Below, piece after piece: positions 1 to 64,000 of a stretch of 64,000 nt of DNA. How positions within the stretch are numbered: position 1 is the first letter of the stretch; every line of letters starts with the position of its first letter. This DNA comes from Saprospiraceae bacterium. GTDB taxonomy: Bacteria > Bacteroidota > Bacteroidia > Chitinophagales > Saprospiraceae. The stretch covers positions 62,001 to 126,000 of the forward strand of contig JALSGS010000047.1 in the NCBI GenBank assembly GCA_026982695.1, read 5' to 3'. The notes below the pieces were generated by a model that did not search any database, was not told where the DNA came from, and worked only from the letters and a program-made list of their open reading frames with translations. The translations under genes were made by a program, and so were the position numbers.

Positions 1-3000
1 GTAGCATGGGAACAATTGGATATTCCCCAAGATGCTTATGTAGATCAGCTCTTTGCACAGCTATTTAAGAGCTGGTGTGGATTGCCAGTGGATGTCAAGC
101 TGATCCAGCACCTAATGGAGCGCTTCCGTCAGTTGGGATTTCGGCTATGGGAGGTGGAAGCACATCAGTTGCTAGTCCATTCCTTTACAGATGGTGCGGT
201 GAGTTCGGACTTTTATGCCTTCAAGGAATCAATGGGTGTGGTCACATTGGCTGAACAATTGAGACCTTTGACACCCTGGGAGCGTGTGCTTAAAAGTATG
301 GAACAAATTGTTACCCAATCACCTCAGTCCCGACCACAGGTTAGTAGCCGTATCGCCTGGGTTTTGGATCCCGAAGCACAAACCATTGCGCCTCGTTTTC
401 AAAAAGTATCTACCCGTACAGGGGCATGGACCTTGGGGCGTGCCGTTACTCTGGAAGATCTCACTTTGAAGTATGGAGATGTGTTGTCACCTACCGATTG
501 GCAGATTGTCAATGCTTGTAAGAATGGCACTCCCCTTCTTCGAGAAATTAGCCTCAAGCGTTGCCCTGAGTTGTTGCGCTTTTTGTCACAACATCCTCAT
601 GTCTTTGTAGAGGGTGTGAGCAGTACGCCTGTCCAATTTGAATGGGTACAGGCCATTTTACAGGTGATAAAAGTAGAAGAAGGTTATCGATTCCGTTTAA
701 ACCCTCCGATTGCAGGAGCAGGGTTACACTTGGTGCGTCAGTCTCAGACTCGATTTGCTATAGTAGAAGTACCTCCGGCATTGGAGGAAGTCGTTGCACT
801 TATCAACAAGAAAGATCCACTCATACCGTTTCATGCTGAGGCGCAGCTCAAGGCAGTGATCCAGCGCGTTCAGTCAATTGTGCCTGTAATGACTGAGGAA
901 GATATTGCGCGTTTGCCGCAAGTCACCTCAGATCCGCGCATTCACTTGCATTTTGTTCCTTTGGATCAGGGGTTCGAGCTCGAGTTTTTAGTTAAGCCGC
1001 TACGTGATGCACCGCCATGGCTTCCCGTTGGTCAGGGCGATGTTGTTGTAGTAGGCAATATACAAGGTAAACAGGTGCGCGCAGTACGTGATCTGGAAGA
1101 AGAACGGCAGCGCTTGCAGCAGTTGATGTCGCTGCCTTATTGGAGCGAGCTGCAATTAAAGGGGCATCAAGCCATAGTACGTGATGAAGCACATTGCCTG
1201 CAGTTACTCAATGAGCTTACATCTTTGATCAAACAAGCAGTACTGGTCGTTGAGTGGCCCAGAGGTGGAAAGATACATGTAGCACGTCAGCTGGATCTTG
1301 ACGATTTTTCAATTTCCATTAGAAGTGTGGCCGAGTGGTTTGAGATAGAGGGGCAAGTACAGATTGATGAGGCGCAACTCCTCGATTTGCTGCAGCTCTT
1401 GGAGATGATGGAGGAACACAAGCAGTTTATTGAGCTACAGCCAGGTGAGTTTGTTGCGCTTACTCGACGTCTGGCCAAAAAACTTGAACAGCTGCAACGC
1501 GTAGCTATTCGCGGGTCACAACGACTGCGCCTTCACAAATTAGGCGGATTGATGCTGGATGAATGGCGCAGGGATCTGAACCAAGTGGATAGCGATGCTA
1601 CCTTCAATCGTTCCATTGAACAGGCTCGAGCAGCTTTTAGTAAGCAGTTTGAGCTTCCTTCACCCTCATTGTTCCAGGCGACCCTTCGGCCATATCAGCG
1701 CGAGGGCTATGTTTGGTTGCGTCGGTTGGCCGAGTGGGGTGTGGGCGCTTGTCTTGCCGATGATATGGGGTTGGGGAAAACCGTTCAGGCTTTAGCGCTT
1801 ATGAGTTTGCGTGCTCAACAAGGTCCGCAATTAGTAGTGGCACCAGCCAGCGTATGTCGCAACTGGCTAGCAGAGTGCCAACGTTTTTGCCCCAAACTAC
1901 GCCCCCACATCTTTGCCGAGACCAATCGATCAGAAGTGTTGACGCGGGCAACTGCCGGTGATCTGATCATCGTCACATATGACTTGTTGGCCCGCGAGTC
2001 GGATTTGTTTGCTGCTCGCCGTTGGGCAACTATTGTGCTGGATGAAGCACAAGCTATTAAAAACTTTCAAACCAACCGCTCCAAAGCAGCTATGCGCCTA
2101 CAAGGCGACTTTAAAATGATCATGACAGGTACGCCAGTGGAAAATCATCTGGGTGAGCTGTGGAATTTGTTCCACTTTATCAATCCGGGGCTATTGGGCG
2201 ATAGAACGCACTTTCGCCTTCAATTTGCCCTGCCCATAGAGCGGGGTGATGAGTCTGCTCGCCAGCAACTACAGCAATTAGTACGTCCCTTCATTTTGCG
2301 CCGCCGCAAGGATGAAGTACTCAAAGACTTGCCAGAGAAAACAGAGATCACCTTGGAGGTGCCTCTCAGCGAAGAAGAACAGGCATTTTACGAAGCGTTG
2401 CGAGTCAAGACGCTCCACAAGTTAGAACAGGCATCGGATTTGTCAGGCCAGATGCGCATACAAATACTGGCAGCGCTCACGCGTTTGCGCTTAGCTGCTT
2501 GTCATCCCAAGCTAGTCGATGCACAGGTGCCCATTCGCCATTCTGCCAAGCTCAAGCTGTTTGGTGAGCTGGTCTATGAATTGGTGGATGGTGGGCACAA
2601 GGCATTGGTGTTTAGCCAGTTTGTCAAGCATCTCAAGTTGCTCGAAGAGGTGTTGCAGCAGCAGGGCATTAGTTATCAGTATCTCGATGGCAGTACGCCA
2701 GGCAAGGTGCGACAGCAACGCATTGAAGCATTCCAATCGGGGCAAGGCGATGTGTTTCTCATCAGCCTTAAAGCAGGTGGTACAGGACTCAACCTCACTG
2801 CAGCCGATTATGTAATTCACATGGATCCATGGTGGAACCCCGCTGTCGAAGACCAAGCCACTGACCGAGCCCATCGCATTGGCCAGGAGCGCCCAGTCAC
2901 AGTATATCGCTTGGTAGCTGCTCGTACTATAGAAGAAAAAATATTGCAGCTTCACAGCGAAAAGCGCGACTTGGCCGATGCGCTCTTGGCAGGTACCGAT

Positions 3001-3051
3001 GCCAGTGCGCGCCTTAGTGTGGAAGATCTGATGCAGTTATTGCGCAACTGA
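1..3051 (+). CDS. SNF2-family DEAD/DEAH-type helicase (5' partial)
   Basis: ATP-dependent DNA translocase of the bacterial SNF2/RapA-like class. The frame is open from base 1, so the true start lies before the window; the first in-window start-like codon is a TTG at 16, and residue numbers here count from it. The Walker A segment DDMGLGKT is at about residues 582-589, the DEAQ box at 676-679, and the motif VI segment ATDRAHRIGQ near 947-956, giving the two RecA lobes in the last ~450 residues. The long N-terminal half has no motif I recognise, as is usual for bacterial SNF2 proteins. The target (nucleosome-free DNA, RNA polymerase or repair complexes) cannot be read from sequence. The next gene follows after 78 bases on the same strand. 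Confidence 0.93.
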   Translation, partial: VAWEQLDIPQDAYVDQLFAQLFKSWCGLPVDVKLIQHLMERFRQLGFRLWEVEAHQLLVHSFTDGAVSSDFYAFKESMGVVTLAEQLRPLTPWERVLKSMEQIVTQSPQSRPQVSSRIAWVLDPEAQTIAPRFQKVSTRTGAWTLGRAVTLEDLTLKYGDVLSPTDWQIVNACKNGTPLLREISLKRCPELLRFLSQHPHVFVEGVSSTPVQFEWVQAILQVIKVEEGYRFRLNPPIAGAGLHLVRQSQTRFAIVEVPPALEEVVALINKKDPLIPFHAEAQLKAVIQRVQSIVPVMTEEDIARLPQVTSDPRIHLHFVPLDQGFELEFLVKPLRDAPPWLPVGQGDVVVVGNIQGKQVRAVRDLEEERQRLQQLMSLPYWSELQLKGHQAIVRDEAHCLQLLNELTSLIKQAVLVVEWPRGGKIHVARQLDLDDFSISIRSVAEWFEIEGQVQIDEAQLLDLLQLLEMMEEHKQFIELQPGEFVALTRRLAKKLEQLQRVAIRGSQRLRLHKLGGLMLDEWRRDLNQVDSDATFNRSIEQARAAFSKQFELPSPSLFQATLRPYQREGYVWLRRLAEWGVGACLADDMGLGKTVQALALMSLRAQQGPQLVVAPASVCRNWLAECQRFCPKLRPHIFAETNRSEVLTRATAGDLIIVTYDLLARESDLFAARRWATIVLDEAQAIKNFQTNRSKAAMRLQGDFKMIMTGTPVENHLGELWNLFHFINPGLLGDRTHFRLQFALPIERGDESARQQLQQLVRPFILRRRKDEVLKDLPEKTEITLEVPLSEEEQAFYEALRVKTLHKLEQASDLSGQMRIQILAALTRLRLAACHPKLVDAQVPIRHSAKLKLFGELVYELVDGGHKALVFSQFVKHLKLLEEVLQQQGISYQYLDGSTPGKVRQQRIEAFQSGQGDVFLISLKAGGTGLNLTAADYVIHMDPWWNPAVEDQATDRAHRIGQERPVTVYRLVAARTIEEKILQLHSEKRDLADALLAGTDASARLSVEDLMQLLRN

Positions 3052-3129
3052 CCGGTTGTTTGCGCAAGTATGATGAAGCAACTGTGGATCCAGTTCTGAG
3101 CTTGATTGGGCGCTTAATTAACCACCGCT

Positions 3130-4377
3130 ATGAGTGAGCAGCAACACGTCAAAATTATCAATGATCCCGTATATGGCTTTGTCTCTATACCGTACAATCT
3201 CTTATTTACACTTATTGAACATCCCTGGTTCCAGCGCTTGCGGCGTATCAAGCAGGTAAGCTTGAGCGACTACGTCTATCCAGGGGCCATTCATACGCGT
3301 TTTCATCATGCATTGGGGGCACTACATCTGACGCAACAAGCCATCTCTGTGTTGCGCAGTAAGGGAGTAGCCATTAGTGAAGAGGAGGCATTAGGTCTGT
3401 GTGTGGCTATTTTGCTGCACGACATAGGACATGGACCTTTTAGCCATACGTTGGAAGGCGCATTGTTGCCTGTATCGCACGAGCAGTTGTCGTTGTGGTT
3501 TATGGAGGCACTTAACGAACAGCTTGATGGTCATTTGTCATTAGCTATTCAGATATTCAAGGGCACATATCATCGCCCTTTTTTACATCAGCTTGTGAGC
3601 GGACAGCTGGATATGGATCGCATGGACTATCTCAGTAGAGATAGTTTTTTTACAGGTGTATACGAAGGCGTTATCGGCTACGATCGCATTATTAAAATGC
3701 TGGCGGTGCACGATGAGGAGCTGGTGGTGGAAGAGAAGGGGATCTATTCTGTTGAGAAGTTTTTGATCGCTCGAAGGCTTATGTATTGGCAAGTGTATTT
3801 ACACAAGACGGTATTGTCGGCCGAGCAAATGCTGCGACGCATATTTTTACGTGCACGAGCGCTCCGTCAGGAAGTTACAACACCCTTAGCGGGTGTGTCC
3901 CCTCATCTGGATTTCTTTTTACGGCAGCAGTTGTCGAAAAAGGATTTTGCCCAAAGGCCTGACGAGCTATTGGCGCATTTCGCTCAGTTGGACGACCACG
4001 ATGTCATGGCTGCAGTAAAAGCCTTTGTTCAGGCACAGGATCCCATTTTGGCATTTTTGGCCAAACGCTTACTCAACCGCAAGTTGTTTCGCCTCAAGCT
4101 GCAACATTCCCCCATCGCGCAACAGCAAATAGACAATTTGCGTCGCAAAGCCGCGTCCTGCTTTACGACGTTGGGCTCCTTGGCACCTGAATATCTCGTT
4201 TTTTCTGGTACAGAGTCCAATAGTGCCTATAGTACTGCACGCGATGAAATTCGCATCAAGATGAAAGGTGGCCGTGTAGCCCCCTTGTCAGCTGTGGCAG
4301 ACTACGGTATTGCCCCTACTATTGTCACCAAACACTATCTGTGCTACCCCAAGGAGTTGGAAGATTTCTCCTCATAG
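3130..4377 (+). CDS. HD-domain phosphohydrolase (dNTPase/SAMHD1-like, COG1078 type)
   Basis: Metal-dependent phosphohydrolase of the HD superfamily, 415 residues. The N-terminus has the family's typical KIINDPVYGFVSIP opening, then an HTRFHHALG segment and the metal-binding HD pair in LLHDIGHGPFSH (His97-Asp98). A later HQLVSGQLDMDRMDYLSRD segment supplies the second Asp ligand region. Relatives include SAMHD1-like dNTP triphosphohydrolases and the YdhJ/YwfO group, so nucleotide hydrolysis is likely but the substrate is inferred. The ATG at 3130 is the first good start after the SNF2 gene. It ends 4 bases before the convergent permease gene; no terminator is visible in that gap. Confidence 0.85.
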   Translation: MSEQQHVKIINDPVYGFVSIPYNLLFTLIEHPWFQRLRRIKQVSLSDYVYPGAIHTRFHHALGALHLTQQAISVLRSKGVAISEEEALGLCVAILLHDIGHGPFSHTLEGALLPVSHEQLSLWFMEALNEQLDGHLSLAIQIFKGTYHRPFLHQLVSGQLDMDRMDYLSRDSFFTGVYEGVIGYDRIIKMLAVHDEELVVEEKGIYSVEKFLIARRLMYWQVYLHKTVLSAEQMLRRIFLRARALRQEVTTPLAGVSPHLDFFLRQQLSKKDFAQRPDELLAHFAQLDDHDVMAAVKAFVQAQDPILAFLAKRLLNRKLFRLKLQHSPIAQQQIDNLRRKAASCFTTLGSLAPEYLVFSGTESNSAYSTARDEIRIKMKGGRVAPLSAVADYGIAPTIVTKHYLCYPKELEDFSS

Positions 4378-4381
4378 ATGA

Positions 4382-5599
4382 CTATTCTTCGCGAATAAGT
4401 GCAGGTAGTGATTGAGCCTTCTGGGCGGGAAGGACGGAAGCTGCTAATCCGATGAGCAGCACGGTAAAGGCTACTACGAAAAAATCGGGCCATCGCATTT
4501 GCACCGGATAGGCTTGTACGACGAAACCTTCAGGAATGCCAATTAGTCCATATTGCTTTTGCAGCAAGTAAAATATTGTAGCTAAGATAAAACCCATTAC
4601 TAATCCCAATGTACTGATGAGCAACCCCTCGACCAAAAATACTTGCCGTATCAGCTGGCTGGTAGCACCCATTGCACGTAATATGGCAATGTCTTTTTTC
4701 TTTTCCAGGACAATCATCCACAGTGAGCCTACCATATTGAAAGCCACTAGGATGAGCACTAGTGTGAGGATGGCGTAACTCAGCCATTTTTCTATATTCA
4801 TCAGCTTGAAAAATGCTTCTTCTTGCTGATAGCGATCTTTTACGGCAAAATGAGGGCCTACGGCTTTTTGAATGGCTGTAATAGCTGATGCCATGTCGGC
4901 ATCTGGCATTAATCGTATTTCGAGTGCAGTGAGCTGACCATCGAGCTGCATGAGTTCTTGTGCGAACCATAGAGGTGCTAATACGTATTGTTGGTCGTAC
5001 TCTTGCTGGATTTTAAACGTGCCTGCTGCATAGGCATATCGCTTCCGGAAGGGCTGTTCAAGGGTGGAGCGCAGTTTGCGTTTGGCCATGTACACCACTA
5101 CGGGCTCTAAGTAGTCATCGATATTGACGCCCAACTTGTTGCGCATGCCAGCACCTAGTACCAGATAAGGACGTCCATCTCGTTCGAGCACATAATGCCC
5201 TTCTATCACTGTGGAGTCGATGTGAGTGACTTGGTGGTAATATTGATCTACGCCCTTTAATATGCCAAAGTGTTGATTGTCTTTGTACTCAAAAAAAGCC
5301 ACTTCCTCGAGCGAACGAGCTACGAGGGCAACTTCAGGCAGTGCCTGAAGTTGTGCAATGAGCAAAGAGTCTTCCTCGAAGGTTTTGCCCTTGAGTGGGG
5401 TGATTTTAATTTCGGGATTGAAGTTGCCAAAAAGGCTGGTGAGCAGTACCTCAAATCCGTTAAATACCGATAGGACCAATAAGAGGGCTGCCGTTCCAAT
5501 GGCCAACCCCGTCACGGTAATGCCCGTGATAATGTTGATGGCATTGGTGCTCTTTCGAGCAAACAAATAGCGTTGGGCAATGCGTAGTGGTAATTGCAT
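4382..5599 (-). CDS. ABC transporter permease, LolC/LolE-FtsX family
   Basis: Inner-membrane permease subunit of the lipoprotein-releasing (LolCDE) or MacB/FtsX-type ABC systems. The N-terminus (QLPLRIAQRYLFARKS) and the first membrane helix (about residues 24-48) are typical of LolC/LolE. A large periplasmic MacB_PCD-like domain follows, then three C-terminal helices of the FtsX core (about 270-400). The frame opens further upstream (to 5662), but homologues begin at the Met encoded at 5599, giving 405 residues. No ATPase or periplasmic partner gene lies next to it, so the ATPase must be elsewhere. It sits downstream of comEC on the same strand with a 106-base gap. Confidence 0.85.
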   Translation of the reverse strand: MQLPLRIAQRYLFARKSTNAINIITGITVTGLAIGTAALLLVLSVFNGFEVLLTSLFGNFNPEIKITPLKGKTFEEDSLLIAQLQALPEVALVARSLEEVAFFEYKDNQHFGILKGVDQYYHQVTHIDSTVIEGHYVLERDGRPYLVLGAGMRNKLGVNIDDYLEPVVVYMAKRKLRSTLEQPFRKRYAYAAGTFKIQQEYDQQYVLAPLWFAQELMQLDGQLTALEIRLMPDADMASAITAIQKAVGPHFAVKDRYQQEEAFFKLMNIEKWLSYAILTLVLILVAFNMVGSLWMIVLEKKKDIAILRAMGATSQLIRQVFLVEGLLISTLGLVMGFILATIFYLLQKQYGLIGIPEGFVVQAYPVQMRWPDFFVVAFTVLLIGLAASVLPAQKAQSLPALIREE

Positions 5600-5705
5600 A
5601 TTGTCGTAATCGCACTGGGGCCAAAGTTCGCTTTTTGTGGCAAACAGCTGTAACGTTGGCAAGATAATTTAAGTTGCATATGCTTTTGCGAAGTAGAGGA
5701 AGAGG

Positions 5706-7784
5706 TTATTTGAATTGCCAGGATCCTTGATTTTTCAAGTCGTGCCAAGGTATACCAGCAGCATAGAGATAGTTATACCATTGGCGTGTTTTGTACTTAT
5801 TCAGCGTGTTGTCTAATAAGATGAATGCCGATAGAGGGTATGTAGTTTGAGATGGGGAACTTTGCTTATGTACCAGATGAACCCATCGCATAGGCATTTG
5901 CCGTGTAGGGGGGGCATAGGTACTGATGATGCCTTTTGGCAAAACCCAGCTCTTACCTGTCCATAGGCCCCACGCGGCTTGCATGGGCGGCGCATCAAGG
6001 GGGTAGATGTATGTTTTTTCAATGCCTTTCCAAGCTGAATAGCCAGCGGTGGCAAAGTAAATATCCTTTTTAGGGGCACCATCATGCCATAACCACAGCT
6101 TCCCGTGCCAGGCAATGCCTACTACTGTATGGTGGCGTACTTGAAATGCAATCCATTCCAGTTGTTGCCACTGGTGATAGCGAAAAGCTATATGGGTAAT
6201 TGCGGCAAGCCATGCCACAAACAGTGCATAGTGTATTTTTCGAAATTGGCGCTGCCATAAAGCGGCAGCTAAGAGCCATATTGCCCCATAGAGCAACCAT
6301 AAGGTGTAGTTTTCTATCCAAATATGTGAGATGCTGTGAACGGGTAAGTGCTGTATAGCACGCATTGCCTCGTTGAGCCCATCGGTAGTGAGAGATAGCA
6401 TTTTGCCAAAAAGCCATCCTCCGCCTGGGACAAGTGATTCCCCAACAAGTGTCAGTATGCCTAAACACAACAGCACAAAGGCTGCTGGCACAGCAATAAG
6501 GCTGGAAAGCCAAAAGTATGTGGGAAATTGATGAAAGTAGTACATGCTAATAGGTGCGGTAGTCAACTGAGCCGCTAATGATACAGTACACAGCGACCAC
6601 AGATAGTGCAAGAGACGAGATGGTGGATTCCACAACGACGCCAAATGAGGTTGAAACGCCAGGATCCCGCTTAGGGCTAAGTAAGAAAGTTGGAAGCTGG
6701 GCTGTACGAGCAAGAAGGGATCGATGATAAGAAGTATAAAAGCAGAAGCTGCCAGAATATTCCAAATAAAGACTGACCGATGATACAAGCGAGCTATGAT
6801 AAAGAATGAGAACATAGTGGCTGCGCGACATACTGAAGGAGAAAGACCAGTAAGTAGCGCAAAGCCCCATAGGACCGTGAGCAATAACAGTGCCCTGGGC
6901 CATCGGCCCCGATAGGTGCGAAAGAAGAAAATACGATTTAGCACACCTTGCAGCACCCATAAAATAAGACCTACGTGTAAACCCGATACGGCTAAAATGT
7001 GCATCGCACCTGCTTCGGCGTAAGTGGTACGCACTTTTTCGTCTAAAGCTTGCCGATATCCAAGTATGAGTGCTGAGGCTACGCCAAAGGCCTCAGGTTG
7101 TCTCAAATATTGCTTGAGGTATTGCAGCATTCTGAGTCGTAGCTGCATCGCAGCGCGGCGCAAGTGCCAAGGATTGCCCTGGGCTACTTTAAACCACTTG
7201 TTTGCTGGTACCCACATCTTGAAGTGCACATTGCGCAGGCGCATGTACTGTTTGAAGTCAAAACCATGGGGGTTAGCAGCAGGAGCTAAGGATTGGAAGA
7301 TGCCGTGCACGAGTAGTATGTCGCCCCATAACAGGCTGGCTGAATCCTGTTGAGGCTGGAGGTACAGCAAGATGCGGCCTTGGGCAGGAGAAAGTGATTG
7401 TGCATCCGTGCCTATTTTAAGCACTTGGCCGATTGCGCGCAAGGATTTCCCTTTTTGTTGTGGGCTACTGGCTATTTTCACTACTAACCAACAACCTTGG
7501 TTTGGGTGAACTTTTTTGCTGTAGTGCTTTCGCCAATGTATTTGATGATGATTAATCGTACGTTCGTAACCAATGCATATGAATAATGCTGAAAGTACCA
7601 ATCCAAACAAGTAGCGTTGGAGTACCCACTGTGGGTGTCGGTGTAACCAGAAGAGTAGTAATGTGCCTAGTATGAGTATGGGCCATGTCAGCCAAGGTGT
7701 TGGACGATCTATAGCAATGCCCAATGCAACTCCTATGAGGAGCGGAATGAGCCATCGAACAAAAGGGTGCTGATGCCAAGTCAT
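5706..7784 (-). CDS. comEC: ComEC/Rec2-family competence channel protein
   Basis: Polytopic inner-membrane protein that carries transforming single-stranded DNA into the cytoplasm. The N-terminus has three hydrophobic stretches and a DUF4131-like soluble region. The hallmark Competence-domain segment AGAMHILAVSGLHVGL lies near residue 250, followed by about eight further membrane segments. The C-terminal ~180 residues are soluble but lack an obvious HxHxDH metallo-beta-lactamase signature. This matches the shorter (~690 residue) Bacteroidota form and differs from the Bacillus protein. The ATG at 7784 overlaps the stop of the upstream HhH gene (ATGA), so the two are probably translationally coupled. 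Confidence 0.92.
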   Translation of the reverse strand: MTWHQHPFVRWLIPLLIGVALGIAIDRPTPWLTWPILILGTLLLFWLHRHPQWVLQRYLFGLVLSALFICIGYERTINHHQIHWRKHYSKKVHPNQGCWLVVKIASSPQQKGKSLRAIGQVLKIGTDAQSLSPAQGRILLYLQPQQDSASLLWGDILLVHGIFQSLAPAANPHGFDFKQYMRLRNVHFKMWVPANKWFKVAQGNPWHLRRAAMQLRLRMLQYLKQYLRQPEAFGVASALILGYRQALDEKVRTTYAEAGAMHILAVSGLHVGLILWVLQGVLNRIFFFRTYRGRWPRALLLLTVLWGFALLTGLSPSVCRAATMFSFFIIARLYHRSVFIWNILAASAFILLIIDPFLLVQPSFQLSYLALSGILAFQPHLASLWNPPSRLLHYLWSLCTVSLAAQLTTAPISMYYFHQFPTYFWLSSLIAVPAAFVLLCLGILTLVGESLVPGGGWLFGKMLSLTTDGLNEAMRAIQHLPVHSISHIWIENYTLWLLYGAIWLLAAALWQRQFRKIHYALFVAWLAAITHIAFRYHQWQQLEWIAFQVRHHTVVGIAWHGKLWLWHDGAPKKDIYFATAGYSAWKGIEKTYIYPLDAPPMQAAWGLWTGKSWVLPKGIISTYAPPTRQMPMRWVHLVHKQSSPSQTTYPLSAFILLDNTLNKYKTRQWYNYLYAAGIPWHDLKNQGSWQFK

Positions 7785-8944
7785 GATCCAGATGGCGGGC
7801 TACAGGTTAGGTAAGGCAATAGGCGACGGATCTGACTAGGTGAAAATAGCCCGGTACGCGATATTTCCTTTGGATGGGTAAACGCACCGTGTTGGGTGCG
7901 CCAAGCGACTATCCCACGTGCTTGTAGTTGAGAAATGTAGGGGTGGCTACTGAGTTGTTTTACTGAGGCTGTGTTGAGGTCGAGTTGCTGCCACGGAGTA
8001 GTGCAGTGCAAATAGGCTCTTATAGCTTGGAATACCGTATCGGGCAATCCGTATGTTTCAGCTACTTGTTCAACGCTGTAAAATCCACCTAAAGCTTTGC
8101 GAAAGCGCAAAATGCGCTTGCCATATCCCTTTCCAATTCCCTTTAGTTGCATCCAGTCGGCCAATGAAGCAGTATTGATGTCAATGTATATCGTATCGGT
8201 CTTGGCAGAGAGGGAAGCAGGAGAATTTGTATTGGAGCTAGTGGCCACATGTTGTGGGGGGGCGGATTGGATTTTGATCCAAGGCTTGAGTTGGATAAAG
8301 ATCGAATCCGTCATGCCGTATATCTTGCGCAACGATTCGGCGTTTCGGAAGCGTCCGCCTGCGGCTCTATACCGGATGATGTTTTCGGCAATGCGCGGTG
8401 GGCATCCTACCAATAGCAGTGAATCTTTGGGCACAGTATTAGGGTCAAAATAGAAGGGGGTGGGTGCCACTGGGTCGAGGTGAGGTTGTGCTTGGAGCTT
8501 ATTTGCTTGTTTGGTCTCAGAGTGTGCAATATGGCAATGGGGGGCTAGGCGTTCGTACCACTGGGGGGTCATTAAGTACAGGCGTTTTAGGTCTTCTACG
8601 TGCCTGAAATAACCACCTTTTTCTCGATAGCGCACTACAGAACGTGCCATGGGCGTGGGCCATCCAGCAGCGATGAGTGCTTCTAAGCTGCTTTGGTTAG
8701 GATCAAAAGGTCGGATTATCGTTGTTGCAGTACGGAGGGTGTCTGGATGAGGGCCTTTTTGCTCTGCTTGTGCGAGGAGTTGTAGCCATTGTTGGGGTGG
8801 TTCCCAATATGTGTCTTTGGACAAAAAGATGGATTTGCAGTAGTAAGGGATAGCTATAGATAGCAGTAATAGCAGGAAAAGTACAATTGCGGCATCGCGT
8901 TCTGCTCGTGAGTAGTGGAAATATTCGCGCAGTTCGTGACGCAT
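7781..8944 (-). CDS. Membrane-anchored protein with four helix-hairpin-helix (ComEA-like) repeats
   Basis: 387-residue protein with one N-terminal membrane segment (about residues 18-35) and four repeats that each begin with a D-x-N box and contain a helix-hairpin-helix: roughly residues 80-125, 166-212, 253-300 and 320-375. The third is the most canonical (DINTAS...LKGIGKGYGKRI), resembling the ComEA DNA-binding unit; the others have diverged hairpins. ComEA normally has one such unit. HhH units bind DNA backbone non-specifically, so an envelope-anchored DNA receptor feeding ComEC is the natural inference. This is supported by the 4-base ATGA overlap with comEC. Annotated relatives are often just 'helix-hairpin-helix domain-containing protein'. 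Confidence 0.85.
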   Translation of the reverse strand: MRHELREYFHYSRAERDAAIVLFLLLLLSIAIPYYCKSIFLSKDTYWEPPQQWLQLLAQAEQKGPHPDTLRTATTIIRPFDPNQSSLEALIAAGWPTPMARSVVRYREKGGYFRHVEDLKRLYLMTPQWYERLAPHCHIAHSETKQANKLQAQPHLDPVAPTPFYFDPNTVPKDSLLLVGCPPRIAENIIRYRAAGGRFRNAESLRKIYGMTDSIFIQLKPWIKIQSAPPQHVATSSNTNSPASLSAKTDTIYIDINTASLADWMQLKGIGKGYGKRILRFRKALGGFYSVEQVAETYGLPDTVFQAIRAYLHCTTPWQQLDLNTASVKQLSSHPYISQLQARGIVAWRTQHGAFTHPKEISRTGLFSPSQIRRLLPYLTCSPPSGS

Positions 8945-9066
8945 GACTAAGGGTTTTGGGTGTTAGTGGTTGTTGGAGTCGTGGTGTGCACATTCACAGT
9001 GCTTTGCAGGCAATAGCTGCATTGCGGAAAAATAGGCTGTGGAATGGGTAATCGGATATGGTCGGG

Positions 9067-9879
9067 CTACTGCTTGAGTTGATGCAGTAATTGACCCGCT
9101 TTAGGACTAAAAAAGCTGTTGTGAGTTTCCTTTAGCTGTTCAAGTAGAGAAATCGCTTTTTTTCGTTGGTTTTCTTTAATATATATTAGGGCTAAATACC
9201 ATTGGGCGGCTTTTTGATAGTCACTATGTGGGTTTTGACTTACCTTCTTGAATAATGGGATAGCATCTGTCGTTTGTCCGGTTTGAAGGTAAGCTTGGCC
9301 CAGAAAGAACTGGACGATATCGTTTTCGGGGTTGCGTACGAGCCATTGTTTGAGCAAGGGAATGCTTTCTTCGTATTGAGCGTTATCAAAAGCTTGGAAG
9401 CCTTGCAAGAGTTCACTGGGGAGTGGTGGAGAAGTGCTTTGGTGACTTCGATAGTGGAGGGGAAAATCAATTTCGTAGGGTTGATAGTACTGGGAAAATA
9501 GTGCAGCAGGGCGTTGGATGTAATAGATTCGATAGAAAGAAAGGGCAATGATTAGTACGAGTACTGCTGCAGCGGCACTACGCCATAAAGGCTTGATGTA
9601 GATGGGATACTTTCTGTGTGGGCGTTGCTGGTTTATTATACGTTGTACTTTTTGCCACACCTTTTCCCGTTGTTGGGTAAGCTGATCAGGTGAGGGACAG
9701 CCCGTCTCCATGAACCCGTCGATTGCGTCGCTACACAAGGGGCAATCGATTAGGTGAGTTTCTACTGCCCTTTCGGATTGTGGCGATAGTTGGCCCTTAC
9801 AATAGGCTTCAATTTGTCGAGGGGATAGACATGGCCCATTACTGGAAAAAATTTTGGTCACGATATTCTTCTCCTCCAT
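9067..9879 (-). CDS. Anti-sigma-factor-like membrane protein with TPR periplasmic region
   Basis: About 270 residues. The cytoplasmic N-terminus carries an anti-sigma zinc-finger-like motif, HLIDCPLC (HX3CX2C), preceded by LSPRQIEAYCKGQLS. One membrane helix follows near residues 105-122. The periplasmic C-terminal half contains TPR-like helices (FDNAQYEESIPLLKQWL, FFLGQAYLQTGQTTDAIPLF and QWYLALIYIKENQRKKAI). It lies directly downstream of an ECF sigma gene, so it probably binds and holds that sigma factor, with the TPR region sensing an envelope signal; this is inferred. A GTG at 9888 is in frame, but the ATG at 9879 is preferred. Confidence 0.78.
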   Translation of the reverse strand: MEEKNIVTKIFSSNGPCLSPRQIEAYCKGQLSPQSERAVETHLIDCPLCSDAIDGFMETGCPSPDQLTQQREKVWQKVQRIINQQRPHRKYPIYIKPLWRSAAAAVLVLIIALSFYRIYYIQRPAALFSQYYQPYEIDFPLHYRSHQSTSPPLPSELLQGFQAFDNAQYEESIPLLKQWLVRNPENDIVQFFLGQAYLQTGQTTDAIPLFKKVSQNPHSDYQKAAQWYLALIYIKENQRKKAISLLEQLKETHNSFFSPKAGQLLHQLKQ

Positions 9880-9902
9880 GATGTGCACCAGATGTTGTTG
9901 GG

Positions 9903-10508
9903 TTAAAGGTTGAGTTGTCGGAAGATGTGTTCCATAGCAATTCGCAAGTTTCTTTTTCCGTTTTGCAAGTAGCTTTTCACCTCTTTTAGCGTAAAGCCCG
10001 TCAATGCACTAATTTCTTTATAGGTTTTTTTCTGAAAGTAAAAAAGGTCAATGCATGTGCGTTGACGTTCGGATAAGTTTTGAATGGCTTTATGGAGAGC
10101 ATCTTCTATGCTTATGCCTGCATTGAGAAGACGTTGGTACCCTTCGTTTTCCATAAACTCTTGGCCATAAAAATCACTTTTCGGGTAGTTTTTTTTTAAC
10201 GACCGTTCGGATTGCTGACGGCGCAAATAAGCCATGCATTCGTTGCGCGTCATGCTATGGAGATAGGCGTTGAAAGCCCGGATATGGGTATGCGGCATTT
10301 TTTCCCACAAGGTGGCAAATACTGTGGCGACGATTTCTTGGCTGGTCTCTTGGTCTTTTGTGTATTTGATAGCTGTGCCCAAAGCCAGGGGGAAATATTT
10401 TTCATACAAAATTTCAAATGCTTTTTTATCGCGATGCTCACTGCATCGTTTTACCAACTGTGCGTCTGAACATGGTAGTTCTTTCTTGTTACGGGATGGC
10501 TTAGGCAT
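9903..10508 (-). CDS. ECF-type RNA polymerase sigma factor
   Basis: 201-residue sigma-70 family protein. Region 2 (about residues 25-95) includes AFEILYEKYFPLALGTAIKY and an acidic DQETSQEIVATVFATLWEK segment typical of ECF region 2.2. Region 4 (about 140-195) includes ALHKAIQNLSERQRTCIDLF and the helix-turn-helix KTYKEISALTGFTLKEVKSY. A basic 15-residue N-terminal extension precedes region 2. It is followed after 23 bases by the anti-sigma-like TPR gene, the usual ECF module. It shows no link to a SusC/SusD pair, which many Bacteroidota ECF factors control. I see no clear -7 box in the 207-base upstream gap. Confidence 0.9.
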   Translation of the reverse strand: MPKPSRNKKELPCSDAQLVKRCSEHRDKKAFEILYEKYFPLALGTAIKYTKDQETSQEIVATVFATLWEKMPHTHIRAFNAYLHSMTRNECMAYLRRQQSERSLKKNYPKSDFYGQEFMENEGYQRLLNAGISIEDALHKAIQNLSERQRTCIDLFYFQKKTYKEISALTGFTLKEVKSYLQNGKRNLRIAMEHIFRQLNL

Positions 10509-10715
10509 TATCGAAGGTAGCTTAACTCAACGTATGTATTTTAAATGTGAAAATAGCAAAAAGGTACTGAGGTGTAAGCTTGTATGCCGTTATTGGGGCT
10601 AAGGAGGATGATATTTTAGGTTTTTTTGATCTGCTCATTTGCCATAAGGTAAGTGGACAAGTGTTGTTGAGGGGCATTGTAAAAGTGCTGATTAATTGTC
10701 GTAGCACGATAGTGT

Positions 10716-11858
10716 TCAGTCAACGATCAAAGTGCTGCGGTCGAGTGGTTGTTGTACGAGGTTTTGGGGTAAGTCGCGGTACTCATACTCCTGATTACGC
10801 AGTTGTGGGCGAAAGCCAGCTTGTCGGATGGCTTCTTGTATTCCTTGGGCGGTGAATCGAAACCGAGCTCCTGCAGCAGAAACGACATTTTCTTCGATCA
10901 TGATGCTGCCAAAATCGTTGGCACCAGCATGTAGGCTGAGTTGGCCGATAGCTTTACCTACGGTGAGCCATGAGGCTTGTATGTTTTTAACATTGGGCAA
11001 CATGATGCGGCTCATAGCGATCATGCGCAGGTATTCGTCGCCAGTGCAAGTATTGCGGGCGCGTTTGAGTCGGCGCAGTAGCGTGCCTTCGTCTTGGAAT
11101 GGCCAGGGAATAAAAGCAATGAAGCCTTTGGCATGGGCGGGCTTTCGGGCTTGTACTTCTCGTATTGCCACTAGGTGTTGCATGCGTTCCAAGTTGGTTT
11201 CTACATGGCCAAACATCATCGTTGCAGAGGTGGTGATGCCCAGCTGATGTGCTGTAGCCATGATGTCGAGCCACTCTTGGGCACCGCATTTGCCTTTAGA
11301 GATGAGGCGGCGTACGCGGTCACTTAGGATCTCAGCACCTGCACCGGGGAGCGAGTCTAGCCCTGCTTCCTTTAGGGCTTTCAGTACTTCGTAATGCGTG
11401 CTTTTTTCTAAGCGCGTGATATGAGCAATTTCGGGGGGGCCTAAGGCATGGAGCTTAAGGTTGGGATACCACTCTTTGAGTTGTCGAAATAGCTTTACGT
11501 AGTAGTCGAGCCCTAGCTCGGGGTGATGTCCACCTTGCAACAGGAGTTGTTCGCCTCCATAGCGAAACAACTCTTCAATTTTTTGGCGGTAGGCTTCCAA
11601 GGTAGTAACGTACGCTTCGGGGTGGCCCGGTCTGCGATAGAAATTGCAAAACTTGCAGTTGGCCACACACACGTTGGTAGTATTGCTATTTCGGTCAATA
11701 ATCCACGTGACGACATCGCCCGGGATGTGTTGTTGCCGCAGCTTGTGGCCCACATACATAAGCGCTGCGGTATCAGCTTGCTCAAATAGGAATACTCCTT
11801 CTTCGGCACTGAGTGGTTCGAGTTGTAGGGCACGGTGCAGCAGGTCGTTTACGTGCAT
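10716..11858 (-). CDS. mqnC: Cyclic dehypoxanthinyl futalosine synthase, radical SAM
   Basis: Radical SAM enzyme of the futalosine route to menaquinone; it cyclises dehypoxanthine futalosine. With the start at 11858 the protein has 380 residues. The SAM-cluster motif CX3CX2C is at Cys64, Cys68 and Cys71 (NVCVANCKFCNFYRRPG). Family segments GLDSLPGAGAEILSDRVRR, TTSATMMFGHVET, FIPWPFQ, NIQASWLTVG and GSIMIEENVVSAAGA follow in order and separate MqnC from the related MqnE and CofH. The frame continues upstream to 11894, but homologues start at the Met at 11858. A TATCTTTG box at 11919-11926 lies upstream. The gene implies menaquinone-based respiration without the classical Men pathway. Confidence 0.93.
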   Translation of the reverse strand: MHVNDLLHRALQLEPLSAEEGVFLFEQADTAALMYVGHKLRQQHIPGDVVTWIIDRNSNTTNVCVANCKFCNFYRRPGHPEAYVTTLEAYRQKIEELFRYGGEQLLLQGGHHPELGLDYYVKLFRQLKEWYPNLKLHALGPPEIAHITRLEKSTHYEVLKALKEAGLDSLPGAGAEILSDRVRRLISKGKCGAQEWLDIMATAHQLGITTSATMMFGHVETNLERMQHLVAIREVQARKPAHAKGFIAFIPWPFQDEGTLLRRLKRARNTCTGDEYLRMIAMSRIMLPNVKNIQASWLTVGKAIGQLSLHAGANDFGSIMIEENVVSAAGARFRFTAQGIQEAIRQAGFRPQLRNQEYEYRDLPQNLVQQPLDRSTLIVD

Positions 11859-11918
11859 GATAGAGCGCTTTTGTATGTAGTGAGGTCGTAGCACAGCTTT
11901 AGATAGCTAAAGTTGGAG

Positions 11919-11926
11919 CAAAGATA
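11919..11926 (-). promoter_or_regulatory. Candidate -7 box (TATCTTTG) for mqnC
   Basis: On the minus strand this reads TATCTTTG, a full match to the Bacteroidota -7 consensus TAnnTTTG, about 60 bases upstream of the mqnC start. A convincing -33 TTG at the usual spacing is not seen. It is divergent from the candidate xth promoter 57 bases away. Confidence 0.4.
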
Positions 11927-11982
11927 GCAATCAACAGCTCATCGGAGTGTAGTGGTTACAAGGCTGAACATGGGATATCACG

Positions 11983-11990
11983 TATCTTTG
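11983..11990 (+). promoter_or_regulatory. Candidate -7 box (TATCTTTG) for xth
   Basis: Plus-strand TATCTTTG matches the TAnnTTTG consensus 29 bases upstream of the exonuclease III start, which would give a leader of about 20-25 bases. No clear -33 TTG. Confidence 0.42.
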
Positions 11991-12019
11991 CTCCTTTCTC
12001 ACAATGTTATTATAGTGCT

Positions 12020-12790
12020 ATGGCTGTCAAGCTGCTTTCCTATAATCTCAATGGTATTCGTGCGGCATTGCGCAAGGGGCTGGTGGAATGGCTCGCACTT
12101 TATCCCCACGACATACTTTGTTTTCAAGAACTCAAGGCTCGGGTCGATCAGGTAGATATAAGCCCACTTGTCCAGATGGGGTATGCTTATTGGTGGCATG
12201 AAGCCCAAAAGGCTGGCTACAGTGGAGTAGCTACTTTTTCCAAGTTGCCACCTAAAGCAGTAGTAGTGGGCATGGGTGATACGCGCTTTGATCACGAGGG
12301 GCGCGTGTTGCGCACCGATTTCGACTCTTGGTCATTGATTAATGTGTACTTCCCTTCTGGCACAATGGGGGAGCAGCGTCAGCAGGTAAAGTACGCCTTT
12401 ATGGATGCGTTCTTTGAATACTTGCATGCCCTTCGCAAAGAGCAGCCTCGGCTGGTTGTTGCTGGTGATTTCAACATTGCCCATACTGCAATGGACATTC
12501 ACGATCCAGTGAGAAACAAAAAGAGCTCGGGCTTTCTGCCTGAAGAACGGGCTTGGCTGACCAAGTTGCTGGACAGCGGCTTTGTGGATGGGTTTCGTTG
12601 GAAGCACCCTGACGAGGTGGTATACAGCTGGTGGAGTTTTAGGGCGAATGCTCGGGCAAAGAATAAGGGGTGGCGTATCGATTATTTTTTGGTTTCAGAA
12701 GCGCTTAAAAGTTGTGTAGTAGATGCGGGCTACTACAATGAAGCTGTGCATTCTGATCATTGCCCAGTTTTTCTCATATTAGATGTGTGA
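12020..12790 (+). CDS. xth: Exodeoxyribonuclease III (AP endonuclease, ExoA/Xth family)
   Basis: Base-excision-repair enzyme that cuts 5' of abasic sites and has 3'-5' exonuclease activity. 256 residues, the usual length. The endonuclease/exonuclease/phosphatase fold is marked by SYNLNGIRAA (catalytic Asn), CFQELK (metal-binding Glu37), GDFNIAH (Asp/Asn pair), WRIDYFLVS and the terminal SDHCPV (catalytic Asp/His). All catalytic positions are present. Its last 8 bases overlap the first possible ATG of the next gene. A TAnnTTTG box lies at 11983-11990. Confidence 0.95.
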   Translation: MAVKLLSYNLNGIRAALRKGLVEWLALYPHDILCFQELKARVDQVDISPLVQMGYAYWWHEAQKAGYSGVATFSKLPPKAVVVGMGDTRFDHEGRVLRTDFDSWSLINVYFPSGTMGEQRQQVKYAFMDAFFEYLHALRKEQPRLVVAGDFNIAHTAMDIHDPVRNKKSSGFLPEERAWLTKLLDSGFVDGFRWKHPDEVVYSWWSFRANARAKNKGWRIDYFLVSEALKSCVVDAGYYNEAVHSDHCPVFLILDV

Positions 12791-13610
12791 CATCAAAATG
12801 CGTCAAATGAAAGCTCCAGTAGCAATTGTTGGCATAGGTGAGTTGGGCAGTGTGTTTGCCCGAGGCTTTTTGCGTTGTGGCCATCCAGTATATCCCGTGT
12901 TGCGATCTATGGATATAGGCCAAGAAGCTGTTGCTATGCCTCAGCTCGAAGCGGTGTTGGTAGCCACAGGTGAAGCCGATTTATACGCTGTGTTACAGCA
13001 CTTGCCTGCTAAATGGCGTCAGCAAGTGATGTTGTTACAAAATGAATTGCTACCACGCGACTGGCTGCAACACGGCATTACCCAGCCTACGGTAATTGCT
13101 GTATGGTTTGAAAAAAAGAAGGGAATGGACGTGAAGATATTGTTGCCTTCACCTGTTTTTGGGCCTCATGCACCGCTTATAGTCGAGGCGTTACAATCGA
13201 TAGATATCCCTACACGTCTTATCACCGATGAGGGGTCGATGCTTTTCGAGTTGGTGGCCAAAAATGTGTATATTCTAACTACCAATATAGCAGGGCTCGT
13301 GTTACCACCAGGTGCCACGGTGCACTATCTGCATCATCAAGCGCGCGAATGGAAGGAAGCTGTGGCCAAAGAGGTAATAGAAATACAGTTCGGTTTGATA
13401 GGGGGCAGGCTAGAAGCTCACGGTGGTATTCAGGCGCTTATGCGCCAGCTCGATCAAGCTATCGAGGCTGATCTCCAGCACAAATGCAAAGGCCGATCAG
13501 CTTCAGCGCGCTTGGCACGGGCACTTGCCCAGGCACAAGCGTTAGCTATATCGGTGCCCACATTGCAATGCATTGCTGAGCAGGTAGGTGTAGGGCTAGG
13601 AAAACAGTAA
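12783..13610 (+). CDS. NAD(P)-binding Rossmann oxidoreductase-like protein, function unknown
   Basis: About 265-275 residues. The N-terminus has a dinucleotide-binding beta-alpha-beta with GIGELGSVFARG, and the layout recalls 2-dehydropantoate 2-reductase or 6-phosphogluconate dehydrogenase-like families: a Rossmann half of ~150 residues, then an all-helical half. I cannot identify a catalytic Lys or substrate motif, so no substrate is given. Possible starts are 12783 (overlapping xth), 12798 and 12807; the last leaves the shortest lead before the Rossmann strand. Its 3' end overlaps the convergent thioredoxin gene by 15 bases. Confidence 0.7.
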   Translation: MCDIKMRQMKAPVAIVGIGELGSVFARGFLRCGHPVYPVLRSMDIGQEAVAMPQLEAVLVATGEADLYAVLQHLPAKWRQQVMLLQNELLPRDWLQHGITQPTVIAVWFEKKKGMDVKILLPSPVFGPHAPLIVEALQSIDIPTRLITDEGSMLFELVAKNVYILTTNIAGLVLPPGATVHYLHHQAREWKEAVAKEVIEIQFGLIGGRLEAHGGIQALMRQLDQAIEADLQHKCKGRSASARLARALAQAQALAISVPTLQCIAEQVGVGLGKQ

Positions 13611-13907
13611 TGTGTAAGGTCGCTGAATGTGTTGCCTGAGCTGTTCAATGCTGAAAGCTCTTGCCCATTGACCACTGAGCTTTCCGGCAAACCACACTTT
13701 CACTGCAGGAATGCTCCACACACACTGGTGCGCACAGGTTTCGGGATGAGTGGCACAATCGATGTATACGAAGTGCATGTGGGGAAAATGCATGTGCAGC
13801 ATTTCCTCGATTTTGGGCTTAATGGCTGTGCAGACATTACATTGGTCGCCTCCGAACAGTGCCAGCACGGCATTCTTTTGCGCAATAATAGTTTCGAGTG
13901 GAATCAT
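13596..13907 (-). CDS. Thioredoxin-like protein, CNVC active site
   Basis: 103 residues, the size of a single thioredoxin fold. The redox motif is C23-N-V-C26 instead of the usual CGPC, preceded by the strand AVLALFGGD. The cis-Pro loop is VWSIPAVKVWF. The HFVYIDCATHPETCAHQC stretch adds further cysteines near the middle. There is no signal peptide, so it is probably cytoplasmic. Its start overlaps the scpA stop by four bases (ATGA), suggesting cotranscription. Its role is not known; disulfide reduction or a thiol-bound metal or cofactor function are both possible. Confidence 0.8.
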   Translation of the reverse strand: MIPLETIIAQKNAVLALFGGDQCNVCTAIKPKIEEMLHMHFPHMHFVYIDCATHPETCAHQCVWSIPAVKVWFAGKLSGQWARAFSIEQLRQHIQRPYTLLFS

Positions 13908-14671
13908 GCTTTTGGAGCCTGAGCTTGAGTTTTAGTGAGCCAAAAGTTGTTAATACCTTCTCCTTGGATGAGGTGTACGCGCTGGGTGTTGAGCAGATCG
14001 AGTAGTGCTAAGAAGGTGACGATGGCATGAATGCGATTGTCGAGGCGCAAGAACAGACGCTCAAAGGAGACTTTTTTCCCTGGCTTAAGCTGAGAGAGGA
14101 TGTATTGTTGTTGATCGACGATAGTGTAGGGATAGTTGACTATTCGATGTACGCGCTGTTGCTTGCGTTGTTCAAGTAAGCCTAAAACGCGTTCATAAGC
14201 TTTTAATAGCTTGAACAATGTGAGTGACTCCCATTCGGCTTCAGCCAATGCTTGATTGGCCAATTGGCGTAGCTCATCAGTGGCATTGCCGCGCCGGCAG
14301 CGCAGGGCTCGTCGTTCTTCCAGTTGGCGCAATTCGTCCAATACGCTTTTATAGCGTTTGTACTCCAGCAAACGGCGTACGAGTTCTTCTCTTGGGTCAA
14401 TTTCGTTGCCTTGTTCATCAAGGGGTTTGCGTGGAATCAGCATGCGGGCTTTAATGCGACATAATGTGGCGGCAACTAGGATAAACTCGCTTGCCAAATC
14501 GATATTCATCCGCTCCATTTGGCGAATGTAGTCCAGAAATTCGTCCGTGATTTGAGCAATGGGTATGTCGTGGATGTCCAGCTCGTCGCGTTCTATGAAG
14601 AAGAGCAGCAAATCAAAAGGCCCCTCAAACTGGGGTAGTTTGATCGTGTATGTAGCTGACTGAGCAGTCAT
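13904..14671 (-). CDS. scpA: Segregation and condensation protein A
   Basis: Kleisin subunit of the bacterial condensin SMC-ScpAB, needed for chromosome compaction and segregation. 255 residues from the ATG at 14671. The family N-terminus (IKLPQFEGPFDLLLFFIE, then ELDIHDIPIAQITDEFLDY) binds the SMC neck, and a C-terminal winged-helix segment (VSFERLFLRLDNRIHAIVTF, then FLALLDLLNTQRVHLIQ) binds the SMC head. The frame runs 40 codons further upstream but without family similarity. A TACCTTTG box at 14678-14685 lies so close that the transcript would have almost no leader. scpB is not adjacent. Confidence 0.92.
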   Translation of the reverse strand: MTAQSATYTIKLPQFEGPFDLLLFFIERDELDIHDIPIAQITDEFLDYIRQMERMNIDLASEFILVAATLCRIKARMLIPRKPLDEQGNEIDPREELVRRLLEYKRYKSVLDELRQLEERRALRCRRGNATDELRQLANQALAEAEWESLTLFKLLKAYERVLGLLEQRKQQRVHRIVNYPYTIVDQQQYILSQLKPGKKVSFERLFLRLDNRIHAIVTFLALLDLLNTQRVHLIQGEGINNFWLTKTQAQAPKA

Positions 14672-14677
14672 GATATG

Positions 14678-14685
14678 CAAAGGTA
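14678..14685 (-). promoter_or_regulatory. Candidate -7 box (TACCTTTG) for scpA
   Basis: Minus-strand TACCTTTG matches TAnnTTTG only seven bases upstream of the scpA ATG. A transcript starting about seven bases past the box would be leaderless or nearly so. Confidence 0.35.
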
Positions 14686-14833
14686 CGAAAGATGCATGCT
14701 TAGTGCAGTTTTTTGCCTTTTGGCAAATGGTAAACACTGATAGAGGGTACCAGAGTTGATGCCTGTTATCTTTAGCGCTATCTCTTAGCAAATGCGAATG
14801 ACAGTGAAAAGCGACGTGTTGGATGTAGGGGCA

Positions 14834-14841
14834 TATATTTG
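14834..14841 (+). promoter_or_regulatory. Candidate -7 box (TATATTTG) for gcvT
   Basis: Plus-strand TATATTTG matches TAnnTTTG 46 bases upstream of the gcvT ATG, implying a leader of roughly 39 bases. No -33 TTG at the standard distance. Confidence 0.38.
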
Positions 14842-14886
14842 TCGCGGCATAAGCCAGTCCTTAACCAATATTTAAATCAACAGATC

Positions 14887-16005
14887 ATGAAGCACACCCC
14901 ATTGACTGGCCGCCATGAAGCCTTGGGCGCACGTATGGCGGAGTTTGCAGGCTACAAAATGCCCATTTCGTATACAGGTATTCGCGAAGAACACCTGGCA
15001 GTGCGGCGTGCGGTAGGCATTTTTGATGTATCCCATATGGGAGAGTTTATCGTACGGGGGCGCCAAGCACTCGACCTAGTGCAATACGTCACATCCAACG
15101 ATGCCAGCCGCCTCGATATTGGTGATGCCCAGTATTCGTGTTTGCCCAATGAGCATGGAGGCATAGTCGATGATTTGCTGGTATATCGGTTGTCGGAAGA
15201 TCAATGTGCTGAAGGCGAGCAAGCGTTTATGCTGGTGGTCAATGCAGCCAATATAGAGAAGGATTGGCAGTGGATCACCTCTCATGCTGCGCGCTTTGAC
15301 GTACACCTTGTTGACATCTCGGAGGCTACCGCGCTGATGGCTGTACAGGGGCCTAAAGCGGCTCGAGCACTACAGCCACTGACAGACATTGATTTGGCAA
15401 GTATGAAGTATTATACTTTTCGAAAAGGAACCTTTGCAGGAGTACCCAATGTACTCGTCTCAGCTACCGGCTATACGGGCTCAGGAGGTTTCGAGTTGTA
15501 TGTGGCAGCCGAGCATGCGGCTCAGATATGGGATGCTGTTTTTGAAGCTGGGCAACCTCATGGCATTCAGCCATGTGGGCTAGGTGCTCGAGATACTTTG
15601 CGGCTCGAGATGGGCTATTGTCTTTACGGCAATGACATTGACGACACCACCTCGCCTTTGGAAGCAGGCCTGAGCTGGATTACCAAATTAAATAAGGGCA
15701 CGTTTGTAGGTGTCGATGTTTTGCGCAAGCAAAAAGCCGAAGGAGTCAAGCGCCGCTTGATAGGCTTTGTGGTAGATGACCGCCGAGTGCCCCGCCATGG
15801 TTATAGTGTGTGCGATGCTATTGGCCAGGCCATTGGTAACGTGACTTCGGGTACACTTTCTCCTTGCTTGCAAAAACCCATTGGTATGGGATATGTAGAG
15901 GTATCTCACGCGCAGCGAGGGACGACCTTAACCATTGAAGCGGGGCGCAAGCAGCTGAACGCCATAGTGACTCGTCCACCTTTTGTAGATCCGAGCTCTT
16001 GTTAG
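14887..16005 (+). CDS. gcvT: Glycine cleavage system T protein (aminomethyltransferase)
   Basis: Transfers the methylene group from lipoyl-bound aminomethyl H-protein to tetrahydrofolate, releasing ammonia. 372 residues from the ATG at 14887, the family length; a TTG at 14839 is in frame but not conserved. N-terminal landmarks are TPLTGRHEALGARMAEFAG and GIFDVSHMGEF. Middle and folate-region landmarks are VSATGYTGSGGFELYV and GLGARDTLRLEMGYCLYGND, with the EAGLSWITKLNKG loop. The C-terminal barrel (GYSVCDAIGQAIGNVTSGT, then GMGYV) is complete. gcvH and gcvP are not in the window. Confidence 0.95.
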   Translation: MKHTPLTGRHEALGARMAEFAGYKMPISYTGIREEHLAVRRAVGIFDVSHMGEFIVRGRQALDLVQYVTSNDASRLDIGDAQYSCLPNEHGGIVDDLLVYRLSEDQCAEGEQAFMLVVNAANIEKDWQWITSHAARFDVHLVDISEATALMAVQGPKAARALQPLTDIDLASMKYYTFRKGTFAGVPNVLVSATGYTGSGGFELYVAAEHAAQIWDAVFEAGQPHGIQPCGLGARDTLRLEMGYCLYGNDIDDTTSPLEAGLSWITKLNKGTFVGVDVLRKQKAEGVKRRLIGFVVDDRRVPRHGYSVCDAIGQAIGNVTSGTLSPCLQKPIGMGYVEVSHAQRGTTLTIEAGRKQLNAIVTRPPFVDPSSC

Positions 16006-16017
16006 GCTTGAAAAAAG

Positions 16018-17289
16018 TTAAGGCACTTCTTCTATTTCAAAGCCCAGATCTTGGAGGTGTGCCCAGAATGAGGGGTATGACTTGCCGACTACTTCGGGTT
16101 GGCGGATACCGATGCGTCCTAACAAAGCCAAGGGCGCAAAGGCCATAGCCATACGATGGTCTTCATAGGTGTCGAAGATGGGGGAAGCAGGAAGTTGTGC
16201 TTTCCCATCTATCATGTGCCAAATCTTACCCGTTTTTTTGGAAAAACGCGGAGGCAATTGGGCAAAGGTTACGCCTATTTTGGCGAGTTCTTTTTGCAGA
16301 GCAGCAATGCGGTCTGTTTCTTTGATTTGGAGAGTCTGTAGACCTGTACACATGCCTTGCAGGCCTGTAGCGGCGCACATCACTGCCAGTGTTTGGGCAA
16401 TGTCGGGGCAGTCGATAAAATCGTGCTCAAAGAAGGGGGCTAAAGAGGCACGAGTATCCTTATATACTTTTAGGACGTGTGTGTCAAATTCGTGGCGCAC
16501 GCCAAACTGTTGGGCCAGCTGAGCCACGATGGCATCGCCTTGGAAGCTATATGGTTGGAGGTGTAAGAGCTCCATCTCGGTTGTTTCCGATAAGGCTGCC
16601 ATGGCGAAGTAGTAAGACGCTGCCGACCAATCTCCTTCTACGGTGTAGGGCTTTGGGACATAGGTAGCATGAGGTACGGCAATGGTAGTGCCCTTCCATT
16701 GGTGGGGTACGCCAAAATGATGCATTAGTGCCAGTGTCATGCGCAAGTAGGAACGCGATACAAGTGACCCTTCGAGGGTTATTTCCAGACCTTGAGGCAA
16801 GGTAGGGGCTATGAGCAACAGGGCTGAGATGAATTGGCTGCTCACATCGGCACGTACTGGGATGCGATACTGACCACTGTAATGGGCTTCGCCTATGCGT
16901 AAGGGGGGATAGCCTTCGCGTTCGAGGTATTCGATTTGGGCGCCTAACTGCCGCAGGGCGTCGACGAGAGCGCCGATGGGGCGCTGCTTCATCCGTGGCG
17001 ATCCTGTCAGGATTTGCTGACCGGGGCGAAACGCAAGCCAAGCAGTAAGGAAGCGGAAGGTGGTGCCTGCAGGGCCAGCATCGAATACCTCTTCATCGCT
17101 ATCGCTGCTGTTCAGCAGCTGTAGCATGCGCTGTGTGTCTTCGGCTTCGGCCAGATGGTGAATGGGGAAGGATTCAGGGGCTAAAGCCCTGATGAGGAGT
17201 ACGCGATTGGAAAGGCTCTTGGATGCAGGTAAGGGCACTTGCCCTTGGATCGTAGGTGGGTCTTTGTGCAAGTAAAGCACCATGAGCAT
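16018..17289 (-). CDS. aroA: 3-phosphoshikimate 1-carboxyvinyltransferase (EPSP synthase)
   Basis: Shikimate-pathway enzyme joining shikimate-3-phosphate and PEP. About 421-423 residues, full length. The Lys of LPASKSLSNRVLLIRALA binds phosphate, the GPAGTTFRFLTAWLA loop contacts PEP, and the C-terminal segments LQIKETDRIAAL and DTYEDHRMAMAFAPLAL carry the catalytic Glu/Asp and His/Arg residues. Two in-frame ATGs (17289 and 17283) are close together; the choice is uncertain. It converges with gcvT, the stop codons being separated by 12 bases. It shares its strand with osmC and the deacetylase but no operon logic is evident. Confidence 0.94.
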   Translation of the reverse strand: MLMVLYLHKDPPTIQGQVPLPASKSLSNRVLLIRALAPESFPIHHLAEAEDTQRMLQLLNSSDSDEEVFDAGPAGTTFRFLTAWLAFRPGQQILTGSPRMKQRPIGALVDALRQLGAQIEYLEREGYPPLRIGEAHYSGQYRIPVRADVSSQFISALLLIAPTLPQGLEITLEGSLVSRSYLRMTLALMHHFGVPHQWKGTTIAVPHATYVPKPYTVEGDWSAASYYFAMAALSETTEMELLHLQPYSFQGDAIVAQLAQQFGVRHEFDTHVLKVYKDTRASLAPFFEHDFIDCPDIAQTLAVMCAATGLQGMCTGLQTLQIKETDRIAALQKELAKIGVTFAQLPPRFSKKTGKIWHMIDGKAQLPASPIFDTYEDHRMAMAFAPLALLGRIGIRQPEVVGKSYPSFWAHLQDLGFEIEEVP

Positions 17290-17309
17290 TGTCGTTTGAA
17301 TGGGGAGAA

Positions 17310-17717
17310 TCAGTCCCAGTGAATTTGCACGTGTACTTCCGTGTCAGGATGCAAGCTACGGCAGACTGGACAGGTATGTGTGGCTTCTTCTAGGGTATGG
17401 CGTTGAGCATCGGTCCATGATTTGCCGGAAGGCATGAAAATTTCGATTTCGATGCGTGCAATGCGGCGCGGATTAGATGCCATGATTTTACGCACGCTTG
17501 CTCGTGTGCCTGCAATATCCCATCCGTGGTCTAGTGCGCGTATGCCCATGATCGTAAGCATACAGCTGGCCAATGCTGTAGCTACCAAGTCAGTAGGTGA
17601 AAAGGCTTCACCCTTGCCGCGGTTGTCGGTAGGTGCATCTGTGATGATTTGGGAGCCCGAGCGCAAGTGTGTGGCTTGAGTGCGCAATTGTCCTGTATAG
17701 ACGACTTCGGAAGTCAT
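17310..17717 (-). CDS. OsmC family peroxiredoxin-like protein
   Basis: 135-residue OsmC/Ohr-fold protein; members reduce organic hydroperoxides using two cysteines. The first Cys is in LVATALASCMLTIMGIRA and the second in ATHTCPVCRSLH, where the resolving position reads CPVC. Those segments and the GKGEAFSPTDLVA approach match the YhfA/OsmC branch more than Ohr. The frame extends 36 codons upstream to a GTG at 17825, but that part looks like noncoding sequence; the ATG at 17717 fits family length. It ends 21 bases before aroA starts, on the same strand. Confidence 0.88.
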   Translation of the reverse strand: MTSEVVYTGQLRTQATHLRSGSQIITDAPTDNRGKGEAFSPTDLVATALASCMLTIMGIRALDHGWDIAGTRASVRKIMASNPRRIARIEIEIFMPSGKSWTDAQRHTLEEATHTCPVCRSLHPDTEVHVQIHWD

Positions 17718-17805
17718 AGGTTTGCATTTTATTTGGAACAGACGGTGCAAAAATGTGCAAATAATTGTGTTGGTGGTAAATGTAAGGAGAGCGCTCAGCC
17801 GATAT

Positions 17806-18831
17806 TCAGTGCTTAAGGTAGGCACGCCCTAGGAAGCGCAAGAGAATTTGCCAGGCCAAGGCAGCAGGTATTTGTTGAGTAGCAGGATAAGGCCACCGCT
17901 CGATGGGGTGGCGCTGGAGATGCCCTTGCTGTACATCGTGGCGTAGGCCTGCAGTACCAAACGAGCAGTCGAATAGTTGTTTGTGGCATGCTTGCTCAAA
18001 AAATCGAGAGCTTATGCCGTAGTCGGTAAAGGGAAAGGCAAAGGGACGGCACTGTTGATCAGGCACGAGTGCGGACATGCAGGCCATCGACTTTTGAGTT
18101 TGTTCGAGTTGTTCGTCTAATGATAATTGGCTGTATAGGGGGTGGGTGTGGCTGTGGCCGCCAAAGGTGACGCCCGCACAGGCCATTTGGCGTATTTGGG
18201 TTTGTGTGAGGTAAGGTTGGTATTTGGTCAGCCACTGCTTGAAATCGAAGTGGAGCAAATGGGCTATTGAATCGAGCCACTTTTTTTGGCGAAAGCCAAT
18301 GCGGAGTAGGGAGTGTGGCAAATTGTTGGCCAGGTGGCGAGGCAAAACGGCTTTTATAGCGCGCTGTGTAGTAACGGCTGGGGGGCTCTGTAGCCAGTGG
18401 TCGATGAGCAAGGAGGCTTTATAACGGAAAAAGAGATCAGCATTGTCGATAAAAGCCGAGTTGAGGAAGACGGTGAAGGGTACGCCTCGCCGTTGTAGTT
18501 GGGGCCAAGCGTATTCATATACTTGCCGTAGGCCATCATCAAATGAGATCCAACAGGCAGGATGCCTACAGCTTTGCTTGCCTTGTGCTATAGCGCAGAC
18601 TTCTTCAAGTGAAAGAGGTTCGAAATGGTCTAATAGCCAGTCAAGATCTTGGGCAAATTGTTTGCAGGTATGCGGTGTGTACAGATGCCGGATGTGCGGA
18701 AGCTCATCGGCAGTACCTATGGCATGCCAGCAGATGGCGATCAGAGGTTTATCAGCAAGTCGCCACAAGCTGTGTAGAGGAAGGATACGTGCCAGTACTG
18801 CCCATAGTGGTATGGCTGTGTTTTTCCACAT
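17806..18831 (-). CDS. Polysaccharide deacetylase (NodB/CE4-like) family protein
   Basis: 341 residues with a NodB-type fold. The catalytic Asp-Asp motif is in WISFDDGLRQVYEYA, and the metal-binding His-x-x-x-His motif in FGGHSHTHPLYSQLS. The region PFTVFLNSAFIDN matches the TFYV strand of the family. An N-terminal hydrophobic stretch may anchor it, but no clean signal peptide is visible. CE4 enzymes remove N-acetyl groups from peptidoglycan, chitin-like or exopolysaccharide substrates; which one applies here is not evident. It is followed by osmC and preceded by rny with a GC-rich hairpin in the gap. Confidence 0.85.
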   Translation of the reverse strand: MWKNTAIPLWAVLARILPLHSLWRLADKPLIAICWHAIGTADELPHIRHLYTPHTCKQFAQDLDWLLDHFEPLSLEEVCAIAQGKQSCRHPACWISFDDGLRQVYEYAWPQLQRRGVPFTVFLNSAFIDNADLFFRYKASLLIDHWLQSPPAVTTQRAIKAVLPRHLANNLPHSLLRIGFRQKKWLDSIAHLLHFDFKQWLTKYQPYLTQTQIRQMACAGVTFGGHSHTHPLYSQLSLDEQLEQTQKSMACMSALVPDQQCRPFAFPFTDYGISSRFFEQACHKQLFDCSFGTAGLRHDVQQGHLQRHPIERWPYPATQQIPAALAWQILLRFLGRAYLKH

Positions 18832-18850
18832 GACACCTGGATAGAGCGCA

Positions 18851-18887
18851 CCACAGGACCGGCATCTTTAGCTGGCCGGCCCTGTGG
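18851..18887 (-). terminator. GC-rich hairpin downstream of rny
   Basis: Inverted repeat: CCACAGG-A-CCGGC at 18851-18863 pairs with GCCGG-C-CCTGTGG at 18875-18887, with one mismatch and an 11-base loop. It sits 35 bases past the rny stop and 20 bases before the deacetylase start. There is no T tract on the minus strand, so it may stabilise the rny 3' end and need not terminate. Confidence 0.4.
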
Positions 18888-18921
18888 ATAAGCTTGTATT
18901 TGGGTCAATTGACAAGGGGCA

Positions 18922-20610
18922 TTAGCGCGCAAAGTTGATTGCGCGTTTTTCGCGAATCACGGTCACTTTGATTTGACCTGGGTACTGCATTTCGTCTTGG
19001 ATCTTTTGCGAGATCATAAACGATAGGTCATCGGCATATTGGTCCGACACTTTGTCTGCTTCTACAATGACGCGGAGCTCTCGGCCCGCTTGCATGGCAA
19101 AGGCTTTTTGTACGCCTTCGTAGGACATGGCAAGCTCTTCGAGTTCGCCGATGCGCTTGAGATAGCTTTCCAAGATTTCGCGGCGTGCACCAGGTCGGGC
19201 ACCTGAGATGGCGTCGCAAGCTTGCACGATGGGGGAGATGATGTTGTTCATTTCGATTTCATCGTGATGTGCACCTACGGCGTTGATTACGATGGGGGAT
19301 TCGCCGTACTTTTCACACAGTTTCATGCCGAGAATGGCATGGCTCAATTCAGAATCTTCTTCAGCTACTTTGCCAATATCATGGAGCAGGCCTGCTCGTT
19401 TGGCCAGTTTGGCTTGTTTGGGTGATAGCCCCAGTTCGGCAGCCATGGTGGCACACAAGTGTGCGGTCTCTATGGAGTGTTTGAGCAAGTTTTGCCCATA
19501 GGAAGACCGAAAGCGCATGCGCCCCACCATTTTGACCAAGTAGGGATGTAGCCCATGTAGGTCGAGTTCTATGACGGTGCGTTCGCCAATTTCGATAATT
19601 TGTTGATCGATTTCCTTTCGCGTTTTTTCGACTACTTCTTCGATGCGGGCTGGATGTATGCGGCCGTCGGCCACCAGTCTTTTGAGTGCCAAGCGAGCTA
19701 CTTCGCGACGAATGGGATCGAAGCTAGAGATGACGATGGCCTCAGGTGTGTCGTCTACAATGATTTCGGTACCGGTGGTGGCTTCCAGTGCTCGGATGTT
19801 GCGACCTTCTCGGCCAATGATTTGGCCTTTGAGGTCGTCGCTTTCCAGGTTAAACACGGATACTGTATTCTCAATGGTGTACTCGGCAGCCATTCGTTGA
19901 ATGGTCTGTATAATGATTTTTTTGGCTTCTTTGTTGGCTGAGGCTTTGGCTTGGGTGATGGTATCTTTGATGAGGGCCATGGCTTCAGTTTCTGCTTTAG
20001 CACGCACAGCTTCGAGTAGTTGTTCGCGTGCTTCGCTTTCCGACATTTTGGCTATGTTGGCCAGTGCTTTGATGCGTTCTTCATTGGCTGCTTCGAGTTC
20101 TTCTTTTTTTCGCGATACGATTTTGAGTTGTTTGTCTAGGTGTTGTCGGATGACGTTGAGTTCGTCTTCGCGTTGTGCTAATTCGGCGATGCGTTGTGCC
20201 AGTTGTTCTTCTCGTTCTTTGAATTTTTCTTCTTTTCGTTCGAGTTCTTTGATTTGTTCTTTGACCTCCATGCGCTGCTCTTTGAGCTTGACCATTTCGG
20301 CTGCTTTTTCCGTTTTAAAGTCGGCCTTTAGTCGGCTAAAGTGCTCGCGAGCTTCTTTGATTTTGCGCTGTTTGATGCGCTCGTTTTCTTTTTCAGCTTG
20401 TTCGATAATCATATCGGCCTTAGCCTCTGCCTCGTCGATAATGCGTTTCGCGGTATGTCGGGCTTCTTCGATAGCTCTGTCGGCAGCGGCGTTAACTTCT
20501 TCAATGCGTTTTAGCTGTTTGCTTTTGACGAAAAAACGCACTAACAGATAGCCTATCAATCCGCCGATTACTACGCCAATTGCTATACCTAACAGTAGTT
20601 GGATATCCAT
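18922..20610 (-). CDS. rny: Ribonuclease Y
   Basis: Membrane-anchored endoribonuclease that starts mRNA turnover. 562 residues. One N-terminal membrane helix (about residues 4-27) is followed by a long charged coiled coil (about 35-240). A KH domain includes IKGREGRN-type residues ([15 protein letters not shown]), then an HD domain has its His410-Asp411 pair in [12 protein letters not shown]. The C-terminus ends in the family's [16 protein letters not shown] segment. The coiled coil is a little longer than in Bacillus RNase Y, making the protein about 40 residues longer. It follows zapA on the same strand; a 9-bp hairpin lies in the leader at 20640-20665. Confidence 0.96.
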
Positions 20611-20639
20611 GATTTTCAGTTTTTTTACATATACATCTT

Positions 20640-20665
20640 GTACTACATATGCAGTGATGTAGTAC
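20640..20665 (-). promoter_or_regulatory. Perfect 9-bp hairpin in the rny leader
   Basis: GTACTACAT (20640-20648) and ATGTAGTAC (20657-20665) form a perfect stem with an 8-base loop, 30 bases upstream of the rny ATG and 53 bases past the zapA stop. On the rny strand it is followed by A-rich sequence, not a T run, so it is unlikely to be an intrinsic terminator. It could be an RNA processing or control element, or a DNA dyad bound by a protein. Confidence 0.45.
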
Positions 20666-20718
20666 GGTCAAAGTGGTTTGTAGTAGTATCCAATGTTGTC
20701 AATTGGGATGCACAGTAG

Positions 20719-21012
20719 TTAGGAGGTAAGTATCTGATCGAGGAGCGCGTCGATGTGTGCAATTTTTTGCACCAGAGCTTCAGAGGCACCTGCTTGCAAT
20801 TGACGGTGCATCTCAGCTGCATAGGTGAGGACTACAAGCGCCAGGCAATCTTGTTTATCTTTCGAAGGGTATGCCATCTGGAAGCGATTCACTTTTTCAT
20901 TTATATCGCGTACCAGCTTGCGGATGGCAACCTCGTCTTGTGCCTGAATTTTTAATGCATATGGTCGCCCGGCAATTTGCACACTGATCATTTTGTCTTG
21001 CCGGTTATTCAT
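20719..21012 (-). CDS. zapA: Cell division protein ZapA-like
   Basis: 97 residues from the ATG at 21012. The N-terminal half (ISVQIAGRPYALKIQAQDE, then IRKLVRDINEKVNRF) is the ZapA globular domain, and the rest is a helical coiled coil. ZapA stabilises FtsZ filaments at midcell. The neighbours pheT, a coiled-coil gene and rny match the common Bacteroidota order. Its ATG overlaps the upstream stop (ATGA). The frame extends ten codons further upstream, but that would lie inside the preceding gene. Confidence 0.88.
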   Translation of the reverse strand: MNNRQDKMISVQIAGRPYALKIQAQDEVAIRKLVRDINEKVNRFQMAYPSKDKQDCLALVVLTYAAEMHRQLQAGASEALVQKIAHIDALLDQILTS

Positions 21013-21320
21013 ATTTGTTTGTCTTGAGGTATTTGCGACCATTGGATGCAGTTGTTCAAATCAGCCCACAGATTATCGAGCTCCTCTGAAGATGCCCCGA
21101 GTAGGGGGGACGTTCCTCCTTGACTGTGCTTCCACTTTTGGCGCAGCTGCTGTAATGTCTCATGAATGTTTTTGAGTTGCTGCTGCGCTTGTGCTAGCTC
21201 TGCTGCTAGCTGTGAATTTTGCTTACGCAAAGTTTGATTTTCGTGTTCCAAGCGGGCTATGCGTTGAGCCGCTTTTCGTACTTTTTTTTCAACATTGTTT
21301 AATGCGTGTAAAGGATCCAT
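21009..21320 (-). CDS. Small coiled-coil protein between pheT and zapA
   Basis: 103 residues, almost entirely helical; roughly residues 5-70 form a heptad-like coiled coil rich in Gln, Leu, Glu and Lys (ALNNVEKKVRKAAQRIARLE, then TLRKQNSQLAAELAQAQQQL). No signal peptide, membrane segment or catalytic motif. It is coupled to zapA by an ATGA overlap and follows pheT after 31 bases. By size and position it could play a ZapB-like division role, but that is inferred from context only. Confidence 0.8.
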   Translation of the reverse strand: MDPLHALNNVEKKVRKAAQRIARLEHENQTLRKQNSQLAAELAQAQQQLKNIHETLQQLRQKWKHSQGGTSPLLGASSEELDNLWADLNNCIQWSQIPQDKQI

Positions 21321-21351
21321 ACCAACAGCTTATTCAAGGCGTTATGCCACA

Positions 21352-23793
21352 TTAACGCCTTACAGCTGCTCCGAGTTTTTCCTCCAATGCGCGAATAAGT
21401 TGCTGCATAACTTTATCCACCTCTTTGCTTTGGAGGGTTTTTTCGGGATGCTGAAAGATAAAGCTAATGGCATAGCTCTTTTTGTCTTTACCTAGCTGCT
21501 GCTCGTTGCGGTACAGGTCGAACAAATTTACCGACCGCAACCATTTTTTGGCAGTTTTACGTGCCAAAGCGGCAATATCTTCAAATTTTACTGAATTATC
21601 AATTACGATGGCCAGATCGCGTCTTACGGCGGGGAAGCGGTTGAGTGGTTGGAAGGAGGTGCGGTGACGCTGGGCAATGGGCATCAGCTCGTCCCATAGC
21701 AGTTCGGCATAGAAGACATCTTGGTCGATATCCATGCCTTTAAGGATACGACTGCTAACTTTTCCGAGGCGAGCTAAGATTTTATTGCCACGGTGGTACA
21801 TGTGGCCATAGCTCCATGCAGGTTCATTCAATGGTCGGGTTTGATAGCTGGCAAGTCCTATGCGATCGAAGAGCAGTTGTACTGCTGCTTTTAGAGTGTA
21901 GAAGTCAGCAGAGCGTCGGCTATGTTCGAGCCAGCTTTCCGGCCAGCGGGGACCACTGACTGTGAGGGTGAGGTATTGAGGTTCGGCAAAGCCAGAGGAA
22001 GTGCGTTGATAAGTTTTTCCGAATTCAAATAGTTTGATTCGATCTTGTTGGCGGTTGAGGTTGTGCTGTACAGCCTCTAATGCGCTAAAAAGCATGCTAG
22101 GGCGCATGACGTCGAGCTGGGTATTGCTCGTGTTTTGAATAAAGACCAGCTTTTCTTCCGGTATGGGTAGCAGTTCTTTGTAGTATTTCGATTGGCTGAG
22201 CGACAAGCCCATCATTTCGTAGAAGCCATTGGCGATGAGTAGCTCAGATACTGATTGGCGAACGGTATTGCTGTTGGGCCATGTTTCATAGCTGAGAGAA
22301 AGGTGCATGCGCTCGGATACGGGGACTTCGTTGAAGCCATAGATGCGCAAGACCTCTTCTACCACATCAGCAGGGCGTTGCACATCGTGTTTGTTGGTAG
22401 GCACTTTTACGGTGAAATAGGTGGCATTGGTATGCACCACCGGTATTTCGAGTGATTGGAGGATGTGCAACACTGTTTTTTGATTGAATGTGACTCCGAT
22501 GAGTTGGTTGAGGTAGTCCCAGGAGACTGTAACCTCTTTAGGTTCAATGGGATAAGGGTATACGTCTATAGTATTTGAGGCAATTTGAGCGCCACTGATT
22601 TCTTTAATAAGCAGTGCGGCGCGCTTGAGTGCGTATAGGGTGATATTGGGGTCGGCCCCCTTTTCAAACACTTTAGCAGCGTCGGTGAAGAGCTGATGAC
22701 GGCGGCTGGTGCGCCTGATCCATGTGGGGTTGAAATATGCCGATTCGAGAAATACAGTAGTCGTTTGTTCGGTCACTCCCGAGCTGATGCCGCCAAACAC
22801 GCCTGCGATACATAGGGGGCGGCTTTGGCCGTCGCAGATCATGAGATCTTGGGCAGAGAGCTTCCGCGTCACTTCGTCTAAGGTGACGAAGGGAGTTCCT
22901 TCTGGCAGTGTCTTGATGCGAATTGTGTCGTCGCTGATTTTGTCCAGATCGAATGCATGTAGGGGTTGGCCCAGCTCGTGTAAGACGAAGTTGGTCACAT
23001 CCACTACGTTATTGATGGGGCGCACGCCTATGGCTTCAAGTCGATCTTTGAGCCACTGTGGCGAGTCTTGAACTTGTACTCCTGTGAGGGTAATTCCTGA
23101 GTAGCGAGGGCAGCCTTCGGGCTCTTCGATGATGACTTTTACGGGGCGTGTATGGTTGTTGGTGAGTTGTTTGGGCAGTTCAGGTAGCTTTACCTGTACT
23201 TCTTTATTCAGGCGTATGCGCATGGCAGCAGCGAGGTCGCGGGCTACACCAATGTGGGAAGTAGCATCAGATCGGTTGGGGGTTAGGCCAATTTCGAAAA
23301 TGGTATCGGAGGGTAGATTGAGGTATTGAGCGGCAGACATGCCTACGGGGGCATCGTCGGGTAGTACGAGGATGCCACTGTGATCTGTGCCTAAGCCCAG
23401 CTCGTCTTCTGCACAGATCATACCTTCGGATATTTGGCCTCGTATTTTGGTGCGCTTTAGCGTAATGGGATCACCCTCAGTAGGGTAGAGCGTGGTGCCC
23501 ACAGTGGCTACAAGCACTTTTTGCCCTTGGGCTACATTGGGGGCGCCGCAAATGATGGAGAGAGGTGCATCCTTGCCGATGTCTACTTGTGTGAGCGAAA
23601 GGCGGTCTGCATTGGGATGGCGTTCGCAGCGTACCACCTGCCCAATTACTACACCTTGCAAGCCTCCTTTGACGCGTTCCCAGCGTTCGATGCTTTCCAC
23701 TTCCAAGCCAATGTCGGTGAGCAGTGCGGCAGTATCTTCTACTGGCAGTATTTCACTGAGGTATTCTTTCAGCCAATTGTACGATATCTTCAT
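21352..23793 (-). CDS. pheT: Phenylalanine-tRNA ligase beta subunit
   Basis: 813 residues, the full bacterial length. Order of domains: N-terminal PheT core with SYNWLKEYL, a tRNA-binding EMAP-like domain (about 40-150, with VVRCERHPNADRLSLTQVD), the B3/4 editing domain (about 215-385), the B5 domain (about 400-475), the catalytic-like core and a C-terminal anticodon-binding FDX-ACB domain (about 720-813, with FPAVRRDLAIVID). It charges tRNA-Phe together with PheS, which is not in the window. A TATCTTTG box lies at 23818-23825, 25 bases upstream of the ATG. It heads the pheT - coiled coil - zapA - rny run. Confidence 0.96.
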   Translation of the reverse strand: MKISYNWLKEYLSEILPVEDTAALLTDIGLEVESIERWERVKGGLQGVVIGQVVRCERHPNADRLSLTQVDIGKDAPLSIICGAPNVAQGQKVLVATVGTTLYPTEGDPITLKRTKIRGQISEGMICAEDELGLGTDHSGILVLPDDAPVGMSAAQYLNLPSDTIFEIGLTPNRSDATSHIGVARDLAAAMRIRLNKEVQVKLPELPKQLTNNHTRPVKVIIEEPEGCPRYSGITLTGVQVQDSPQWLKDRLEAIGVRPINNVVDVTNFVLHELGQPLHAFDLDKISDDTIRIKTLPEGTPFVTLDEVTRKLSAQDLMICDGQSRPLCIAGVFGGISSGVTEQTTTVFLESAYFNPTWIRRTSRRHQLFTDAAKVFEKGADPNITLYALKRAALLIKEISGAQIASNTIDVYPYPIEPKEVTVSWDYLNQLIGVTFNQKTVLHILQSLEIPVVHTNATYFTVKVPTNKHDVQRPADVVEEVLRIYGFNEVPVSERMHLSLSYETWPNSNTVRQSVSELLIANGFYEMMGLSLSQSKYYKELLPIPEEKLVFIQNTSNTQLDVMRPSMLFSALEAVQHNLNRQQDRIKLFEFGKTYQRTSSGFAEPQYLTLTVSGPRWPESWLEHSRRSADFYTLKAAVQLLFDRIGLASYQTRPLNEPAWSYGHMYHRGNKILARLGKVSSRILKGMDIDQDVFYAELLWDELMPIAQRHRTSFQPLNRFPAVRRDLAIVIDNSVKFEDIAALARKTAKKWLRSVNLFDLYRNEQQLGKDKKSYAISFIFQHPEKTLQSKEVDKVMQQLIRALEEKLGAAVRR

Positions 23794-23817
23794 GATGTTG
23801 TGATCTTATAGCGGCCG

Positions 23818-23825
23818 CAAAGATA
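23818..23825 (-). promoter_or_regulatory. Candidate -7 box (TATCTTTG) for pheT
   Basis: Minus-strand TATCTTTG, a full TAnnTTTG match, 25 bases upstream of the pheT ATG; predicts a leader of about 18 bases. Confidence 0.45.
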
Positions 23826-24002
23826 GCGAGTGGAACTGGGAGGAAGCACTTGTGTGTGTACAAATGGCTGCAGCATGCTATTTTGGATCCAGATGGTGTT
23901 GTGGGCTGATCTGTACCGCGAGCTCTTTAGATGGCTAGTGTGTTTGGATTGCTGCTATGCACCTGCTTTTTTTATTTGGTACACAATTAATTGTACGCAA
24001 TT

Positions 24003-25490
24003 ATGAGTGATTACGGCATTTTGTCGTTAGTACCGCCTTTGGTGGCAATCGCATTGGCGATACGTACCAAGCAAGTACATGTGTCCTTGCTGTTAGGAAT
24101 ATGGATTGGCTGGTTAGTTATAGAGGGAGGGCATTTGTGGCGGGGCAGTTTGCGCACGATAGAAGCCTTGGTGGGGGTATTTGCCGAGGCGGGCAATACA
24201 CGCACTATCATGTTTTGTGCCTTAGTAGGGGGGCTTATCATTTTCATTCAGCGATCAGGTGGGGTTGAGGGCTTTATTCGTCACCTCAACCGATTGTTAT
24301 TGCGATTTGAGGCAGGTGGCAGTGGCCGTGACAAGATAGTAGTGCAGTTGTTGGCATGGCTAACGGGTTTGCTCATTTTTGTAGAGTCGAGTATTTCTGT
24401 ACTTACGGTAGGCACATTGTATAGGCCGGTGTTTGATCGCATGGGTATTTCGCGTGAGAAATTGGCGTGGATTGCCGACAGTAGCTCGGCACCTTCTTCT
24501 ATTTTAGTGCCCTTTAACGGCTGGGGGGCCTTTATCATGGGATTGCTGGCTGCGGATTTTGCCTATCCGTTTGCCACGATGTTTCGTGCCATGCCATGGA
24601 ACTTTTATCCCATGTTGGCTTTGCTACTGGTGGCAATTTTTGTTTGGTGGGGCAAGGATATCGGCCCGATGCGGGCAGCTGAGCGGCGAGTGCGTGAAGA
24701 GGGAAAGTTGTTGCCGGATGACGCTACACCTATGGTGTCGGAAGCACTTACGGAGGTGCCTGCCAAGGAAGGCGTGGTGCCTAGAGCTCGGAATATGGTG
24801 GTACCTATAGCTGTGATGGTCGGTATGATGCCCGTAATGTTGGCCGTGACGGGTTGGGATGCAGCTATGAGTCAGCATCCTGAGGCTGCTTGGGCCGATC
24901 GGTTGTTTTTTGCCATCGGGCAGGGATCTGGCTCACAGGCGGTGCTTATTGCAGTATTAAGTGCCTTGTTGGTCAGTATGATCTACTATCGAGCACAGGG
25001 TATTATGTGCTTTCGCGAAATGACAGAGCTCACGCTAAAAGGCATTTCAGGGCTGATGCCATTGGCACTGCTCATGATGTTGGCTTTTGCCATCAGTGCG
25101 GTGTGCAAGCAGCTGGGCACGGGGCCGTGGGTGGCTTCAGTGGCTGAACAATGGTTGTCGCCCAAATTGGTGCCATTGATCTTGTTCTTGGTCAGTAGCT
25201 TTATTGCTTTTTCTACAGGTACTTCTTGGGGTACGTTTGCCATTATGATGGCTATTGCTATACCTATGGCGCGCCAGCTCGATGCCAATGTATATTTGGC
25301 CATTGCTGCGGTAATGGGTGGCGGGGTGTTTGGTGACCATTGTTCGCCGATTTCCGATACGACAATTTTGTCTTCAATGGCTTCAGCTTGTGATCACATT
25401 GATCACGTTCGCACACAGTTGCCGTATGCTCTACTGGCAGGGGGAGTGACGGCGTTGCTCTATTTATTGGTGGGCTTATTAGCCGGGTAG
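24003..25490 (+). CDS. NhaC-family Na+/H+ antiporter-like permease
   Basis: 495 residues with about 11-12 membrane segments. Characteristic stretches are SLVPPLVAIALAIRTKQVHVS near the N-terminus, WIADSSSAPSSILVPFNGW in the middle, and FSTGTSWGTFAIMMAIAIPM followed by GGGVFGDHCSPISDTTI in the last third. These match the NhaC/YuiF-type sodium or organic-acid/proton exchangers (Na_H_antiporter family). It probably exports Na+ or exchanges an amino or organic acid for protons; substrate not determinable. The frame opens at a TTG at 23991, but the ATG at 24003 is preferred. Its last 31 bases overlap the convergent flippase gene. Confidence 0.88.
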   Translation: MSDYGILSLVPPLVAIALAIRTKQVHVSLLLGIWIGWLVIEGGHLWRGSLRTIEALVGVFAEAGNTRTIMFCALVGGLIIFIQRSGGVEGFIRHLNRLLLRFEAGGSGRDKIVVQLLAWLTGLLIFVESSISVLTVGTLYRPVFDRMGISREKLAWIADSSSAPSSILVPFNGWGAFIMGLLAADFAYPFATMFRAMPWNFYPMLALLLVAIFVWWGKDIGPMRAAERRVREEGKLLPDDATPMVSEALTEVPAKEGVVPRARNMVVPIAVMVGMMPVMLAVTGWDAAMSQHPEAAWADRLFFAIGQGSGSQAVLIAVLSALLVSMIYYRAQGIMCFREMTELTLKGISGLMPLALLMMLAFAISAVCKQLGTGPWVASVAEQWLSPKLVPLILFLVSSFIAFSTGTSWGTFAIMMAIAIPMARQLDANVYLAIAAVMGGGVFGDHCSPISDTTILSSMASACDHIDHVRTQLPYALLAGGVTALLYLLVGLLAG

Positions 25491-26932
25491 GGCATCCACT
25501 TAGCAAGCTGTTGTAGCGGTATGAGCTTGAGCGACCAAGCCCATAGGGGGCCACAGGCCACTACTATAGCTAAGCGTGCCGGCCAAGCTATGTGCAGTAC
25601 AGTGCTTGCTACGGCAGTGCCTGCCAACAAGAGTACAAAAATGCCCAATCGCAGGATGGTGGATCTCGTTGGGCCGCTGTGTTGGAGTCGTTGTGCTAAG
25701 TGCATTTGGCGCAAGCTGACAAAGGCTTGGGTAAAAACGGTAGCTATAGCAGCACCTATAGCCCCCCAATGGGGTATGAGCCACAGGTTGAGTGCGATGT
25801 TGAGCGCGATACTGGTAGCAAATAGGTGGTTCAGTATTTTTAGGTATCCTCCTGCAGTGAGCAAAGTGCCGAAGATATACATACTGCTCGTAGCCACAAA
25901 GCTCCAGATGAGCCAGCTAAGCACATATTCCCATTCGGGTTGTGCATGAGTGTAAAGCAGGTTCATGAGCTGATGTCGGAAGGTGGTGCAAGATACGGCG
26001 GTGGTAAGGGCCAGGGTCATGATGAGGCGAAAGGCCAGATCTGTTAAAGGGCGTGTGGGTATTTGTGCTTTTAATAGGCGAGCGAACATAGGCAGGAGCA
26101 GGCCCGCAAAGAGCGCTCCTACCATGTTGGCTGCGTCGAGCAAGCGATATGCCGAGGCGTATACACCCGCTTCGTAGGTGCCATTGGGCAGTAGCCGTTC
26201 CAGCATGACGGCGTCTAATCGGGTATAAGCGGTCATGAGGAAGATGGCCAAGGCGAAAGGTGCGCTTTGTCGAAGGATAATCCGCATCAATGGCAGGCGT
26301 GGCCGCCAATGGAGGCGTTGAGGCTGATGGCGCAGGTGATGCCATAGCGCTATAGCTGCTAAAAGCACGGCTATGCTCAATGTGACTAGTTGTGCTTGCG
26401 CCAACCACAGCACCTGAAATGATTTGCCGTAAGGAAAAACCCAAAGTATGCACCCTAACACTATTATGAGCAGTAGCCTATCAGCGACGGACAGGAGGCT
26501 GTCCAAGCGGTAATAGCCCAATCCTGTAAGGCTCGACCTCAAAAACAGCATCAGAGAGGTGAGTATTTGTATGCCGATGAGCCAACCCAGTAACTGCCAT
26601 GCTTCGGCTTGGTAACCTGCTAGCCAGGCTGCACCACAGACCAGTACGGAAAAGCAGATCGCTAAAACACCTTTGAGGGCTAAGGTCGATGGCAAGAGTT
26701 TGTGTAGTAAATGGGGATGTTGTGCTATGTTCCGACTTTGGTAAAGGTGTATGCCAAAATCATTAATTACTTGAAACAGTAAAGTGAAGCTCAACAGGGC
26801 AAAGTATAAACCGTAGGATTGTGGGCCTGTGCGATTCTGTATTGTTCGGTCGATGCCTAGAATGTAAAAGGGCTTGACCAAGGCATTGGCCAGTATACTC
26901 AGCACCAGGCTGATGACAAATTCGCGCTTCAT
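25460..26932 (-). CDS. Polysaccharide/lipid-linked oligosaccharide flippase (MOP superfamily)
   Basis: 490 residues, about 12-14 membrane helices spread over the whole length, with no large soluble domain. The opening (REFVISLVLSILANALVKPF, then a YGLYFALLSFTLLFQVINDFG stretch) and the central segments match the Polysacc_synt/Wzx-type flippases of the MATE-like MOP superfamily. It would move undecaprenyl-linked glycans across the inner membrane. No glycosyltransferases are adjacent, so the glycan is unknown. MurJ is a less likely alternative. It converges on the antiporter with a 31-base overlap and is divergent from the MBL gene. Confidence 0.82.
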   Translation of the reverse strand: MKREFVISLVLSILANALVKPFYILGIDRTIQNRTGPQSYGLYFALLSFTLLFQVINDFGIHLYQSRNIAQHPHLLHKLLPSTLALKGVLAICFSVLVCGAAWLAGYQAEAWQLLGWLIGIQILTSLMLFLRSSLTGLGYYRLDSLLSVADRLLLIIVLGCILWVFPYGKSFQVLWLAQAQLVTLSIAVLLAAIALWHHLRHQPQRLHWRPRLPLMRIILRQSAPFALAIFLMTAYTRLDAVMLERLLPNGTYEAGVYASAYRLLDAANMVGALFAGLLLPMFARLLKAQIPTRPLTDLAFRLIMTLALTTAVSCTTFRHQLMNLLYTHAQPEWEYVLSWLIWSFVATSSMYIFGTLLTAGGYLKILNHLFATSIALNIALNLWLIPHWGAIGAAIATVFTQAFVSLRQMHLAQRLQHSGPTRSTILRLGIFVLLLAGTAVASTVLHIAWPARLAIVVACGPLWAWSLKLIPLQQLAKWMPYPANKPTNK

Positions 26933-26984
26933 GGTTGCGAAGGTAAGAGGATGAGAGCCGTATCTTGCCGAAAAGATGTGTGTG

Positions 26985-27833
26985 ATGCGCGTGCTTTTTC
27001 GAACTGATGGGGTGAGTGTGTTTCAGAGTGCGATCTTTTTGACCACTTCTACGGTGTTGCACAGTGCGGCATCGGTAGTTGTGATTGACCCTACGTGGCT
27101 ACCTGACGAAGTGATGGCTATCAGGCGATATGTGGAGGGCATAGGGCAGGGCAAGGAGTGGTATGTTTTGCTTACGCATAGTGACTACGATCATATTCTG
27201 GGCTGGCAGGCTTTTCCCGAAGCTCGGGTGATTGCCTCGGCTTCATTGGCACATAGTCCGCACAAAAAGCGCATTCTCAAGCAGGTCAAGCAATGGGATG
27301 CCGACAATTACGTACAACGGCCTTGGCCCGTTGAGTGGCCACGTGTGGATGTAATGGTTGAGTTTGATGCGCAGCATATGGTTTTGGATGAAGAGATGAG
27401 CTTGCGTTTTTGGCTTACACCTGGTCACAATCCCGATGGGATTATGGTTTTTGCCGAACGGCAGCAGACCTTGATTGTGGGGGACTACTTGTCAGATGTT
27501 GAATTCCCTTTTATAGATTATAGTTACTTATTATATGAGGATGCGCTCAAAAAGATGGAGCTGGCTATTGATACTTTTGGTGTGAATGTATTGGTGCCAG
27601 GGCATGGCCATGTAGCATTTTGGCCACAGGATATGTGCAATCGGCTGCGCGAGTCGTGGGAATATCTGGATGCTTTGTGGGCTCATGTAGCGGGGCGCAA
27701 GTCGTTTGATGAAGCCTGGCTGTGGTCTCGTTATCCATTTGCGGCCAATCAGGTGGCACAACATTTGGCCAATATCCGGCGTGCCGAAGCGGAAATCGAT
27801 TGGCAGGGGCGTTGGTTAGCCATTTCAGAATGA
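26985..27833 (+). CDS. Metallo-beta-lactamase-fold hydrolase
   Basis: About 282 residues with an MBL fold. The first metal motif reads THSDYDHILGW, i.e. HxDxDH instead of the usual HxHxDH. The later ligands are present: the His in LTPGHNPDGIMVF, the Asp in IVGDYLSD, and the His in LVPGHGHVAFW. The last ~70 residues are helical. There is no signal peptide, so it is probably cytoplasmic. Members range from glyoxalase II to nuclease and lactonase relatives, and the substrate is not clear. ATGs at 26976 and 26985 are both possible. The next gene starts 62 bases downstream on the same strand. Confidence 0.82.
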   Translation: MRVLFRTDGVSVFQSAIFLTTSTVLHSAASVVVIDPTWLPDEVMAIRRYVEGIGQGKEWYVLLTHSDYDHILGWQAFPEARVIASASLAHSPHKKRILKQVKQWDADNYVQRPWPVEWPRVDVMVEFDAQHMVLDEEMSLRFWLTPGHNPDGIMVFAERQQTLIVGDYLSDVEFPFIDYSYLLYEDALKKMELAIDTFGVNVLVPGHGHVAFWPQDMCNRLRESWEYLDALWAHVAGRKSFDEAWLWSRYPFAANQVAQHLANIRRAEAEIDWQGRWLAISE

Positions 27834-27894
27834 GACCTGTCAACACTGTCAAGGTGATTTGTGTTGTGATTTTTATGGTGTTAAAAGTAATGTA

Positions 27895-28284
27895 ATGGAT
27901 CCGAAGTTGCTTAAGCCCTATGAAGGGGCATTCTCATCCGAGCGTTTGTGGGCCAAGTTGGGCCGTATAGCGCGGAGAGCAGGTATCCGAGTGGTATATA
28001 TGGTATTGCTGTTGTACTATGCTTGGCGGCGCAAGGAAACGCCGGCGTGGGCTAAGAGTATCATCTTGGGGGCATTGGGCTATTTCATCTCACCTATTGA
28101 TTTTTTGCCCGACTTGACGCCTGTGCTCGGTTATACGGATGATTTGGGTGTATTGGCGTTTGGCTTGAGCACCATCGCTTGTTACGTCAATGACGATGTG
28201 CGCCAACAGGCACGGGCTCGGTTGCACAGTTGGTTTGGCAGCTATGACGAAGCCCAACTCGAGTCAATTGATGAACAGTTGTGA
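27895..28284 (+). CDS. YkvA/DUF1232 family membrane protein
   Basis: 129 residues from the ATG at 27895. The DUF1232 signature is clear: WAKSIILGALGYFISPIDF, then LPDLTPVLGYTDDLGVLAFG. It has one or two hydrophobic helices and a charged C-terminus. The function of the family is unknown; it is widespread and usually monocistronic. It is downstream of the MBL gene on the same strand. The frame extends to 27859, but homologues start near the MDPKLLKPY segment. Confidence 0.85.
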   Translation: MDPKLLKPYEGAFSSERLWAKLGRIARRAGIRVVYMVLLLYYAWRRKETPAWAKSIILGALGYFISPIDFLPDLTPVLGYTDDLGVLAFGLSTIACYVNDDVRQQARARLHSWFGSYDEAQLESIDEQL

Positions 28285-28335
28285 GTTGAGCTTCGCCTGT
28301 CCGTGAAGCTTTGTAGAGGGTAGTAGCTATGGGCA

Positions 28336-30534
28336 TTATTGGCCCACAGGCCGAGTGTCATTCATCAGTTTGTCGTGTAAGAATTGAGTCATTTTGGTGT
28401 AGAGGTGTAGGCGTGTGGGACCGCCATAAATGCCATGATTGCGGTTGGGATAGAAGTAGGTGTCAAATTGCTTGTTGGCAGCTATGAGGGCATTGACCAT
28501 CTCGGCGGTGTGTTGGAAGTGGACGTTGTCATCGCCCATGCCGTGGATGAGCAAGTAGTTGCCTTTGAGTTTGTGTACAAAGTTGATGGGGGCGTTCTGC
28601 TCGTAGCCGTCGGGATTTTCTTCGGTAGTGCGCATGTAGCGTTCGGTGTAGATGGTGTCGTACCATTTCCAGTTAGTGACAGGAGCTACTGCAATGGCGG
28701 CTTTAAACACGTCATTTCCCTTGAGCAAACACAGGCTTGACATGTAGCCGCCATAACTCCACCCAAATATTCCGATTCGGTTGGGGTCGGTCCAGGGTTG
28801 GCGGGCCAGATATCGGGCTGCTTCGATCTGATCTATGGTCTCATAGTGACCTAGTTGTAGGTACGTCACTTTTTTGAAGGCTTCACCACGGCCTCCTGTG
28901 CCGCGATTGTCGATGCAAGCGATGATAAAGCCCTGTTGTGCGAGCATTTGGAACCACCAGTAGTTTTGTCCTTTCCAGCTATCGGTCGCTTGCTGGCTGC
29001 CTGGCCCTCCATATAGGTACATGAATAAGGGGTACTGCTTGTCGGGTTCGAAGTCTGGGGGCTTGATCATCCAACCATTGAGCTGGACGCCTTCTGAGGT
29101 GGTAAAGTGAAAAAACTCTAAGGGTTGTGTGCCATGTGCTTGTTGTTTAGCGCGTAGTTGTTGGTTGTCTTCAATTGTGCGGATGAGCTTACCTTTGCGA
29201 TCGTATACCGAATATACCGGTGGAGTGTTAGCGTCCGACCACGTACAGACGAAATAGTCAAAGGTACTGCTGAACTGGGCGCTATTCCAGCCCTCTTTAT
29301 TAGTCAGACATTTAACTTTACCTTTGCCATCGAGGCGGACGGCGTAGATTTTTCGTCTCAAGGGCGATTCGATACCTGCTTGGAAGTAACACAGGCCCTT
29401 GACTTCATCTATACCGTAAAAGTGGCTTATTTCCCAGGGACCTTTGGTGAGCTGGCGCACCATTTTTCCTTCCATGTCGTAGAGGTAGAGATGGTTGAAG
29501 CCATCCTGTTCACTGGTCCATAAAAAATGACGGCCATCGGCCAAGAAGGTGAGGTTGTCGTGAATGTCGATGTACCATTTATTGGTTTCCTTCATCAGCA
29601 GGGTGGTTTTACCGGTAGTCGTTTCGGCCAATAGCAATTCTAACTCGCTTTGGTGTCGGTTCATTCGAAAGACGCATAACAGAAAGGGATCTCGAGTCCA
29701 TTTAATTCGGGGAATGTAGATGTCAGTTTCATCGCCAGTGGCGATTTGGCGGGTCATTTTTCGATCGAGGTGATAGACGTGGATGGTCACGATGCTATTG
29801 GGCTGACCTACTTTGGGGTATTTAAAAGTGACGTATTCGGGGTATAGCTCACCGTGATAGTTTGTCATGGTGAACTGAGGCACGTGCCGTTCGTCGAACC
29901 GGTAAAAGGCGATGCGTTGGCCGTCGGGCGACCAGTAGAAGGCTTTGGCAAAGGAGAATTCTTCTTCGTACACCCAGTCGGTGGCGCCATTGATGATTTC
30001 GTTGTGTTTTCCATCGTGAGTAATTTGCACCACTTCATGCGTGTTGAGGTCACGGTAGTAGAGGTTGTTGTCGAATACGAAGGCGACTTTATCTCCTTGC
30101 GGATTGAAGGTGGCATAGCGAATTTTTCCTTTGGGAAATACAGGGGTAAGCGTCTGTTGTTGAAAGTCCCACACGAAGAATCGTGCACGCGTGGAATGTC
30201 GGTAAATAGCTTCTGTTTCAGAAGATAGGAGCAGCTTTTGTTCATCGGCACTGAACGTATAACTGTGTATTTGGCCATTGAAAGCTTCATGGTGCACTTT
30301 TCTTGCATCGAAGAGCACAGCCGTTTGTTGGCCGCTGAGCAGGTCGTATTGTACTATCTTGTCTTCCTCTAATCGAGTGTAATGGCGGCCGTCATTTTGA
30401 AAGTTAAAGCCTGGTATGCGACGAGGCAGAAAGGCGTAGTCGCTCCATATTTGTTGTAGGGTAATGGGTTGTTGGGCCACGAGCACGTGGGCTACAAGGA
30501 GCAGCGCTAGGGGCAGCACGTTGCGTAGAGACAT
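28336..30534 (-). CDS. Dipeptidyl peptidase IV family S9 serine protease
   Basis: 732 residues from the ATG at 30534, which gives a good signal peptide (SLRNVLPLALLLVAHVLVAQ). The N-terminal beta-propeller (about 40-480) carries the WVYEEEFSFAKA segment; the Glu-Glu pair is the DPP IV feature that binds the substrate N-terminus. The C-terminal alpha/beta hydrolase has Ser593 in GWSYGGYMS, Asp668 in GMGDDNVHF and His700 in NRNHG. It would release X-Pro or X-Ala dipeptides from peptides in the periplasm. The frame runs 26 codons further upstream without family similarity. Confidence 0.94.
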   Translation of the reverse strand: MSLRNVLPLALLLVAHVLVAQQPITLQQIWSDYAFLPRRIPGFNFQNDGRHYTRLEEDKIVQYDLLSGQQTAVLFDARKVHHEAFNGQIHSYTFSADEQKLLLSSETEAIYRHSTRARFFVWDFQQQTLTPVFPKGKIRYATFNPQGDKVAFVFDNNLYYRDLNTHEVVQITHDGKHNEIINGATDWVYEEEFSFAKAFYWSPDGQRIAFYRFDERHVPQFTMTNYHGELYPEYVTFKYPKVGQPNSIVTIHVYHLDRKMTRQIATGDETDIYIPRIKWTRDPFLLCVFRMNRHQSELELLLAETTTGKTTLLMKETNKWYIDIHDNLTFLADGRHFLWTSEQDGFNHLYLYDMEGKMVRQLTKGPWEISHFYGIDEVKGLCYFQAGIESPLRRKIYAVRLDGKGKVKCLTNKEGWNSAQFSSTFDYFVCTWSDANTPPVYSVYDRKGKLIRTIEDNQQLRAKQQAHGTQPLEFFHFTTSEGVQLNGWMIKPPDFEPDKQYPLFMYLYGGPGSQQATDSWKGQNYWWFQMLAQQGFIIACIDNRGTGGRGEAFKKVTYLQLGHYETIDQIEAARYLARQPWTDPNRIGIFGWSYGGYMSSLCLLKGNDVFKAAIAVAPVTNWKWYDTIYTERYMRTTEENPDGYEQNAPINFVHKLKGNYLLIHGMGDDNVHFQHTAEMVNALIAANKQFDTYFYPNRNHGIYGGPTRLHLYTKMTQFLHDKLMNDTRPVGQ

Positions 30535-30642
30535 GTTTTGCAATTTTTTAAGGTCTTGTGTTATTGAGGCAAAGAAAGTACAGCCTGTACACTTCGCCAT
30601 GGGATATAGCATGGGTTGTTAAAAAATGATGGGTATAAGGTA

Positions 30643-32079
30643 CTAGATTGAATAGCGATGGCGATCCATTTTGAGCAAAATGGCAATCATTAAAGAAAAG
30701 CCTATCAAAGAGGAACCGCCTTTACTGATAAAAGGTAGTGGAATGCCAATAATGGGCATGAGGCCCATCGTCATGCCTACATTGACAAAGAAATGGGTGA
30801 ATAGTAGGCCTGCTACGCCATATCCGAACCATCGAGAAAAGTCGCTGCGTTGTCGCTCAGCAATTTGCAACATACGCAGCAGCAGTAGTAGGAACATAGC
30901 TAATACGGAAAAGGACCCAATAAAGCCTTGTTCTTCGCCTATAGTCGTGAAGATAAAATCAGTGATTTGTTCAGGCACAAAATTGCCTTGAGTAAGGTTT
31001 CCGTGGAGGAAGCCTTTGCCCTGAAGGCCACCTGAGCTAATGGCCATTTTCGATTGCAAGACATTGTATAGTGAGCCCTGTGGGTCGCACTTCTCGGGGT
31101 TGAGCCATACATTGATGCGATCTTGTTGGTGTGGCTTGAGATAGTTGTGGAAGGCATAATTGGATGAAAAGATGATAAGCGATCCGATGGCTACACTTGC
31201 TAATATGCCCAGTGGCATGATGCTGGCGTCTTGCAGCCAGATGACCAAGGCCAATAGTAGCAATGCGGCAAGACCTGCCCATAGTACTTGAGTAGCCATT
31301 CCCTGCTGGAGATAGTAATATCCTGAGGCGATGCCTATTAGATAAAAGCCAAGCCAATAGCGCTTGCGCCAAAAACGCATGCACAATACCAATATAGCCA
31401 ATGCGAGGAGTGCTAAAATGACGGGCATAGGCTCAAGAGCCAGGCCCATTATGAAGAGCGCAGCAAATGACAACACAATGACGAAAAAGGGAGCCGGCCA
31501 TCCTTTTCGGTATAGTGCGAAGCTAAAAGAAAGGAAGGTAAGTGCTGAGCCGGCATCGGGTTGTAGCAGAATGAGCAACATGGGAACCAAGACAAGGCCT
31601 GCTGCAGTGAGTTGATGTGACCACTCTTTCAAATTGGTATCGTAACTGCTCAGGTAGGCGGCGAGGGCTAAACAGGTGCCGAGCTTGGCTAACTCCGAAG
31701 GCTGAAAGCTAAACCCTCCAAAGATGAACCATGAAGTAGCACCTTTGATAGTGGTACCCAAAAAGAGCACGGAGATCAACAACAATAGGCTAAATGCATA
31801 AATGGGATAAGCAAACGTGCTCCAAAACTTCCAGTCGATAAGGGAAACAATGCCGAAGGCTATCAAGGAAATGCCAAACCATATGATTTGTTTGCCCACG
31901 GGCGTAGTCGTGAGAAACTCCAACATAGCGTCTGGGTAGCCCTGTTTGTAGCCTACCGTGTAGATCATCATAATGCCGATAAGTGTCAGCGCCAAATAAA
32001 GTGAGAAAGTAAGCCAGTCTATATTGCGTTGTCCATGAGGTAGCACGGCAAATGTGTTTTTAAAAAGTAAAAGAGTCAT
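30643..32079 (-). CDS. rodA: Rod shape-determining protein RodA (SEDS glycosyltransferase)
   Basis: 478 residues from the ATG at 32079 with about 10-12 membrane helices. SEDS landmarks: WFIFGGFSFQPSELAKLG after helix 3, LLQPDAGSALTFL, the SGGLQGKGFLHGNLTQGNF, then VPEQITDFIFTTIGEEQGF loop with the conserved Asp, and GMTMGLMPIIGIPLPFISKG near the end. RodA polymerises peptidoglycan glycan strands in the elongasome with PBP2. Bacteroidota RodA is often longer than in E. coli because of an insertion in the middle, as here (about residues 180-310). Its start overlaps the aldehyde dehydrogenase stop by one base (TAATG). No mre or PBP2 genes are adjacent. Confidence 0.93.
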   Translation of the reverse strand: MTLLLFKNTFAVLPHGQRNIDWLTFSLYLALTLIGIMMIYTVGYKQGYPDAMLEFLTTTPVGKQIIWFGISLIAFGIVSLIDWKFWSTFAYPIYAFSLLLLISVLFLGTTIKGATSWFIFGGFSFQPSELAKLGTCLALAAYLSSYDTNLKEWSHQLTAAGLVLVPMLLILLQPDAGSALTFLSFSFALYRKGWPAPFFVIVLSFAALFIMGLALEPMPVILALLALAILVLCMRFWRKRYWLGFYLIGIASGYYYLQQGMATQVLWAGLAALLLLALVIWLQDASIMPLGILASVAIGSLIIFSSNYAFHNYLKPHQQDRINVWLNPEKCDPQGSLYNVLQSKMAISSGGLQGKGFLHGNLTQGNFVPEQITDFIFTTIGEEQGFIGSFSVLAMFLLLLLRMLQIAERQRSDFSRWFGYGVAGLLFTHFFVNVGMTMGLMPIIGIPLPFISKGGSSLIGFSLMIAILLKMDRHRYSI

Positions 32080-33494
32080 TAAAACCACTTAAGTGCCCAT
32101 GTAATTATGCGCTGTTTAAAAGTAGTGTATGGCGGTGAGAGGACGTCAGCAATGCCAGGCAAGCGCTGTTCAGTGACAGCACGTGCATTGGTAAACTCTA
32201 AAAAGCCATACTTCCCATGGCTTTTGCCTATGCCGCTAAAGTTGGATCCGCCGAATGGTAGGTAATTGTTGTAAAAATGGATGCCTACGGCGTTGATTGC
32301 CGTACCACCGGCACGTGTGTGAGTCAATACATAGTTGATATGTGAGCGATTTTTACTGAAGATGTAAAGCGCCAAAGGCTTCTCTCCTTGATTGACATGA
32401 GTGACTGCTTCTTCCAGATGCTTAAAGGTTAAGATGGGTAGCAGCGGCCCGAATATTTCTTCTTGCATCAGGCGCGTGTTGGGACTGGGGTTGAGCACAA
32501 GCGTGGGGGGTAAGAAACGGCTGGCAGGGTCGGCTTGCCCCAAACTGATGAGGCTAGCCCCTTTGTTAGCTGCATCGTGCAAAAGTTCACTAAGGCGATG
32601 GAAGTGCCTATCGTTGACGATGCGACAAAGCCACGGTGAGTGCTTGGGGTTGTCAGTGTAGAAAGTGGCCACTTGGCGCTGCAAAGCTTCGACTAGCTCG
32701 TCTTTGACACTTTCATGCACGAGCACATAGTCGGGAGCTATACAGATTTGCCCGTCGTTGAGATATTTGCCAATGGCGATTCGGCGTGCAGCTGATGGGA
32801 TATGCGCACTTTGATCTACGATAGTAGGCGATTTGCCGCCCAGTTCGAGTGTGACCGAGGCTAAGTGCTTTGCAGCAGCAGCCATAACCAATTTGCCAAT
32901 CTGCGGGGCACCGGTAAAAAAGATGTGATGAAAAGGCAAGTCTAGCAAGGCTTGAGCTATATCTGGTCCGCCTTGTACGAGCGCCACTTCCGATTCGTCA
33001 AAGGTGTGGTGCACCAACTCGGCTATGGCTTGTGTCGTGTGTGGGGTGTGTTCGGATGGTTTGAGAATAGCTGTATTGCCACCAGCAATAGCTGAAACTA
33101 AGGGGATAAATGTGAGGTTTATTGGAAAGTTCCATGGAGATAGTATCAAGGTGACGCCTTTGGGCTCATAGCGTATCCACGAGCGGGTGCCCAATAGCGG
33201 AAGAGGCGTAGGTACACGTTGAGGGGCGAGCCATCGGTGTAAGTGGCGACACACGTGCTTGATCTCTCGAATTGTGGGGTATAGCTCTACGAGGTCCACC
33301 TCAGGGGCCGGTTTGCTAAAATCGGCGTACATGGCTTCTTGCAGATGTGTGCGATATTTAATCAGGGCATGCTGTAGTGCTTTAAGGCGGGCACGGCGTT
33401 GACGTACGGTAGTGGCTCTCATAGCAGGAGCATGTACCAGTTGCTGTTCGAAGAGTTGGCGCAAGCGGGCAGGAGAAGCAGTGGGTACCATCAT
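32079..33494 (-). CDS. Aldehyde dehydrogenase family protein (class 3-like)
   Basis: 471 residues, short for the superfamily and typical of class 3 / fatty aldehyde dehydrogenases. The cofactor region is ILSPWNFPINLTFIPLVSAI. The general base Glu is in SVTLELGGKSPTIVD and the nucleophilic Cys in LNDGQICIAPDYVLVHE. The C-terminal SNFSGIGKSHGKYGFLEFTN segment is also class-3-like. It probably oxidises long-chain or aromatic aldehydes with NAD(P)+. It ends in a one-base overlap with rodA, so the two are probably cotranscribed, although no functional link is known. Confidence 0.9.
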   Translation of the reverse strand: MMVPTASPARLRQLFEQQLVHAPAMRATTVRQRRARLKALQHALIKYRTHLQEAMYADFSKPAPEVDLVELYPTIREIKHVCRHLHRWLAPQRVPTPLPLLGTRSWIRYEPKGVTLILSPWNFPINLTFIPLVSAIAGGNTAILKPSEHTPHTTQAIAELVHHTFDESEVALVQGGPDIAQALLDLPFHHIFFTGAPQIGKLVMAAAAKHLASVTLELGGKSPTIVDQSAHIPSAARRIAIGKYLNDGQICIAPDYVLVHESVKDELVEALQRQVATFYTDNPKHSPWLCRIVNDRHFHRLSELLHDAANKGASLISLGQADPASRFLPPTLVLNPSPNTRLMQEEIFGPLLPILTFKHLEEAVTHVNQGEKPLALYIFSKNRSHINYVLTHTRAGGTAINAVGIHFYNNYLPFGGSNFSGIGKSHGKYGFLEFTNARAVTEQRLPGIADVLSPPYTTFKQRIITWALKWF

Positions 33495-33587
33495 GGCATG
33501 CTGTGTTTTCTCGTAATGGCTGAAGTTACCTCATTTGTAGGGAAATGCAGATCGGCACCGCAGTATGCTCATACAATCAAAAGCGAC

Positions 33588-34103
33588 TCATTGTTCATAG
33601 AACTTTAGGCAGTTGGGGCACAGGCAGTTGTCGTCAAAGCGGGCGCGCAGGTGTTCGCGCGTTTTGACAGGTACGCGGGAGTCCATGCACCAGCAGGTGT
33701 GGTCGCGATAGCAAATCAGTGGTTTGCCGCATTTGCCACAGCGCTTTTCGTATTGGCCATCAATCTCTACCCATGCGGCAGCCACGGGGCCATTGAGTGG
33801 TGGATTGTTCTTGCGCACGCGTACTTTGAGCGACTTAATGTAGCCAAACTGGTGGCGAATGCCCAGCCCGATGCGTTCCGCTACCGTTTCCAATAAGCGC
33901 GTAGGGCGTTTCATGACCAACTGACATATGGTATAGACCGTTTCGTAGTTGATGGTTTCGCGAAGGTCATCGGTTACGGCAGCATCTGTGGTACGCGTAG
34001 TGATGTACACATCCACGACAAACTCATTGCCCACGAGTTGTTCTTCGTCGTAGTAGCCGTGTCTGGCAAAAAAGTACATTCCTTCAAGTGCAATAACGGC
34101 CAT
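33588..34103 (-). CDS. folB: Dihydroneopterin aldolase fused to a C-terminal cysteine-rich CWC domain
   Basis: 171 residues; an ordinary FolB has about 120. Residues 1-118 are a complete aldolase: GMYFFARHGYYDEEQLVGN (pterin-binding Glu region), INYETV (Tyr), LLETVAERIG (Glu) and the catalytic Lys in RVRKNNPPL. Residues ~120-171 form a separate domain with eight cysteines in the spacing CX2C, C, CWC, CLCPNC, matching the cysteine-rich CWC family, probably a metal-binding knuckle. FolB converts dihydroneopterin to hydroxymethyl-dihydropterin in folate synthesis. The reading frame is unbroken between the two parts. A TATTTTTG box lies at 34148-34155. Confidence 0.88.
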   Translation of the reverse strand: MAVIALEGMYFFARHGYYDEEQLVGNEFVVDVYITTRTTDAAVTDDLRETINYETVYTICQLVMKRPTRLLETVAERIGLGIRHQFGYIKSLKVRVRKNNPPLNGPVAAAWVEIDGQYEKRCGKCGKPLICYRDHTCWCMDSRVPVKTREHLRARFDDNCLCPNCLKFYEQ

Positions 34104-34147
34104 GATTTACAAATTTGTAGAATCGGCATTTGTATAGGATCAAAAAA

Positions 34148-34155
34148 CAAAAATA
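34148..34155 (-). promoter_or_regulatory. Candidate -7 box (TATTTTTG) for folB
   Basis: Minus-strand TATTTTTG matches TAnnTTTG 45 bases upstream of the folB ATG. The surrounding A/T-rich run lowers the weight of the match. Confidence 0.35.
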
Positions 34156-34252
34156 CGCGCAAAAAGTAGTGAGGTAAGCACTTTGTGTGGCCGTATGCAA
34201 AAGCAGTAGCATGAGGAAGGCCCAGGCACATGAAAAACAATGGGCTTCTACC

Positions 34253-34260
34253 TACTTTTG
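34253..34260 (+). promoter_or_regulatory. Candidate -7 box (TACTTTTG) for the acyl-CoA dehydrogenase gene
   Basis: Plus-strand TACTTTTG matches TAnnTTTG 45 bases upstream of the ATG at 34305, giving a leader of roughly 38 bases. Confidence 0.42.
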
Positions 34261-34304
34261 CGCCTGATGCCATCCTGACCAAAATATTATAAAACCATAA
34301 ATAC

Positions 34305-35513
34305 ATGGACAAGACAGACAAAGGAATTCAGCGACGTGCTCGCGAAGATCGCTATCAAGGCCACGATTATTACCTGATCGATGAACTGCTTACAGAAGAA
34401 CATAGATTGGCGCGCGAAGCCGTACGCGATTGGGTCAAGCAAGAGGTTTCGCCCATTATAGAGGACTACTTTGAACAAGGTAAATGCCCCACGCACTTGT
34501 TCGAAGGCTTGGCAGCAATAGGAGCCTTTGGCCCTAGCCTTCCCACAGAATATGGCGGTGGAGGTATGGACGAGATTGCCTATGGTGTGATCATGCAAGA
34601 GCTTGAACGCGGTGATTCGGGCGTGCGTTCTATGGCCTCGGTGCAGGGGTCGTTGGTCATGTATCCCATCTTTAAATTCGGCACGGAAGCACAAAGGCGC
34701 AAGTATTTGCCCAAGCTCGGTGCAGGAGAGCTGATTGGCTGCTTTGGGCTCACCGAACCCGATTATGGCTCTAACCCCGGTGGAATGGTCAGTCGATTGC
34801 ACGATGATGGCGATGCCTATGTATTGAACGGTGCTAAGATGTGGATTACCAATTCGCCTGTGGCCGATGTGGCGGTGGTATGGGCCAAGGATGATGAAGG
34901 CAAAATTCGCGGAGTAATTGTTGAACGCGACTGGGCAGGCGTCTCGGCACCCGAAATCAAGGGCAAGCTATCGTTGCGCGCTTCCATTACAGGGGAGTTG
35001 ATATTCGAAGATGTACGAGTGCCTAAAAAGAACGTGTTGGAGGTGCAGGGCTTGCGTGGGCCGCTTTCCTGCCTGTCTAAGGCGCGTTATGGCATTGCAT
35101 GGGGAGCTATTGGAGCAGCCTTAGATTGCTATGATTCGGCCCTGCGCTATGCTCTTGAGCGCATTCAGTTCGACAAGCCTATTGCTGCCTTTCAGCTTAC
35201 GCAAAAAAAGTTGGCAGAAATGATTACCGAGATTACAAAGGCGCAATTATTGGCTTGGCGCTTGGGTAGCTTGGCCAATGAAGGGCGTGCTACCCCTGCC
35301 CAGATCTCTATGGCCAAACGCAACAACGTCTATATCGCCCTGCAAGTAGCCCGAGAAGCACGCCAGATACATGGCGGCATGGGCATCACTAATGAATATC
35401 CTGTGATGCGACACATGATGAATCTCGAAACAGTGATCACTTATGAAGGTACACACGATATCCACCTGCTCATTACTGGGCATGATGTGACAGGAATTAA
35501 TGCATTTAGGTAA
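34305..35513 (+). CDS. gcdH: Glutaryl-CoA dehydrogenase-type acyl-CoA dehydrogenase
   Basis: 402 residues, full-length acyl-CoA dehydrogenase fold (helical N-domain, beta-barrel middle, helical C-domain). IGCFGLTEPDYGSNPGGM and KMWITNSPVADVAVVWAKD form the FAD- and substrate-binding middle region; KGKLSLRASITGELIFEDV is typical of glutaryl-CoA dehydrogenases. The C-terminal VITYEGTHDIH contains the catalytic Glu. GCDH oxidises and decarboxylates glutaryl-CoA to crotonyl-CoA in lysine and tryptophan breakdown. The subfamily call rests on these motifs. It stands alone, with its own -7 box and a strong terminator at 35530-35576. Confidence 0.88.
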   Translation: MDKTDKGIQRRAREDRYQGHDYYLIDELLTEEHRLAREAVRDWVKQEVSPIIEDYFEQGKCPTHLFEGLAAIGAFGPSLPTEYGGGGMDEIAYGVIMQELERGDSGVRSMASVQGSLVMYPIFKFGTEAQRRKYLPKLGAGELIGCFGLTEPDYGSNPGGMVSRLHDDGDAYVLNGAKMWITNSPVADVAVVWAKDDEGKIRGVIVERDWAGVSAPEIKGKLSLRASITGELIFEDVRVPKKNVLEVQGLRGPLSCLSKARYGIAWGAIGAALDCYDSALRYALERIQFDKPIAAFQLTQKKLAEMITEITKAQLLAWRLGSLANEGRATPAQISMAKRNNVYIALQVAREARQIHGGMGITNEYPVMRHMMNLETVITYEGTHDIHLLITGHDVTGINAFR

Positions 35514-35529
35514 AATGCAGTCTTGAGCA

Positions 35530-35576
35530 CCATCCATTTATGGCTTTTAGGTGTTGGGCCAGATGGATGGTTTTTT
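35530..35576 (+). terminator. Rho-independent terminator after the acyl-CoA dehydrogenase gene
   Basis: CCATCCAT (35530-35537) pairs with ATGGATGG (35563-35570), immediately followed by six Ts. A TGGC/GCCA pair inside the 25-base loop can extend the structure. It begins 17 bases past the stop codon on the plus strand. Confidence 0.75.
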
Positions 35577-35656
35577 GTCCTTTTGGGCATAGACATGCGA
35601 AAGAGCAGTTCTATGCGTTGTGCAAAAGGCAATGTCACTGGAAAATCACCAAACCG

Positions 35657-36856
35657 ATGATGAAACAACTTGTGTTGATCGTGCTATGGGCAAGTATGGC
35701 ATGGAGGGTAGTAGCTCAAAACGACGACGAACCCATACTATTAGCTAACCCCTCGTTTGAGGACTTGCCCCTGGCAAGCCGCCCTCCGGCAGGGTGGTAC
35801 GATTGTGGATTTCCCGAAGAAAGCCCCCCGGACACGCAGCCCGGTGCCTTCGAGGTAAACAAGCCACCCTATGATGGGCAGAGTTATTTGGGCATGGTCG
35901 TGCGGGATAACGATACGTGGGAGATGGTATCGCAGCGCCTATCACGACCTTTGGAGCCCGGTAAGTGTTATGAGTTTACCCTTTATATGGCTCGTTCGAT
36001 GATCTATGTAAGCCCAAGCCGCGTGAGTAACGAACAAGCCAATTATACCACGCCGGCTAAGCTGCGCATATGGGGTGGAGCAGGATATTGCAACAAGGCA
36101 GAGCTTTTGGCCGAGAGCAATTTGGTGATCAATGAGCGGTGGTTGCAGTACAATTTTCGCTTTGAACCCAAGCAATATCATACCTTTATCGTCTTGGAGG
36201 CATATTACAAAACGCCCACACTCTTTCCCTACAATGGGCACATCTTAATTGACAATGCCTCTCCAATCTATCCTGTTCCGTGTAAGGAAGAAGTGGTGCA
36301 AGCACCTGAAGAACCCCTTGACGAAACATCTCAACCTCAACCCCAACCTACACGCCAACAAACAGATGAGCCACCAGTAGCACATACACCACCAGTGCTT
36401 GAAAAAGAAACTGTCGACCCCGTCCTCTCAAACCCAGAGCCTAAGCCTGAAAAGCCAAAGATTCTAAAAGACTTAGACCGATCGAAAATCAAGGCAGGTA
36501 CTACCCTGCGAATAGAACAGCTTTATTTTGCTGCGGATAGTGATGAAATCCGTGAAGAATCTTATCCCGTACTGGAAGAGATCTATGAGTTTTTGCGCGA
36601 CAATCCAGATGTGGTGGTTGAAATAGGGGGCCATACCAATACCATCCCCGATCCGGATTATTGCGATCGCCTCAGTACGGCTAGAGCCAAAGCAGTAGTA
36701 GACTACCTAGTCAGAAAAGGGATTGATCCTGCTCGGCTGACATACAAGGGATATGGCAAGCGCTTTCCCATTGTACCCAATGACAAACATAGCTTAGCTG
36801 CACGCCAAAAAAACCAGCGTGTGGAAATAAAAATCTTGAGTATGGGAAGCAACTGA
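35657..36856 (+). CDS. OmpA-family outer-membrane protein with an N-terminal beta-sandwich-like domain
   Basis: 399-400 residues from the tandem ATGs at 35657. A signal peptide (KQLVLIVLWASMAWRVVAQ) is followed by a ~190-residue domain beginning LLANPSFEDLPLASRPPAGW; the N-P-S-F-E opening and Gly/Trp pattern resemble carbohydrate-binding-module-like jelly rolls. A Pro/Gln/Glu-rich linker (about 215-270) leads to a C-terminal OmpA peptidoglycan-binding domain with FAADSDEIREESYPVLEEI, IGGHTNTIPDPDYCDRLST and GYGKRFPIVPND. It probably tethers the outer membrane to the wall. The frame opens at 35540, but that part overlaps the terminator region and lacks similarity. Confidence 0.85.
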   Translation: MMKQLVLIVLWASMAWRVVAQNDDEPILLANPSFEDLPLASRPPAGWYDCGFPEESPPDTQPGAFEVNKPPYDGQSYLGMVVRDNDTWEMVSQRLSRPLEPGKCYEFTLYMARSMIYVSPSRVSNEQANYTTPAKLRIWGGAGYCNKAELLAESNLVINERWLQYNFRFEPKQYHTFIVLEAYYKTPTLFPYNGHILIDNASPIYPVPCKEEVVQAPEEPLDETSQPQPQPTRQQTDEPPVAHTPPVLEKETVDPVLSNPEPKPEKPKILKDLDRSKIKAGTTLRIEQLYFAADSDEIREESYPVLEEIYEFLRDNPDVVVEIGGHTNTIPDPDYCDRLSTARAKAVVDYLVRKGIDPARLTYKGYGKRFPIVPNDKHSLAARQKNQRVEIKILSMGSN

Positions 36857-36941
36857 GTAAATGCGTGAGCAAAACAATGAGCTGAATCCACGCTCTGCTG
36901 CTCATATAGGCACGAGTGCGGGCATTATCGCACATTATTAC

Positions 36942-38696
36942 TCAGCGCACAAAAGTGTTTTCCCAAAGGGTGGTGTTGCCTCGATCGTCTGTCACTTCTA
37001 TGCGTAACGAGTGTTCACCTTTGCCGATGCGGCCGTCAAATCTGTGGATGAGCAAATTGCTCTTTGCGTCGTATTCCATTAGGATCCATTGGCCATCGAC
37101 AGTAGCGCGATATCGGAGCCCTCGAGCTTTTCCAGTAGTGGGTTGGTTGTCGGTGATGCGAAAGCGCATTTGGCTATAGCCTTTCATGTTGGTACTAAAT
37201 GTAACGGGCTTTATTTGAGGGGGAATGGTATCTATACCAATAGTGAAATAACCCAACTGTCGCACCTGGGCATGGAGCATACCATCACTTTGCCATTGCC
37301 CCCCACAGCTCATTAGTTTCCCTTCTGGCGTATACCATCCTACAAAGGCCTTGTCGCGCAACGCAGCAGGAAGCATTTTCGTAGCTGAGAGGCCTATATT
37401 GGCCCATCGATGGAGAGGGATTTCAGGACTACCCACTTGAAATAGTGGCGAAAGCAGGCTTTTATCAGTATGAGTTTGCACGTCGCAATACAGGTAGAGG
37501 TCTTGGTATAACGCACTCTTAGGCACATGCAATACTAACCCGTCTGTACGGAAGGTCCCCCCAGAGGCCCATGGAATATGGGCATTGTAGGATCGCGGTG
37601 GTGGAGGCTTGACCTGCCCTCGGCGTATCCAGAATGTGAGTTCCGATTGGTTGCCGTGGGCGTCTTCGGCAAGGAGCCGTACGTGTGTAGGGCGCTTTTT
37701 GTAGAGTGGTAGGGCACCTCGCTGACCACTCCAGTGCGGATAAGCCTTTAATCGGTTGCCAGGTAACAAGTACGTGCGGTTGAACCAATCTTTACAGCAA
37801 ATGCGAGCTGCATAGTCCGCATGTGCGTTGAGATAGCGCGTTTGTGCAAAAGAGAAGCGCTCCATTTCAAAAACATACCACAGCGAGTCATTGACATACA
37901 TGCGCAAGCGGTAAATGCCATTGCGATTGGGTGTGTGATCTAAGAGATCGAATACTTGTAGCCCAAATCCGACACGCCAGGCAGCCACTATTAAGGTGTC
38001 AATAGGTAGGCGATATCGATTCGGTCCTTCAGAGCGCAAAGAAAAAGTACGGTCGCTCAGCGTTTCGAGTTTGTCATTGAGTGAATACACCTTAAGCTGG
38101 TACATGCGTGGCGGCGTATTATCGCGGACAGGAAGACCAAATAATAAAGGATTGATGGGCTGTTGGGTAAGTGTCTTGCGGATTTCGAAATGCAGGTGGG
38201 GGCCAGAGGAAGCCCCGCTGTTGCCCATTAGCCCTATGAGATCGCCTTGTTCAAATCGGAATTGCCCATCAGTAGGATATAAATCGACCTCAAATGACTT
38301 GCGCCGGTATTGTTGCGCTTTTACCCATTGTTCGATGGGCTGGGCAAAGCGCTTCAAGTGTGCATAAACAGTGGTATATCCATTGGGATGGCGCAGGTAA
38401 ATGGCGCGCCCGTAGCCTCCAGCCGATACTTTGATGCGTGCTACTGTACCACCTGCAGCAGCCACTACGGGATGGCCACTGCGCCCATCGGGCGATTTGA
38501 TGTCGATGCCTGAGTGAAAGTGCCCAGTGCGCAGTTCGCCAAAAGTGCCCGACAGACGCAAGTGATGCGTGATGGGGTTGATGAAATAATCTTGAGGATA
38601 TTTATCTGTTTTTTTCGCAATGGGGGAAAATCCATATAGGAAAATCATCATCGTTGTGATAAGTAGTCCTACCACATAGCTCGTTTTGACCGTCAT
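36942..38696 (-). CDS. M23 family (LytM-type) metallopeptidase, exported
   Basis: 584 residues with an N-terminal hydrophobic signal/anchor (YVVGLLITTMMIFLYGFSP). The LytM domain occupies about residues 40-190: GHFHSGIDIKSPDG supplies the first zinc His and Asp, YTTVYAHLKRF the third motif, and SSGPHLHFEIRKT the HxH ligand pair. The remaining ~390 residues are beta-rich Ig-like sequence without a recognised name. M23 enzymes cut peptidoglycan cross-bridges or, when degenerate, activate amidases; here all zinc ligands are present, so an active endopeptidase is likely. A 17-base palindrome lies 37 bases upstream. Confidence 0.88.
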   Translation of the reverse strand: MTVKTSYVVGLLITTMMIFLYGFSPIAKKTDKYPQDYFINPITHHLRLSGTFGELRTGHFHSGIDIKSPDGRSGHPVVAAAGGTVARIKVSAGGYGRAIYLRHPNGYTTVYAHLKRFAQPIEQWVKAQQYRRKSFEVDLYPTDGQFRFEQGDLIGLMGNSGASSGPHLHFEIRKTLTQQPINPLLFGLPVRDNTPPRMYQLKVYSLNDKLETLSDRTFSLRSEGPNRYRLPIDTLIVAAWRVGFGLQVFDLLDHTPNRNGIYRLRMYVNDSLWYVFEMERFSFAQTRYLNAHADYAARICCKDWFNRTYLLPGNRLKAYPHWSGQRGALPLYKKRPTHVRLLAEDAHGNQSELTFWIRRGQVKPPPPRSYNAHIPWASGGTFRTDGLVLHVPKSALYQDLYLYCDVQTHTDKSLLSPLFQVGSPEIPLHRWANIGLSATKMLPAALRDKAFVGWYTPEGKLMSCGGQWQSDGMLHAQVRQLGYFTIGIDTIPPQIKPVTFSTNMKGYSQMRFRITDNQPTTGKARGLRYRATVDGQWILMEYDAKSNLLIHRFDGRIGKGEHSLRIEVTDDRGNTTLWENTFVR

Positions 38697-38732
38697 GTAC
38701 TTGTGTTTTTGCCTTCTTCACATATAGCGGCG

Positions 38733-38749
38733 ATGCAACTGAGTTGCAT
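38733..38749. promoter_or_regulatory. 17-base perfect palindrome upstream of the M23 peptidase gene
   Basis: ATGCAACT-G-AGTTGCAT reads the same on both strands around a central G. It lies in the 146-base gap between nadA and the M23 gene, 37 bases upstream of the M23 ATG, a sensible place for an operator. No regulator gene is adjacent. About one such palindrome is expected by chance in a window this size. Confidence 0.3.
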
Positions 38750-38842
38750 GTTCGCAAACAGTGGCATAAAATGCAAGATCTATAGCAAAAAATAGGTGAT
38801 GATCGGTGGGGCCAGAGCAGTTGTTCGGATCTCGTTGATTGG

Positions 38843-39868
38843 CTAAAGAGAAGACGAATCAGTGAAGGGCTTTTCAGGGGATGAAAGATCCAACATGCGA
38901 TCAATACACCTACGGCCTTGCTCTATAATCCATTCAGGCAAAACAATTTCAGGTAGTTCGTATTTCATACACACATATAGCTTTTCGAGTGTATTGCGCT
39001 TCATATGTGGGCATTCATTGCAGGCACATGTATTATTTGGTGGAGCAGGGATAAAAGTTTTAAGTGGCGATTGCTTGCGCATTTGGTGGATGATGCCTGC
39101 TTCGGCGGCAACTAGAAAAGTTTGGGCTTCACTATTTGCTGTGAAGTGGAGCAGCTCGCTTATGGCGCCGATGAAATCGGCGTAGTCCAATATTTGTGGG
39201 GTACACATAGGGTGCGCGATGAGTAATGCCTGGGGATGGCGTTTTCGCAGCTTGACGATTTGTTGATAGGAGAATGTTTCGTGTACTTGACAGCTACCAT
39301 TCCATAGTACCATTTGGCGTTTTGTTTTTTGTTGTAGATACTTACCCATGTGGATATCTGGTACAAAAATTATGGGCTGGTCAGAGGGGATTTGTGCAAT
39401 GATGTGTGCTGCATTGGCACTGGTGCAACAGATATCAGTGAGGGTTTTGAGCTCGGCAGTACAGTTGAGGTGACTGAGTACGATGTGATCAGGATACTTT
39501 TCTTTGAACTTTCGAAAAGTGGATGCAGGACAGGAATCAGCTAAAGAGCAACCTGCTTTGAGGTCGGGGAGGAGTATTTTTTTGTTTGGGGTGAGTATTT
39601 TGACGGCCTCAGCTAGAGAGCGTATCCCTGCAAATGCGATTACATCGGCTTGTGTTTGGGCAGCTTGTTGCAAAAGATAGAGACTATCGCCCACGTAGTC
39701 GGCGATGTCCTGAAGGTCGGGGTCTTGAAAATAGTGGGCCAAGATGATGGCATTCTTTTCCTTTTTGAGCTTTTCGATTTCTTCGAATAAGTCAATTCTA
39801 GGGTCTATGTCTACATCTAAATAACCTAACTCGAGTAAATCTTGAGTGGCAAGGGGGGCGGTAGCCAT
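38843..39868 (-). CDS. nadA: Quinolinate synthase
   Basis: [4Fe-4S] enzyme condensing iminoaspartate and dihydroxyacetone phosphate to quinolinate, first dedicated steps of NAD synthesis. 341 residues from the ATG at 39868. Motifs in order: NAIILAHYFQDPDLQDIADY, DSLYLLQQA, PDLKAGCSLADSCP (cluster Cys), LTDICCTSANA, PDIHMGKYL, WNGSCQVHETF (cluster Cys) and CNECPHMKRNTLEKLY (cluster Cys). The usual GV-x-FMAE segment reads GIRSLAEAVK here, a small departure. The frame extends 22 codons upstream without family match. A TAACTTTG box is at 39908-39915. nadB and nadC are not nearby. Confidence 0.94.
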   Translation of the reverse strand: MATAPLATQDLLELGYLDVDIDPRIDLFEEIEKLKKEKNAIILAHYFQDPDLQDIADYVGDSLYLLQQAAQTQADVIAFAGIRSLAEAVKILTPNKKILLPDLKAGCSLADSCPASTFRKFKEKYPDHIVLSHLNCTAELKTLTDICCTSANAAHIIAQIPSDQPIIFVPDIHMGKYLQQKTKRQMVLWNGSCQVHETFSYQQIVKLRKRHPQALLIAHPMCTPQILDYADFIGAISELLHFTANSEAQTFLVAAEAGIIHQMRKQSPLKTFIPAPPNNTCACNECPHMKRNTLEKLYVCMKYELPEIVLPEWIIEQGRRCIDRMLDLSSPEKPFTDSSSL

Positions 39869-39907
39869 AATGTTCTTTTTTGAAAAAACGGTACTGCGCA
39901 ACGGGAG

Positions 39908-39915
39908 CAAAGTTA
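39908..39915 (-). promoter_or_regulatory. Candidate -7 box (TAACTTTG) for nadA
   Basis: Minus-strand TAACTTTG matches TAnnTTTG 40 bases upstream of the nadA ATG. A TTG lies 16 bases further upstream, slightly closer than the usual -33 spacing. Confidence 0.45.
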
Positions 39916-40083
39916 CAAGTGAATGTACATGCAATGTGATGCTTTACCTTGGATGTGTGGCTTGTGCATGTAGCTGTATTTTGCTGTGTGGATTGCCTAA
40001 ATGGTCAATGTGGTTGCCCTATGTTGCTCATGTTCAATGACAGATCGATATTAGCGTCCGTTTTTATGTTAACTTTCTAACAC

Positions 40084-40338
40084 ATGATGCAAGCCTCAGT
40101 TGAGATCAGTGTGTACCCATTGCGTCGCGATTATGGTACGCCCATTTTGAAATTCATTGATCGGCTTAAGAAATATCCCCATGTTGAGGTACATGTCAAT
40201 TCGATGAGTACACACTTATTTGGCCCTTATGACGAGCTAATGGCGGCGTTGACTAAGGAGATGAAGGCAACTTTTCAAGAAGACGACTGTGAAACAGTGA
40301 TGGTTCTGAAGGTATTAAATGTGGATCTTCGCCCGTGA
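40084..40338 (+). CDS. Thiamine-binding-like (MTH1187/YkoF, DUF77) small protein
   Basis: 84 residues. The pattern VEISVYPLRRDYGTPILKFI, then VEVHVNSMSTHLFGPYDELM and a final VMVLKVLNVDL strand matches the single-domain MTH1187/DUF77 ferredoxin-like fold, whose relatives (YkoF) bind thiamine or hydroxymethylpyrimidine. Binding residues cannot be verified by eye. No thiamine genes or riboswitch are next to it. Its stop overlaps the ATG of the SGNH gene by one base (TGATG), so the pair is likely one transcript. An imperfect -7 box (TAACTTTC) is close to the start. Confidence 0.65.
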   Translation: MMQASVEISVYPLRRDYGTPILKFIDRLKKYPHVEVHVNSMSTHLFGPYDELMAALTKEMKATFQEDDCETVMVLKVLNVDLRP

Positions 40339-41441
40339 TGCGTCATGCGAGCAATTGGGGGATTTTACTTGTGGCGCTGGGCTTGACTCTACTTGTGAGT
40401 GAGGGAGTAGTGAGGCTATTGTTACCTCAGAAATTGGTCAAGCCATGTTTAGAGCCAGACAATGCAGTGGGGTATCGCTATCGAGCTAATTGTCACTTTG
40501 TAGATGACTGGCATGCGCAGTGGTTTACCTACGAAGTACGTACCAACAACTTGGGTTTGCGCATGCCTGGAGATGTGCCTTCGGCGCATGCCGATAGCAG
40601 CTGGCTTTGGTTGGGCGATTCTTTCACCTTCGGTTGGGGTGTGGAATGGGCCGATAGCTGGCTGGGGCTGCTCGATTCAGCAGTTAATGTTGCGCATTGC
40701 CGATTGCAGTTTATCAATGGAGGGCATCCGGGTTGGGGTACGAGCCAACAGATCGTGTTTTTGTATCGCATGTTGAAACAGTTTTATCCTCAGCGCGTGT
40801 GGTACGCATTTCACGAAACTGACCCATTCGACAATATGTTACCTCAATCTGTGTTTGGCTTTCGCAAAACGGAGGGTGGTGGAGCATTAGAAATATTTCG
40901 CAGACCGGCACGTCGAGGGTGGCGAGCTTGGCTCAATGAGCAATCGTGGTATTTGTGGTTGCAGCAGCATTCGCATTTGTTTGTGTTGGCTAAGCAAGTA
41001 GTTACTGGTAGAGTGGGCAAAGAGCGGCAGCCTCGGGCCTATGCGGATTTGCCACCAATTCCCGATGCGTGGGATGTGGCTCAGCAGCTCACTTTGGCTT
41101 TGGTCGACTCGTTGCATGCCATTTGCCGAAAGGCAGAAGTTCCGTTTGGCGTTATTTGGTTGCCCTCCATGCAGGAGCTGGCGCTGGACTTTCCGCAAGC
41201 ATGGCTTAAAGCGCCTGATATAGTGCACTTTAAGAAACGATTACAGGCACATTTGCTCAATCGAGCTGTACCCTTTGTCGATCTTACCTCTGCTTTTCGG
41301 CAAAAGATAGACACTTTGCGTGTGGCGCAACTATATTATCCTGAAGCTCATTGGCGGCCTTTGGGCCATCGCTTGTTGTTTGAGAGTATGTGGGCTACCA
41401 AAAGTTGGCAAAAGTATCTGGGTTGTTTCACAACTCAGTAA
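40338..41441 (+). CDS. Membrane-anchored SGNH/GDSL-like hydrolase
   Basis: 367 residues. One N-terminal membrane segment (WGILLVALGLTLLVSEGVV) is followed by an exported domain. The block I Ser motif is in WLWLGDSFTFGWGV, a Gly/Asn-type block in FINGGHPGWGTSQQ, and the C-terminal YYPEAHWRPLGHRLL resembles the D-x-x-H block V with Glu in place of Asp. SGNH proteins of this layout are common in Bacteroidota near surface-glycan genes and may be O-acyl esterases. No glycan genes are adjacent here. The start is the ATG at 40338 (a GTG at 40335 is also in frame), overlapping the upstream stop. Confidence 0.72.
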   Translation: MRHASNWGILLVALGLTLLVSEGVVRLLLPQKLVKPCLEPDNAVGYRYRANCHFVDDWHAQWFTYEVRTNNLGLRMPGDVPSAHADSSWLWLGDSFTFGWGVEWADSWLGLLDSAVNVAHCRLQFINGGHPGWGTSQQIVFLYRMLKQFYPQRVWYAFHETDPFDNMLPQSVFGFRKTEGGGALEIFRRPARRGWRAWLNEQSWYLWLQQHSHLFVLAKQVVTGRVGKERQPRAYADLPPIPDAWDVAQQLTLALVDSLHAICRKAEVPFGVIWLPSMQELALDFPQAWLKAPDIVHFKKRLQAHLLNRAVPFVDLTSAFRQKIDTLRVAQLYYPEAHWRPLGHRLLFESMWATKSWQKYLGCFTTQ

Positions 41442-41453
41442 TCGCCCTTGTGT

Positions 41454-42263
41454 TCAAGAATCTTTCATGCTCTGAAGTGCACGCAGCCAGCTGCGAAGCA
41501 GTCGTGCTGTCTGGCGCGTAGCAGTAAACATTCCCATGTGCCCCACCTGTGGCAAGAGGTGGATATCGGCATTTTCAGGTAAATGGGTCATTTGCATGCT
41601 CAGCTCTAGTGATATCGCTGGGTCTTTTTCCCCAATGAGCATCCACACTGGTTTGCACAATCGTTTGAGTATCTCACTGCGATCGGGGCGCTCGCGCATG
41701 GCCTCGAGTTGTGCTATAATTCCCTTGGCTGTATAAGCCTGAACTACCTCGTGTTTGAGCTTCTCAAGTGTCATGCGATGGTCTGCGCGCAACTCAGGGG
41801 CAAAGAGGCTAGGGAATAACTGTTTGGCATACATAATGGGTCCATTGTGCAGCACAAATGCAATGTGCTTGTTGCGTACTTCCCGCTTTTCAGGGGAGTC
41901 GGCAAAAGGGTGAGAATGAAATAGCCCCAATCCGAGCAGGCGATTAGGGTACTTTTCGGCAAATGCCAGTGCGACGTATCCCCCCATGGAGTGTCCTATA
42001 ACTGCAGCATTGTGCACCTTACAGGCATCCAAAACTGTAGCTACTGCATCGGCCATATACTCTATAGTTAGGGGCATGTCGGGTAATGCGGAAGGAGTGG
42101 CACCTGGTAGGTTAGGCCTGATAAATCGGTATCCTGGCAAATGAGTGGTAAAGTCGTCCCACATCTTGGCCGTTTCGCAAAAGCCATGGAGTAAAACGAC
42201 GGGCATACCCTCGCCGTCGTCCAACCAGCCCATCGTGTTGCCCTGAAAAGAGGTCTGTTGCAT
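41454..42263 (-). CDS. Alpha/beta-fold hydrolase
   Basis: 269 residues, single alpha/beta-hydrolase domain. VVLLHGFCETAKMWDDFT is the oxyanion-hole His-Gly region. The nucleophile elbow is AVIGHSMGGYVAL (Ser). The Asp is probably in LIGEKDPAISLE and the His in LLPQVGHMGMF. There is no signal peptide. Relatives include esterases, haloperoxidase-like and MenH-like enzymes, so the substrate is unknown. It is the last gene of a minus-strand run after the molybdenum hydroxylase, with a 65-base gap. Confidence 0.85.
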   Translation of the reverse strand: MQQTSFQGNTMGWLDDGEGMPVVLLHGFCETAKMWDDFTTHLPGYRFIRPNLPGATPSALPDMPLTIEYMADAVATVLDACKVHNAAVIGHSMGGYVALAFAEKYPNRLLGLGLFHSHPFADSPEKREVRNKHIAFVLHNGPIMYAKQLFPSLFAPELRADHRMTLEKLKHEVVQAYTAKGIIAQLEAMRERPDRSEILKRLCKPVWMLIGEKDPAISLELSMQMTHLPENADIHLLPQVGHMGMFTATRQTARLLRSWLRALQSMKDS

Positions 42264-42328
42264 GAAGTGCCATTTTGCGCGAAAATACGCATAAGTGTTG
42301 GGCTTAGGTGTGAAGGTTTTGAGTTGGG

Positions 42329-44527
42329 CTATCCCAATAATGGATGATGTTTGATGAATGGCTGGTGATAAACGCGCTGGCCTGTCGCTCGGTAAATGGC
42401 ATTGGCTAATGCTCCCATGACAGGTGGCAAGGGAGGTTCGCCCAAGCCAGTAGGATGTTCATGGCTATCGACGAAGTGCACCTCGATGTTTTTTGGAGCT
42501 TCGCTGTGGCGAATGAGCCGATAGCGGTCGAAGTTGGTTTGCTCGGGTGCTCCGTCGCGGAAGCTGAGTTCGCTGTACAGAGCGTGACCGATACCATCTA
42601 CAGTGCCTCCTTCAACCATGTTGGCTGCAGCATCGGGATTGACTACAAGGCCACAATCTACCGCACAACAGACGTTTTCAATGATGGGTTTGCCGGCATC
42701 TATACGCAAGTCCACTACTTGTGCCACATAGGAATTGTGGCAGTAGTATGCAGCCACGCCTCGGCCTATGCCTTCAGGTAGCGCTTTACCCCAGTCAGAT
42801 TTTTGGCGCACCAGTTCTAGTACGCCAGCATAGCGCGCTGGGTCGTAGTCGTTGTCAGCACCTACAGGATCGTTTTTTGCGCGCTCGAGCAGTGCCAAGC
42901 GAAATTCGATGGGGTCTTGGCCCATGGCTTCTGCCAGCTCGTCGAGGAAGGCTTGTTCGGCGCCAGCGATAAAGTTGGAGCGCGGCGCGCGCCATGCACC
43001 TATCGAAATATTGGAATCGACTGACCAACTTTCAGCCAGATAGTGGTCAATAGCGCCAGCCGGAAAGCGGTTGGGAAACAACGGACTTTCGGGAATGCCG
43101 CCGGCACACACGTGAAAGGCCAATAGCTGGTTGTTTTCGTCTAGAGCAGCGCGGTAAGTGGCGTAATAGGCTGGGCGGTAGTTTCCAAAGCTCATGTCGT
43201 CTTCACGCGTGTAGATGAGCTTGACGGGTGCTTGCACCTTTTTCGATATTAGCGCTGCTTCCACCATGAAATGGCCGTAAAGACGACGGCCAAAGCCTCC
43301 TCCTTGGCGCGTCATCTGGATATCTATTTTCTCCAAGGGCATGCCGAGGCGTGCTGCCAAAGTTTTTTCCATAAACTCTGGCGTCTGGGTAGGCCCTACC
43401 AGCTCAGCGCGCTCCTCGGTGACATGCGCGAAAAAATTCATCGGCTCCAAGGTGTTGTGTGCCAGGAAAGGCGCTGTATAGGTGCGTTCGATGATGCGTG
43501 CAGCTTTTCGGAACATAGCCTCAGGGTTGCCATCGCGGCGCAAGACCTGTGCGGGTTGGGAGGCCATGGCACGCATACGTGCGCGGTGTAGGCTGCTGCT
43601 TTCCAGTTCGGCGACGGGGGCCCACTTGATGCGCAGTGCTTTTTTGGCCTGCCACACTTGCCAGGTTGTTTGGCCCACTACAGCTACCAGCTCGTTGAAA
43701 GCAGCTGTGTCGCACCACTGGCGCTCGTAGTCATCGGCAAAGGTTTTAATGGTAAACACATCGACGATGCCGGGCATGCGGCGTGCTACTTCCGCGTCGA
43801 GCGATTCGAGCTTCATGCCGAAAGCAGGGGCGTGTGCAATCATGGCGATGAGCATGCCGTCGCGTCGGTAGTCGATGCCAAAGAGCGGCTCTCCAGTGAC
43901 GATCTTGTTGCCATCTACGTTTTTGCGCGAAGTACCAATGATTCGGAAGTCTTTGGGGTCTTTCAATGGCACCTCTTCGGGTATGGGCAAGCGTGCAGCA
44001 GCTGCCGCAAAAGTGCCGTATCCTGCGGTACGTCCGCTGGGCGTGTGCTTAAGGGTGCCTGCTTGGGTTTTCACTTCTTCGAGCGGCACTTGCCAAGCTT
44101 GAGCGGCAGCTTGGCGCAAGAGCTGACGTGCTGTGGCTCCTGCCATGCGCAAGCTGTGCCAGCCTTGCCGGATGGACTGGCTACCACCAGCTAGCTGTCG
44201 CGTAAAGATCTCTGTATTGAGCGGGGCCTGTTCGACGACCACTTGCTTCCAGTCCACATCTAACTCTTCGGCCACGATCATGGGCATGGATGTCTTGACG
44301 TTTTGCCCAATTTCGGGATTAGGCGACATGATGGTGACCAAGCCGTTATCGCCGATTTTGATAAAGCCGTTGATTTCGAACCACTCGTCAGGCCATTCAG
44401 TTGCGGACTCTTGACCTGAAGGTCTGCAGCCGGCCAACCAACTAAAGCCCAACAACATGCCGCCACTAGCTAATACTGTGGTTTTAATAAAGGACCGGCG
44501 GCCGTATTTTGTTTTTACTAAAGTCAT
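42329..44527 (-). CDS. Molybdopterin-binding subunit of an IorB-type aldehyde/xanthine oxidoreductase
   Basis: 732 residues from the ATG at 44527. The N-terminus has a twin-Arg motif (YGRRSFIKTT, Arg10-Arg11), then a hydrophobic stretch ending in a lipobox-like LAGC (Cys34), so the protein is probably exported by Tat and perhaps lipid-anchored. Molybdopterin-binding landmarks are RQLAGGSQSIRQGWHSLRMA, TAPFLAHNTLEPMNFFAHV, RQGGGFGRRLYGHFMVEAAL and the catalytic Glu in GLGEPPLPPVMGALANAI. It resembles isoquinoline 1-oxidoreductase beta. It forms a two-subunit enzyme with the 2Fe-2S gene just upstream; no FAD subunit is present. Confidence 0.9.
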   Translation of the reverse strand: MTLVKTKYGRRSFIKTTVLASGGMLLGFSWLAGCRPSGQESATEWPDEWFEINGFIKIGDNGLVTIMSPNPEIGQNVKTSMPMIVAEELDVDWKQVVVEQAPLNTEIFTRQLAGGSQSIRQGWHSLRMAGATARQLLRQAAAQAWQVPLEEVKTQAGTLKHTPSGRTAGYGTFAAAAARLPIPEEVPLKDPKDFRIIGTSRKNVDGNKIVTGEPLFGIDYRRDGMLIAMIAHAPAFGMKLESLDAEVARRMPGIVDVFTIKTFADDYERQWCDTAAFNELVAVVGQTTWQVWQAKKALRIKWAPVAELESSSLHRARMRAMASQPAQVLRRDGNPEAMFRKAARIIERTYTAPFLAHNTLEPMNFFAHVTEERAELVGPTQTPEFMEKTLAARLGMPLEKIDIQMTRQGGGFGRRLYGHFMVEAALISKKVQAPVKLIYTREDDMSFGNYRPAYYATYRAALDENNQLLAFHVCAGGIPESPLFPNRFPAGAIDHYLAESWSVDSNISIGAWRAPRSNFIAGAEQAFLDELAEAMGQDPIEFRLALLERAKNDPVGADNDYDPARYAGVLELVRQKSDWGKALPEGIGRGVAAYYCHNSYVAQVVDLRIDAGKPIIENVCCAVDCGLVVNPDAAANMVEGGTVDGIGHALYSELSFRDGAPEQTNFDRYRLIRHSEAPKNIEVHFVDSHEHPTGLGEPPLPPVMGALANAIYRATGQRVYHQPFIKHHPLLG

Positions 44528-44576
44528 AATATGAGGTGTTGAGTCGGGGAAACAATGGAGAAAATTGGCAACTTGC

Positions 44577-45032
44577 TCAGCGCTTTGCCACTGATTTAAT
44601 AGCCGCTTTAATGCGGGTATAGGTGCCACAGCGGCACAAATTGCCATTCATAGCTGCTTCAATTTCTTCATCGGTAGGATGGGGGTTGGCTTTCAGCAAA
44701 GCAGCCGCATTCATGATCTGGCCTGCTTGGCAATAGCCGCACTGAGGTACGTCGTGTTCGATCCAGGCGCGCTGTAAAGGGTGGTCGCCATTTGCCGAAA
44801 GGCCTTCTATCGTCGTGATGGGTTGTGTGCCCACTTGTGAAACGGGTAGGATGCACGAGCGCACGGCTGCGTCGCCCAGATGAATGGTGCAAGCGCCACA
44901 TTGGGCAATGCCACAACCGTACTTGGTGCCTACCAGATTGAGGTGGTCGCGCAGTACCCACAAGATAGGGGTAGAGGGATCGACATCTACTTCGTAGCGC
45001 TTGCCATTGACATTGAGGTGAAACACAGCCAT
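44577..45032 (-). CDS. 2Fe-2S subunit of the IorAB-type molybdenum hydroxylase
   Basis: 151 residues carrying two [2Fe-2S] clusters. The plant-type ferredoxin cluster has Cys40, Cys45, Cys48 and Cys60 ([17 protein letters not shown]...C). The helical second cluster has Cys98, Cys101, Cys133 and Cys135 ([10 protein letters not shown]...CRCGTYTRI). It has no signal of its own and would ride with the Tat-exported large subunit. It is separated from that gene by 49 bases and preceded by a TAACTTTG box at 45068-45075. Confidence 0.93.
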
Positions 45033-45067
45033 GATGATTTCTTTTGGATGGAAGATGGTCGGTGTCT

Positions 45068-45075
45068 CAAAGTTA
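45068..45075 (-). promoter_or_regulatory. Candidate -7 box (TAACTTTG) for the molybdenum hydroxylase operon
   Basis: Minus-strand TAACTTTG matches TAnnTTTG 36 bases upstream of the 2Fe-2S subunit start and would separate this operon from the DadA-like gene. Confidence 0.42.
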
Positions 45076-45143
45076 CACTATGCTATTTAATTGTAATGAA
45101 AATGAAAAAGGTGAGCTGCATCAGCTTAGTGGTGATGATGTCT

Positions 45144-46391
45144 TTAGCCAAAGCGCTCGGGCCGGAAGAGTTCCAAAGGGATGTCGGGTCGTTGTCTGGC
45201 AAGTAGTTGACTGACCAACTTACCAGTAGCTGCTCCCAGGCTAAGGCCAACCATGGCATGACCTGCTGCCACCGTGAGGTTGGGCACTGCTTCGAGCCGC
45301 CCTATGTAGGGTAGCCCATCGGGTGTGCATGGACGAAAGCCGCGCCATATTGGATCTTTCCCCTGCTGAGGCAATGGCAGTTGAGGCAAGTAGGGGCGAA
45401 TAGATGCCATGATACCTTCCACGCGGGGGTAGTTGATGCTGTCGTCAAAGCCAGCCAGCTCGAGTGTGCCGCCAATGCGCAGGTCTTGTCCCATGGGCGT
45501 GATGGCCACTTTGGCCTCCGTTAGGATTAGAGGTAGTTTGGGGCGTTGTGTGGGTTGTTTGAGTGTCACACTGTAGCCCTTGGCACCTTGCATGGGCATG
45601 CACAAGCCCAAAGGGCGCAATAGTTGGCTCGACCAGGCGCCTGCAGCTATCACTACCTCCTCTACTTCAATTGGCTGGTCTTTATCGGTTTGCAAATGCG
45701 TCACACGCCCATTGCGCACGACCAGCTCTTGCACGCAGGTGCCTAACTCGAAGTGCACTCCTTGCTGAGCCAGGTAGTTTTTGAGTTGGCGCATGAGTTG
45801 CGAGGGGTAGAGGTGGGCGTCGTCGGCATAGTAGATGCTGCCACGTACCTTTTCACCCAGAGGGCCTGAATGCGATTCGGTGCGTGCTCGGTCCCATTGC
45901 TCGACTTGCAGACCGAGTTGGGCAGCGGTGTCTGCCAGTGCTATTTCAGTAGCTTCGCCTTTTGGCGTGTGATATACCATGAGCAAGCCATTGGCTTCGA
46001 ACCCGAAATCCATGCTGGGCAGTTGAGCCCATTCGGCATAGAGGGCTTTGCTCAGCAGGTTGAAGTCGCGCAGAACAGGCATGGCCTCGGAAACGCGTGG
46101 CGAGCGGCTGGATCGAAAGAATAGCCATAGCCAGCGGATCAGATCGAAGTCCAAGCGCGGATGGATGTAAAAAGGACTTTTGGCCGAGAGCATCCAGCGC
46201 AATCCCTTGCTAATGACTCCTGGCGAAGCTAAGGGTACAAAGTGACTTGGCGCCACCAGTCCGGCATTGCCAAACGAGCAATTGTCGTCAAGCATGCCGC
46301 GTTCTACGACGCTCACTTCTGCACCTTGTTGGTGCAAGAAATAAGCGGTGGCCAAACCGATGATGCCACCACCAACGATGTGTACTTTCAT
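45144..46391 (-). CDS. FAD-dependent D-amino-acid dehydrogenase (DadA-like)
   Basis: 415 residues of the DAO superfamily. The N-terminal FAD-binding GGGIIGLATAYFLHQQGAEV is intact. SFGNAGLVAPSHFVPLASPG is the characteristic DadA/hydroxyproline-dehydrogenase segment. The C-terminal FRPCTPDGLPYIGRLEAVPN and AAGHAMVGLSLGAATGKLV contact FAD. It oxidises a D-amino acid (D-alanine, D-proline or D-hydroxyproline are family substrates). No racemase, epimerase or hydroxyproline-pathway genes flank it. It lies upstream of the molybdenum hydroxylase on the same strand with a 111-base gap containing a promoter candidate. Confidence 0.88.
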   Translation of the reverse strand: MKVHIVGGGIIGLATAYFLHQQGAEVSVVERGMLDDNCSFGNAGLVAPSHFVPLASPGVISKGLRWMLSAKSPFYIHPRLDFDLIRWLWLFFRSSRSPRVSEAMPVLRDFNLLSKALYAEWAQLPSMDFGFEANGLLMVYHTPKGEATEIALADTAAQLGLQVEQWDRARTESHSGPLGEKVRGSIYYADDAHLYPSQLMRQLKNYLAQQGVHFELGTCVQELVVRNGRVTHLQTDKDQPIEVEEVVIAAGAWSSQLLRPLGLCMPMQGAKGYSVTLKQPTQRPKLPLILTEAKVAITPMGQDLRIGGTLELAGFDDSINYPRVEGIMASIRPYLPQLPLPQQGKDPIWRGFRPCTPDGLPYIGRLEAVPNLTVAAGHAMVGLSLGAATGKLVSQLLARQRPDIPLELFRPERFG

Positions 46392-46527
46392 GGCAAGTTA
46401 TTGATTGGGCTGGGGCCAAAATACGTCCTTACGGGGCATTTGTTGTAGGTGTAAGCAATGAGATTTCTTGCTCGTAGTATAGATTGTCCTACAAGGTTGG
46501 ATTGCTTTTTGTAGCAGCTCGAAAAGT

Positions 46528-46559
46528 GAAAAGGGGCTCCACAATGGAGCACCCTTTTC
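46528..46559 (-). terminator. Terminator after the giant T9SS gene
   Basis: GAAAAGGG-GCTCC (46528-46540) pairs with GGAGC-A-CCCTTTTC (46546-46559), a 13-bp stem with one bulged A and a 5-base loop. On the minus strand the right arm ends in TTTTC followed by another T-rich stretch. It begins 29 bases past the stop codon. Confidence 0.6.
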
Positions 46560-46587
46560 GAAACCACCACCTTTATAAAAGGGAACC

Positions 46588-49500
46588 TTACTGAATCAAG
46601 ACTTTGCCTGAATACCACGTGCCTGATTTGCCCAATGCGCGCAGGTAGTACATGCCTGGGGGTAGTCTGCGACAATCTATTTCCTTACTGTCACTACCTA
46701 TACTTTGAAAGCTCTGCACTTTTAGGCCATAGGCATTGAATAGCTCGAGTGTAGCCATTTGGTCGGGAATGTGAAGCTCTTTGGGAACTAATCGTACGAT
46801 GACTATGTCGGTAGCTGGGTTGGGCATAACGCTCAGTTGTTTGAATTCAGAAGCTGCAGGTGCTTGCTCCACGATCACATTAGTTACCGTATTGGTACGT
46901 ATAGGTGCTTGATTGTCGAAAAAGATAAGGGCACTGTTTTCGATCAAGGCACCTTCTTCGATGTCTTGTCGTGGTTGCACCTGGAATAGTACAAAACCGT
47001 GGCTTTCTGGTTCGTTGGTCGTGCTGTCGGGCATGTTGATGTTGGGGAATTCCCACACCAGTTTTTGCCCTTCCATGTGGAAGGTAAAGGGATGGCTAGC
47101 TAGGCCTAACACCAGGGTTTCGGGCTCAAGCCCTATAGGTAGTTCATCTTCTATGCGCACGTATTTGACGAGTGTGTTGCCTACGTTTTGGAATCGGATC
47201 TTGTAGGTAAGCACTTCATCGCGGCGTATGGGTCCTTCGGGCCACACGAGTATGTCATTGGGGTCGATAGCGCCTACGGCCAGCGCAGTCTCTGTGTAGC
47301 TGTTATTTGCGCTATTACAGTCGTTACCATTAGTTGTAGTGATGTTTGCCGTGGCACTAAGCTGTTGGTTGGCAGCCGTATTAGTGGAGATAGAGTCAGT
47401 CAGGTAGATGGTATTGCGCGTGCCGGGTGGAATGGCTGCAAAAGACCACACGATGCGATCGTTGGCATAGCTGTCCCATGTAGTAGTTGCTTCCTTAATG
47501 ACGATATTGGAATCGAGGGTCAAGGTGAGCGTCACGTCAATGGCAGTATCGGTGCCGACATTGGCATATTGCACGGCCATGAGATTCTCGAAGCCGATGC
47601 GATGCGAGGTAGAAGCTACTTCCACTTCGAGATCGGGATAGGGGCAGGCGGCAGTGAGTGCAAAATCGTTGCCGCAGTAGGTAGATCCCAGCTGGCTTAC
47701 CGTTATTGTATACGAATCGGTAGTACAGGTGCGATTCCAATTGGTTGGTGCTGTAACAGAGACGGTATAGGTGTCAGGTGCCAGGTAGATTTCATAGCTG
47801 CCGGTCGAGTCGGTATAGATCGACAAGTCGCCGGGTTGCATAGAGATCAATACATCGCGGATGCCGGGCTCGTCAGTATCTTGGGTACAGTTGCCATTTT
47901 TGTCGTAGTATACGACGCCGCATACTTTAGATCCGTTGGGCTCTGTAATTGTTTGGCATTCATCTACAGCCATATTTGTAAGTACTTGGGTATAGCCCGA
48001 TGGCCAGATGACGACCAGCGAGTCGATGATGGTAGCATCACCTAATCCAATGAGTGTTTTCATATCGCTTTGGCCGCCGATGCCTCCTCCCGTTTGACTA
48101 CTTACCTGCCGCATTTGCCAGGTGTCGGTGCCATAGATGTTGGCTTTGACCTTGATGATGGCACCAATACCATTATTATTGGAGATGTTGCCATCAAGTA
48201 CGATACAAGCTTTACTGTAGCATTGCCCACGGCTGTTGGCAAATAGGAAGTTGGCCTCGTCTGCACGATTGGCGACGAACAGGTCGTAGTCCAGGTCGTT
48301 GTCGTAGTCTACCCAAGCAACGCCCATCGATTCGCCACCTTGATCGGTGAGGGGACCGTATACTCGGGTAAAGGTGCCATCGCCATTATTGGCATACAGG
48401 AAGTTGTTGTAGCCACCGTTATTGGCGACGTACAGGTCGAGATCTCCGTCATTGTCATAGTCGGCCCAGGCCGAGCCATGAGAGTGGCCACCGTCGTTGA
48501 CGATGTCGCCTGAGGTGACTTTGGTGAATGTGCCATCACCGTTATTGCGGTACAGGAAGTTGTCTTGGTCACCTGAATTGGCGACGAACAAGTCGAGGTC
48601 GCCGTCGTTGTCGTAGTCTCCCCAAGAAGCACCTACTGAGTTGCCCCCATCGTTGACAATGTCTCCAGCGTTGATCTTGAGGAATCGCCCCCCTCCGATG
48701 TTTTTGTACAAGCTATTGTCTTGATCATTGGTATTGCATACAAATAGGTCGATGAGCCCATCGTTGTTGTAATCCCCCCAGGCACCTGCTGTAGAAAATG
48801 ATGCTTCGAGAATGATGGCATTATCAGTTACAGCAGTAAAGGTACCATCGCCGTTGTTGCGATACAAGTGGTTGAACTTGGTGGGAAAGTACTCTGCGAC
48901 GAACAAGTCGAGGTCGCCATCGTTGTCGTAGTCGGCCCAAGCGGCACCGTGGGCGTAGTCCTTGTCGTTGACTGCAGGATCATTTTGGATACTGGTAAAG
49001 GTGCCATCTCCATTATTACGGTACAAAAAGTTGCCATAGCCGATATTGTTGGCGACGAACAGGTCGAGGTCGCCATCGTTATCGTAGTCTCCCCAAGCTG
49101 CTGCCAGTGAGCTGGCTACATCTGTAGCAATGTTGCCTGATGTAACAAGCGAGAAGGTACCATCTCCATTGTTTTTGTACAATTGGTTAGGCTGGTTTTC
49201 GTCTCTGGTTGTGACAAACAGATCGACATAGCCATCGTTGTTGTAGTCGCCCCAGGCTGCTGCCCAGTTGTCGTAGGTGTGATCCATGCCAACGCCAGAT
49301 ATTTGGGTGAAGACAGCATTGAGGTCGAATTCTATGGCAAGGGTAGGCAATGAATCGCCACATGCGCGTTTAGAAGCGATGTCGAAACGTATGGTTTGCC
49401 CAGGTTCGAAGCCACTTTCCAGATTAATAATAAATTTCATGCGTAGCTGGTTGGCACTGGTGTTGGTAATGCCAGGTAGCCCCGTTTGGGCTACGGTGCT

Positions 49501-52500
49501 GTCTATTTGTTCTGTATTGTACACGAATACGTTACTCGATTGCGTAGGGTCTGGACGCGATGCGTAGCTATTAGAGAGTGGGTATTTGACTTGCGTACTG
49601 CCACTTTCAATGGTGATGGTGGGTGAACCACTGCGTTCGGGCATGGTTGCGTAAATCATGATATCAGTTACCGTACCCAATTTGGAAGACAACAGCTCCC
49701 CTTCTAATTCGATGCGGCTCGAGCAGCTACTGTCTACGGGAGCAGCACTCAAGAATCGCATTTGGAGCTGTGTGGGTTGAGGCTCTACATACAGATAGGT
49801 GCTGTCGTAAGGGCAAGGCCAAATAGTGAGGTTGGTGGGATAGCCGTCACAGCCATAGCCCGAGTAAATTTTTAAGGAGTCTGCAGCACAAGAGTTGAAC
49901 GTAGCCGTGATGCGATAGCTCTTGCTGCTATTCTTGTCTATTTGTCCTAACTGGTAAAAACCGCCGTTTTGTGCACTTAAAGTAGTATTGGTACTCAGGT
50001 CGAACACTTCGCTGATGTTCATCGCACCATTGGGTGCTATGGGGAAGATCCATGCATTAGGTGCATCACTTGATGTGCTATTTTGTACGTTGATATCCCA
50101 GCTTACAGTAATGCCAGTTCCTTCTTGAGTAGTTTGGCTAGGAGAGACCGTTACACTGGCTGGCTTGTATTTGAGGTAGTCGGGCGAAGAGCTGTACTCT
50201 GCTGTGAGATTTCCACCTAAGCGATCTGCCTCCTGGAACTTGAAGTACCAATACATGGGTAGCTGGGAAGTGCTGGCAGTACATTCAGGATCTACTTCCA
50301 CTTTGATTTTTCCGTGAAAGCCGTCGTCAGAGTAGTTGATACTGCCTCCATTGGCCACGTAATAGGCCGAGAGGTCGAAAATGTATTCTTGTCCATTGAT
50401 GGTCGTGGGCGTGATGCTTGCGGATTCTGTGACTGTAGCATTGGTGTACTTGGTGCGGTACTGAATCATGGTGGCCGATACGTAGTCGTAGCCATCGGGA
50501 ATGACTACCCGGACTTGCTTGGTGTACCCCCAGTTGCGGTACTCGTAGGGGAAATAGTCACCACCGCCATAGTTGGTACAGCAGTCGCCAATGCTGAGGT
50601 AGAACCCCTGTTCAATGTTTCTAGTACACGTCTTTATGTTGTAATTCCGACCAGTATAATTGAGCCAATAATAGCCAATGAGTGTAAAGTTGCCATTCCA
50701 GTCGTTGCATTGATAGGCGGTGCCATTGGCAGTAGGGCTGACGTAAAAATCGTTAGTGATGGTGGCTTGATCAATCATGCCACCTGGATTGGACGATACT
50801 TTGTAGTAAGCAGTGAGTACGATCTGGTCGCCCTCTTCCAATACTAAGCCACTAAAATTGGAGCAACCAGCAGCTACCAGGCTGGCAGGGCTAAGGTCGA
50901 AATCAACTGTGAGCGTGCCACCGGAGAGTGAAGTGCTGATAGGTACTAAGGAACAGGTATATACACTATTTGTAGCAGCTTTAGTGATTTGAACATTTGC
51001 ATAAAGCGCTGTGATATAGTCGCCATAGGGCACATAAGAGGTGGCGTAGGCATATGACCAAGATGGATAGGAAGAAGAAGTTTTGATCGTGCCGGAAAAG
51101 ATAGTTTTAAAGGTATCGCTTACCATTATGCGATTGAGCTTGATCTTGTCCGTATCTAGAGTGCCCGCACTGTCCGGTAAGCCATCCTGGTCGTTGTCGG
51201 GTTCTCCTACGCTAGTACGTGTTACTGTAAAGCTTTCGAATACAAGTCCTTCCGTGCAAATTCCTGGGCAATGCAGGTAAGTAGTGGCTGTTTCCAAACA
51301 AGTCAGTGGAATTTTGGAGTCGTCGGGGCAGGAACTGTCCATGACATAGTTGAGCGTCATGCCCACTGTGGCTGATCCGTCACTTGCTTGCGTACAGTCT
51401 AAGGTAAGTTTGAGTTGAATTTCAGATCGCTGTAGGGTAGAGAATGGAATCGGTAGGTCATAAGTAGCAATGAGTTGGTTAGTGCTGGTATTGTAACTGA
51501 CAGATGATGCTGTCCATTCGGTAGTGCCATTAAAGAATTTGAGGTCACCGGTATTGCCATTGTACATTAATCCTGTTGGCAGATCAAAAACCAGCTCAAA
51601 GTACGGATTGGTGCCTTCTGGCAAATCAAATGCAGCCGATGAAATGATGTAATTGTACAAACCCGTTTGGCCATCAGATAGGTCGGATGGGGATTCGGCA
51701 AAAATGGTGAACCCTTTTTCTTCGAGATGTTGCCCTTTGCCGCTATCGGAATAGCTATTTGAGCCACACATATCGGTATAAGACAGGCTGTATTTCCAAC
51801 CCAAGAGATCTATGTCGCTACAAGGAATAGTACTGCACGTGTAACTGTCCCATTTAAGTGTGACAGTGGACCCTGGCTGGATGTTGTCGGGGAGCGTCAC
51901 CGTAAAACTGCCAATAGGATTGCTGCCCAAGCAGCTGTGTGCATAAGTTGTAGAGGTGCTGGTGGGCGTGAGGGAGTTGTAGCTACTACCGTCGATGCTA
52001 TATTGGATGCTGGCTTCATCGATGCGCGAGTAAGGATCGGTACCCAGTTGGCTGATGGTGACCGAGACATTATTGGCAGGACCTGTGCCGTTATTGGTGA
52101 TTGTAAGCTGCTGCACGTCGGCAGTACCAGGCAAACAGGTGTTGAACGATGGAGTGGCAGAAATGGCCAAATTAGGGGGGTATAGGCTCACCGAAGTGTA
52201 GGGATACTTTTTGTTACTGCCTCGTGTTTGCCCGTCGCAGCCCCAAAACGCTTGTAAGGTGGACTGCGTACTGCTACAGCCTACTACTGTAATGGTTTCC
52301 GTGACGGTGATCGACTCGTTTTGTTCAAAGAGTCCATCTCCATCACCTATAGTAGTGAAATCTGCGCTTGAAAAGGTAATCTCGCCCGTGCTGCTGTTGA
52401 GGGAGCCTTTGTCTGTAGCAATTAGGTCGAGGTAGTTGCTGTCATAGGTGTCTTTGAGCACGAAGCTGCTTAGGCTGCCATAGCCGCCATTTACGATGGT

Positions 52501-53055
52501 AACTGTGCGCGTAAAGGTTTGCCCTACATATACATAGGCAGTAGATGGGCTAAAGTCGGTAATGGTCAGGGCTGGGTAGAGGATGTTGTATGCACTTGTC
52601 TGGGCGGTGTCACTTGTGGTGTTGTAATACAAAATTAGTGTATTTCGAAATACATTGCCGGCATCGAGCCAGGCCAAGGCGTCGAAACCTGCTTCGATGG
52701 TTACATCAAAACTAATGCTTTGACCATCAGGCACATCATCTATGCTGAAGGTTACATTTTCTGGGTTGGAAACACTGAGCTCTTGTACGTTGAAAGCAGA
52801 GCTTTCGCTCAAACTTCCTGTTACATAGGTGATGCCCTGAGGTAGCTGCATGTTGAGGCTTACATTCGAAAGTGTATTGCCTGTCTGATTGGTGAAGTTA
52901 ATAGAGGCCGTTTTTCCCGTTTGGCATACTTCTAACTCAGCAGGCACGGAATTGTTCCAGCTAATTTGGCTGACACCTTTTAGCGATGCGAGTAACCCCA
53001 TAAAAGCTACTACGGCTATGCGGGGTAAATAGGTGTGTAGTAATCCTTTTAGCAT
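46588..53055 (-). CDS. Giant exported T9SS cargo with FG-GAP repeats and an ASPIC/UnbV domain
   Basis: 2155 residues, the longest gene in the window. A signal peptide (about residues 1-30) leads to ~1230 residues of repeated DUF11-like beta domains. Seven FG-GAP/VCBS repeats (about 1265-1605) each contain a W-x-D-Y-x-N-D-G-x-x-D-L-F/Y calcium-loop pattern and mostly an NNGDGTF end. An ASPIC/UnbV-like segment follows (NNNGIGAIIKVKANIYGTD), then a carboxypeptidase-regulatory or SdrD-B-like domain (VVYYDKNGNCTQDTDEPGI), CARDB- and DUF7619-like domains (GAIDPNDILVWPEGPI) and a terminal Por/T9SS type A domain (LSVMPNPATDIVIVRLV...LPPGMYYLRALG). It is probably attached to the surface and could act in adhesion; no enzymatic motif is seen. 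Confidence 0.92.
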   Translation of the reverse strand: MLKGLLHTYLPRIAVVAFMGLLASLKGVSQISWNNSVPAELEVCQTGKTASINFTNQTGNTLSNVSLNMQLPQGITYVTGSLSESSAFNVQELSVSNPENVTFSIDDVPDGQSISFDVTIEAGFDALAWLDAGNVFRNTLILYYNTTSDTAQTSAYNILYPALTITDFSPSTAYVYVGQTFTRTVTIVNGGYGSLSSFVLKDTYDSNYLDLIATDKGSLNSSTGEITFSSADFTTIGDGDGLFEQNESITVTETITVVGCSSTQSTLQAFWGCDGQTRGSNKKYPYTSVSLYPPNLAISATPSFNTCLPGTADVQQLTITNNGTGPANNVSVTISQLGTDPYSRIDEASIQYSIDGSSYNSLTPTSTSTTYAHSCLGSNPIGSFTVTLPDNIQPGSTVTLKWDSYTCSTIPCSDIDLLGWKYSLSYTDMCGSNSYSDSGKGQHLEEKGFTIFAESPSDLSDGQTGLYNYIISSAAFDLPEGTNPYFELVFDLPTGLMYNGNTGDLKFFNGTTEWTASSVSYNTSTNQLIATYDLPIPFSTLQRSEIQLKLTLDCTQASDGSATVGMTLNYVMDSSCPDDSKIPLTCLETATTYLHCPGICTEGLVFESFTVTRTSVGEPDNDQDGLPDSAGTLDTDKIKLNRIMVSDTFKTIFSGTIKTSSSYPSWSYAYATSYVPYGDYITALYANVQITKAATNSVYTCSLVPISTSLSGGTLTVDFDLSPASLVAAGCSNFSGLVLEEGDQIVLTAYYKVSSNPGGMIDQATITNDFYVSPTANGTAYQCNDWNGNFTLIGYYWLNYTGRNYNIKTCTRNIEQGFYLSIGDCCTNYGGGDYFPYEYRNWGYTKQVRVVIPDGYDYVSATMIQYRTKYTNATVTESASITPTTINGQEYIFDLSAYYVANGGSINYSDDGFHGKIKVEVDPECTASTSQLPMYWYFKFQEADRLGGNLTAEYSSSPDYLKYKPASVTVSPSQTTQEGTGITVSWDINVQNSTSSDAPNAWIFPIAPNGAMNISEVFDLSTNTTLSAQNGGFYQLGQIDKNSSKSYRITATFNSCAADSLKIYSGYGCDGYPTNLTIWPCPYDSTYLYVEPQPTQLQMRFLSAAPVDSSCSSRIELEGELLSSKLGTVTDIMIYATMPERSGSPTITIESGSTQVKYPLSNSYASRPDPTQSSNVFVYNTEQIDSTVAQTGLPGITNTSANQLRMKFIINLESGFEPGQTIRFDIASKRACGDSLPTLAIEFDLNAVFTQISGVGMDHTYDNWAAAWGDYNNDGYVDLFVTTRDENQPNQLYKNNGDGTFSLVTSGNIATDVASSLAAAWGDYDNDGDLDLFVANNIGYGNFLYRNNGDGTFTSIQNDPAVNDKDYAHGAAWADYDNDGDLDLFVAEYFPTKFNHLYRNNGDGTFTAVTDNAIILEASFSTAGAWGDYNNDGLIDLFVCNTNDQDNSLYKNIGGGRFLKINAGDIVNDGGNSVGASWGDYDNDGDLDLFVANSGDQDNFLYRNNGDGTFTKVTSGDIVNDGGHSHGSAWADYDNDGDLDLYVANNGGYNNFLYANNGDGTFTRVYGPLTDQGGESMGVAWVDYDNDLDYDLFVANRADEANFLFANSRGQCYSKACIVLDGNISNNNGIGAIIKVKANIYGTDTWQMRQVSSQTGGGIGGQSDMKTLIGLGDATIIDSLVVIWPSGYTQVLTNMAVDECQTITEPNGSKVCGVVYYDKNGNCTQDTDEPGIRDVLISMQPGDLSIYTDSTGSYEIYLAPDTYTVSVTAPTNWNRTCTTDSYTITVSQLGSTYCGNDFALTAACPYPDLEVEVASTSHRIGFENLMAVQYANVGTDTAIDVTLTLTLDSNIVIKEATTTWDSYANDRIVWSFAAIPPGTRNTIYLTDSISTNTAANQQLSATANITTTNGNDCNSANNSYTETALAVGAIDPNDILVWPEGPIRRDEVLTYKIRFQNVGNTLVKYVRIEDELPIGLEPETLVLGLASHPFTFHMEGQKLVWEFPNINMPDSTTNEPESHGFVLFQVQPRQDIEEGALIENSALIFFDNQAPIRTNTVTNVIVEQAPAASEFKQLSVMPNPATDIVIVRLVPKELHIPDQMATLELFNAYGLKVQSFQSIGSDSKEIDCRRLPPGMYYLRALGKSGTWYSGKVLIQ
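48240..49265 (-). repeat. Seven tandem FG-GAP-encoding repeats, 153-159 bp each
   Basis: The codon for the conserved Trp of each unit falls at about 49253, 49094, 48938, 48779, 48623, 48467 and 48314, so the units are 159, 156, 159, 156, 156 and 153 bp apart. DNA similarity is high enough (for example GCCATCGTTGTTGTAGTC against GCCATCGTTGTCGTAGTC) for recombination to add or remove units in frame. Confidence 0.85.
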
Positions 53056-53197
53056 AGTACCATTTAAATTTCTGACTGTTCACACTGAATTTTCGAGGTG
53101 CTATGCTAAGAGCAGAAAAAGGGCCTTTTCACTTTGCACTTATCATCAGCTTTTTATGTGTGGATTGTAGTGTTATGTGTTCCCTTAATGGAGTGTA

Positions 53198-53212
53198 GTC
53201 CCATTTTGGGAC
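53198..53212. promoter_or_regulatory. 15-base palindrome upstream of the giant T9SS gene
   Basis: GTCCCA-TTT-TGGGAC is a perfect dyad 143 bases upstream of the T9SS gene start, in the 227-base gap that also holds the cytochrome operon terminator. It could be an operator or just a small hairpin. Confidence 0.25.
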
Positions 53213-53231
53213 GAGGTGGAATGCAATAGAA

Positions 53232-53258
53232 AGCCCCATCCTCGTCCAGGATGGGGCT
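53232..53258 (-). terminator. Strong terminator of the cytochrome-porin operon
   Basis: AGCCCCATCCT (53232-53242) and AGGATGGGGCT (53248-53258) form a perfect 11-bp GC-rich stem with a 5-base loop. On the minus strand it is followed by TTTCTATT. It starts 25 bases past the stop of the small cytochrome gene. Confidence 0.8.
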
Positions 53259-53282
53259 AAGATTAACCGGCTTTTCGTACAG

Positions 53283-53546
53283 TCAATTACTGCTTTTCAA
53301 GAACTCTACGATTTTGTCTCTTTCTTCTTTGCTTAGATGCCCAGTGAGGCGCATATGTGTACCCACTGCTTCCCACTCTCTGTCGGAGAAGTCGGTAGAT
53401 GGAGGCGCGTTGTGGCACCGCACACAGTTCTCGCCCCAAAGCTGTGCACCCGTAATGGTAGCCATTCGCGTAGAGGAACAACTATTCAGTAAGGTTATGG
53501 CTAATACAAGGCTTATAAAAATAGAAACTATGTGTATTTTTTTCAT
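53283..53546 (-). CDS. Small monohaem cytochrome c lipoprotein
   Basis: 87 residues from the ATG at 53546. The N-terminal signal ends in a lipobox-like LLNSCSS (Cys23), so it is probably a lipoprotein on the periplasmic face of a membrane. One haem motif, CVRCH (Cys41, Cys44, His45), follows. A likely axial Met is in VGTHMRLTG. It is the last gene of a three-gene run (cytochrome, porin, cytochrome) with 33 bases to the porin gene and a strong terminator after it. Electron transfer is the expected role; the partner is unknown. Confidence 0.85.
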   Translation of the reverse strand: MKKIHIVSIFISLVLAITLLNSCSSTRMATITGAQLWGENCVRCHNAPPSTDFSDREWEAVGTHMRLTGHLSKEERDKIVEFLKSSN

Positions 53547-53579
53547 AATAAGTGGCTTTTGATTAATAAACACGAGTGC

Positions 53580-54743
53580 TTAGAATCCCATAGTAAACAC
53601 GCCTGTAGCTCCTGTCTCTGCATCTGCATCGCTCTTGAAAAAATCTATTGCTACTTTAAACGCGGCGTTCCATCTGATCCAGTAATTGATGCCCAGAGTC
53701 AGTTGACTCAAGTCTTCGCCCCACGGTGCTGAAGCAGGGACGTCCAGCTGTGTATAGCGACTTACTACTTCGATATTGCTGAGCCAGCGAACTTTGTCAG
53801 AAATAGAAGGTAGTTGGTAAGCACATTGTGCATACCACACCTTGGAACTGTTGTCTATGACCAGGTTATTTTCGTAATTAGTGGTATTTACACCCAAGGT
53901 TTGATACTGGCCTTTTATATCGATTTTTCCGAACCCGGAGATGGCTTTGACGTAATTGATATCGAGCGCAAGCAATCTCACAGTAGCATCTTCATAGTTA
54001 CCTTTTTCTGAGCCCACTTTGGCAGTATAGCCAGACAGGCCCAGTTCTAAAGTAGATCCTGGTATGGGCATGAGGCCTATGCGGCCACCTATTGCCTTGT
54101 TGGTATTGTTGTCGAGCAGGTTGTCGTAGCGAAGCATGCCGTTTAGTGAATCCAACACGGCACCATTAGAGATGAACATGTTGTAGTTCACTTTCCCATT
54201 ACCCACAAATACGGCGCCTTTGATTCCTATTCCTATTTCACCACCGGGCTGAAGCAACTTCAATCCATTGACGGGTTTGCCCAACCCAATAGGTTTAGTG
54301 GCGGCACGATTGATCCAATCGGGGTGGTAGCGTTCGGTAAAGGTGCCAATGGGCGCGATGAACTTACCAGAGTAAAGTACGGCATTATTGCCCAGTAGCA
54401 AGTTCATTACGGCATATTCGAGGTTTATTTCTTGTTCTATTCCGTTTTCACTTCCCCTGAGTTCAAACTCCACTTCAGACTGGAAAAAAATCTTTTGCCC
54501 CTTTTGCCAAAGAAAAATGGGGTTGAACTTAGTTTCAGAAAAGTTGGCCTCCCCATTCTCGGCCTCAAGCTCAAGCGTGTAATATCCTGCCACTAAGAAC
54601 GAACTATTGGGTAGAGGATCCTCCTTAAGGCTGGCCTTAGGGAGGTTAGTAGTGAAAATTTCTGTTTCAGAGTAGGGTAGCTGGGCCCAGAGATTTGCGA
54701 TACCAAACAATAGTGGTAATGTCAGAATGATTTGTCGTTTCAT
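53580..54743 (-). CDS. Outer-membrane porin-like beta-barrel protein
   Basis: 387 residues from the ATG at 54743 with a clean signal peptide (KRQIILTLPLLFGIANLWAQ). The mature protein shows alternating hydrophobic strands throughout (for example QSEVEFELRGSENGIEQEIN, GEIGIGIKGAVFVGNGKVNY) and ends in a C-terminal aromatic, GVFTMGF, the usual outer-membrane insertion signal. It looks like phosphate-selective-porin-type (OprP/OprO) barrels, but the substrate is not evident. It is sandwiched between two monohaem cytochrome c genes on the same strand. The frame opens nine codons upstream (54770). Confidence 0.78.
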   Translation of the reverse strand: MKRQIILTLPLLFGIANLWAQLPYSETEIFTTNLPKASLKEDPLPNSSFLVAGYYTLELEAENGEANFSETKFNPIFLWQKGQKIFFQSEVEFELRGSENGIEQEINLEYAVMNLLLGNNAVLYSGKFIAPIGTFTERYHPDWINRAATKPIGLGKPVNGLKLLQPGGEIGIGIKGAVFVGNGKVNYNMFISNGAVLDSLNGMLRYDNLLDNNTNKAIGGRIGLMPIPGSTLELGLSGYTAKVGSEKGNYEDATVRLLALDINYVKAISGFGKIDIKGQYQTLGVNTTNYENNLVIDNSSKVWYAQCAYQLPSISDKVRWLSNIEVVSRYTQLDVPASAPWGEDLSQLTLGINYWIRWNAAFKVAIDFFKSDADAETGATGVFTMGF

Positions 54744-54845
54744 AGCATTTGACTTTTTATTAGGCTTCATTCACGCCTTGCCTTGATAAGGGAAGAAAAA
54801 AGTGGATGGAGGTACCCTCCAGCTAATGCTATGGGCGCAATGCTT

Positions 54846-55256
54846 TTACTTGAGCGTGCGCAGATAGGCCACTAACGCCCACCGCTCTTTTTCACTCAAT
54901 ATGCTTTCATAGGAAGCCATGGGAGGATTGCCATGGGTAATCTTCCAAAATATAACACCTGATGCCTGAGACTGAAAGGCATCTGTAGTGAAATTGGCGG
55001 GCTTGGGATTTAGTGCTAATCCTGCTACGCCATCACCTTTGCCTTTAGCCCCGTGGCATATATTGCAATGTTTGGAATAGAGTTTTTTCCCAAGCGCAAT
55101 TAGCTTAGGGTCTTTTAAGTTGTATGGGCTTTTTATGTTTTGGGCTGAGGCAGGCACCTCCCATCTTGAAGATTGTGCATGGATAGGCATGCTTAATGCT
55201 ATACCCCCCACATATGTGATGAACTGGGTCATCACCAACATACCAGGCACTTTCAT
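54846..55256 (-). CDS. Monohaem c-type cytochrome, exported
   Basis: 136 residues from the ATG at 55256. A signal peptide ends near residue 27 (MPIHAQ). The class I cytochrome c domain has its haem motif CNICH (Cys64, Cys67, His68) in LYSKHCNICHGAKGKGDG, and a Met ligand is likely in GNPPMASYES. The C-terminal LSEKERWALVAYLRTLK helix is typical. It is periplasmic and heads the three-gene cytochrome/porin run. A Crp/Fnr-like palindrome lies 91 bases upstream of the start and an imperfect -7 box (CATCTTTG) lies between. Confidence 0.9.
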   Translation of the reverse strand: MKVPGMLVMTQFITYVGGIALSMPIHAQSSRWEVPASAQNIKSPYNLKDPKLIALGKKLYSKHCNICHGAKGKGDGVAGLALNPKPANFTTDAFQSQASGVIFWKITHGNPPMASYESILSEKERWALVAYLRTLK

Positions 55257-55346
55257 AATGCACACTGTTTGGTTAAACAAATATTGTCATCACAAAGATG
55301 GGGGTGCAACCAACCTAGTTGGAGAGAACATTGGTCATGTTGACTG

Positions 55347-55362
55347 AGTGACTTATGTCACA
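55347..55362 (-). promoter_or_regulatory. Crp/Fnr-like operator upstream of the cytochrome-porin operon
   Basis: On the minus strand this reads TGTGA-CATAAG-TCACT, matching nine of the ten conserved bases of the Crp consensus TGTGA-N6-TCACA. It lies in the 127-base gap between tadA and the cytochrome gene, about 70 bases before a possible start of transcription. Binding by a Crp/Fnr-family regulator is inferred; none is encoded in the window. Confidence 0.5.
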
Positions 55363-55383
55363 TAGGTGGGATGATTGATTTCA

Positions 55384-55848
55384 TCACTTTCGCCTTTCGG
55401 CAAAAAAAGCACGTATGAGCTCAGCGCACTCATCGTGTAAGATGCCGTATTCGAGGCGTGTGCGAGGGTGTAGCATCGTTTTGCCAAAGCGCATAAATCC
55501 GCGTTTGTCATCGGCAGCGCCATAGACGAGACGGTCCAATTGTGCCCATGCTAATGCACCTGCACACATAGGGCAGGGTTCTAGGGTCACGTAAAGCGTG
55601 CATTGATTCAGATACTTACTGCCTAGATGAGTTTCGGCGGCGGTGAGCGCTAAAATTTCGGCATGTGCTGTGACATCGTTGAGGCGTTCAGTTTGGTTGT
55701 GCGCGCGCGCGATGATGCGGTTTTGACAAACCACTACAGCGCCTACGGGGACTTCTCCTACTTCATAGGCGCGTTGTGCTTCTTTAAGTGCTTCGCGCAT
55801 AAAGTGTGTATCGCTGAATACCTCGAACATGGATTGGTCGCTATGCAT
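55384..55848 (-). CDS. tadA: tRNA-specific adenosine deaminase
   Basis: Zinc deaminase that converts A34 to inosine in tRNA-Arg(ACG). 154 residues from the ATG at 55848; a second ATG at 55830 gives 148 residues and is equally plausible. The zinc and catalytic motifs are THAEILAL (His and Glu) and LEPCPMCAGALAWAQL (two Cys). The N-terminal REALKEAQRAYEVGEVPVGAVVV and the C-terminal FFAERRK agree with TadA. A guanine deaminase is a less likely alternative. The first ATG overlaps the SDR stop by one base (TGATG), pointing to translational coupling. Confidence 0.9.
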   Translation of the reverse strand: MHSDQSMFEVFSDTHFMREALKEAQRAYEVGEVPVGAVVVCQNRIIARAHNQTERLNDVTAHAEILALTAAETHLGSKYLNQCTLYVTLEPCPMCAGALAWAQLDRLVYGAADDKRGFMRFGKTMLHPRTRLEYGILHDECAELIRAFFAERRK

Positions 55849-56633
55849 CACAGGCAGGGGGTACGTCCGCCATCTACGGGAATGTTGGTGCCATTGACAT
55901 AGGCAGCAGCAGGCGAAGCTAAAAAAGCGATTACGCTGCCCAGCTCATGAGGTTCGCCGAAGCGACCTGCAGGGATAGTTGCTTGCCAAGCTTGGGTTTC
56001 TTCCTCAATGCTGCGCCCTGTATGTGCTGCCTTTGAAGCAATTACTTCTTTGAGGCGTTGGGTGCGAGTGGCACCAGGCAACACGTTGTTTACGGTAATG
56101 CCATAAGGGGCTACTTCGCTAGCCAGCGTCTTGGCCCAATTGGCCATCGCTCCGCGTATGGTGTTCGATACGCCTAAACCTGGAATAGGACTTTTTACTG
56201 AAGTAGATATGATGTTGATGAATCGGCCATAGCCAGCGCGTTTCATCCCTTCTAGGACCTGTTGCATGATGATATGGCTGGCCAATACGTGCATTCGAAA
56301 GGCACGCAAAAAGGCTTCTGGAGCTGCAGTTGTTAAGGGGCCGGCCGCCGGTCCACCCGTGTTGTTCACTACGATATGGATGGTTTTCTGTAGTGCAAGT
56401 GCCTCTATCTTTTTTTCCAGTTCGTATAGTTGGGTAAAGTCGGCTACGATAAAGGAATGGCGTTGGCCTTGCGAGCGATCGAGCGAATCGAGTACGTGCG
56501 TGAGTAGCTCAGCTGACCGAGCTACAAGCGTTACTTCAGCGCCTAACTTAGATAGTTCAATAGCTGCAGCTTTGCCAATGCCTTTACTACTGCCACCTAC
56601 AAGGGCATTTTTCCCCTTAAGACTTAGCTCCAT
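55848..56633 (-). CDS. Atypical short-chain dehydrogenase/reductase lacking the YxxxK motif
   Basis: 261 residues with a complete Rossmann fold. The cofactor loop is GGSSKGIG (residues 13-20), the NNTGGPAAGPL loop replaces the usual NNAG, and the C-terminal FLASPAAAYVNGTNIPVDGG segment is FabG-like. The catalytic Ser region is NIISTSVKSPIPGLG. Where Tyr and Lys should be (YSASK), the sequence has SNTIR: Ser156 and Arg160. A known FabG-like SDR branch in Bacteroidota has this change. It may still bind NAD(P)H, but classical SDR chemistry is doubtful. It is coupled to tadA downstream. Confidence 0.85.
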   Translation of the reverse strand: MELSLKGKNALVGGSSKGIGKAAAIELSKLGAEVTLVARSAELLTHVLDSLDRSQGQRHSFIVADFTQLYELEKKIEALALQKTIHIVVNNTGGPAAGPLTTAAPEAFLRAFRMHVLASHIIMQQVLEGMKRAGYGRFINIISTSVKSPIPGLGVSNTIRGAMANWAKTLASEVAPYGITVNNVLPGATRTQRLKEVIASKAAHTGRSIEEETQAWQATIPAGRFGEPHELGSVIAFLASPAAAYVNGTNIPVDGGRTPCL

Positions 56634-56687
56634 ATGAGGTTTTTCGTTTTTTATCTGCCCAAAATGCTTGTCTGTATATAGAAGGGG

Positions 56688-57440
56688 TTAGTCTCTTTGT
56701 AGCATGGAGAGCAGGCGCAAGATTTCGATATACAGCCATACCAGTGTGATGAGTAAGCCCATAGCGGCAAACCATTCCATGTAAGCGGGAGCACCATATT
56801 GCTCGCCTTTTTCAAAAAAGTCAAAGTCGAGCAAGAGATTCATGGCTGCTACACCAATGATAACCAAACTGATGCCTATGCCCACTATGCCCGTCTGATG
56901 TAGAAACGGCATTTGGATACCAAAAAATGATAAGACAAAATTGAGCACATACACAATGGCGATGGCGGCAGTGGCCATTACTACACCTGCACGCAGGCGT
57001 TCAGTTACTACGATTAGGCGGGTCTTATAGAGAAATAGCATGGCAAAAAATACAGCCATGGTCAATGTGATGGCTTGAAAGACAATGCCATTGTACAAAG
57101 ATCCATAGAAGGCACTAATGGTGCCGAGAAATAGGCCTTCCAAACCAGCATAAAGAGGGGCTAGCCATGGTGCCCACTCTTTCTTGAACACACAGACGAT
57201 TACTACGCCTAAACCTCCTAGCGCACCCATCCACAAGAATGTGGGATTGGGGTTGAGCCATGACCATACGGCGGTACTCAGCATGAGTAAGCCTAATAGG
57301 AAAGATTTGTTGACTGCACCAGTTACAGTCATGCTTTGGCTTGCCGCAGTTGAGGTATCTGGTATGGATTGTGTGTCTTGCAGCGCTTTTTCAGACAAAA
57401 CGGGATTGCTACGGCTCAAGAGTTGGCGTTTTTTGATCAT
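56688..57440 (-). CDS. Bax inhibitor-1/YccA family membrane protein
   Basis: 250 residues with a ~45-residue polar N-terminus followed by seven membrane helices. Landmarks of the BI-1-like YccA subgroup: APLYAGLEGLFLGTISAFYG, AMLFLYKTRLIVVTERLRAG and the last helices with DFDFFEKGEQYGAP and YMEWFAAMGLLITLVWLYIE. BI-1 homologues form pH-sensitive calcium leak channels, and E. coli YccA inhibits FtsH; the role here is inferred from family only. It is monocistronic by layout, with 54- and 74-base gaps on either side. Confidence 0.9.
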   Translation of the reverse strand: MIKKRQLLSRSNPVLSEKALQDTQSIPDTSTAASQSMTVTGAVNKSFLLGLLMLSTAVWSWLNPNPTFLWMGALGGLGVVIVCVFKKEWAPWLAPLYAGLEGLFLGTISAFYGSLYNGIVFQAITLTMAVFFAMLFLYKTRLIVVTERLRAGVVMATAAIAIVYVLNFVLSFFGIQMPFLHQTGIVGIGISLVIIGVAAMNLLLDFDFFEKGEQYGAPAYMEWFAAMGLLITLVWLYIEILRLLSMLQRD

Positions 57441-57514
57441 TGCTATGTGTTTTTAAAATATGGCTGAGCAAGATAATGCATTTCGCTTATAAAAAAGATT
57501 TATGTGCGCATAGT

Positions 57515-58720
57515 TTATACCTTTTCGAGGATGGTGGCATATCCTTGACCTACACCTACACACATAGTGACTAAGGCGTATTGTTTCTGCTGTTTGTGTA
57601 GCTCAATGGCTGCTGTGTGGAGGATGCGCGCACCGGACATACCTAGTGGATGGCCAATCGCAATGGCGCCCCCATTGGGATTGATGCGAGGGTCATCGTC
57701 AGCCAATCCCCATTGGCGCGTGCAGGCTAGCACCTGTGCAGCGAAGGCTTCATTGATTTCGATGATGTCCATGTCGTCGAGGGTGAGGCCAGCTTTTTTT
57801 AGCACTTTTTCGGTGGCATATACGGGGCCAATGCCCATAATTCGTGGCTCTACGCCAGCTACAGCAGAATTGACAATGCGCGCCATGGGCTTGAGGCCAT
57901 AGCGCTTCAAGGCTTGTGCTGAGGCGACGAGCATAGCTGCAGCACCATCATTGAGGCCTGAGGCGTTGCCTGCAGTGACGGTGCCATCGGGTTTGAAAGC
58001 GGGGCGCAATTTAGCTAACCCTTCCAGGGTCGTATAGGGCTTGATGAATTCATCTTGGTCGAAGTGCAATGGGGGGGCTTTGCGTTGAGGCACTTCTACA
58101 GGGGTGATTTCTTCAGCTAGGCGGCCAGATGCTTGTGCTGCAGTGGCCTTCATCTGAGACCAGTAGGCGAAGCGATCCTGGTCGGCTCGATTGATGTTGA
58201 AACGTTCGGCGAGGTGTTCTGCAGTCATCCCCATACTGTCGGTGCCGTAACGCGCCTCCATTTTGGGATTGACAAAGCGCCAACCAAAACTCGAGTCGTA
58301 TAGTTGTACGTCGCGCCCAAAAGGTTGGGAAGCTTTTGACAATACAAAAGGCGCACGAGTCATGTGTTCTACACCACCGGCGATGAACAAGTCGCCATCG
58401 CCACATTGAATGGCGCGATGTGCGTGGATTACTGATGACATGCCGGAGGCGCACAGCCGATTGACTGTTTCGCCAGGCACACTCCATGGCAAGCCCGCCA
58501 ACAGCAGTGCCATGCGTGCTACATTTCGGTTATCCTCACCAGCTTGATTGGCGCAGCCCATAATGACATCGTCAAAGGCATGGCCGGGAAGCTCGGGATG
58601 GCGAGCCAATAATGCTTCAATGACGTGAGCGGCCAGATCGTCAGCGCGTATAGGTGCTAAGCTACCTCCAAACTTGCCCACTGGGGTGCGTATGGCATCG
58701 ATGATAAAAGTATCGGGCAT
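57515..58720 (-). CDS. pcaF: Thiolase, 3-oxoadipyl-CoA thiolase-like (PcaF/PaaJ)
   Basis: 401 residues, the exact PcaF/PaaJ length. Catalytic residues are Cys90 (VNRLCASGMSS), His357 (GHPLG) and Cys387 (MCVGVGQG). The segment GCANQAGEDNRNVARMALLL is typical of 3-oxoadipyl-CoA thiolases and differs from acetoacetyl-CoA thiolases (AtoB), which lack it. It cleaves 3-oxoacyl-CoA to acetyl-CoA. No other aromatic-ring or phenylacetate genes are nearby, so a general beta-oxidation role is possible. A TATCTTTG box at 58825-58832 lies ~105 bases upstream. Confidence 0.85.
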   Translation of the reverse strand: MPDTFIIDAIRTPVGKFGGSLAPIRADDLAAHVIEALLARHPELPGHAFDDVIMGCANQAGEDNRNVARMALLLAGLPWSVPGETVNRLCASGMSSVIHAHRAIQCGDGDLFIAGGVEHMTRAPFVLSKASQPFGRDVQLYDSSFGWRFVNPKMEARYGTDSMGMTAEHLAERFNINRADQDRFAYWSQMKATAAQASGRLAEEITPVEVPQRKAPPLHFDQDEFIKPYTTLEGLAKLRPAFKPDGTVTAGNASGLNDGAAAMLVASAQALKRYGLKPMARIVNSAVAGVEPRIMGIGPVYATEKVLKKAGLTLDDMDIIEINEAFAAQVLACTRQWGLADDDPRINPNGGAIAIGHPLGMSGARILHTAAIELHKQQKQYALVTMCVGVGQGYATILEKV

Positions 58721-58824
58721 GACTGGGTTGAGATTTAGTTAATGATTTGGAGTATTTGTGACTGATAAGCTTAGGGGGTGTAAGCTGTGTTTCCAGATAC
58801 TGGGTTGTATTTTGGGTCGAAGCG

Positions 58825-58832
58825 CAAAGATA
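58825..58832 (-). promoter_or_regulatory. Candidate -7 box (TATCTTTG) for the thiolase gene
   Basis: Minus-strand TATCTTTG, a full TAnnTTTG match, 105 bases upstream of the thiolase ATG and 33 bases past the batC stop. It would start a separate transcript after the Bat cluster. Confidence 0.42.
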
Positions 58833-58864
58833 GAATGCTGTGGAGCATGTGATAGATAGGTACG

Positions 58865-59650
58865 TCACCACGGTTTGTCGGCTCGTCCTTTTTTCCCTTT
58901 GCCTTGCTTGAGTTTTTCTAGTACTTTTTGCTCTTCACGTGCCATGATCTCGAGCAGTTTGCGCGCTTCTTCGCGTGAGAGCTCTTGGTTTTGAGGGTTT
59001 GGCAATGGGTTGTCAGAAGAGGATTGGTCGTCGTTTTGTGGGGGTGAAGTATTGCTCTGTGGTGCTTCGTGTTCTTGGGGCTGTTGGGGTTTGCCCTGCG
59101 AGGGAGGTTGTTCGTCTTGTGGATTTTGTGCAGCTTGTGAGCGCTGCTGTTGCTGTTCGTTAGAGGGTGAATTTTGCTGTTGTTGTGATGAGTTTTGTTG
59201 TTGCTGTTGCTGTCGGAGTTGTTGTAATGCAGCAGATAGATTTTTTTTGGTGTCGAAATCTTGGGGGTTTCTACGCAGCGCCTCTTTATAGGCCTCAATG
59301 CTTTTGTCGAGCTGATTGAGCTGAAACAGGGCATTGCCCAGGTTGTGATAGGCACGTGCGTTTAGCTCCTCATGATTGGGTGCTACTTGCGTAGCTTCTT
59401 GCCAGGCTTTGGCGGCCTCTTCGATGCGGCCTTGCTGATATAAGGCATTGCCCAGGTTGTATCTGGCTTGTGCATTAGAGGGATCGGCCTGGAGGGCTTT
59501 GCGATAGGCTTCTTCGGCAGCGGAATAGTGCCCTTGAAGATAGGCATGATCGCCTTGGCGTAGCCATTGGTGTGGGTTTTGTGCTTGTGCTTGCGCAAAA
59601 CACAGTACACCACACAAAAGGGGCAGGATCCAGCTTGTGCAGTACTTCAT
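58865..59650 (-). CDS. batC: BatC-like TPR protein with a Gln-rich linker
   Basis: 261 residues from the ATG at 59650. A signal peptide (YCTSWILPLLCGVLCFAQAQA) precedes three TPR units: DHAYLQGHYSAAEEAYRKAL, ARYNLGNALYQQGRIEEAAK and AYHNLGNALFQLNQLDKSIE (about residues 35-140). A Gln/Asn/Pro/Ser-rich stretch of ~80 residues (about 145-225) leads to a short basic helical tail. It follows batB with an ATGA overlap, matching the bat operon of Bacteroides. The TPRs probably bind other Bat proteins at the periplasmic face. The Gln repeat is encoded by mixed CAG/CAA codons. Confidence 0.88.
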   Translation of the reverse strand: MKYCTSWILPLLCGVLCFAQAQAQNPHQWLRQGDHAYLQGHYSAAEEAYRKALQADPSNAQARYNLGNALYQQGRIEEAAKAWQEATQVAPNHEELNARAYHNLGNALFQLNQLDKSIEAYKEALRRNPQDFDTKKNLSAALQQLRQQQQQQNSSQQQQNSPSNEQQQQRSQAAQNPQDEQPPSQGKPQQPQEHEAPQSNTSPPQNDDQSSSDNPLPNPQNQELSREEARKLLEIMAREEQKVLEKLKQGKGKKGRADKPW

Positions 59651-60672
59651 ATTGTGGTTTCGCGTGATTGTTGCCACCATGAGTTTTTTCGATAGCTTAT
59701 CAGAAATTCGATGAGTAACAGCAGTAAGGCTGCTGCGATGAAATACTGGAAATAGCTGGCATATTCGCTAAATAGACGGCTTTCATAAGCTTGTTTTTCC
59801 AGTGTGTCGATGCGTTTGCTTATGGTAGGGCCAACGCGTTCGGCATTGAGTATGTGGAAATAGGTGCCACCGCCACTGCGAGCTATTTGTCGGAGCCATG
59901 ATTCGTTGAGCTGAGAGCGCACGGGTTGGCCATTTGCATCGCGGATGTAGGTGCCTTGCCGGGCATCTTGGGCGGGTATGAAGCCTCCTTGTGCAGTACC
60001 TACGCCAATGGTGAAGATAATCAGGCCTTGTTCGCTTGCTTCTTGTGCAGCTTGGATGGCGTCTTTATCGTGGTCTTCGCCATCGGTGAAGATCACGAGC
60101 ACTTTGTGGTGGTCGTCTTCTGGGAAAGCACGCATGGCCAGTCGAATAGCTTCACCAATGTCGGTGCCTTGGGCAAGGGTGAGAGAGGGGTCGGCCGTGC
60201 GTATCATTTGTTTGGCTGCGGCATAATCGTGTGTGAGGGGCAATTGTAGGAATGCTTCCCAGGCAAACAGAACAATGCCGATGCGGTTGCCGCTCAGATC
60301 ATCGATGAGTTGTTGTGCGACGCGTTGTGTGCGTGTGATGCGATTGGGGGGGATGTCAGGCACCCACATGCTGCGCGAGATGTCGATAGCGAGGAGGACG
60401 TCTACTCCACGTGCTTTTACTTCTTGGCGACGGGTGCCCCATTGAGGGTTGGCCCATCCGATGATGAGCAGCGTCAATGCGGCCAGTCGTAAGCTGTGCT
60501 TGAGGCGCCATTTCCATTCTGAGGCATATGGCATCAGGCGCCGGATGAGTGCAGGATCACCCATTTGGGCTACCATTTGAGCTCTTTTTCGGCGTACCCA
60601 CCAGAGCCAAAGGGCCAGTAGAGGGATGAGTGCAAGGAAGTATAAATATTCGTTATGTGCAAAACGAAACAT
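59647..60672 (-). CDS. batB: BatB: von Willebrand factor A domain membrane protein
   Basis: 341 residues. Two N-terminal membrane helices (about 10-25 and 58-75), a VWA domain (about 85-290) and one C-terminal membrane helix (YFQYFIAAALLLLLIEFLI). The MIDAS metal site is complete: DISRS for DxSxS, a Thr in AQGTDIG and an Asp in VIFTDGEDHD. Bat VWA proteins are thought to work with a MoxR ATPase on envelope complexes and were linked to oxygen tolerance in Bacteroides. It follows batA after 49 bases and overlaps batC by four. Confidence 0.92.
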   Translation of the reverse strand: MFRFAHNEYLYFLALIPLLALWLWWVRRKRAQMVAQMGDPALIRRLMPYASEWKWRLKHSLRLAALTLLIIGWANPQWGTRRQEVKARGVDVLLAIDISRSMWVPDIPPNRITRTQRVAQQLIDDLSGNRIGIVLFAWEAFLQLPLTHDYAAAKQMIRTADPSLTLAQGTDIGEAIRLAMRAFPEDDHHKVLVIFTDGEDHDKDAIQAAQEASEQGLIIFTIGVGTAQGGFIPAQDARQGTYIRDANGQPVRSQLNESWLRQIARSGGGTYFHILNAERVGPTISKRIDTLEKQAYESRLFSEYASYFQYFIAAALLLLLIEFLISYRKNSWWQQSRETTI

Positions 60673-60721
60673 GGGTGATGCAATGTTGGTGTTTGTTGGT
60701 GAGCAGTGAAGTGTTTAGTCT

Positions 60722-61723
60722 TTAGGGAATAGATCGCCACAGGCTGTGCGCGAGCAACAGCTCGAGTGCCAACAGAGCAATGGCGATACCAGCGAAGGCA
60801 TAGAATACTTCAGTATGCCGGTGTAAAATGGTCACTTCTATTTCGGTTTTCTCTAATTTATCGATGGCCTCATATACGCGTTCGAGCGCAGAAGAGGATG
60901 TAGCGCGAAAGTAGCGTCCACCGGTTTGTTGAGCGATCTGGCGCAACAGCTGTTCGTCGATTTCTACTCGGGCCAAGCCAAAGATATAAGTGCCGTCGCT
61001 GCGGCGGCTTACAGGAGTCATAGCTTCACCTTGTGAGCCTACACCGATCGTATACACTTTGATGTGGTATTCTTTGGCAATGGCGGTAGCTACATCGGGC
61101 TGGATGTAGCCCGCGTTGTTCACGCCATCAGTTAGCAAGATGACCACTTTGCTTTTAGCTGGGCTGTCTTTTAGGTGGTTTACAGCAGTAGCAAGCCCCA
61201 TACCTATAGCTGTGCCATCTTCGAGCATACCACATTCGAGCTGTGCGAGGAGTTCTTTGACTACTCGGTGGTCAGTAGTAAGAGGGCATTGCATAAAAGC
61301 TTCGCCGGCAAATGCGACGATGCCAATGCGATCGTAAGTGCGCTTATCCACGAAGTCGGCAGCTACTTTTTTGCTCACTTCTAACCGGTCGGGTTTAAAG
61401 TCGCGTGCCAGCATCGAGCTGGACAAGTCCATGGCTAGAATGATGTCGATGCCTTCTGCCTTGACCTTTTCTTCTTTGAGTTCGCGTTGGGGACGAGCTA
61501 GTGCAAAGATGAGCAGCGCTACGGCTACTGCCCGCATTGCCCAAGGTAGCCAAACACTTCGACTACGCCAGCTATGCGTGTGCAAACCCTGCAAGCTAGG
61601 CAGACGAATATGGGCGAAATAGCGCTGTTTGTTGCGGTAAAGCCACCATGCCAGCAATGGGATGGTAGTCCAAAGCAATAGCCACCATGGTTGTGCTAAA
61701 TGGATATGCCACCATTCACTCAT
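60722..61723 (-). CDS. batA: BatA: von Willebrand factor A domain membrane protein
   Basis: 333 residues with the same plan as BatB: N-terminal hydrophobic helices (LLLWTTIPLLAWWLY and WAMRAVAVALLIFALA), a VWA domain with a full MIDAS (DLSSS, a Thr in EDGTAIGMG and an Asp in LLTDGVNN) and a C-terminal helix (YAFAGIAIALLALELLL). The paired VWA genes are the mark of the bat locus. Its start overlaps the stop region of the upstream gene by eight bases. The two VWA domains are clearly paralogous, including the GIVAFAGEAF versus GIVLFAWEAF segment. Confidence 0.92.
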   Translation of the reverse strand: MSEWWHIHLAQPWWLLLWTTIPLLAWWLYRNKQRYFAHIRLPSLQGLHTHSWRSRSVWLPWAMRAVAVALLIFALARPQRELKEEKVKAEGIDIILAMDLSSSMLARDFKPDRLEVSKKVAADFVDKRTYDRIGIVAFAGEAFMQCPLTTDHRVVKELLAQLECGMLEDGTAIGMGLATAVNHLKDSPAKSKVVILLTDGVNNAGYIQPDVATAIAKEYHIKVYTIGVGSQGEAMTPVSRRSDGTYIFGLARVEIDEQLLRQIAQQTGGRYFRATSSSALERVYEAIDKLEKTEIEVTILHRHTEVFYAFAGIAIALLALELLLAHSLWRSIP

Positions 61724-62660
61724 TGCCTTCTGCTTTTTGTGTTGGAGGTTGTGATTTGGTTTCGTTTACAAAAGCAATAGCTTGTGATAGAAGCGCGGCA
61801 TGGGTGGTAGGGGGTGGCTCCGCCTTGGCAAATTTGACCATATCGGCTAGGTGTAGGGCATGTTGTAACCATTCGAGTTGTTGGGAGTTGAGTACGTCTT
61901 TTTCCCGCAAGGCAGCGATAATTTGGGCCGTGGTACTTTCGAGGGCCAAGATGCCGAAGCGTGCTTCAAGATAGGCTCTGAGAATGTACGATAACTCGTA
62001 GTAATAATCTTTGACTTGCCCCTGTTGCCATAACTTGCGTTGGTCTAATTGCTGCAATGCCGCCAAGGCTTGTTGGTAAGGGGGAATGGGAGGAGGCGCA
62101 TGTGGGATAGCAGCTGGGCGATCTTTGCGCTGATACCACCATAGGGCCAGGCCTATCACAAGTGCGATAGCTGCGCTGATAAGCCAGGGCAGATAGTCGG
62201 TCCAGCGTGCTGGTTCGACTATGATGGGCTTGATAGGTGCTAGGCCGCTGGTGTCGGGCAATACTAAGGCTATTTCGAGCGTGAGTGGTGCACTCCAACT
62301 CGTGTCGCGCTGCTCCCTGTATTGAAACACTACGGGAATGCGAGGAATGATAACGGTGCCCGAATCCCAGGCGGTAAATCGCAGCGTTTTGTCCAGGACA
62401 AGACTGCGCCCTTGAGTGGTGGTGTCCCATGGGCTTTGCTCCACCACTTCAAGGGGTGGGGGGAGCATGTGCTGTATATCGGCCTTTTGCACCTGTACTT
62501 GGGGAGAAACCAGAATTTGTAAATACAAGTTTTGCTGATCGCCAATGTACATATGTGTGCTGTCGAGCCGTGCTTGGACGCGCACTTGTGCGGTGGCGTA
62601 TCGTACACTGCCGAGCAGCAAACATAGCAGCAGATATTTTGGGGCGTACTTACGCGCCAT
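61716..62660 (-). CDS. BatD/DUF4381-like exported membrane protein
   Basis: 314 residues. A signal peptide (KYLLLCLLLGSVRYATAQV) leads to a beta-sandwich-like periplasmic domain (about 25-140), one membrane helix (PWLISAAIALVIGLALWWY, about 158-176) and a helical cytoplasmic tail (about 195-300). This single-span layout resembles BatD or DUF4381 proteins found in MoxR/VWA clusters. It overlaps the DUF58 gene by 11 bases and batA by eight, so it is surely part of the operon. The exact family name is uncertain. Confidence 0.75.
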   Translation of the reverse strand: MARKYAPKYLLLCLLLGSVRYATAQVRVQARLDSTHMYIGDQQNLYLQILVSPQVQVQKADIQHMLPPPLEVVEQSPWDTTTQGRSLVLDKTLRFTAWDSGTVIIPRIPVVFQYREQRDTSWSAPLTLEIALVLPDTSGLAPIKPIIVEPARWTDYLPWLISAAIALVIGLALWWYQRKDRPAAIPHAPPPIPPYQQALAALQQLDQRKLWQQGQVKDYYYELSYILRAYLEARFGILALESTTAQIIAALREKDVLNSQQLEWLQHALHLADMVKFAKAEPPPTTHAALLSQAIAFVNETKSQPPTQKAEGNE

Positions 62661-63546
62661 GGCCTACGCGTTTTTGAAAGAACTGAATTAAAGCTCGTAC
62701 ATATGATTCATTAGTTCGTATAGACAGGATGTCTGAGCTGGCTTTTCGAAAAATTTGTTGGCATTGTTGGCGTTGCTGTTGGAACCATTGATGCCATTGT
62801 CGGCGTACGCCTTCGGATTGAGTGTCGAGCCACTGTGTTTGTCCACTTTCTGCATCGCGAGCATAGAGTAAGCCTGCAACGGGCAAGTGGACTTCTATGG
62901 GATCGTACAGCTGTACGCCGATCATATCGTGTTTACGACCCACGACCCGTAGCGCCTCGGCGTAAGGTATGTCGGTCAGAAAATCAGATATTAGGAAGCA
63001 GATGCTTCTTTTCTTGACCAAATTGTTGAAATAGCGCAAAGCATGGCCTATATTGGTACTTTGACCTTTTGGCGTAAAGCTGATTAGCTCGCGTATGATG
63101 CGTAAGATGTGCTGACGGCCCTTACGAGGGAGAATAAATAGCTCGGTTTGGTCGGAGAAGAGCAATAGCCCCACTTTGTCGTTGTTTTGTATGGCGGAGA
63201 AAGCCAGTACTGCACAAATTTCAGTGGCCATTTCTTGTTTGAATTGCTGTTGGGTGCCGAAAAAAGTAGACCGACTTACATCGACCAATAACATGACGGT
63301 GAGCTCGCGCTCTTCTTCAAATATCTTGACGTGGGGTTCGCCGGTGCGTGCGGTGACGTTCCAGTCGATATTGCGTACGTCGTCGCCGTAGTGATAGGTG
63401 CGCACTTCGCTAAACGACATGCCGCGCCCCTTGAAGGCGCTGTGATATTCTCCACTGAAGATGTGCTTGCTCAAGCCACGCGTTTTGATTTCGATACGGC
63501 GCACTTTTTTGAGCAATTCATTGGTCTCCATGAGTGTTGTTTTCAT
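62650..63546 (-). CDS. DUF58 domain protein (MoxR/Bat cluster)
   Basis: About 298 residues from the ATG at 63546; a second ATG at 63531 is also plausible. The DUF58 signature FKGRGMSFSEVRTYHYGDDV, then RNIDWNVTARTGEPHVKIFE is near residue 40, followed by a VWA-like fold with LLVDVSRSTFFG. It has no membrane segment, unlike many DUF58 proteins. DUF58 genes are found almost always between moxR and the VWA genes, as here; moxR is presumably beyond the window. It overlaps the preceding gene by 14-29 bases. Confidence 0.92.
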   Translation of the reverse strand: MKTTLMETNELLKKVRRIEIKTRGLSKHIFSGEYHSAFKGRGMSFSEVRTYHYGDDVRNIDWNVTARTGEPHVKIFEEERELTVMLLVDVSRSTFFGTQQQFKQEMATEICAVLAFSAIQNNDKVGLLLFSDQTELFILPRKGRQHILRIIRELISFTPKGQSTNIGHALRYFNNLVKKRSICFLISDFLTDIPYAEALRVVGRKHDMIGVQLYDPIEVHLPVAGLLYARDAESGQTQWLDTQSEGVRRQWHQWFQQQRQQCQQIFRKASSDILSIRTNESYVRALIQFFQKRVGHGA

Positions 63547-64000
63547 GTGTCCAAGTGGGGGGCTTACGCCACCAGGGTTGCAGTTCGGTTGTGGATAATG
63601 TACATTGTATGTTGCCAAACACGGGGTGTGGGGGCAAGCGAAAAGTGATGCCTTGTGGGCTGAGCAGAATCAGTGCCTGCGATATGGTTGTGTCGATCCA
63701 TTGAGCAAAGCCTTCGTAAGAGACCAGGTAGTGCTGTGTGAGGCAATGGTGTAGTTGTGCCTCGATGGCTTTTCGAGCATCCTTATGGAAAAAGGTCTGC
63801 CATGGATCTATGAGTTGTTGGTGTTTTTTGTCGAAAATAAATGCCTCTACTTGAGGATATGTAAGCCAGGAAGCTATGAATGAGCGCACACCACTAATGT
63901 ATTGGGCATCATCATAAGCAATTTCGTACCAGCCCTCTGCACGCCAGCGCGCGCGTTGCGATGGGGCGAGCTGCGCGCCGTGTTGTGTGGCCTGCTGATA
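63518..64000 (-). CDS. RsiV/DUF3298-like protein at the head of the Bat cluster (5' partial)
   Basis: At least 160 residues; the frame stays open to the window end, so the N-terminus lies beyond 64000. The visible part contains GWYEIAYDDAQYISGVRSFI and VEAFIFDKKHQQLIDPWQTF, which resemble the YTGGAH-region of DUF3298/RsiV-like domains, and ALILLSPQGITFRLPPHPVF, which resembles the 'pegl-F' strand before the DUF3298 end. The Gly-Gly-Ala-His core is missing here (ASWLTYPQ instead). The family call is inferred by eye and may be wrong. It overlaps the DUF58 start, so the two are coupled. Confidence 0.5.
   Translation of the reverse strand, partial: YQQATQHGAQLAPSQRARWRAEGWYEIAYDDAQYISGVRSFIASWLTYPQVEAFIFDKKHQQLIDPWQTFFHKDARKAIEAQLHHCLTQHYLVSYEGFAQWIDTTISQALILLSPQGITFRLPPHPVFGNIQCTLSTTELQPWWRKPPTWTHENNTHGDQ

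What the first reader, a model, noticed from the sequence alone, without database searches (positions are those of the whole stretch)
53232..55362. Cytochrome c - porin - cytochrome c lipoprotein operon with its own Crp-like site and terminator
Three minus-strand genes, spaced 102 and 33 bases, encode an exported monohaem cytochrome, a predicted outer-membrane barrel and a small haem lipoprotein. The unit is bounded by a Crp/Fnr-like palindrome upstream and a strong hairpin terminator downstream. A barrel embedded between cytochromes recalls porin-cytochrome conduits for electron transfer across the outer membrane, but here each cytochrome has only one haem, so the wiring would differ. A plainer alternative is a porin cotranscribed with respiratory cytochromes.
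Basis: partly seen in the sequence, partly recalled or inferred. Interest (0 to 1): 0.55.

Follow-up and report, generated by a model that had tools for sequence, protein, structure and literature searches.

The report
Porin with two small haem proteins
A three-gene unit that couples an outer-membrane pore to two single-haem electron carriers turns out to be a tightly conserved partnership found in several bacterial phyla, and it resembles a known iron-oxidising pore protein split into separate parts.

Summary
In detail: three minus-strand genes with the stated gaps, a Crp/Fnr-like palindrome upstream, a hairpin terminator downstream. The unit is a conserved module. In 248 genomes of the order, strong matches to barrel and lipoprotein cytochrome fall in the same 25 genomes. 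Of 66 named loci found with the lipoprotein, 64 have the barrel beside it and 53 the whole triad. The barrel is a 16-strand OprP/OprO-type porin, the fold published for Cyc2, a fused monohaem cytochrome-porin that oxidises dissolved Fe(II). Relatives link the parts by fusion. No multihaem protein is nearby and the lipoprotein lacks a surface-export signal, so it is no Mtr-type wire. Best reading: a split, Cyc2-like redox pore in which a small solute, perhaps Cu(I) or Fe(II), meets a haem at the periplasmic mouth. Copper genes lie near 7 of 7 Pseudomonadota members against 0 of 12 related barrels, but in the own order metal genes are no commoner than beside a sister barrel type (10 of 26, 7 of 17), which itself pairs with a dihaem protein. 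Substrate and direction are unproven.

The parts
55347..55362 (-). Crp/Fnr-like palindrome TGTGACATAAGTCACT, in the 127-base gap between the upstream deaminase gene and the operon
   Evidence: 1 mismatch to TGTGACN4GTCACA; same place in the same-genus genome; not enriched genome-wide; 4 Crp-type HTH matches over cut-off in the genome, one with an internal stop
54846..55256 (-). class I monohaem cytochrome c with signal peptide, presumed periplasmic shuttle
   Evidence: PF13442/PF00034 at E 5e-13; one CXXCH; 76% and 50% identical to the same gene in two other genomes
53580..54743 (-). [quoted passage not shown]
   Evidence: AlphaFold2 pLDDT 87, pTM 0.82; VIA-align Z 27.1 to OprP 2o4v and OprO 4rjw; 30 of 72 family members match PF07396 Porin_O_P, the window protein does not
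53283..53546 (-). monohaem cytochrome c lipoprotein, family signature G-x6-N-C-x-R-C-H-N ... W ... H-M
   Evidence: PF00034 24.4 bits over cut-off; residues invariant in 49 sequences; lipobox, no acidic surface-export signal
53232..53258 (-). intrinsic terminator hairpin, 11 pairs
   Evidence: analogous hairpin in the same-genus genome

Best explanation
The operon encodes one functional outer-membrane redox module, in design a split Cyc2. A 16-strand OprP-type barrel lets a small dissolved redox-active solute (most likely a metal ion such as Cu(I) or Fe(II)) into its pore. The lipid-anchored monohaem cytochrome sits at the periplasmic mouth of the barrel and takes the electron. The soluble class I cytochrome c carries it on to the respiratory chain (cbb3 oxidase and NosZ are encoded in this genome). 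Shown: the three genes form a conserved exclusive unit, the predicted barrel fold, and natural fusions between the parts. Supported but indirect: docking of lipoprotein cytochrome and barrel. Inferred: the geometry at the periplasmic mouth, the solute, the direction of electron flow, and control by a Crp/Fnr-type regulator.
For: Strict co-occurrence: of 248 order genomes the same 25 have strong barrel (332 bits or more) and strong lipoprotein (88 bits or more) matches, 26 places each, none with only one (the tool scored at most 7 barrel candidates per genome). Adjacency in 64 of 66 named loci and in 25 of 25 strong order loci held; full triad in 53 of 66 and 23 of 25, the two misses having about 400 bases of upstream sequence. 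The 72 aligned barrels plus 6 Pseudomonadota relatives form one clade (support 0.88) apart from 16 other OprP-like barrels. Fusions: three class I cytochrome domains plus barrel in one 758-aa protein, followed by a lipoprotein-type plus class I cytochrome fusion; lipoprotein-type plus second cytochrome fused in L184, L185 and the Alteromonas macleodii and Glaciecola plasmids. Barrel fold Z 27 to OprP/OprO, the structures PMC8406198 names for Cyc2. AlphaFold2 of barrel plus lipoprotein as one chain: pTM 0.79, against about 0.68-0.69 expected if the cytochrome were unplaced. Of 37 lipoboxes none is followed by an acidic export signal. Copper-island context in Pseudomonadota 7 of 7 against 0 of 12; CopC, CopD, CusF, MerR, RND pump and P-type ATPases with HMA domain named by Pfam in the loci scanned. 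The sister barrels of the same order also pair with redox proteins, a dihaem protein and a Rieske protein, which fits a barrel lineage used for redox work.
Against: In the organism's own order metal genes are no commoner beside the triad (10 of 26) than beside sister barrels (7 of 17), p = 1; that control is not neutral, because 16 of the 17 sister barrels have a dihaem gene of their own upstream. The window's own neighbours are unrelated to metals. Four of the 7 Pseudomonadota members come from plasmids, which are rich in resistance islands, and one of those (Alteromonas stellipolaris) is a broken copy without a cytochrome detected beside it. A row of acidic residues on strand 3 is shared with Pseudomonadota OprP-like barrels that lack cytochromes, so it is no proof of a metal pore. 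The pTM argument is indirect: no contact map, no control chain, no haem in the model. I know of no measured activity for any member.
Confidence: 0.45

Rival explanations
1. A plain solute porin cotranscribed with respiratory cytochromes: the barrel imports a respiratory substrate (such as an oxyanion) and the cytochromes serve the reductase or oxidase in the periplasm, without contact with the barrel.
For: Barrel of the phosphate-porin fold. In some loci the triad sits beside respiratory genes: cbb3 oxidase in L054 and L057, NrfD and FeS proteins in L018, L024, L025, L033 and L038.
Against: Neighbouring respiratory enzymes vary while the triad does not; no association with cbb3 (16 of 25 against 144 of 223) and only a borderline one with nosZ (15 of 25 against 84 of 223, p = 0.05). 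A cytochrome-barrel fusion exists.
Confidence: 0.25
2. A copper (or related metal) supply or efflux module: the barrel carries the metal and the cytochromes set its redox state for handling, not for energy.
For: 7 of 7 Pseudomonadota members lie near copper genes; 32 of 64 named triad loci have a P-ATPase, RND pump, multicopper oxidase, HMA or CopC/CopD/CusF-type protein on the stretch held (up to 6 kb each side); 13 of 25 P-ATPase ORFs carry the CPC motif, recalled as the copper type (a few loci are held twice).
Against: No metal genes beside the window operon and no enrichment in its order; the upstream site is Crp/Fnr-like.
Confidence: 0.22
3. A true extracellular electron conduit to solid acceptors or donors, as in Mtr/Mto complexes.
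For: Outer-membrane barrel gene between two cytochrome genes.
Against: One haem per cytochrome, 16 strands against 26 reported for MtrB-type barrels (PMC8406198), no surface-export signal, no ORF with three or more CXXCH on the 90 triad stretches scanned.
Confidence: 0.06

Closest known systems
Cyc2 (fused monohaem cytochrome-porin Fe(II) oxidase; PMC8406198, passages and section 11 read)
   Same: 16-strand barrel of the OprO/OprP fold, single-haem cytochrome, haem predicted at the periplasmic side, small soluble substrate enters the pore.
   Different: Here barrel and cytochromes are separate genes, there are two different cytochromes, and the Cyc2 motif PXFAR[QK][TY] is absent. That paper's screen drops proteins without a haem motif, so split forms would be missed.
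Mtr/Mto/Pio porin-cytochrome complexes, PCC3 and PCC4 (PMC5566968, PMC10734462, passages read)
   Same: Barrel and cytochromes encoded together.
   Different: Those have multihaem cytochromes, MtrB-type barrels have 26 strands, and PCC3/PCC4 have a conserved inner-membrane protein; none of these here.
ExtI cluster of Geobacter sulfurreducens (PMC5877670, passages read)
   Same: Barrel annotated as phosphate-selective porin beside c-type cytochromes; deletion changed haem proteins and lowered selenite and tellurite reduction.
   Different: Its cluster is larger and holds several cytochromes; not compared by sequence here.
PcoAB porin-multicopper oxidase pair (PMC5566968, passages read)
   Same: Barrel paired with a redox protein in copper handling.
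   Different: The redox partner there is a multicopper oxidase; none of the 72 barrels aligned here matched a CopB/PcoB family in Pfam at E up to 0.01.
Sister unit found here: DHOR dihaem protein - Rieske protein - OprP-like barrel
   Same: Barrel of the same superfamily with redox partners, in the same order.
   Different: Partners are a dihaem peroxidase-like protein (PF06537) and a Rieske protein, not two monohaem cytochromes.

Membership tests
Cyc2 | cytochrome fused to the barrel in one protein | tested here: not met
   separate genes in the window; of the relatives read, only the Legionella one is fused
Cyc2 | motif PXFAR[QK][TY] before CXXCH | tested here: not met
   no ORF with CXXCH carries it on the 89 triad stretches scanned, two loci of them held twice; the window cytochromes lack it by inspection
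Cyc2 | 16-strand OprO/OprP-like barrel | tested here: met
Cyc2 | Fe(II) oxidation | not testable with these tools
   no biochemistry
Mtr/Mto/Pio and Omb porin-cytochrome complexes | multihaem cytochrome partner | tested here: not met
   one CXXCH in each cytochrome; no ORF with three or more on 90 triad stretches
Mtr/Mto/Pio and Omb porin-cytochrome complexes | 26-strand barrel (MtrB type) | tested here: not met
   16 strands in the model
Porin_O_P (PF07396) | match to the family profile | tested here: inconclusive
   window protein no match; 30 of 72 family members match at E up to 0.01, best 6e-7; fold agrees
class I cytochrome c | CXXCH plus family profile for both cytochromes | tested here: met
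   PF00034 over cut-off for both
surface-exposed Bacteroidota lipoprotein | acidic export signal after the lipobox (recalled) | tested here: not met
   0 of 37 lipoboxes followed by two or more D/E in six residues; 12 of 49 sequences, some partial, show no lipobox by my pattern
ExtI | sequence kinship of the barrel | not tested
   no ExtI sequence was fetched

The most novel reading that the evidence does not exclude
A second, split lineage of monohaem outer-membrane metal oxidases (Cu(I) and/or Fe(II)), spread over Bacteroidota, Calditrichota and other phyla and over Pseudomonadota copper islands. It would have been overlooked because published screens ask for three or more haems beside the porin or for a haem motif inside the barrel protein. 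It would let cells oxidise a toxic or useful metal at the outer membrane with the respiratory chain as electron sink instead of O2-dependent multicopper oxidases. A sister barrel type with dihaem and Rieske partners would then be a further redox pore of the same lineage.
Probability: 0.28. Interest if true: 0.8.

Novelty: new variant of a known kind. Interest (0 to 1): 0.6.

Why it matters
Porin-cytochrome systems are usually sought by multihaem neighbours or by a haem motif in the barrel protein. This conserved monohaem, multi-gene version escapes both rules, so the reach of outer-membrane redox chemistry may be underestimated. It gives a small, directly testable complex (barrel plus an 87-residue haem lipoprotein plus a 136-residue shuttle), and the copper context in Pseudomonadota suggests an O2-independent route for Cu(I) oxidation.

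Tried and rejected
Rejected or uninformative: (1) A conserved acidic row on strand 3 as a metal filter: also present in OprP-like barrels, among them Pseudomonadota ones without cytochromes. (2) A Crp/Fnr operator as a family feature: 2 of 50 upstream regions at one mismatch, one of the two being the window itself; 4 of 77 at two or fewer; no genome-wide enrichment. (3) Tie to cbb3 oxidase: none; to nosZ: borderline, with three genomes whose NosZ is split or cut (G028, G137, G141) counted by me as present, 96 of 248 being over the cut-off. (4) Metal context in the own order: no enrichment; the control was 17 of the 33 weak barrel places. (5) I first took the order's weaker OprP-like barrels for cytochrome-free. 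A later check showed the contrary: 16 of 17 have a two-CXXCH ORF upstream on the same strand; the 17th lies at a contig start. Three of three scanned are DHOR proteins, and a Rieske-type ORF is seen by a narrow motif in 7 of 17 and by Pfam in two, one of them outside the seven. Only the Pseudomonadota OprP-like barrels are without (0 of 13 with a CXXCH ORF within 1.2 kb on the same strand; L196 has a three-haem ORF some 3 kb off). (6) PDB search by sequence: nothing useful. (7) Mirror-tree correlations (0.43-0.67) only show co-inheritance. (8) The first whole-collection scan, with the barrel, found no relative; the second, with the lipoprotein, found 66. These are close relatives by construction; the order survey is the less biased test. 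(9) Weak lipoprotein matches in the order (5 loci, 31-43 bits) have no barrel beside them. (10) Dropped before the tree: 11 barrel matches below 30 bits; not entered: the short L187 and the broken L146 barrels. (11) Left out of alignment A4: partial L029, L049, L078 and near-duplicates L025, L045, L071, L072. (12) Of 27 Pseudomonadota genomes with a match, 16 were fetched with flanks. (13) A fold missing from the VIA list is not evidence. (14) Literature: searches (titles and abstract starts of the listed papers seen; three of the lists were capped) showed no description of this unit; passages of 10 papers were read. Subscription papers and preprints were not searched.
Full report
What is there. 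On the minus strand the window encodes, in order, a class I monohaem cytochrome c (55256-54846), a barrel (54743-53580) and a small monohaem lipoprotein (53546-53283), with gaps of 102 and 33 bases. Pfam names both cytochromes (PF13442/PF00034) and nothing for the barrel; NCBIfam and PHROGs add nothing for the barrel. The flanking genes are a deaminase, an SDR enzyme and a Bax-inhibitor-like protein upstream and a very large secreted protein downstream: nothing metallic or respiratory. The genome is 3.84 Mb in 61 contigs. Its same-genus relative carries the public title Saprospiraceae bacterium S141_9 (contig length 15,327 in both).

The signals. The upstream palindrome TGTGACATAAGTCACT matches TGTGACN4GTCACA at 11 of 12 positions. 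It is not enriched in the genome: 5 places with at most one mismatch against 7 for the reversed pattern. Yet the same-genus genome, whose barrel is 54-55% identical, has TGTGACAATTGTCACC at the same place, and the genome has 4 Crp-type HTH matches above the cut-off, one with an internal stop. I accept it as a probable operator of this genus, not of the family. The terminator is an 11-pair hairpin; the same-genus genome has a different hairpin at the same place.

It is a conserved unit. Same gene order in the same-genus genome and in a Chitinophagales genome of another family. Searching 248 genomes of the order with the lipoprotein alignment gave 26 strong places in 25 genomes (88 bits or more; the next match is 43), and with the barrel alignment 26 strong places in the same 25 genomes (332 bits or more; the next is 81). 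A whole-collection scan for the lipoprotein gave 66 loci titled as Bacteroidetes groups, Calditrichota, Chlorobiota, KSB1, Neomarinimicrobiota, Planctomycetota, Verrucomicrobia and one gammaproteobacterium. Of these, 64 have the barrel beside it and 53 the full triad. Of the 11 pairs without the first cytochrome, two are cut by contig ends, six are Planctomycetota with another layout, two (L060, L067) seem to lack it, and one (L049) has a cytochrome in the ORF list but a shortened barrel. The two loci without a barrel are both from the gammaproteobacterium, with weak matches.

The barrel. AlphaFold2 with a 72-row alignment gives a 16-strand barrel, pLDDT 87, pTM 0.82. The best solved relatives are the phosphate porins OprP and OprO (Z 27.1, 305 residues aligned, 14-15% identity; next Neisseria PorB at 24.4). 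Thirty of 72 members, but not the window protein, match PF07396 Porin_O_P. In a tree of 94 barrels the family forms one group (support 0.88) apart from 16 other OprP-like barrels. Interior charges are mixed, and the acidic row on strand 3 is a feature of the wider superfamily.

The sister barrels. I first took those 16 for barrels without redox partners. That is true only for Pseudomonadota: of 13 such barrels read with flanks none has a CXXCH ORF within 1.2 kb on its strand. In the window's order 16 of 17 sister barrels have a two-haem ORF upstream; the three scanned are DHOR dihaem oxidoreductases (PF06537), with a Rieske protein between dihaem gene and barrel in the two loci scanned and by motif in 7 of 17. 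So the order holds two redox-paired barrel types. None of the 26 order triad loci shows the Rieske motif ORF.

Relatives that join the parts. In 398 Pseudomonadota genomes 27 had any barrel match; the three strongest (182-208 bits) each have the lipoprotein-type cytochrome directly downstream. In two of them, and in the Alteromonas macleodii and Glaciecola plasmids, that protein carries a second haem domain. On a Legionella anisa plasmid one 758-residue protein holds three cytochrome domains and the barrel, and the next gene fuses the lipoprotein-type and a class I cytochrome. Such fusions are the usual sign that the parts act together.

Docking. The barrel and lipoprotein, read as one chain with 72 further rows (9 of them paired), gave pTM 0.79. 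If the cytochrome were unplaced I would expect about 0.68-0.69. This suggests, but does not prove, that the model places the cytochrome on the barrel: contacts were not shown, no control chain was run, and haem is absent.

Side of the membrane. Of 49 lipoprotein sequences 37 show a lipobox (some of the rest are partial), and none of the 37 has two or more acidic residues just after it, the export signal that I recall for surface lipoproteins of this phylum. The cytochrome therefore probably faces the periplasm. Some Pseudomonadota members appear to lack the lipobox (sequences).

Context. Pseudomonadota members: copper-related genes (CopC, CopD, CusF, MerR, P-ATPase with HMA domain, RND pump; Pfam) near 7 of 7, against 0 of 12 OprP-like barrels, p = 2e-5. 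Only three of the seven come from the genome search (3 of 3 against 0 of 12, p = 0.002), and one of the plasmid copies is broken. Named triad loci: 32 of 64 with a P-ATPase, RND pump, multicopper oxidase or similar on the stretch held. Order triads: 10 of 26, against 7 of 17 sister barrels, so no enrichment, though that control is itself a redox-paired barrel. Other settings: cbb3 oxidase genes downstream (L054, L057), NrfD and FeS proteins (five loci), COX3-type and Rrf2 genes in Planctomycetota. Across the order, cbb3 is not associated (16 of 25 against 144 of 223) and nosZ only at the border (15 of 25 against 84 of 223, p = 0.05). This genome has both (nosZ on contig C6, cbb3 on C15).

Mechanism. 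Cyc2 is described as a 16-strand barrel structurally like OprO/OprP with one haem at the periplasmic side, so that Fe2+ must enter the pore (PMC8406198, passages and section 11). The present unit has the same ingredients on separate genes plus a shuttle. I therefore propose a split, Cyc2-like redox pore; direction (oxidation of an incoming reduced solute) and solute (Cu(I) or Fe(II)) are inferences. It is not a Cyc2 by membership: unfused, and without the Cyc2 motif. It is not an Mtr-type complex: no ORF with three or more haem motifs nearby, 16 strands.

Novelty. Eight literature searches of open PubMed Central listed no paper whose title or abstract start describes this unit, and the passages read in ten papers do not mention it. 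One screen counted cytochromes as multihaem from three motifs and looked for porins in multihaem-encoding regions (PMC7399161, passages), and the Cyc2 screen drops proteins without a haem motif (PMC8406198, passage), so both would pass it by. I rate it a new variant of a known kind.

Noticed in passing
L230-L245 (for example L233:4345-7227, L245:4226-7097): Second redox-paired barrel unit in the same order: DHOR dihaem protein, Rieske protein, OprP-like barrel, 16 of 17 loci with the dihaem gene; 7 of 17 loci also hold a P-type ATPase.
   Followed up: partly
46588-53055 (minus strand): 2155-residue secreted protein with repeated DNDGDLDLFVAN-type stretches and a tail that recalls the Por secretion sorting domain (recalled resemblance); a similar gene follows the operon in the same-genus genome (L013:3-4076, cut).
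   Followed up: no
48367-48663: 156-base tandem repeat of about two copies inside that gene.
   Followed up: no
L018, L024, L025, L033, L038: In these loci the triad is accompanied by a NrfD membrane protein, a 4Fe-4S protein and extra cytochromes (not every part in every locus), which could be a quinol dehydrogenase feeding the cytochromes.
   Followed up: partly
L069, L070, L072, L079, L080: Planctomycetota version: barrel and lipoprotein cytochrome set among a COX3-cytochrome fusion, a 250-residue-class protein with a carboxypeptidase-regulatory-type domain and a 600-residue dihaem protein with an ethylbenzene-dehydrogenase-type domain.
   Followed up: partly
L144 and L145 (Glaciecola and Alteromonas plasmids): The barrel-cytochrome pair lies between a copper island and a [NiFe] hydrogenase cluster with a seven-haem protein.
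   Followed up: no
L146:11917-12920 (Alteromonas stellipolaris plasmid): Broken copy of the barrel gene beside a transposase in a copper island.
   Followed up: no
L034: A contig titled Caldithrix abyssi HyVt-577 carries the triad, while PMC5317091 (passages) reports no soluble monohaem cytochrome in the cultivated strain; perhaps a different species.
   Followed up: no
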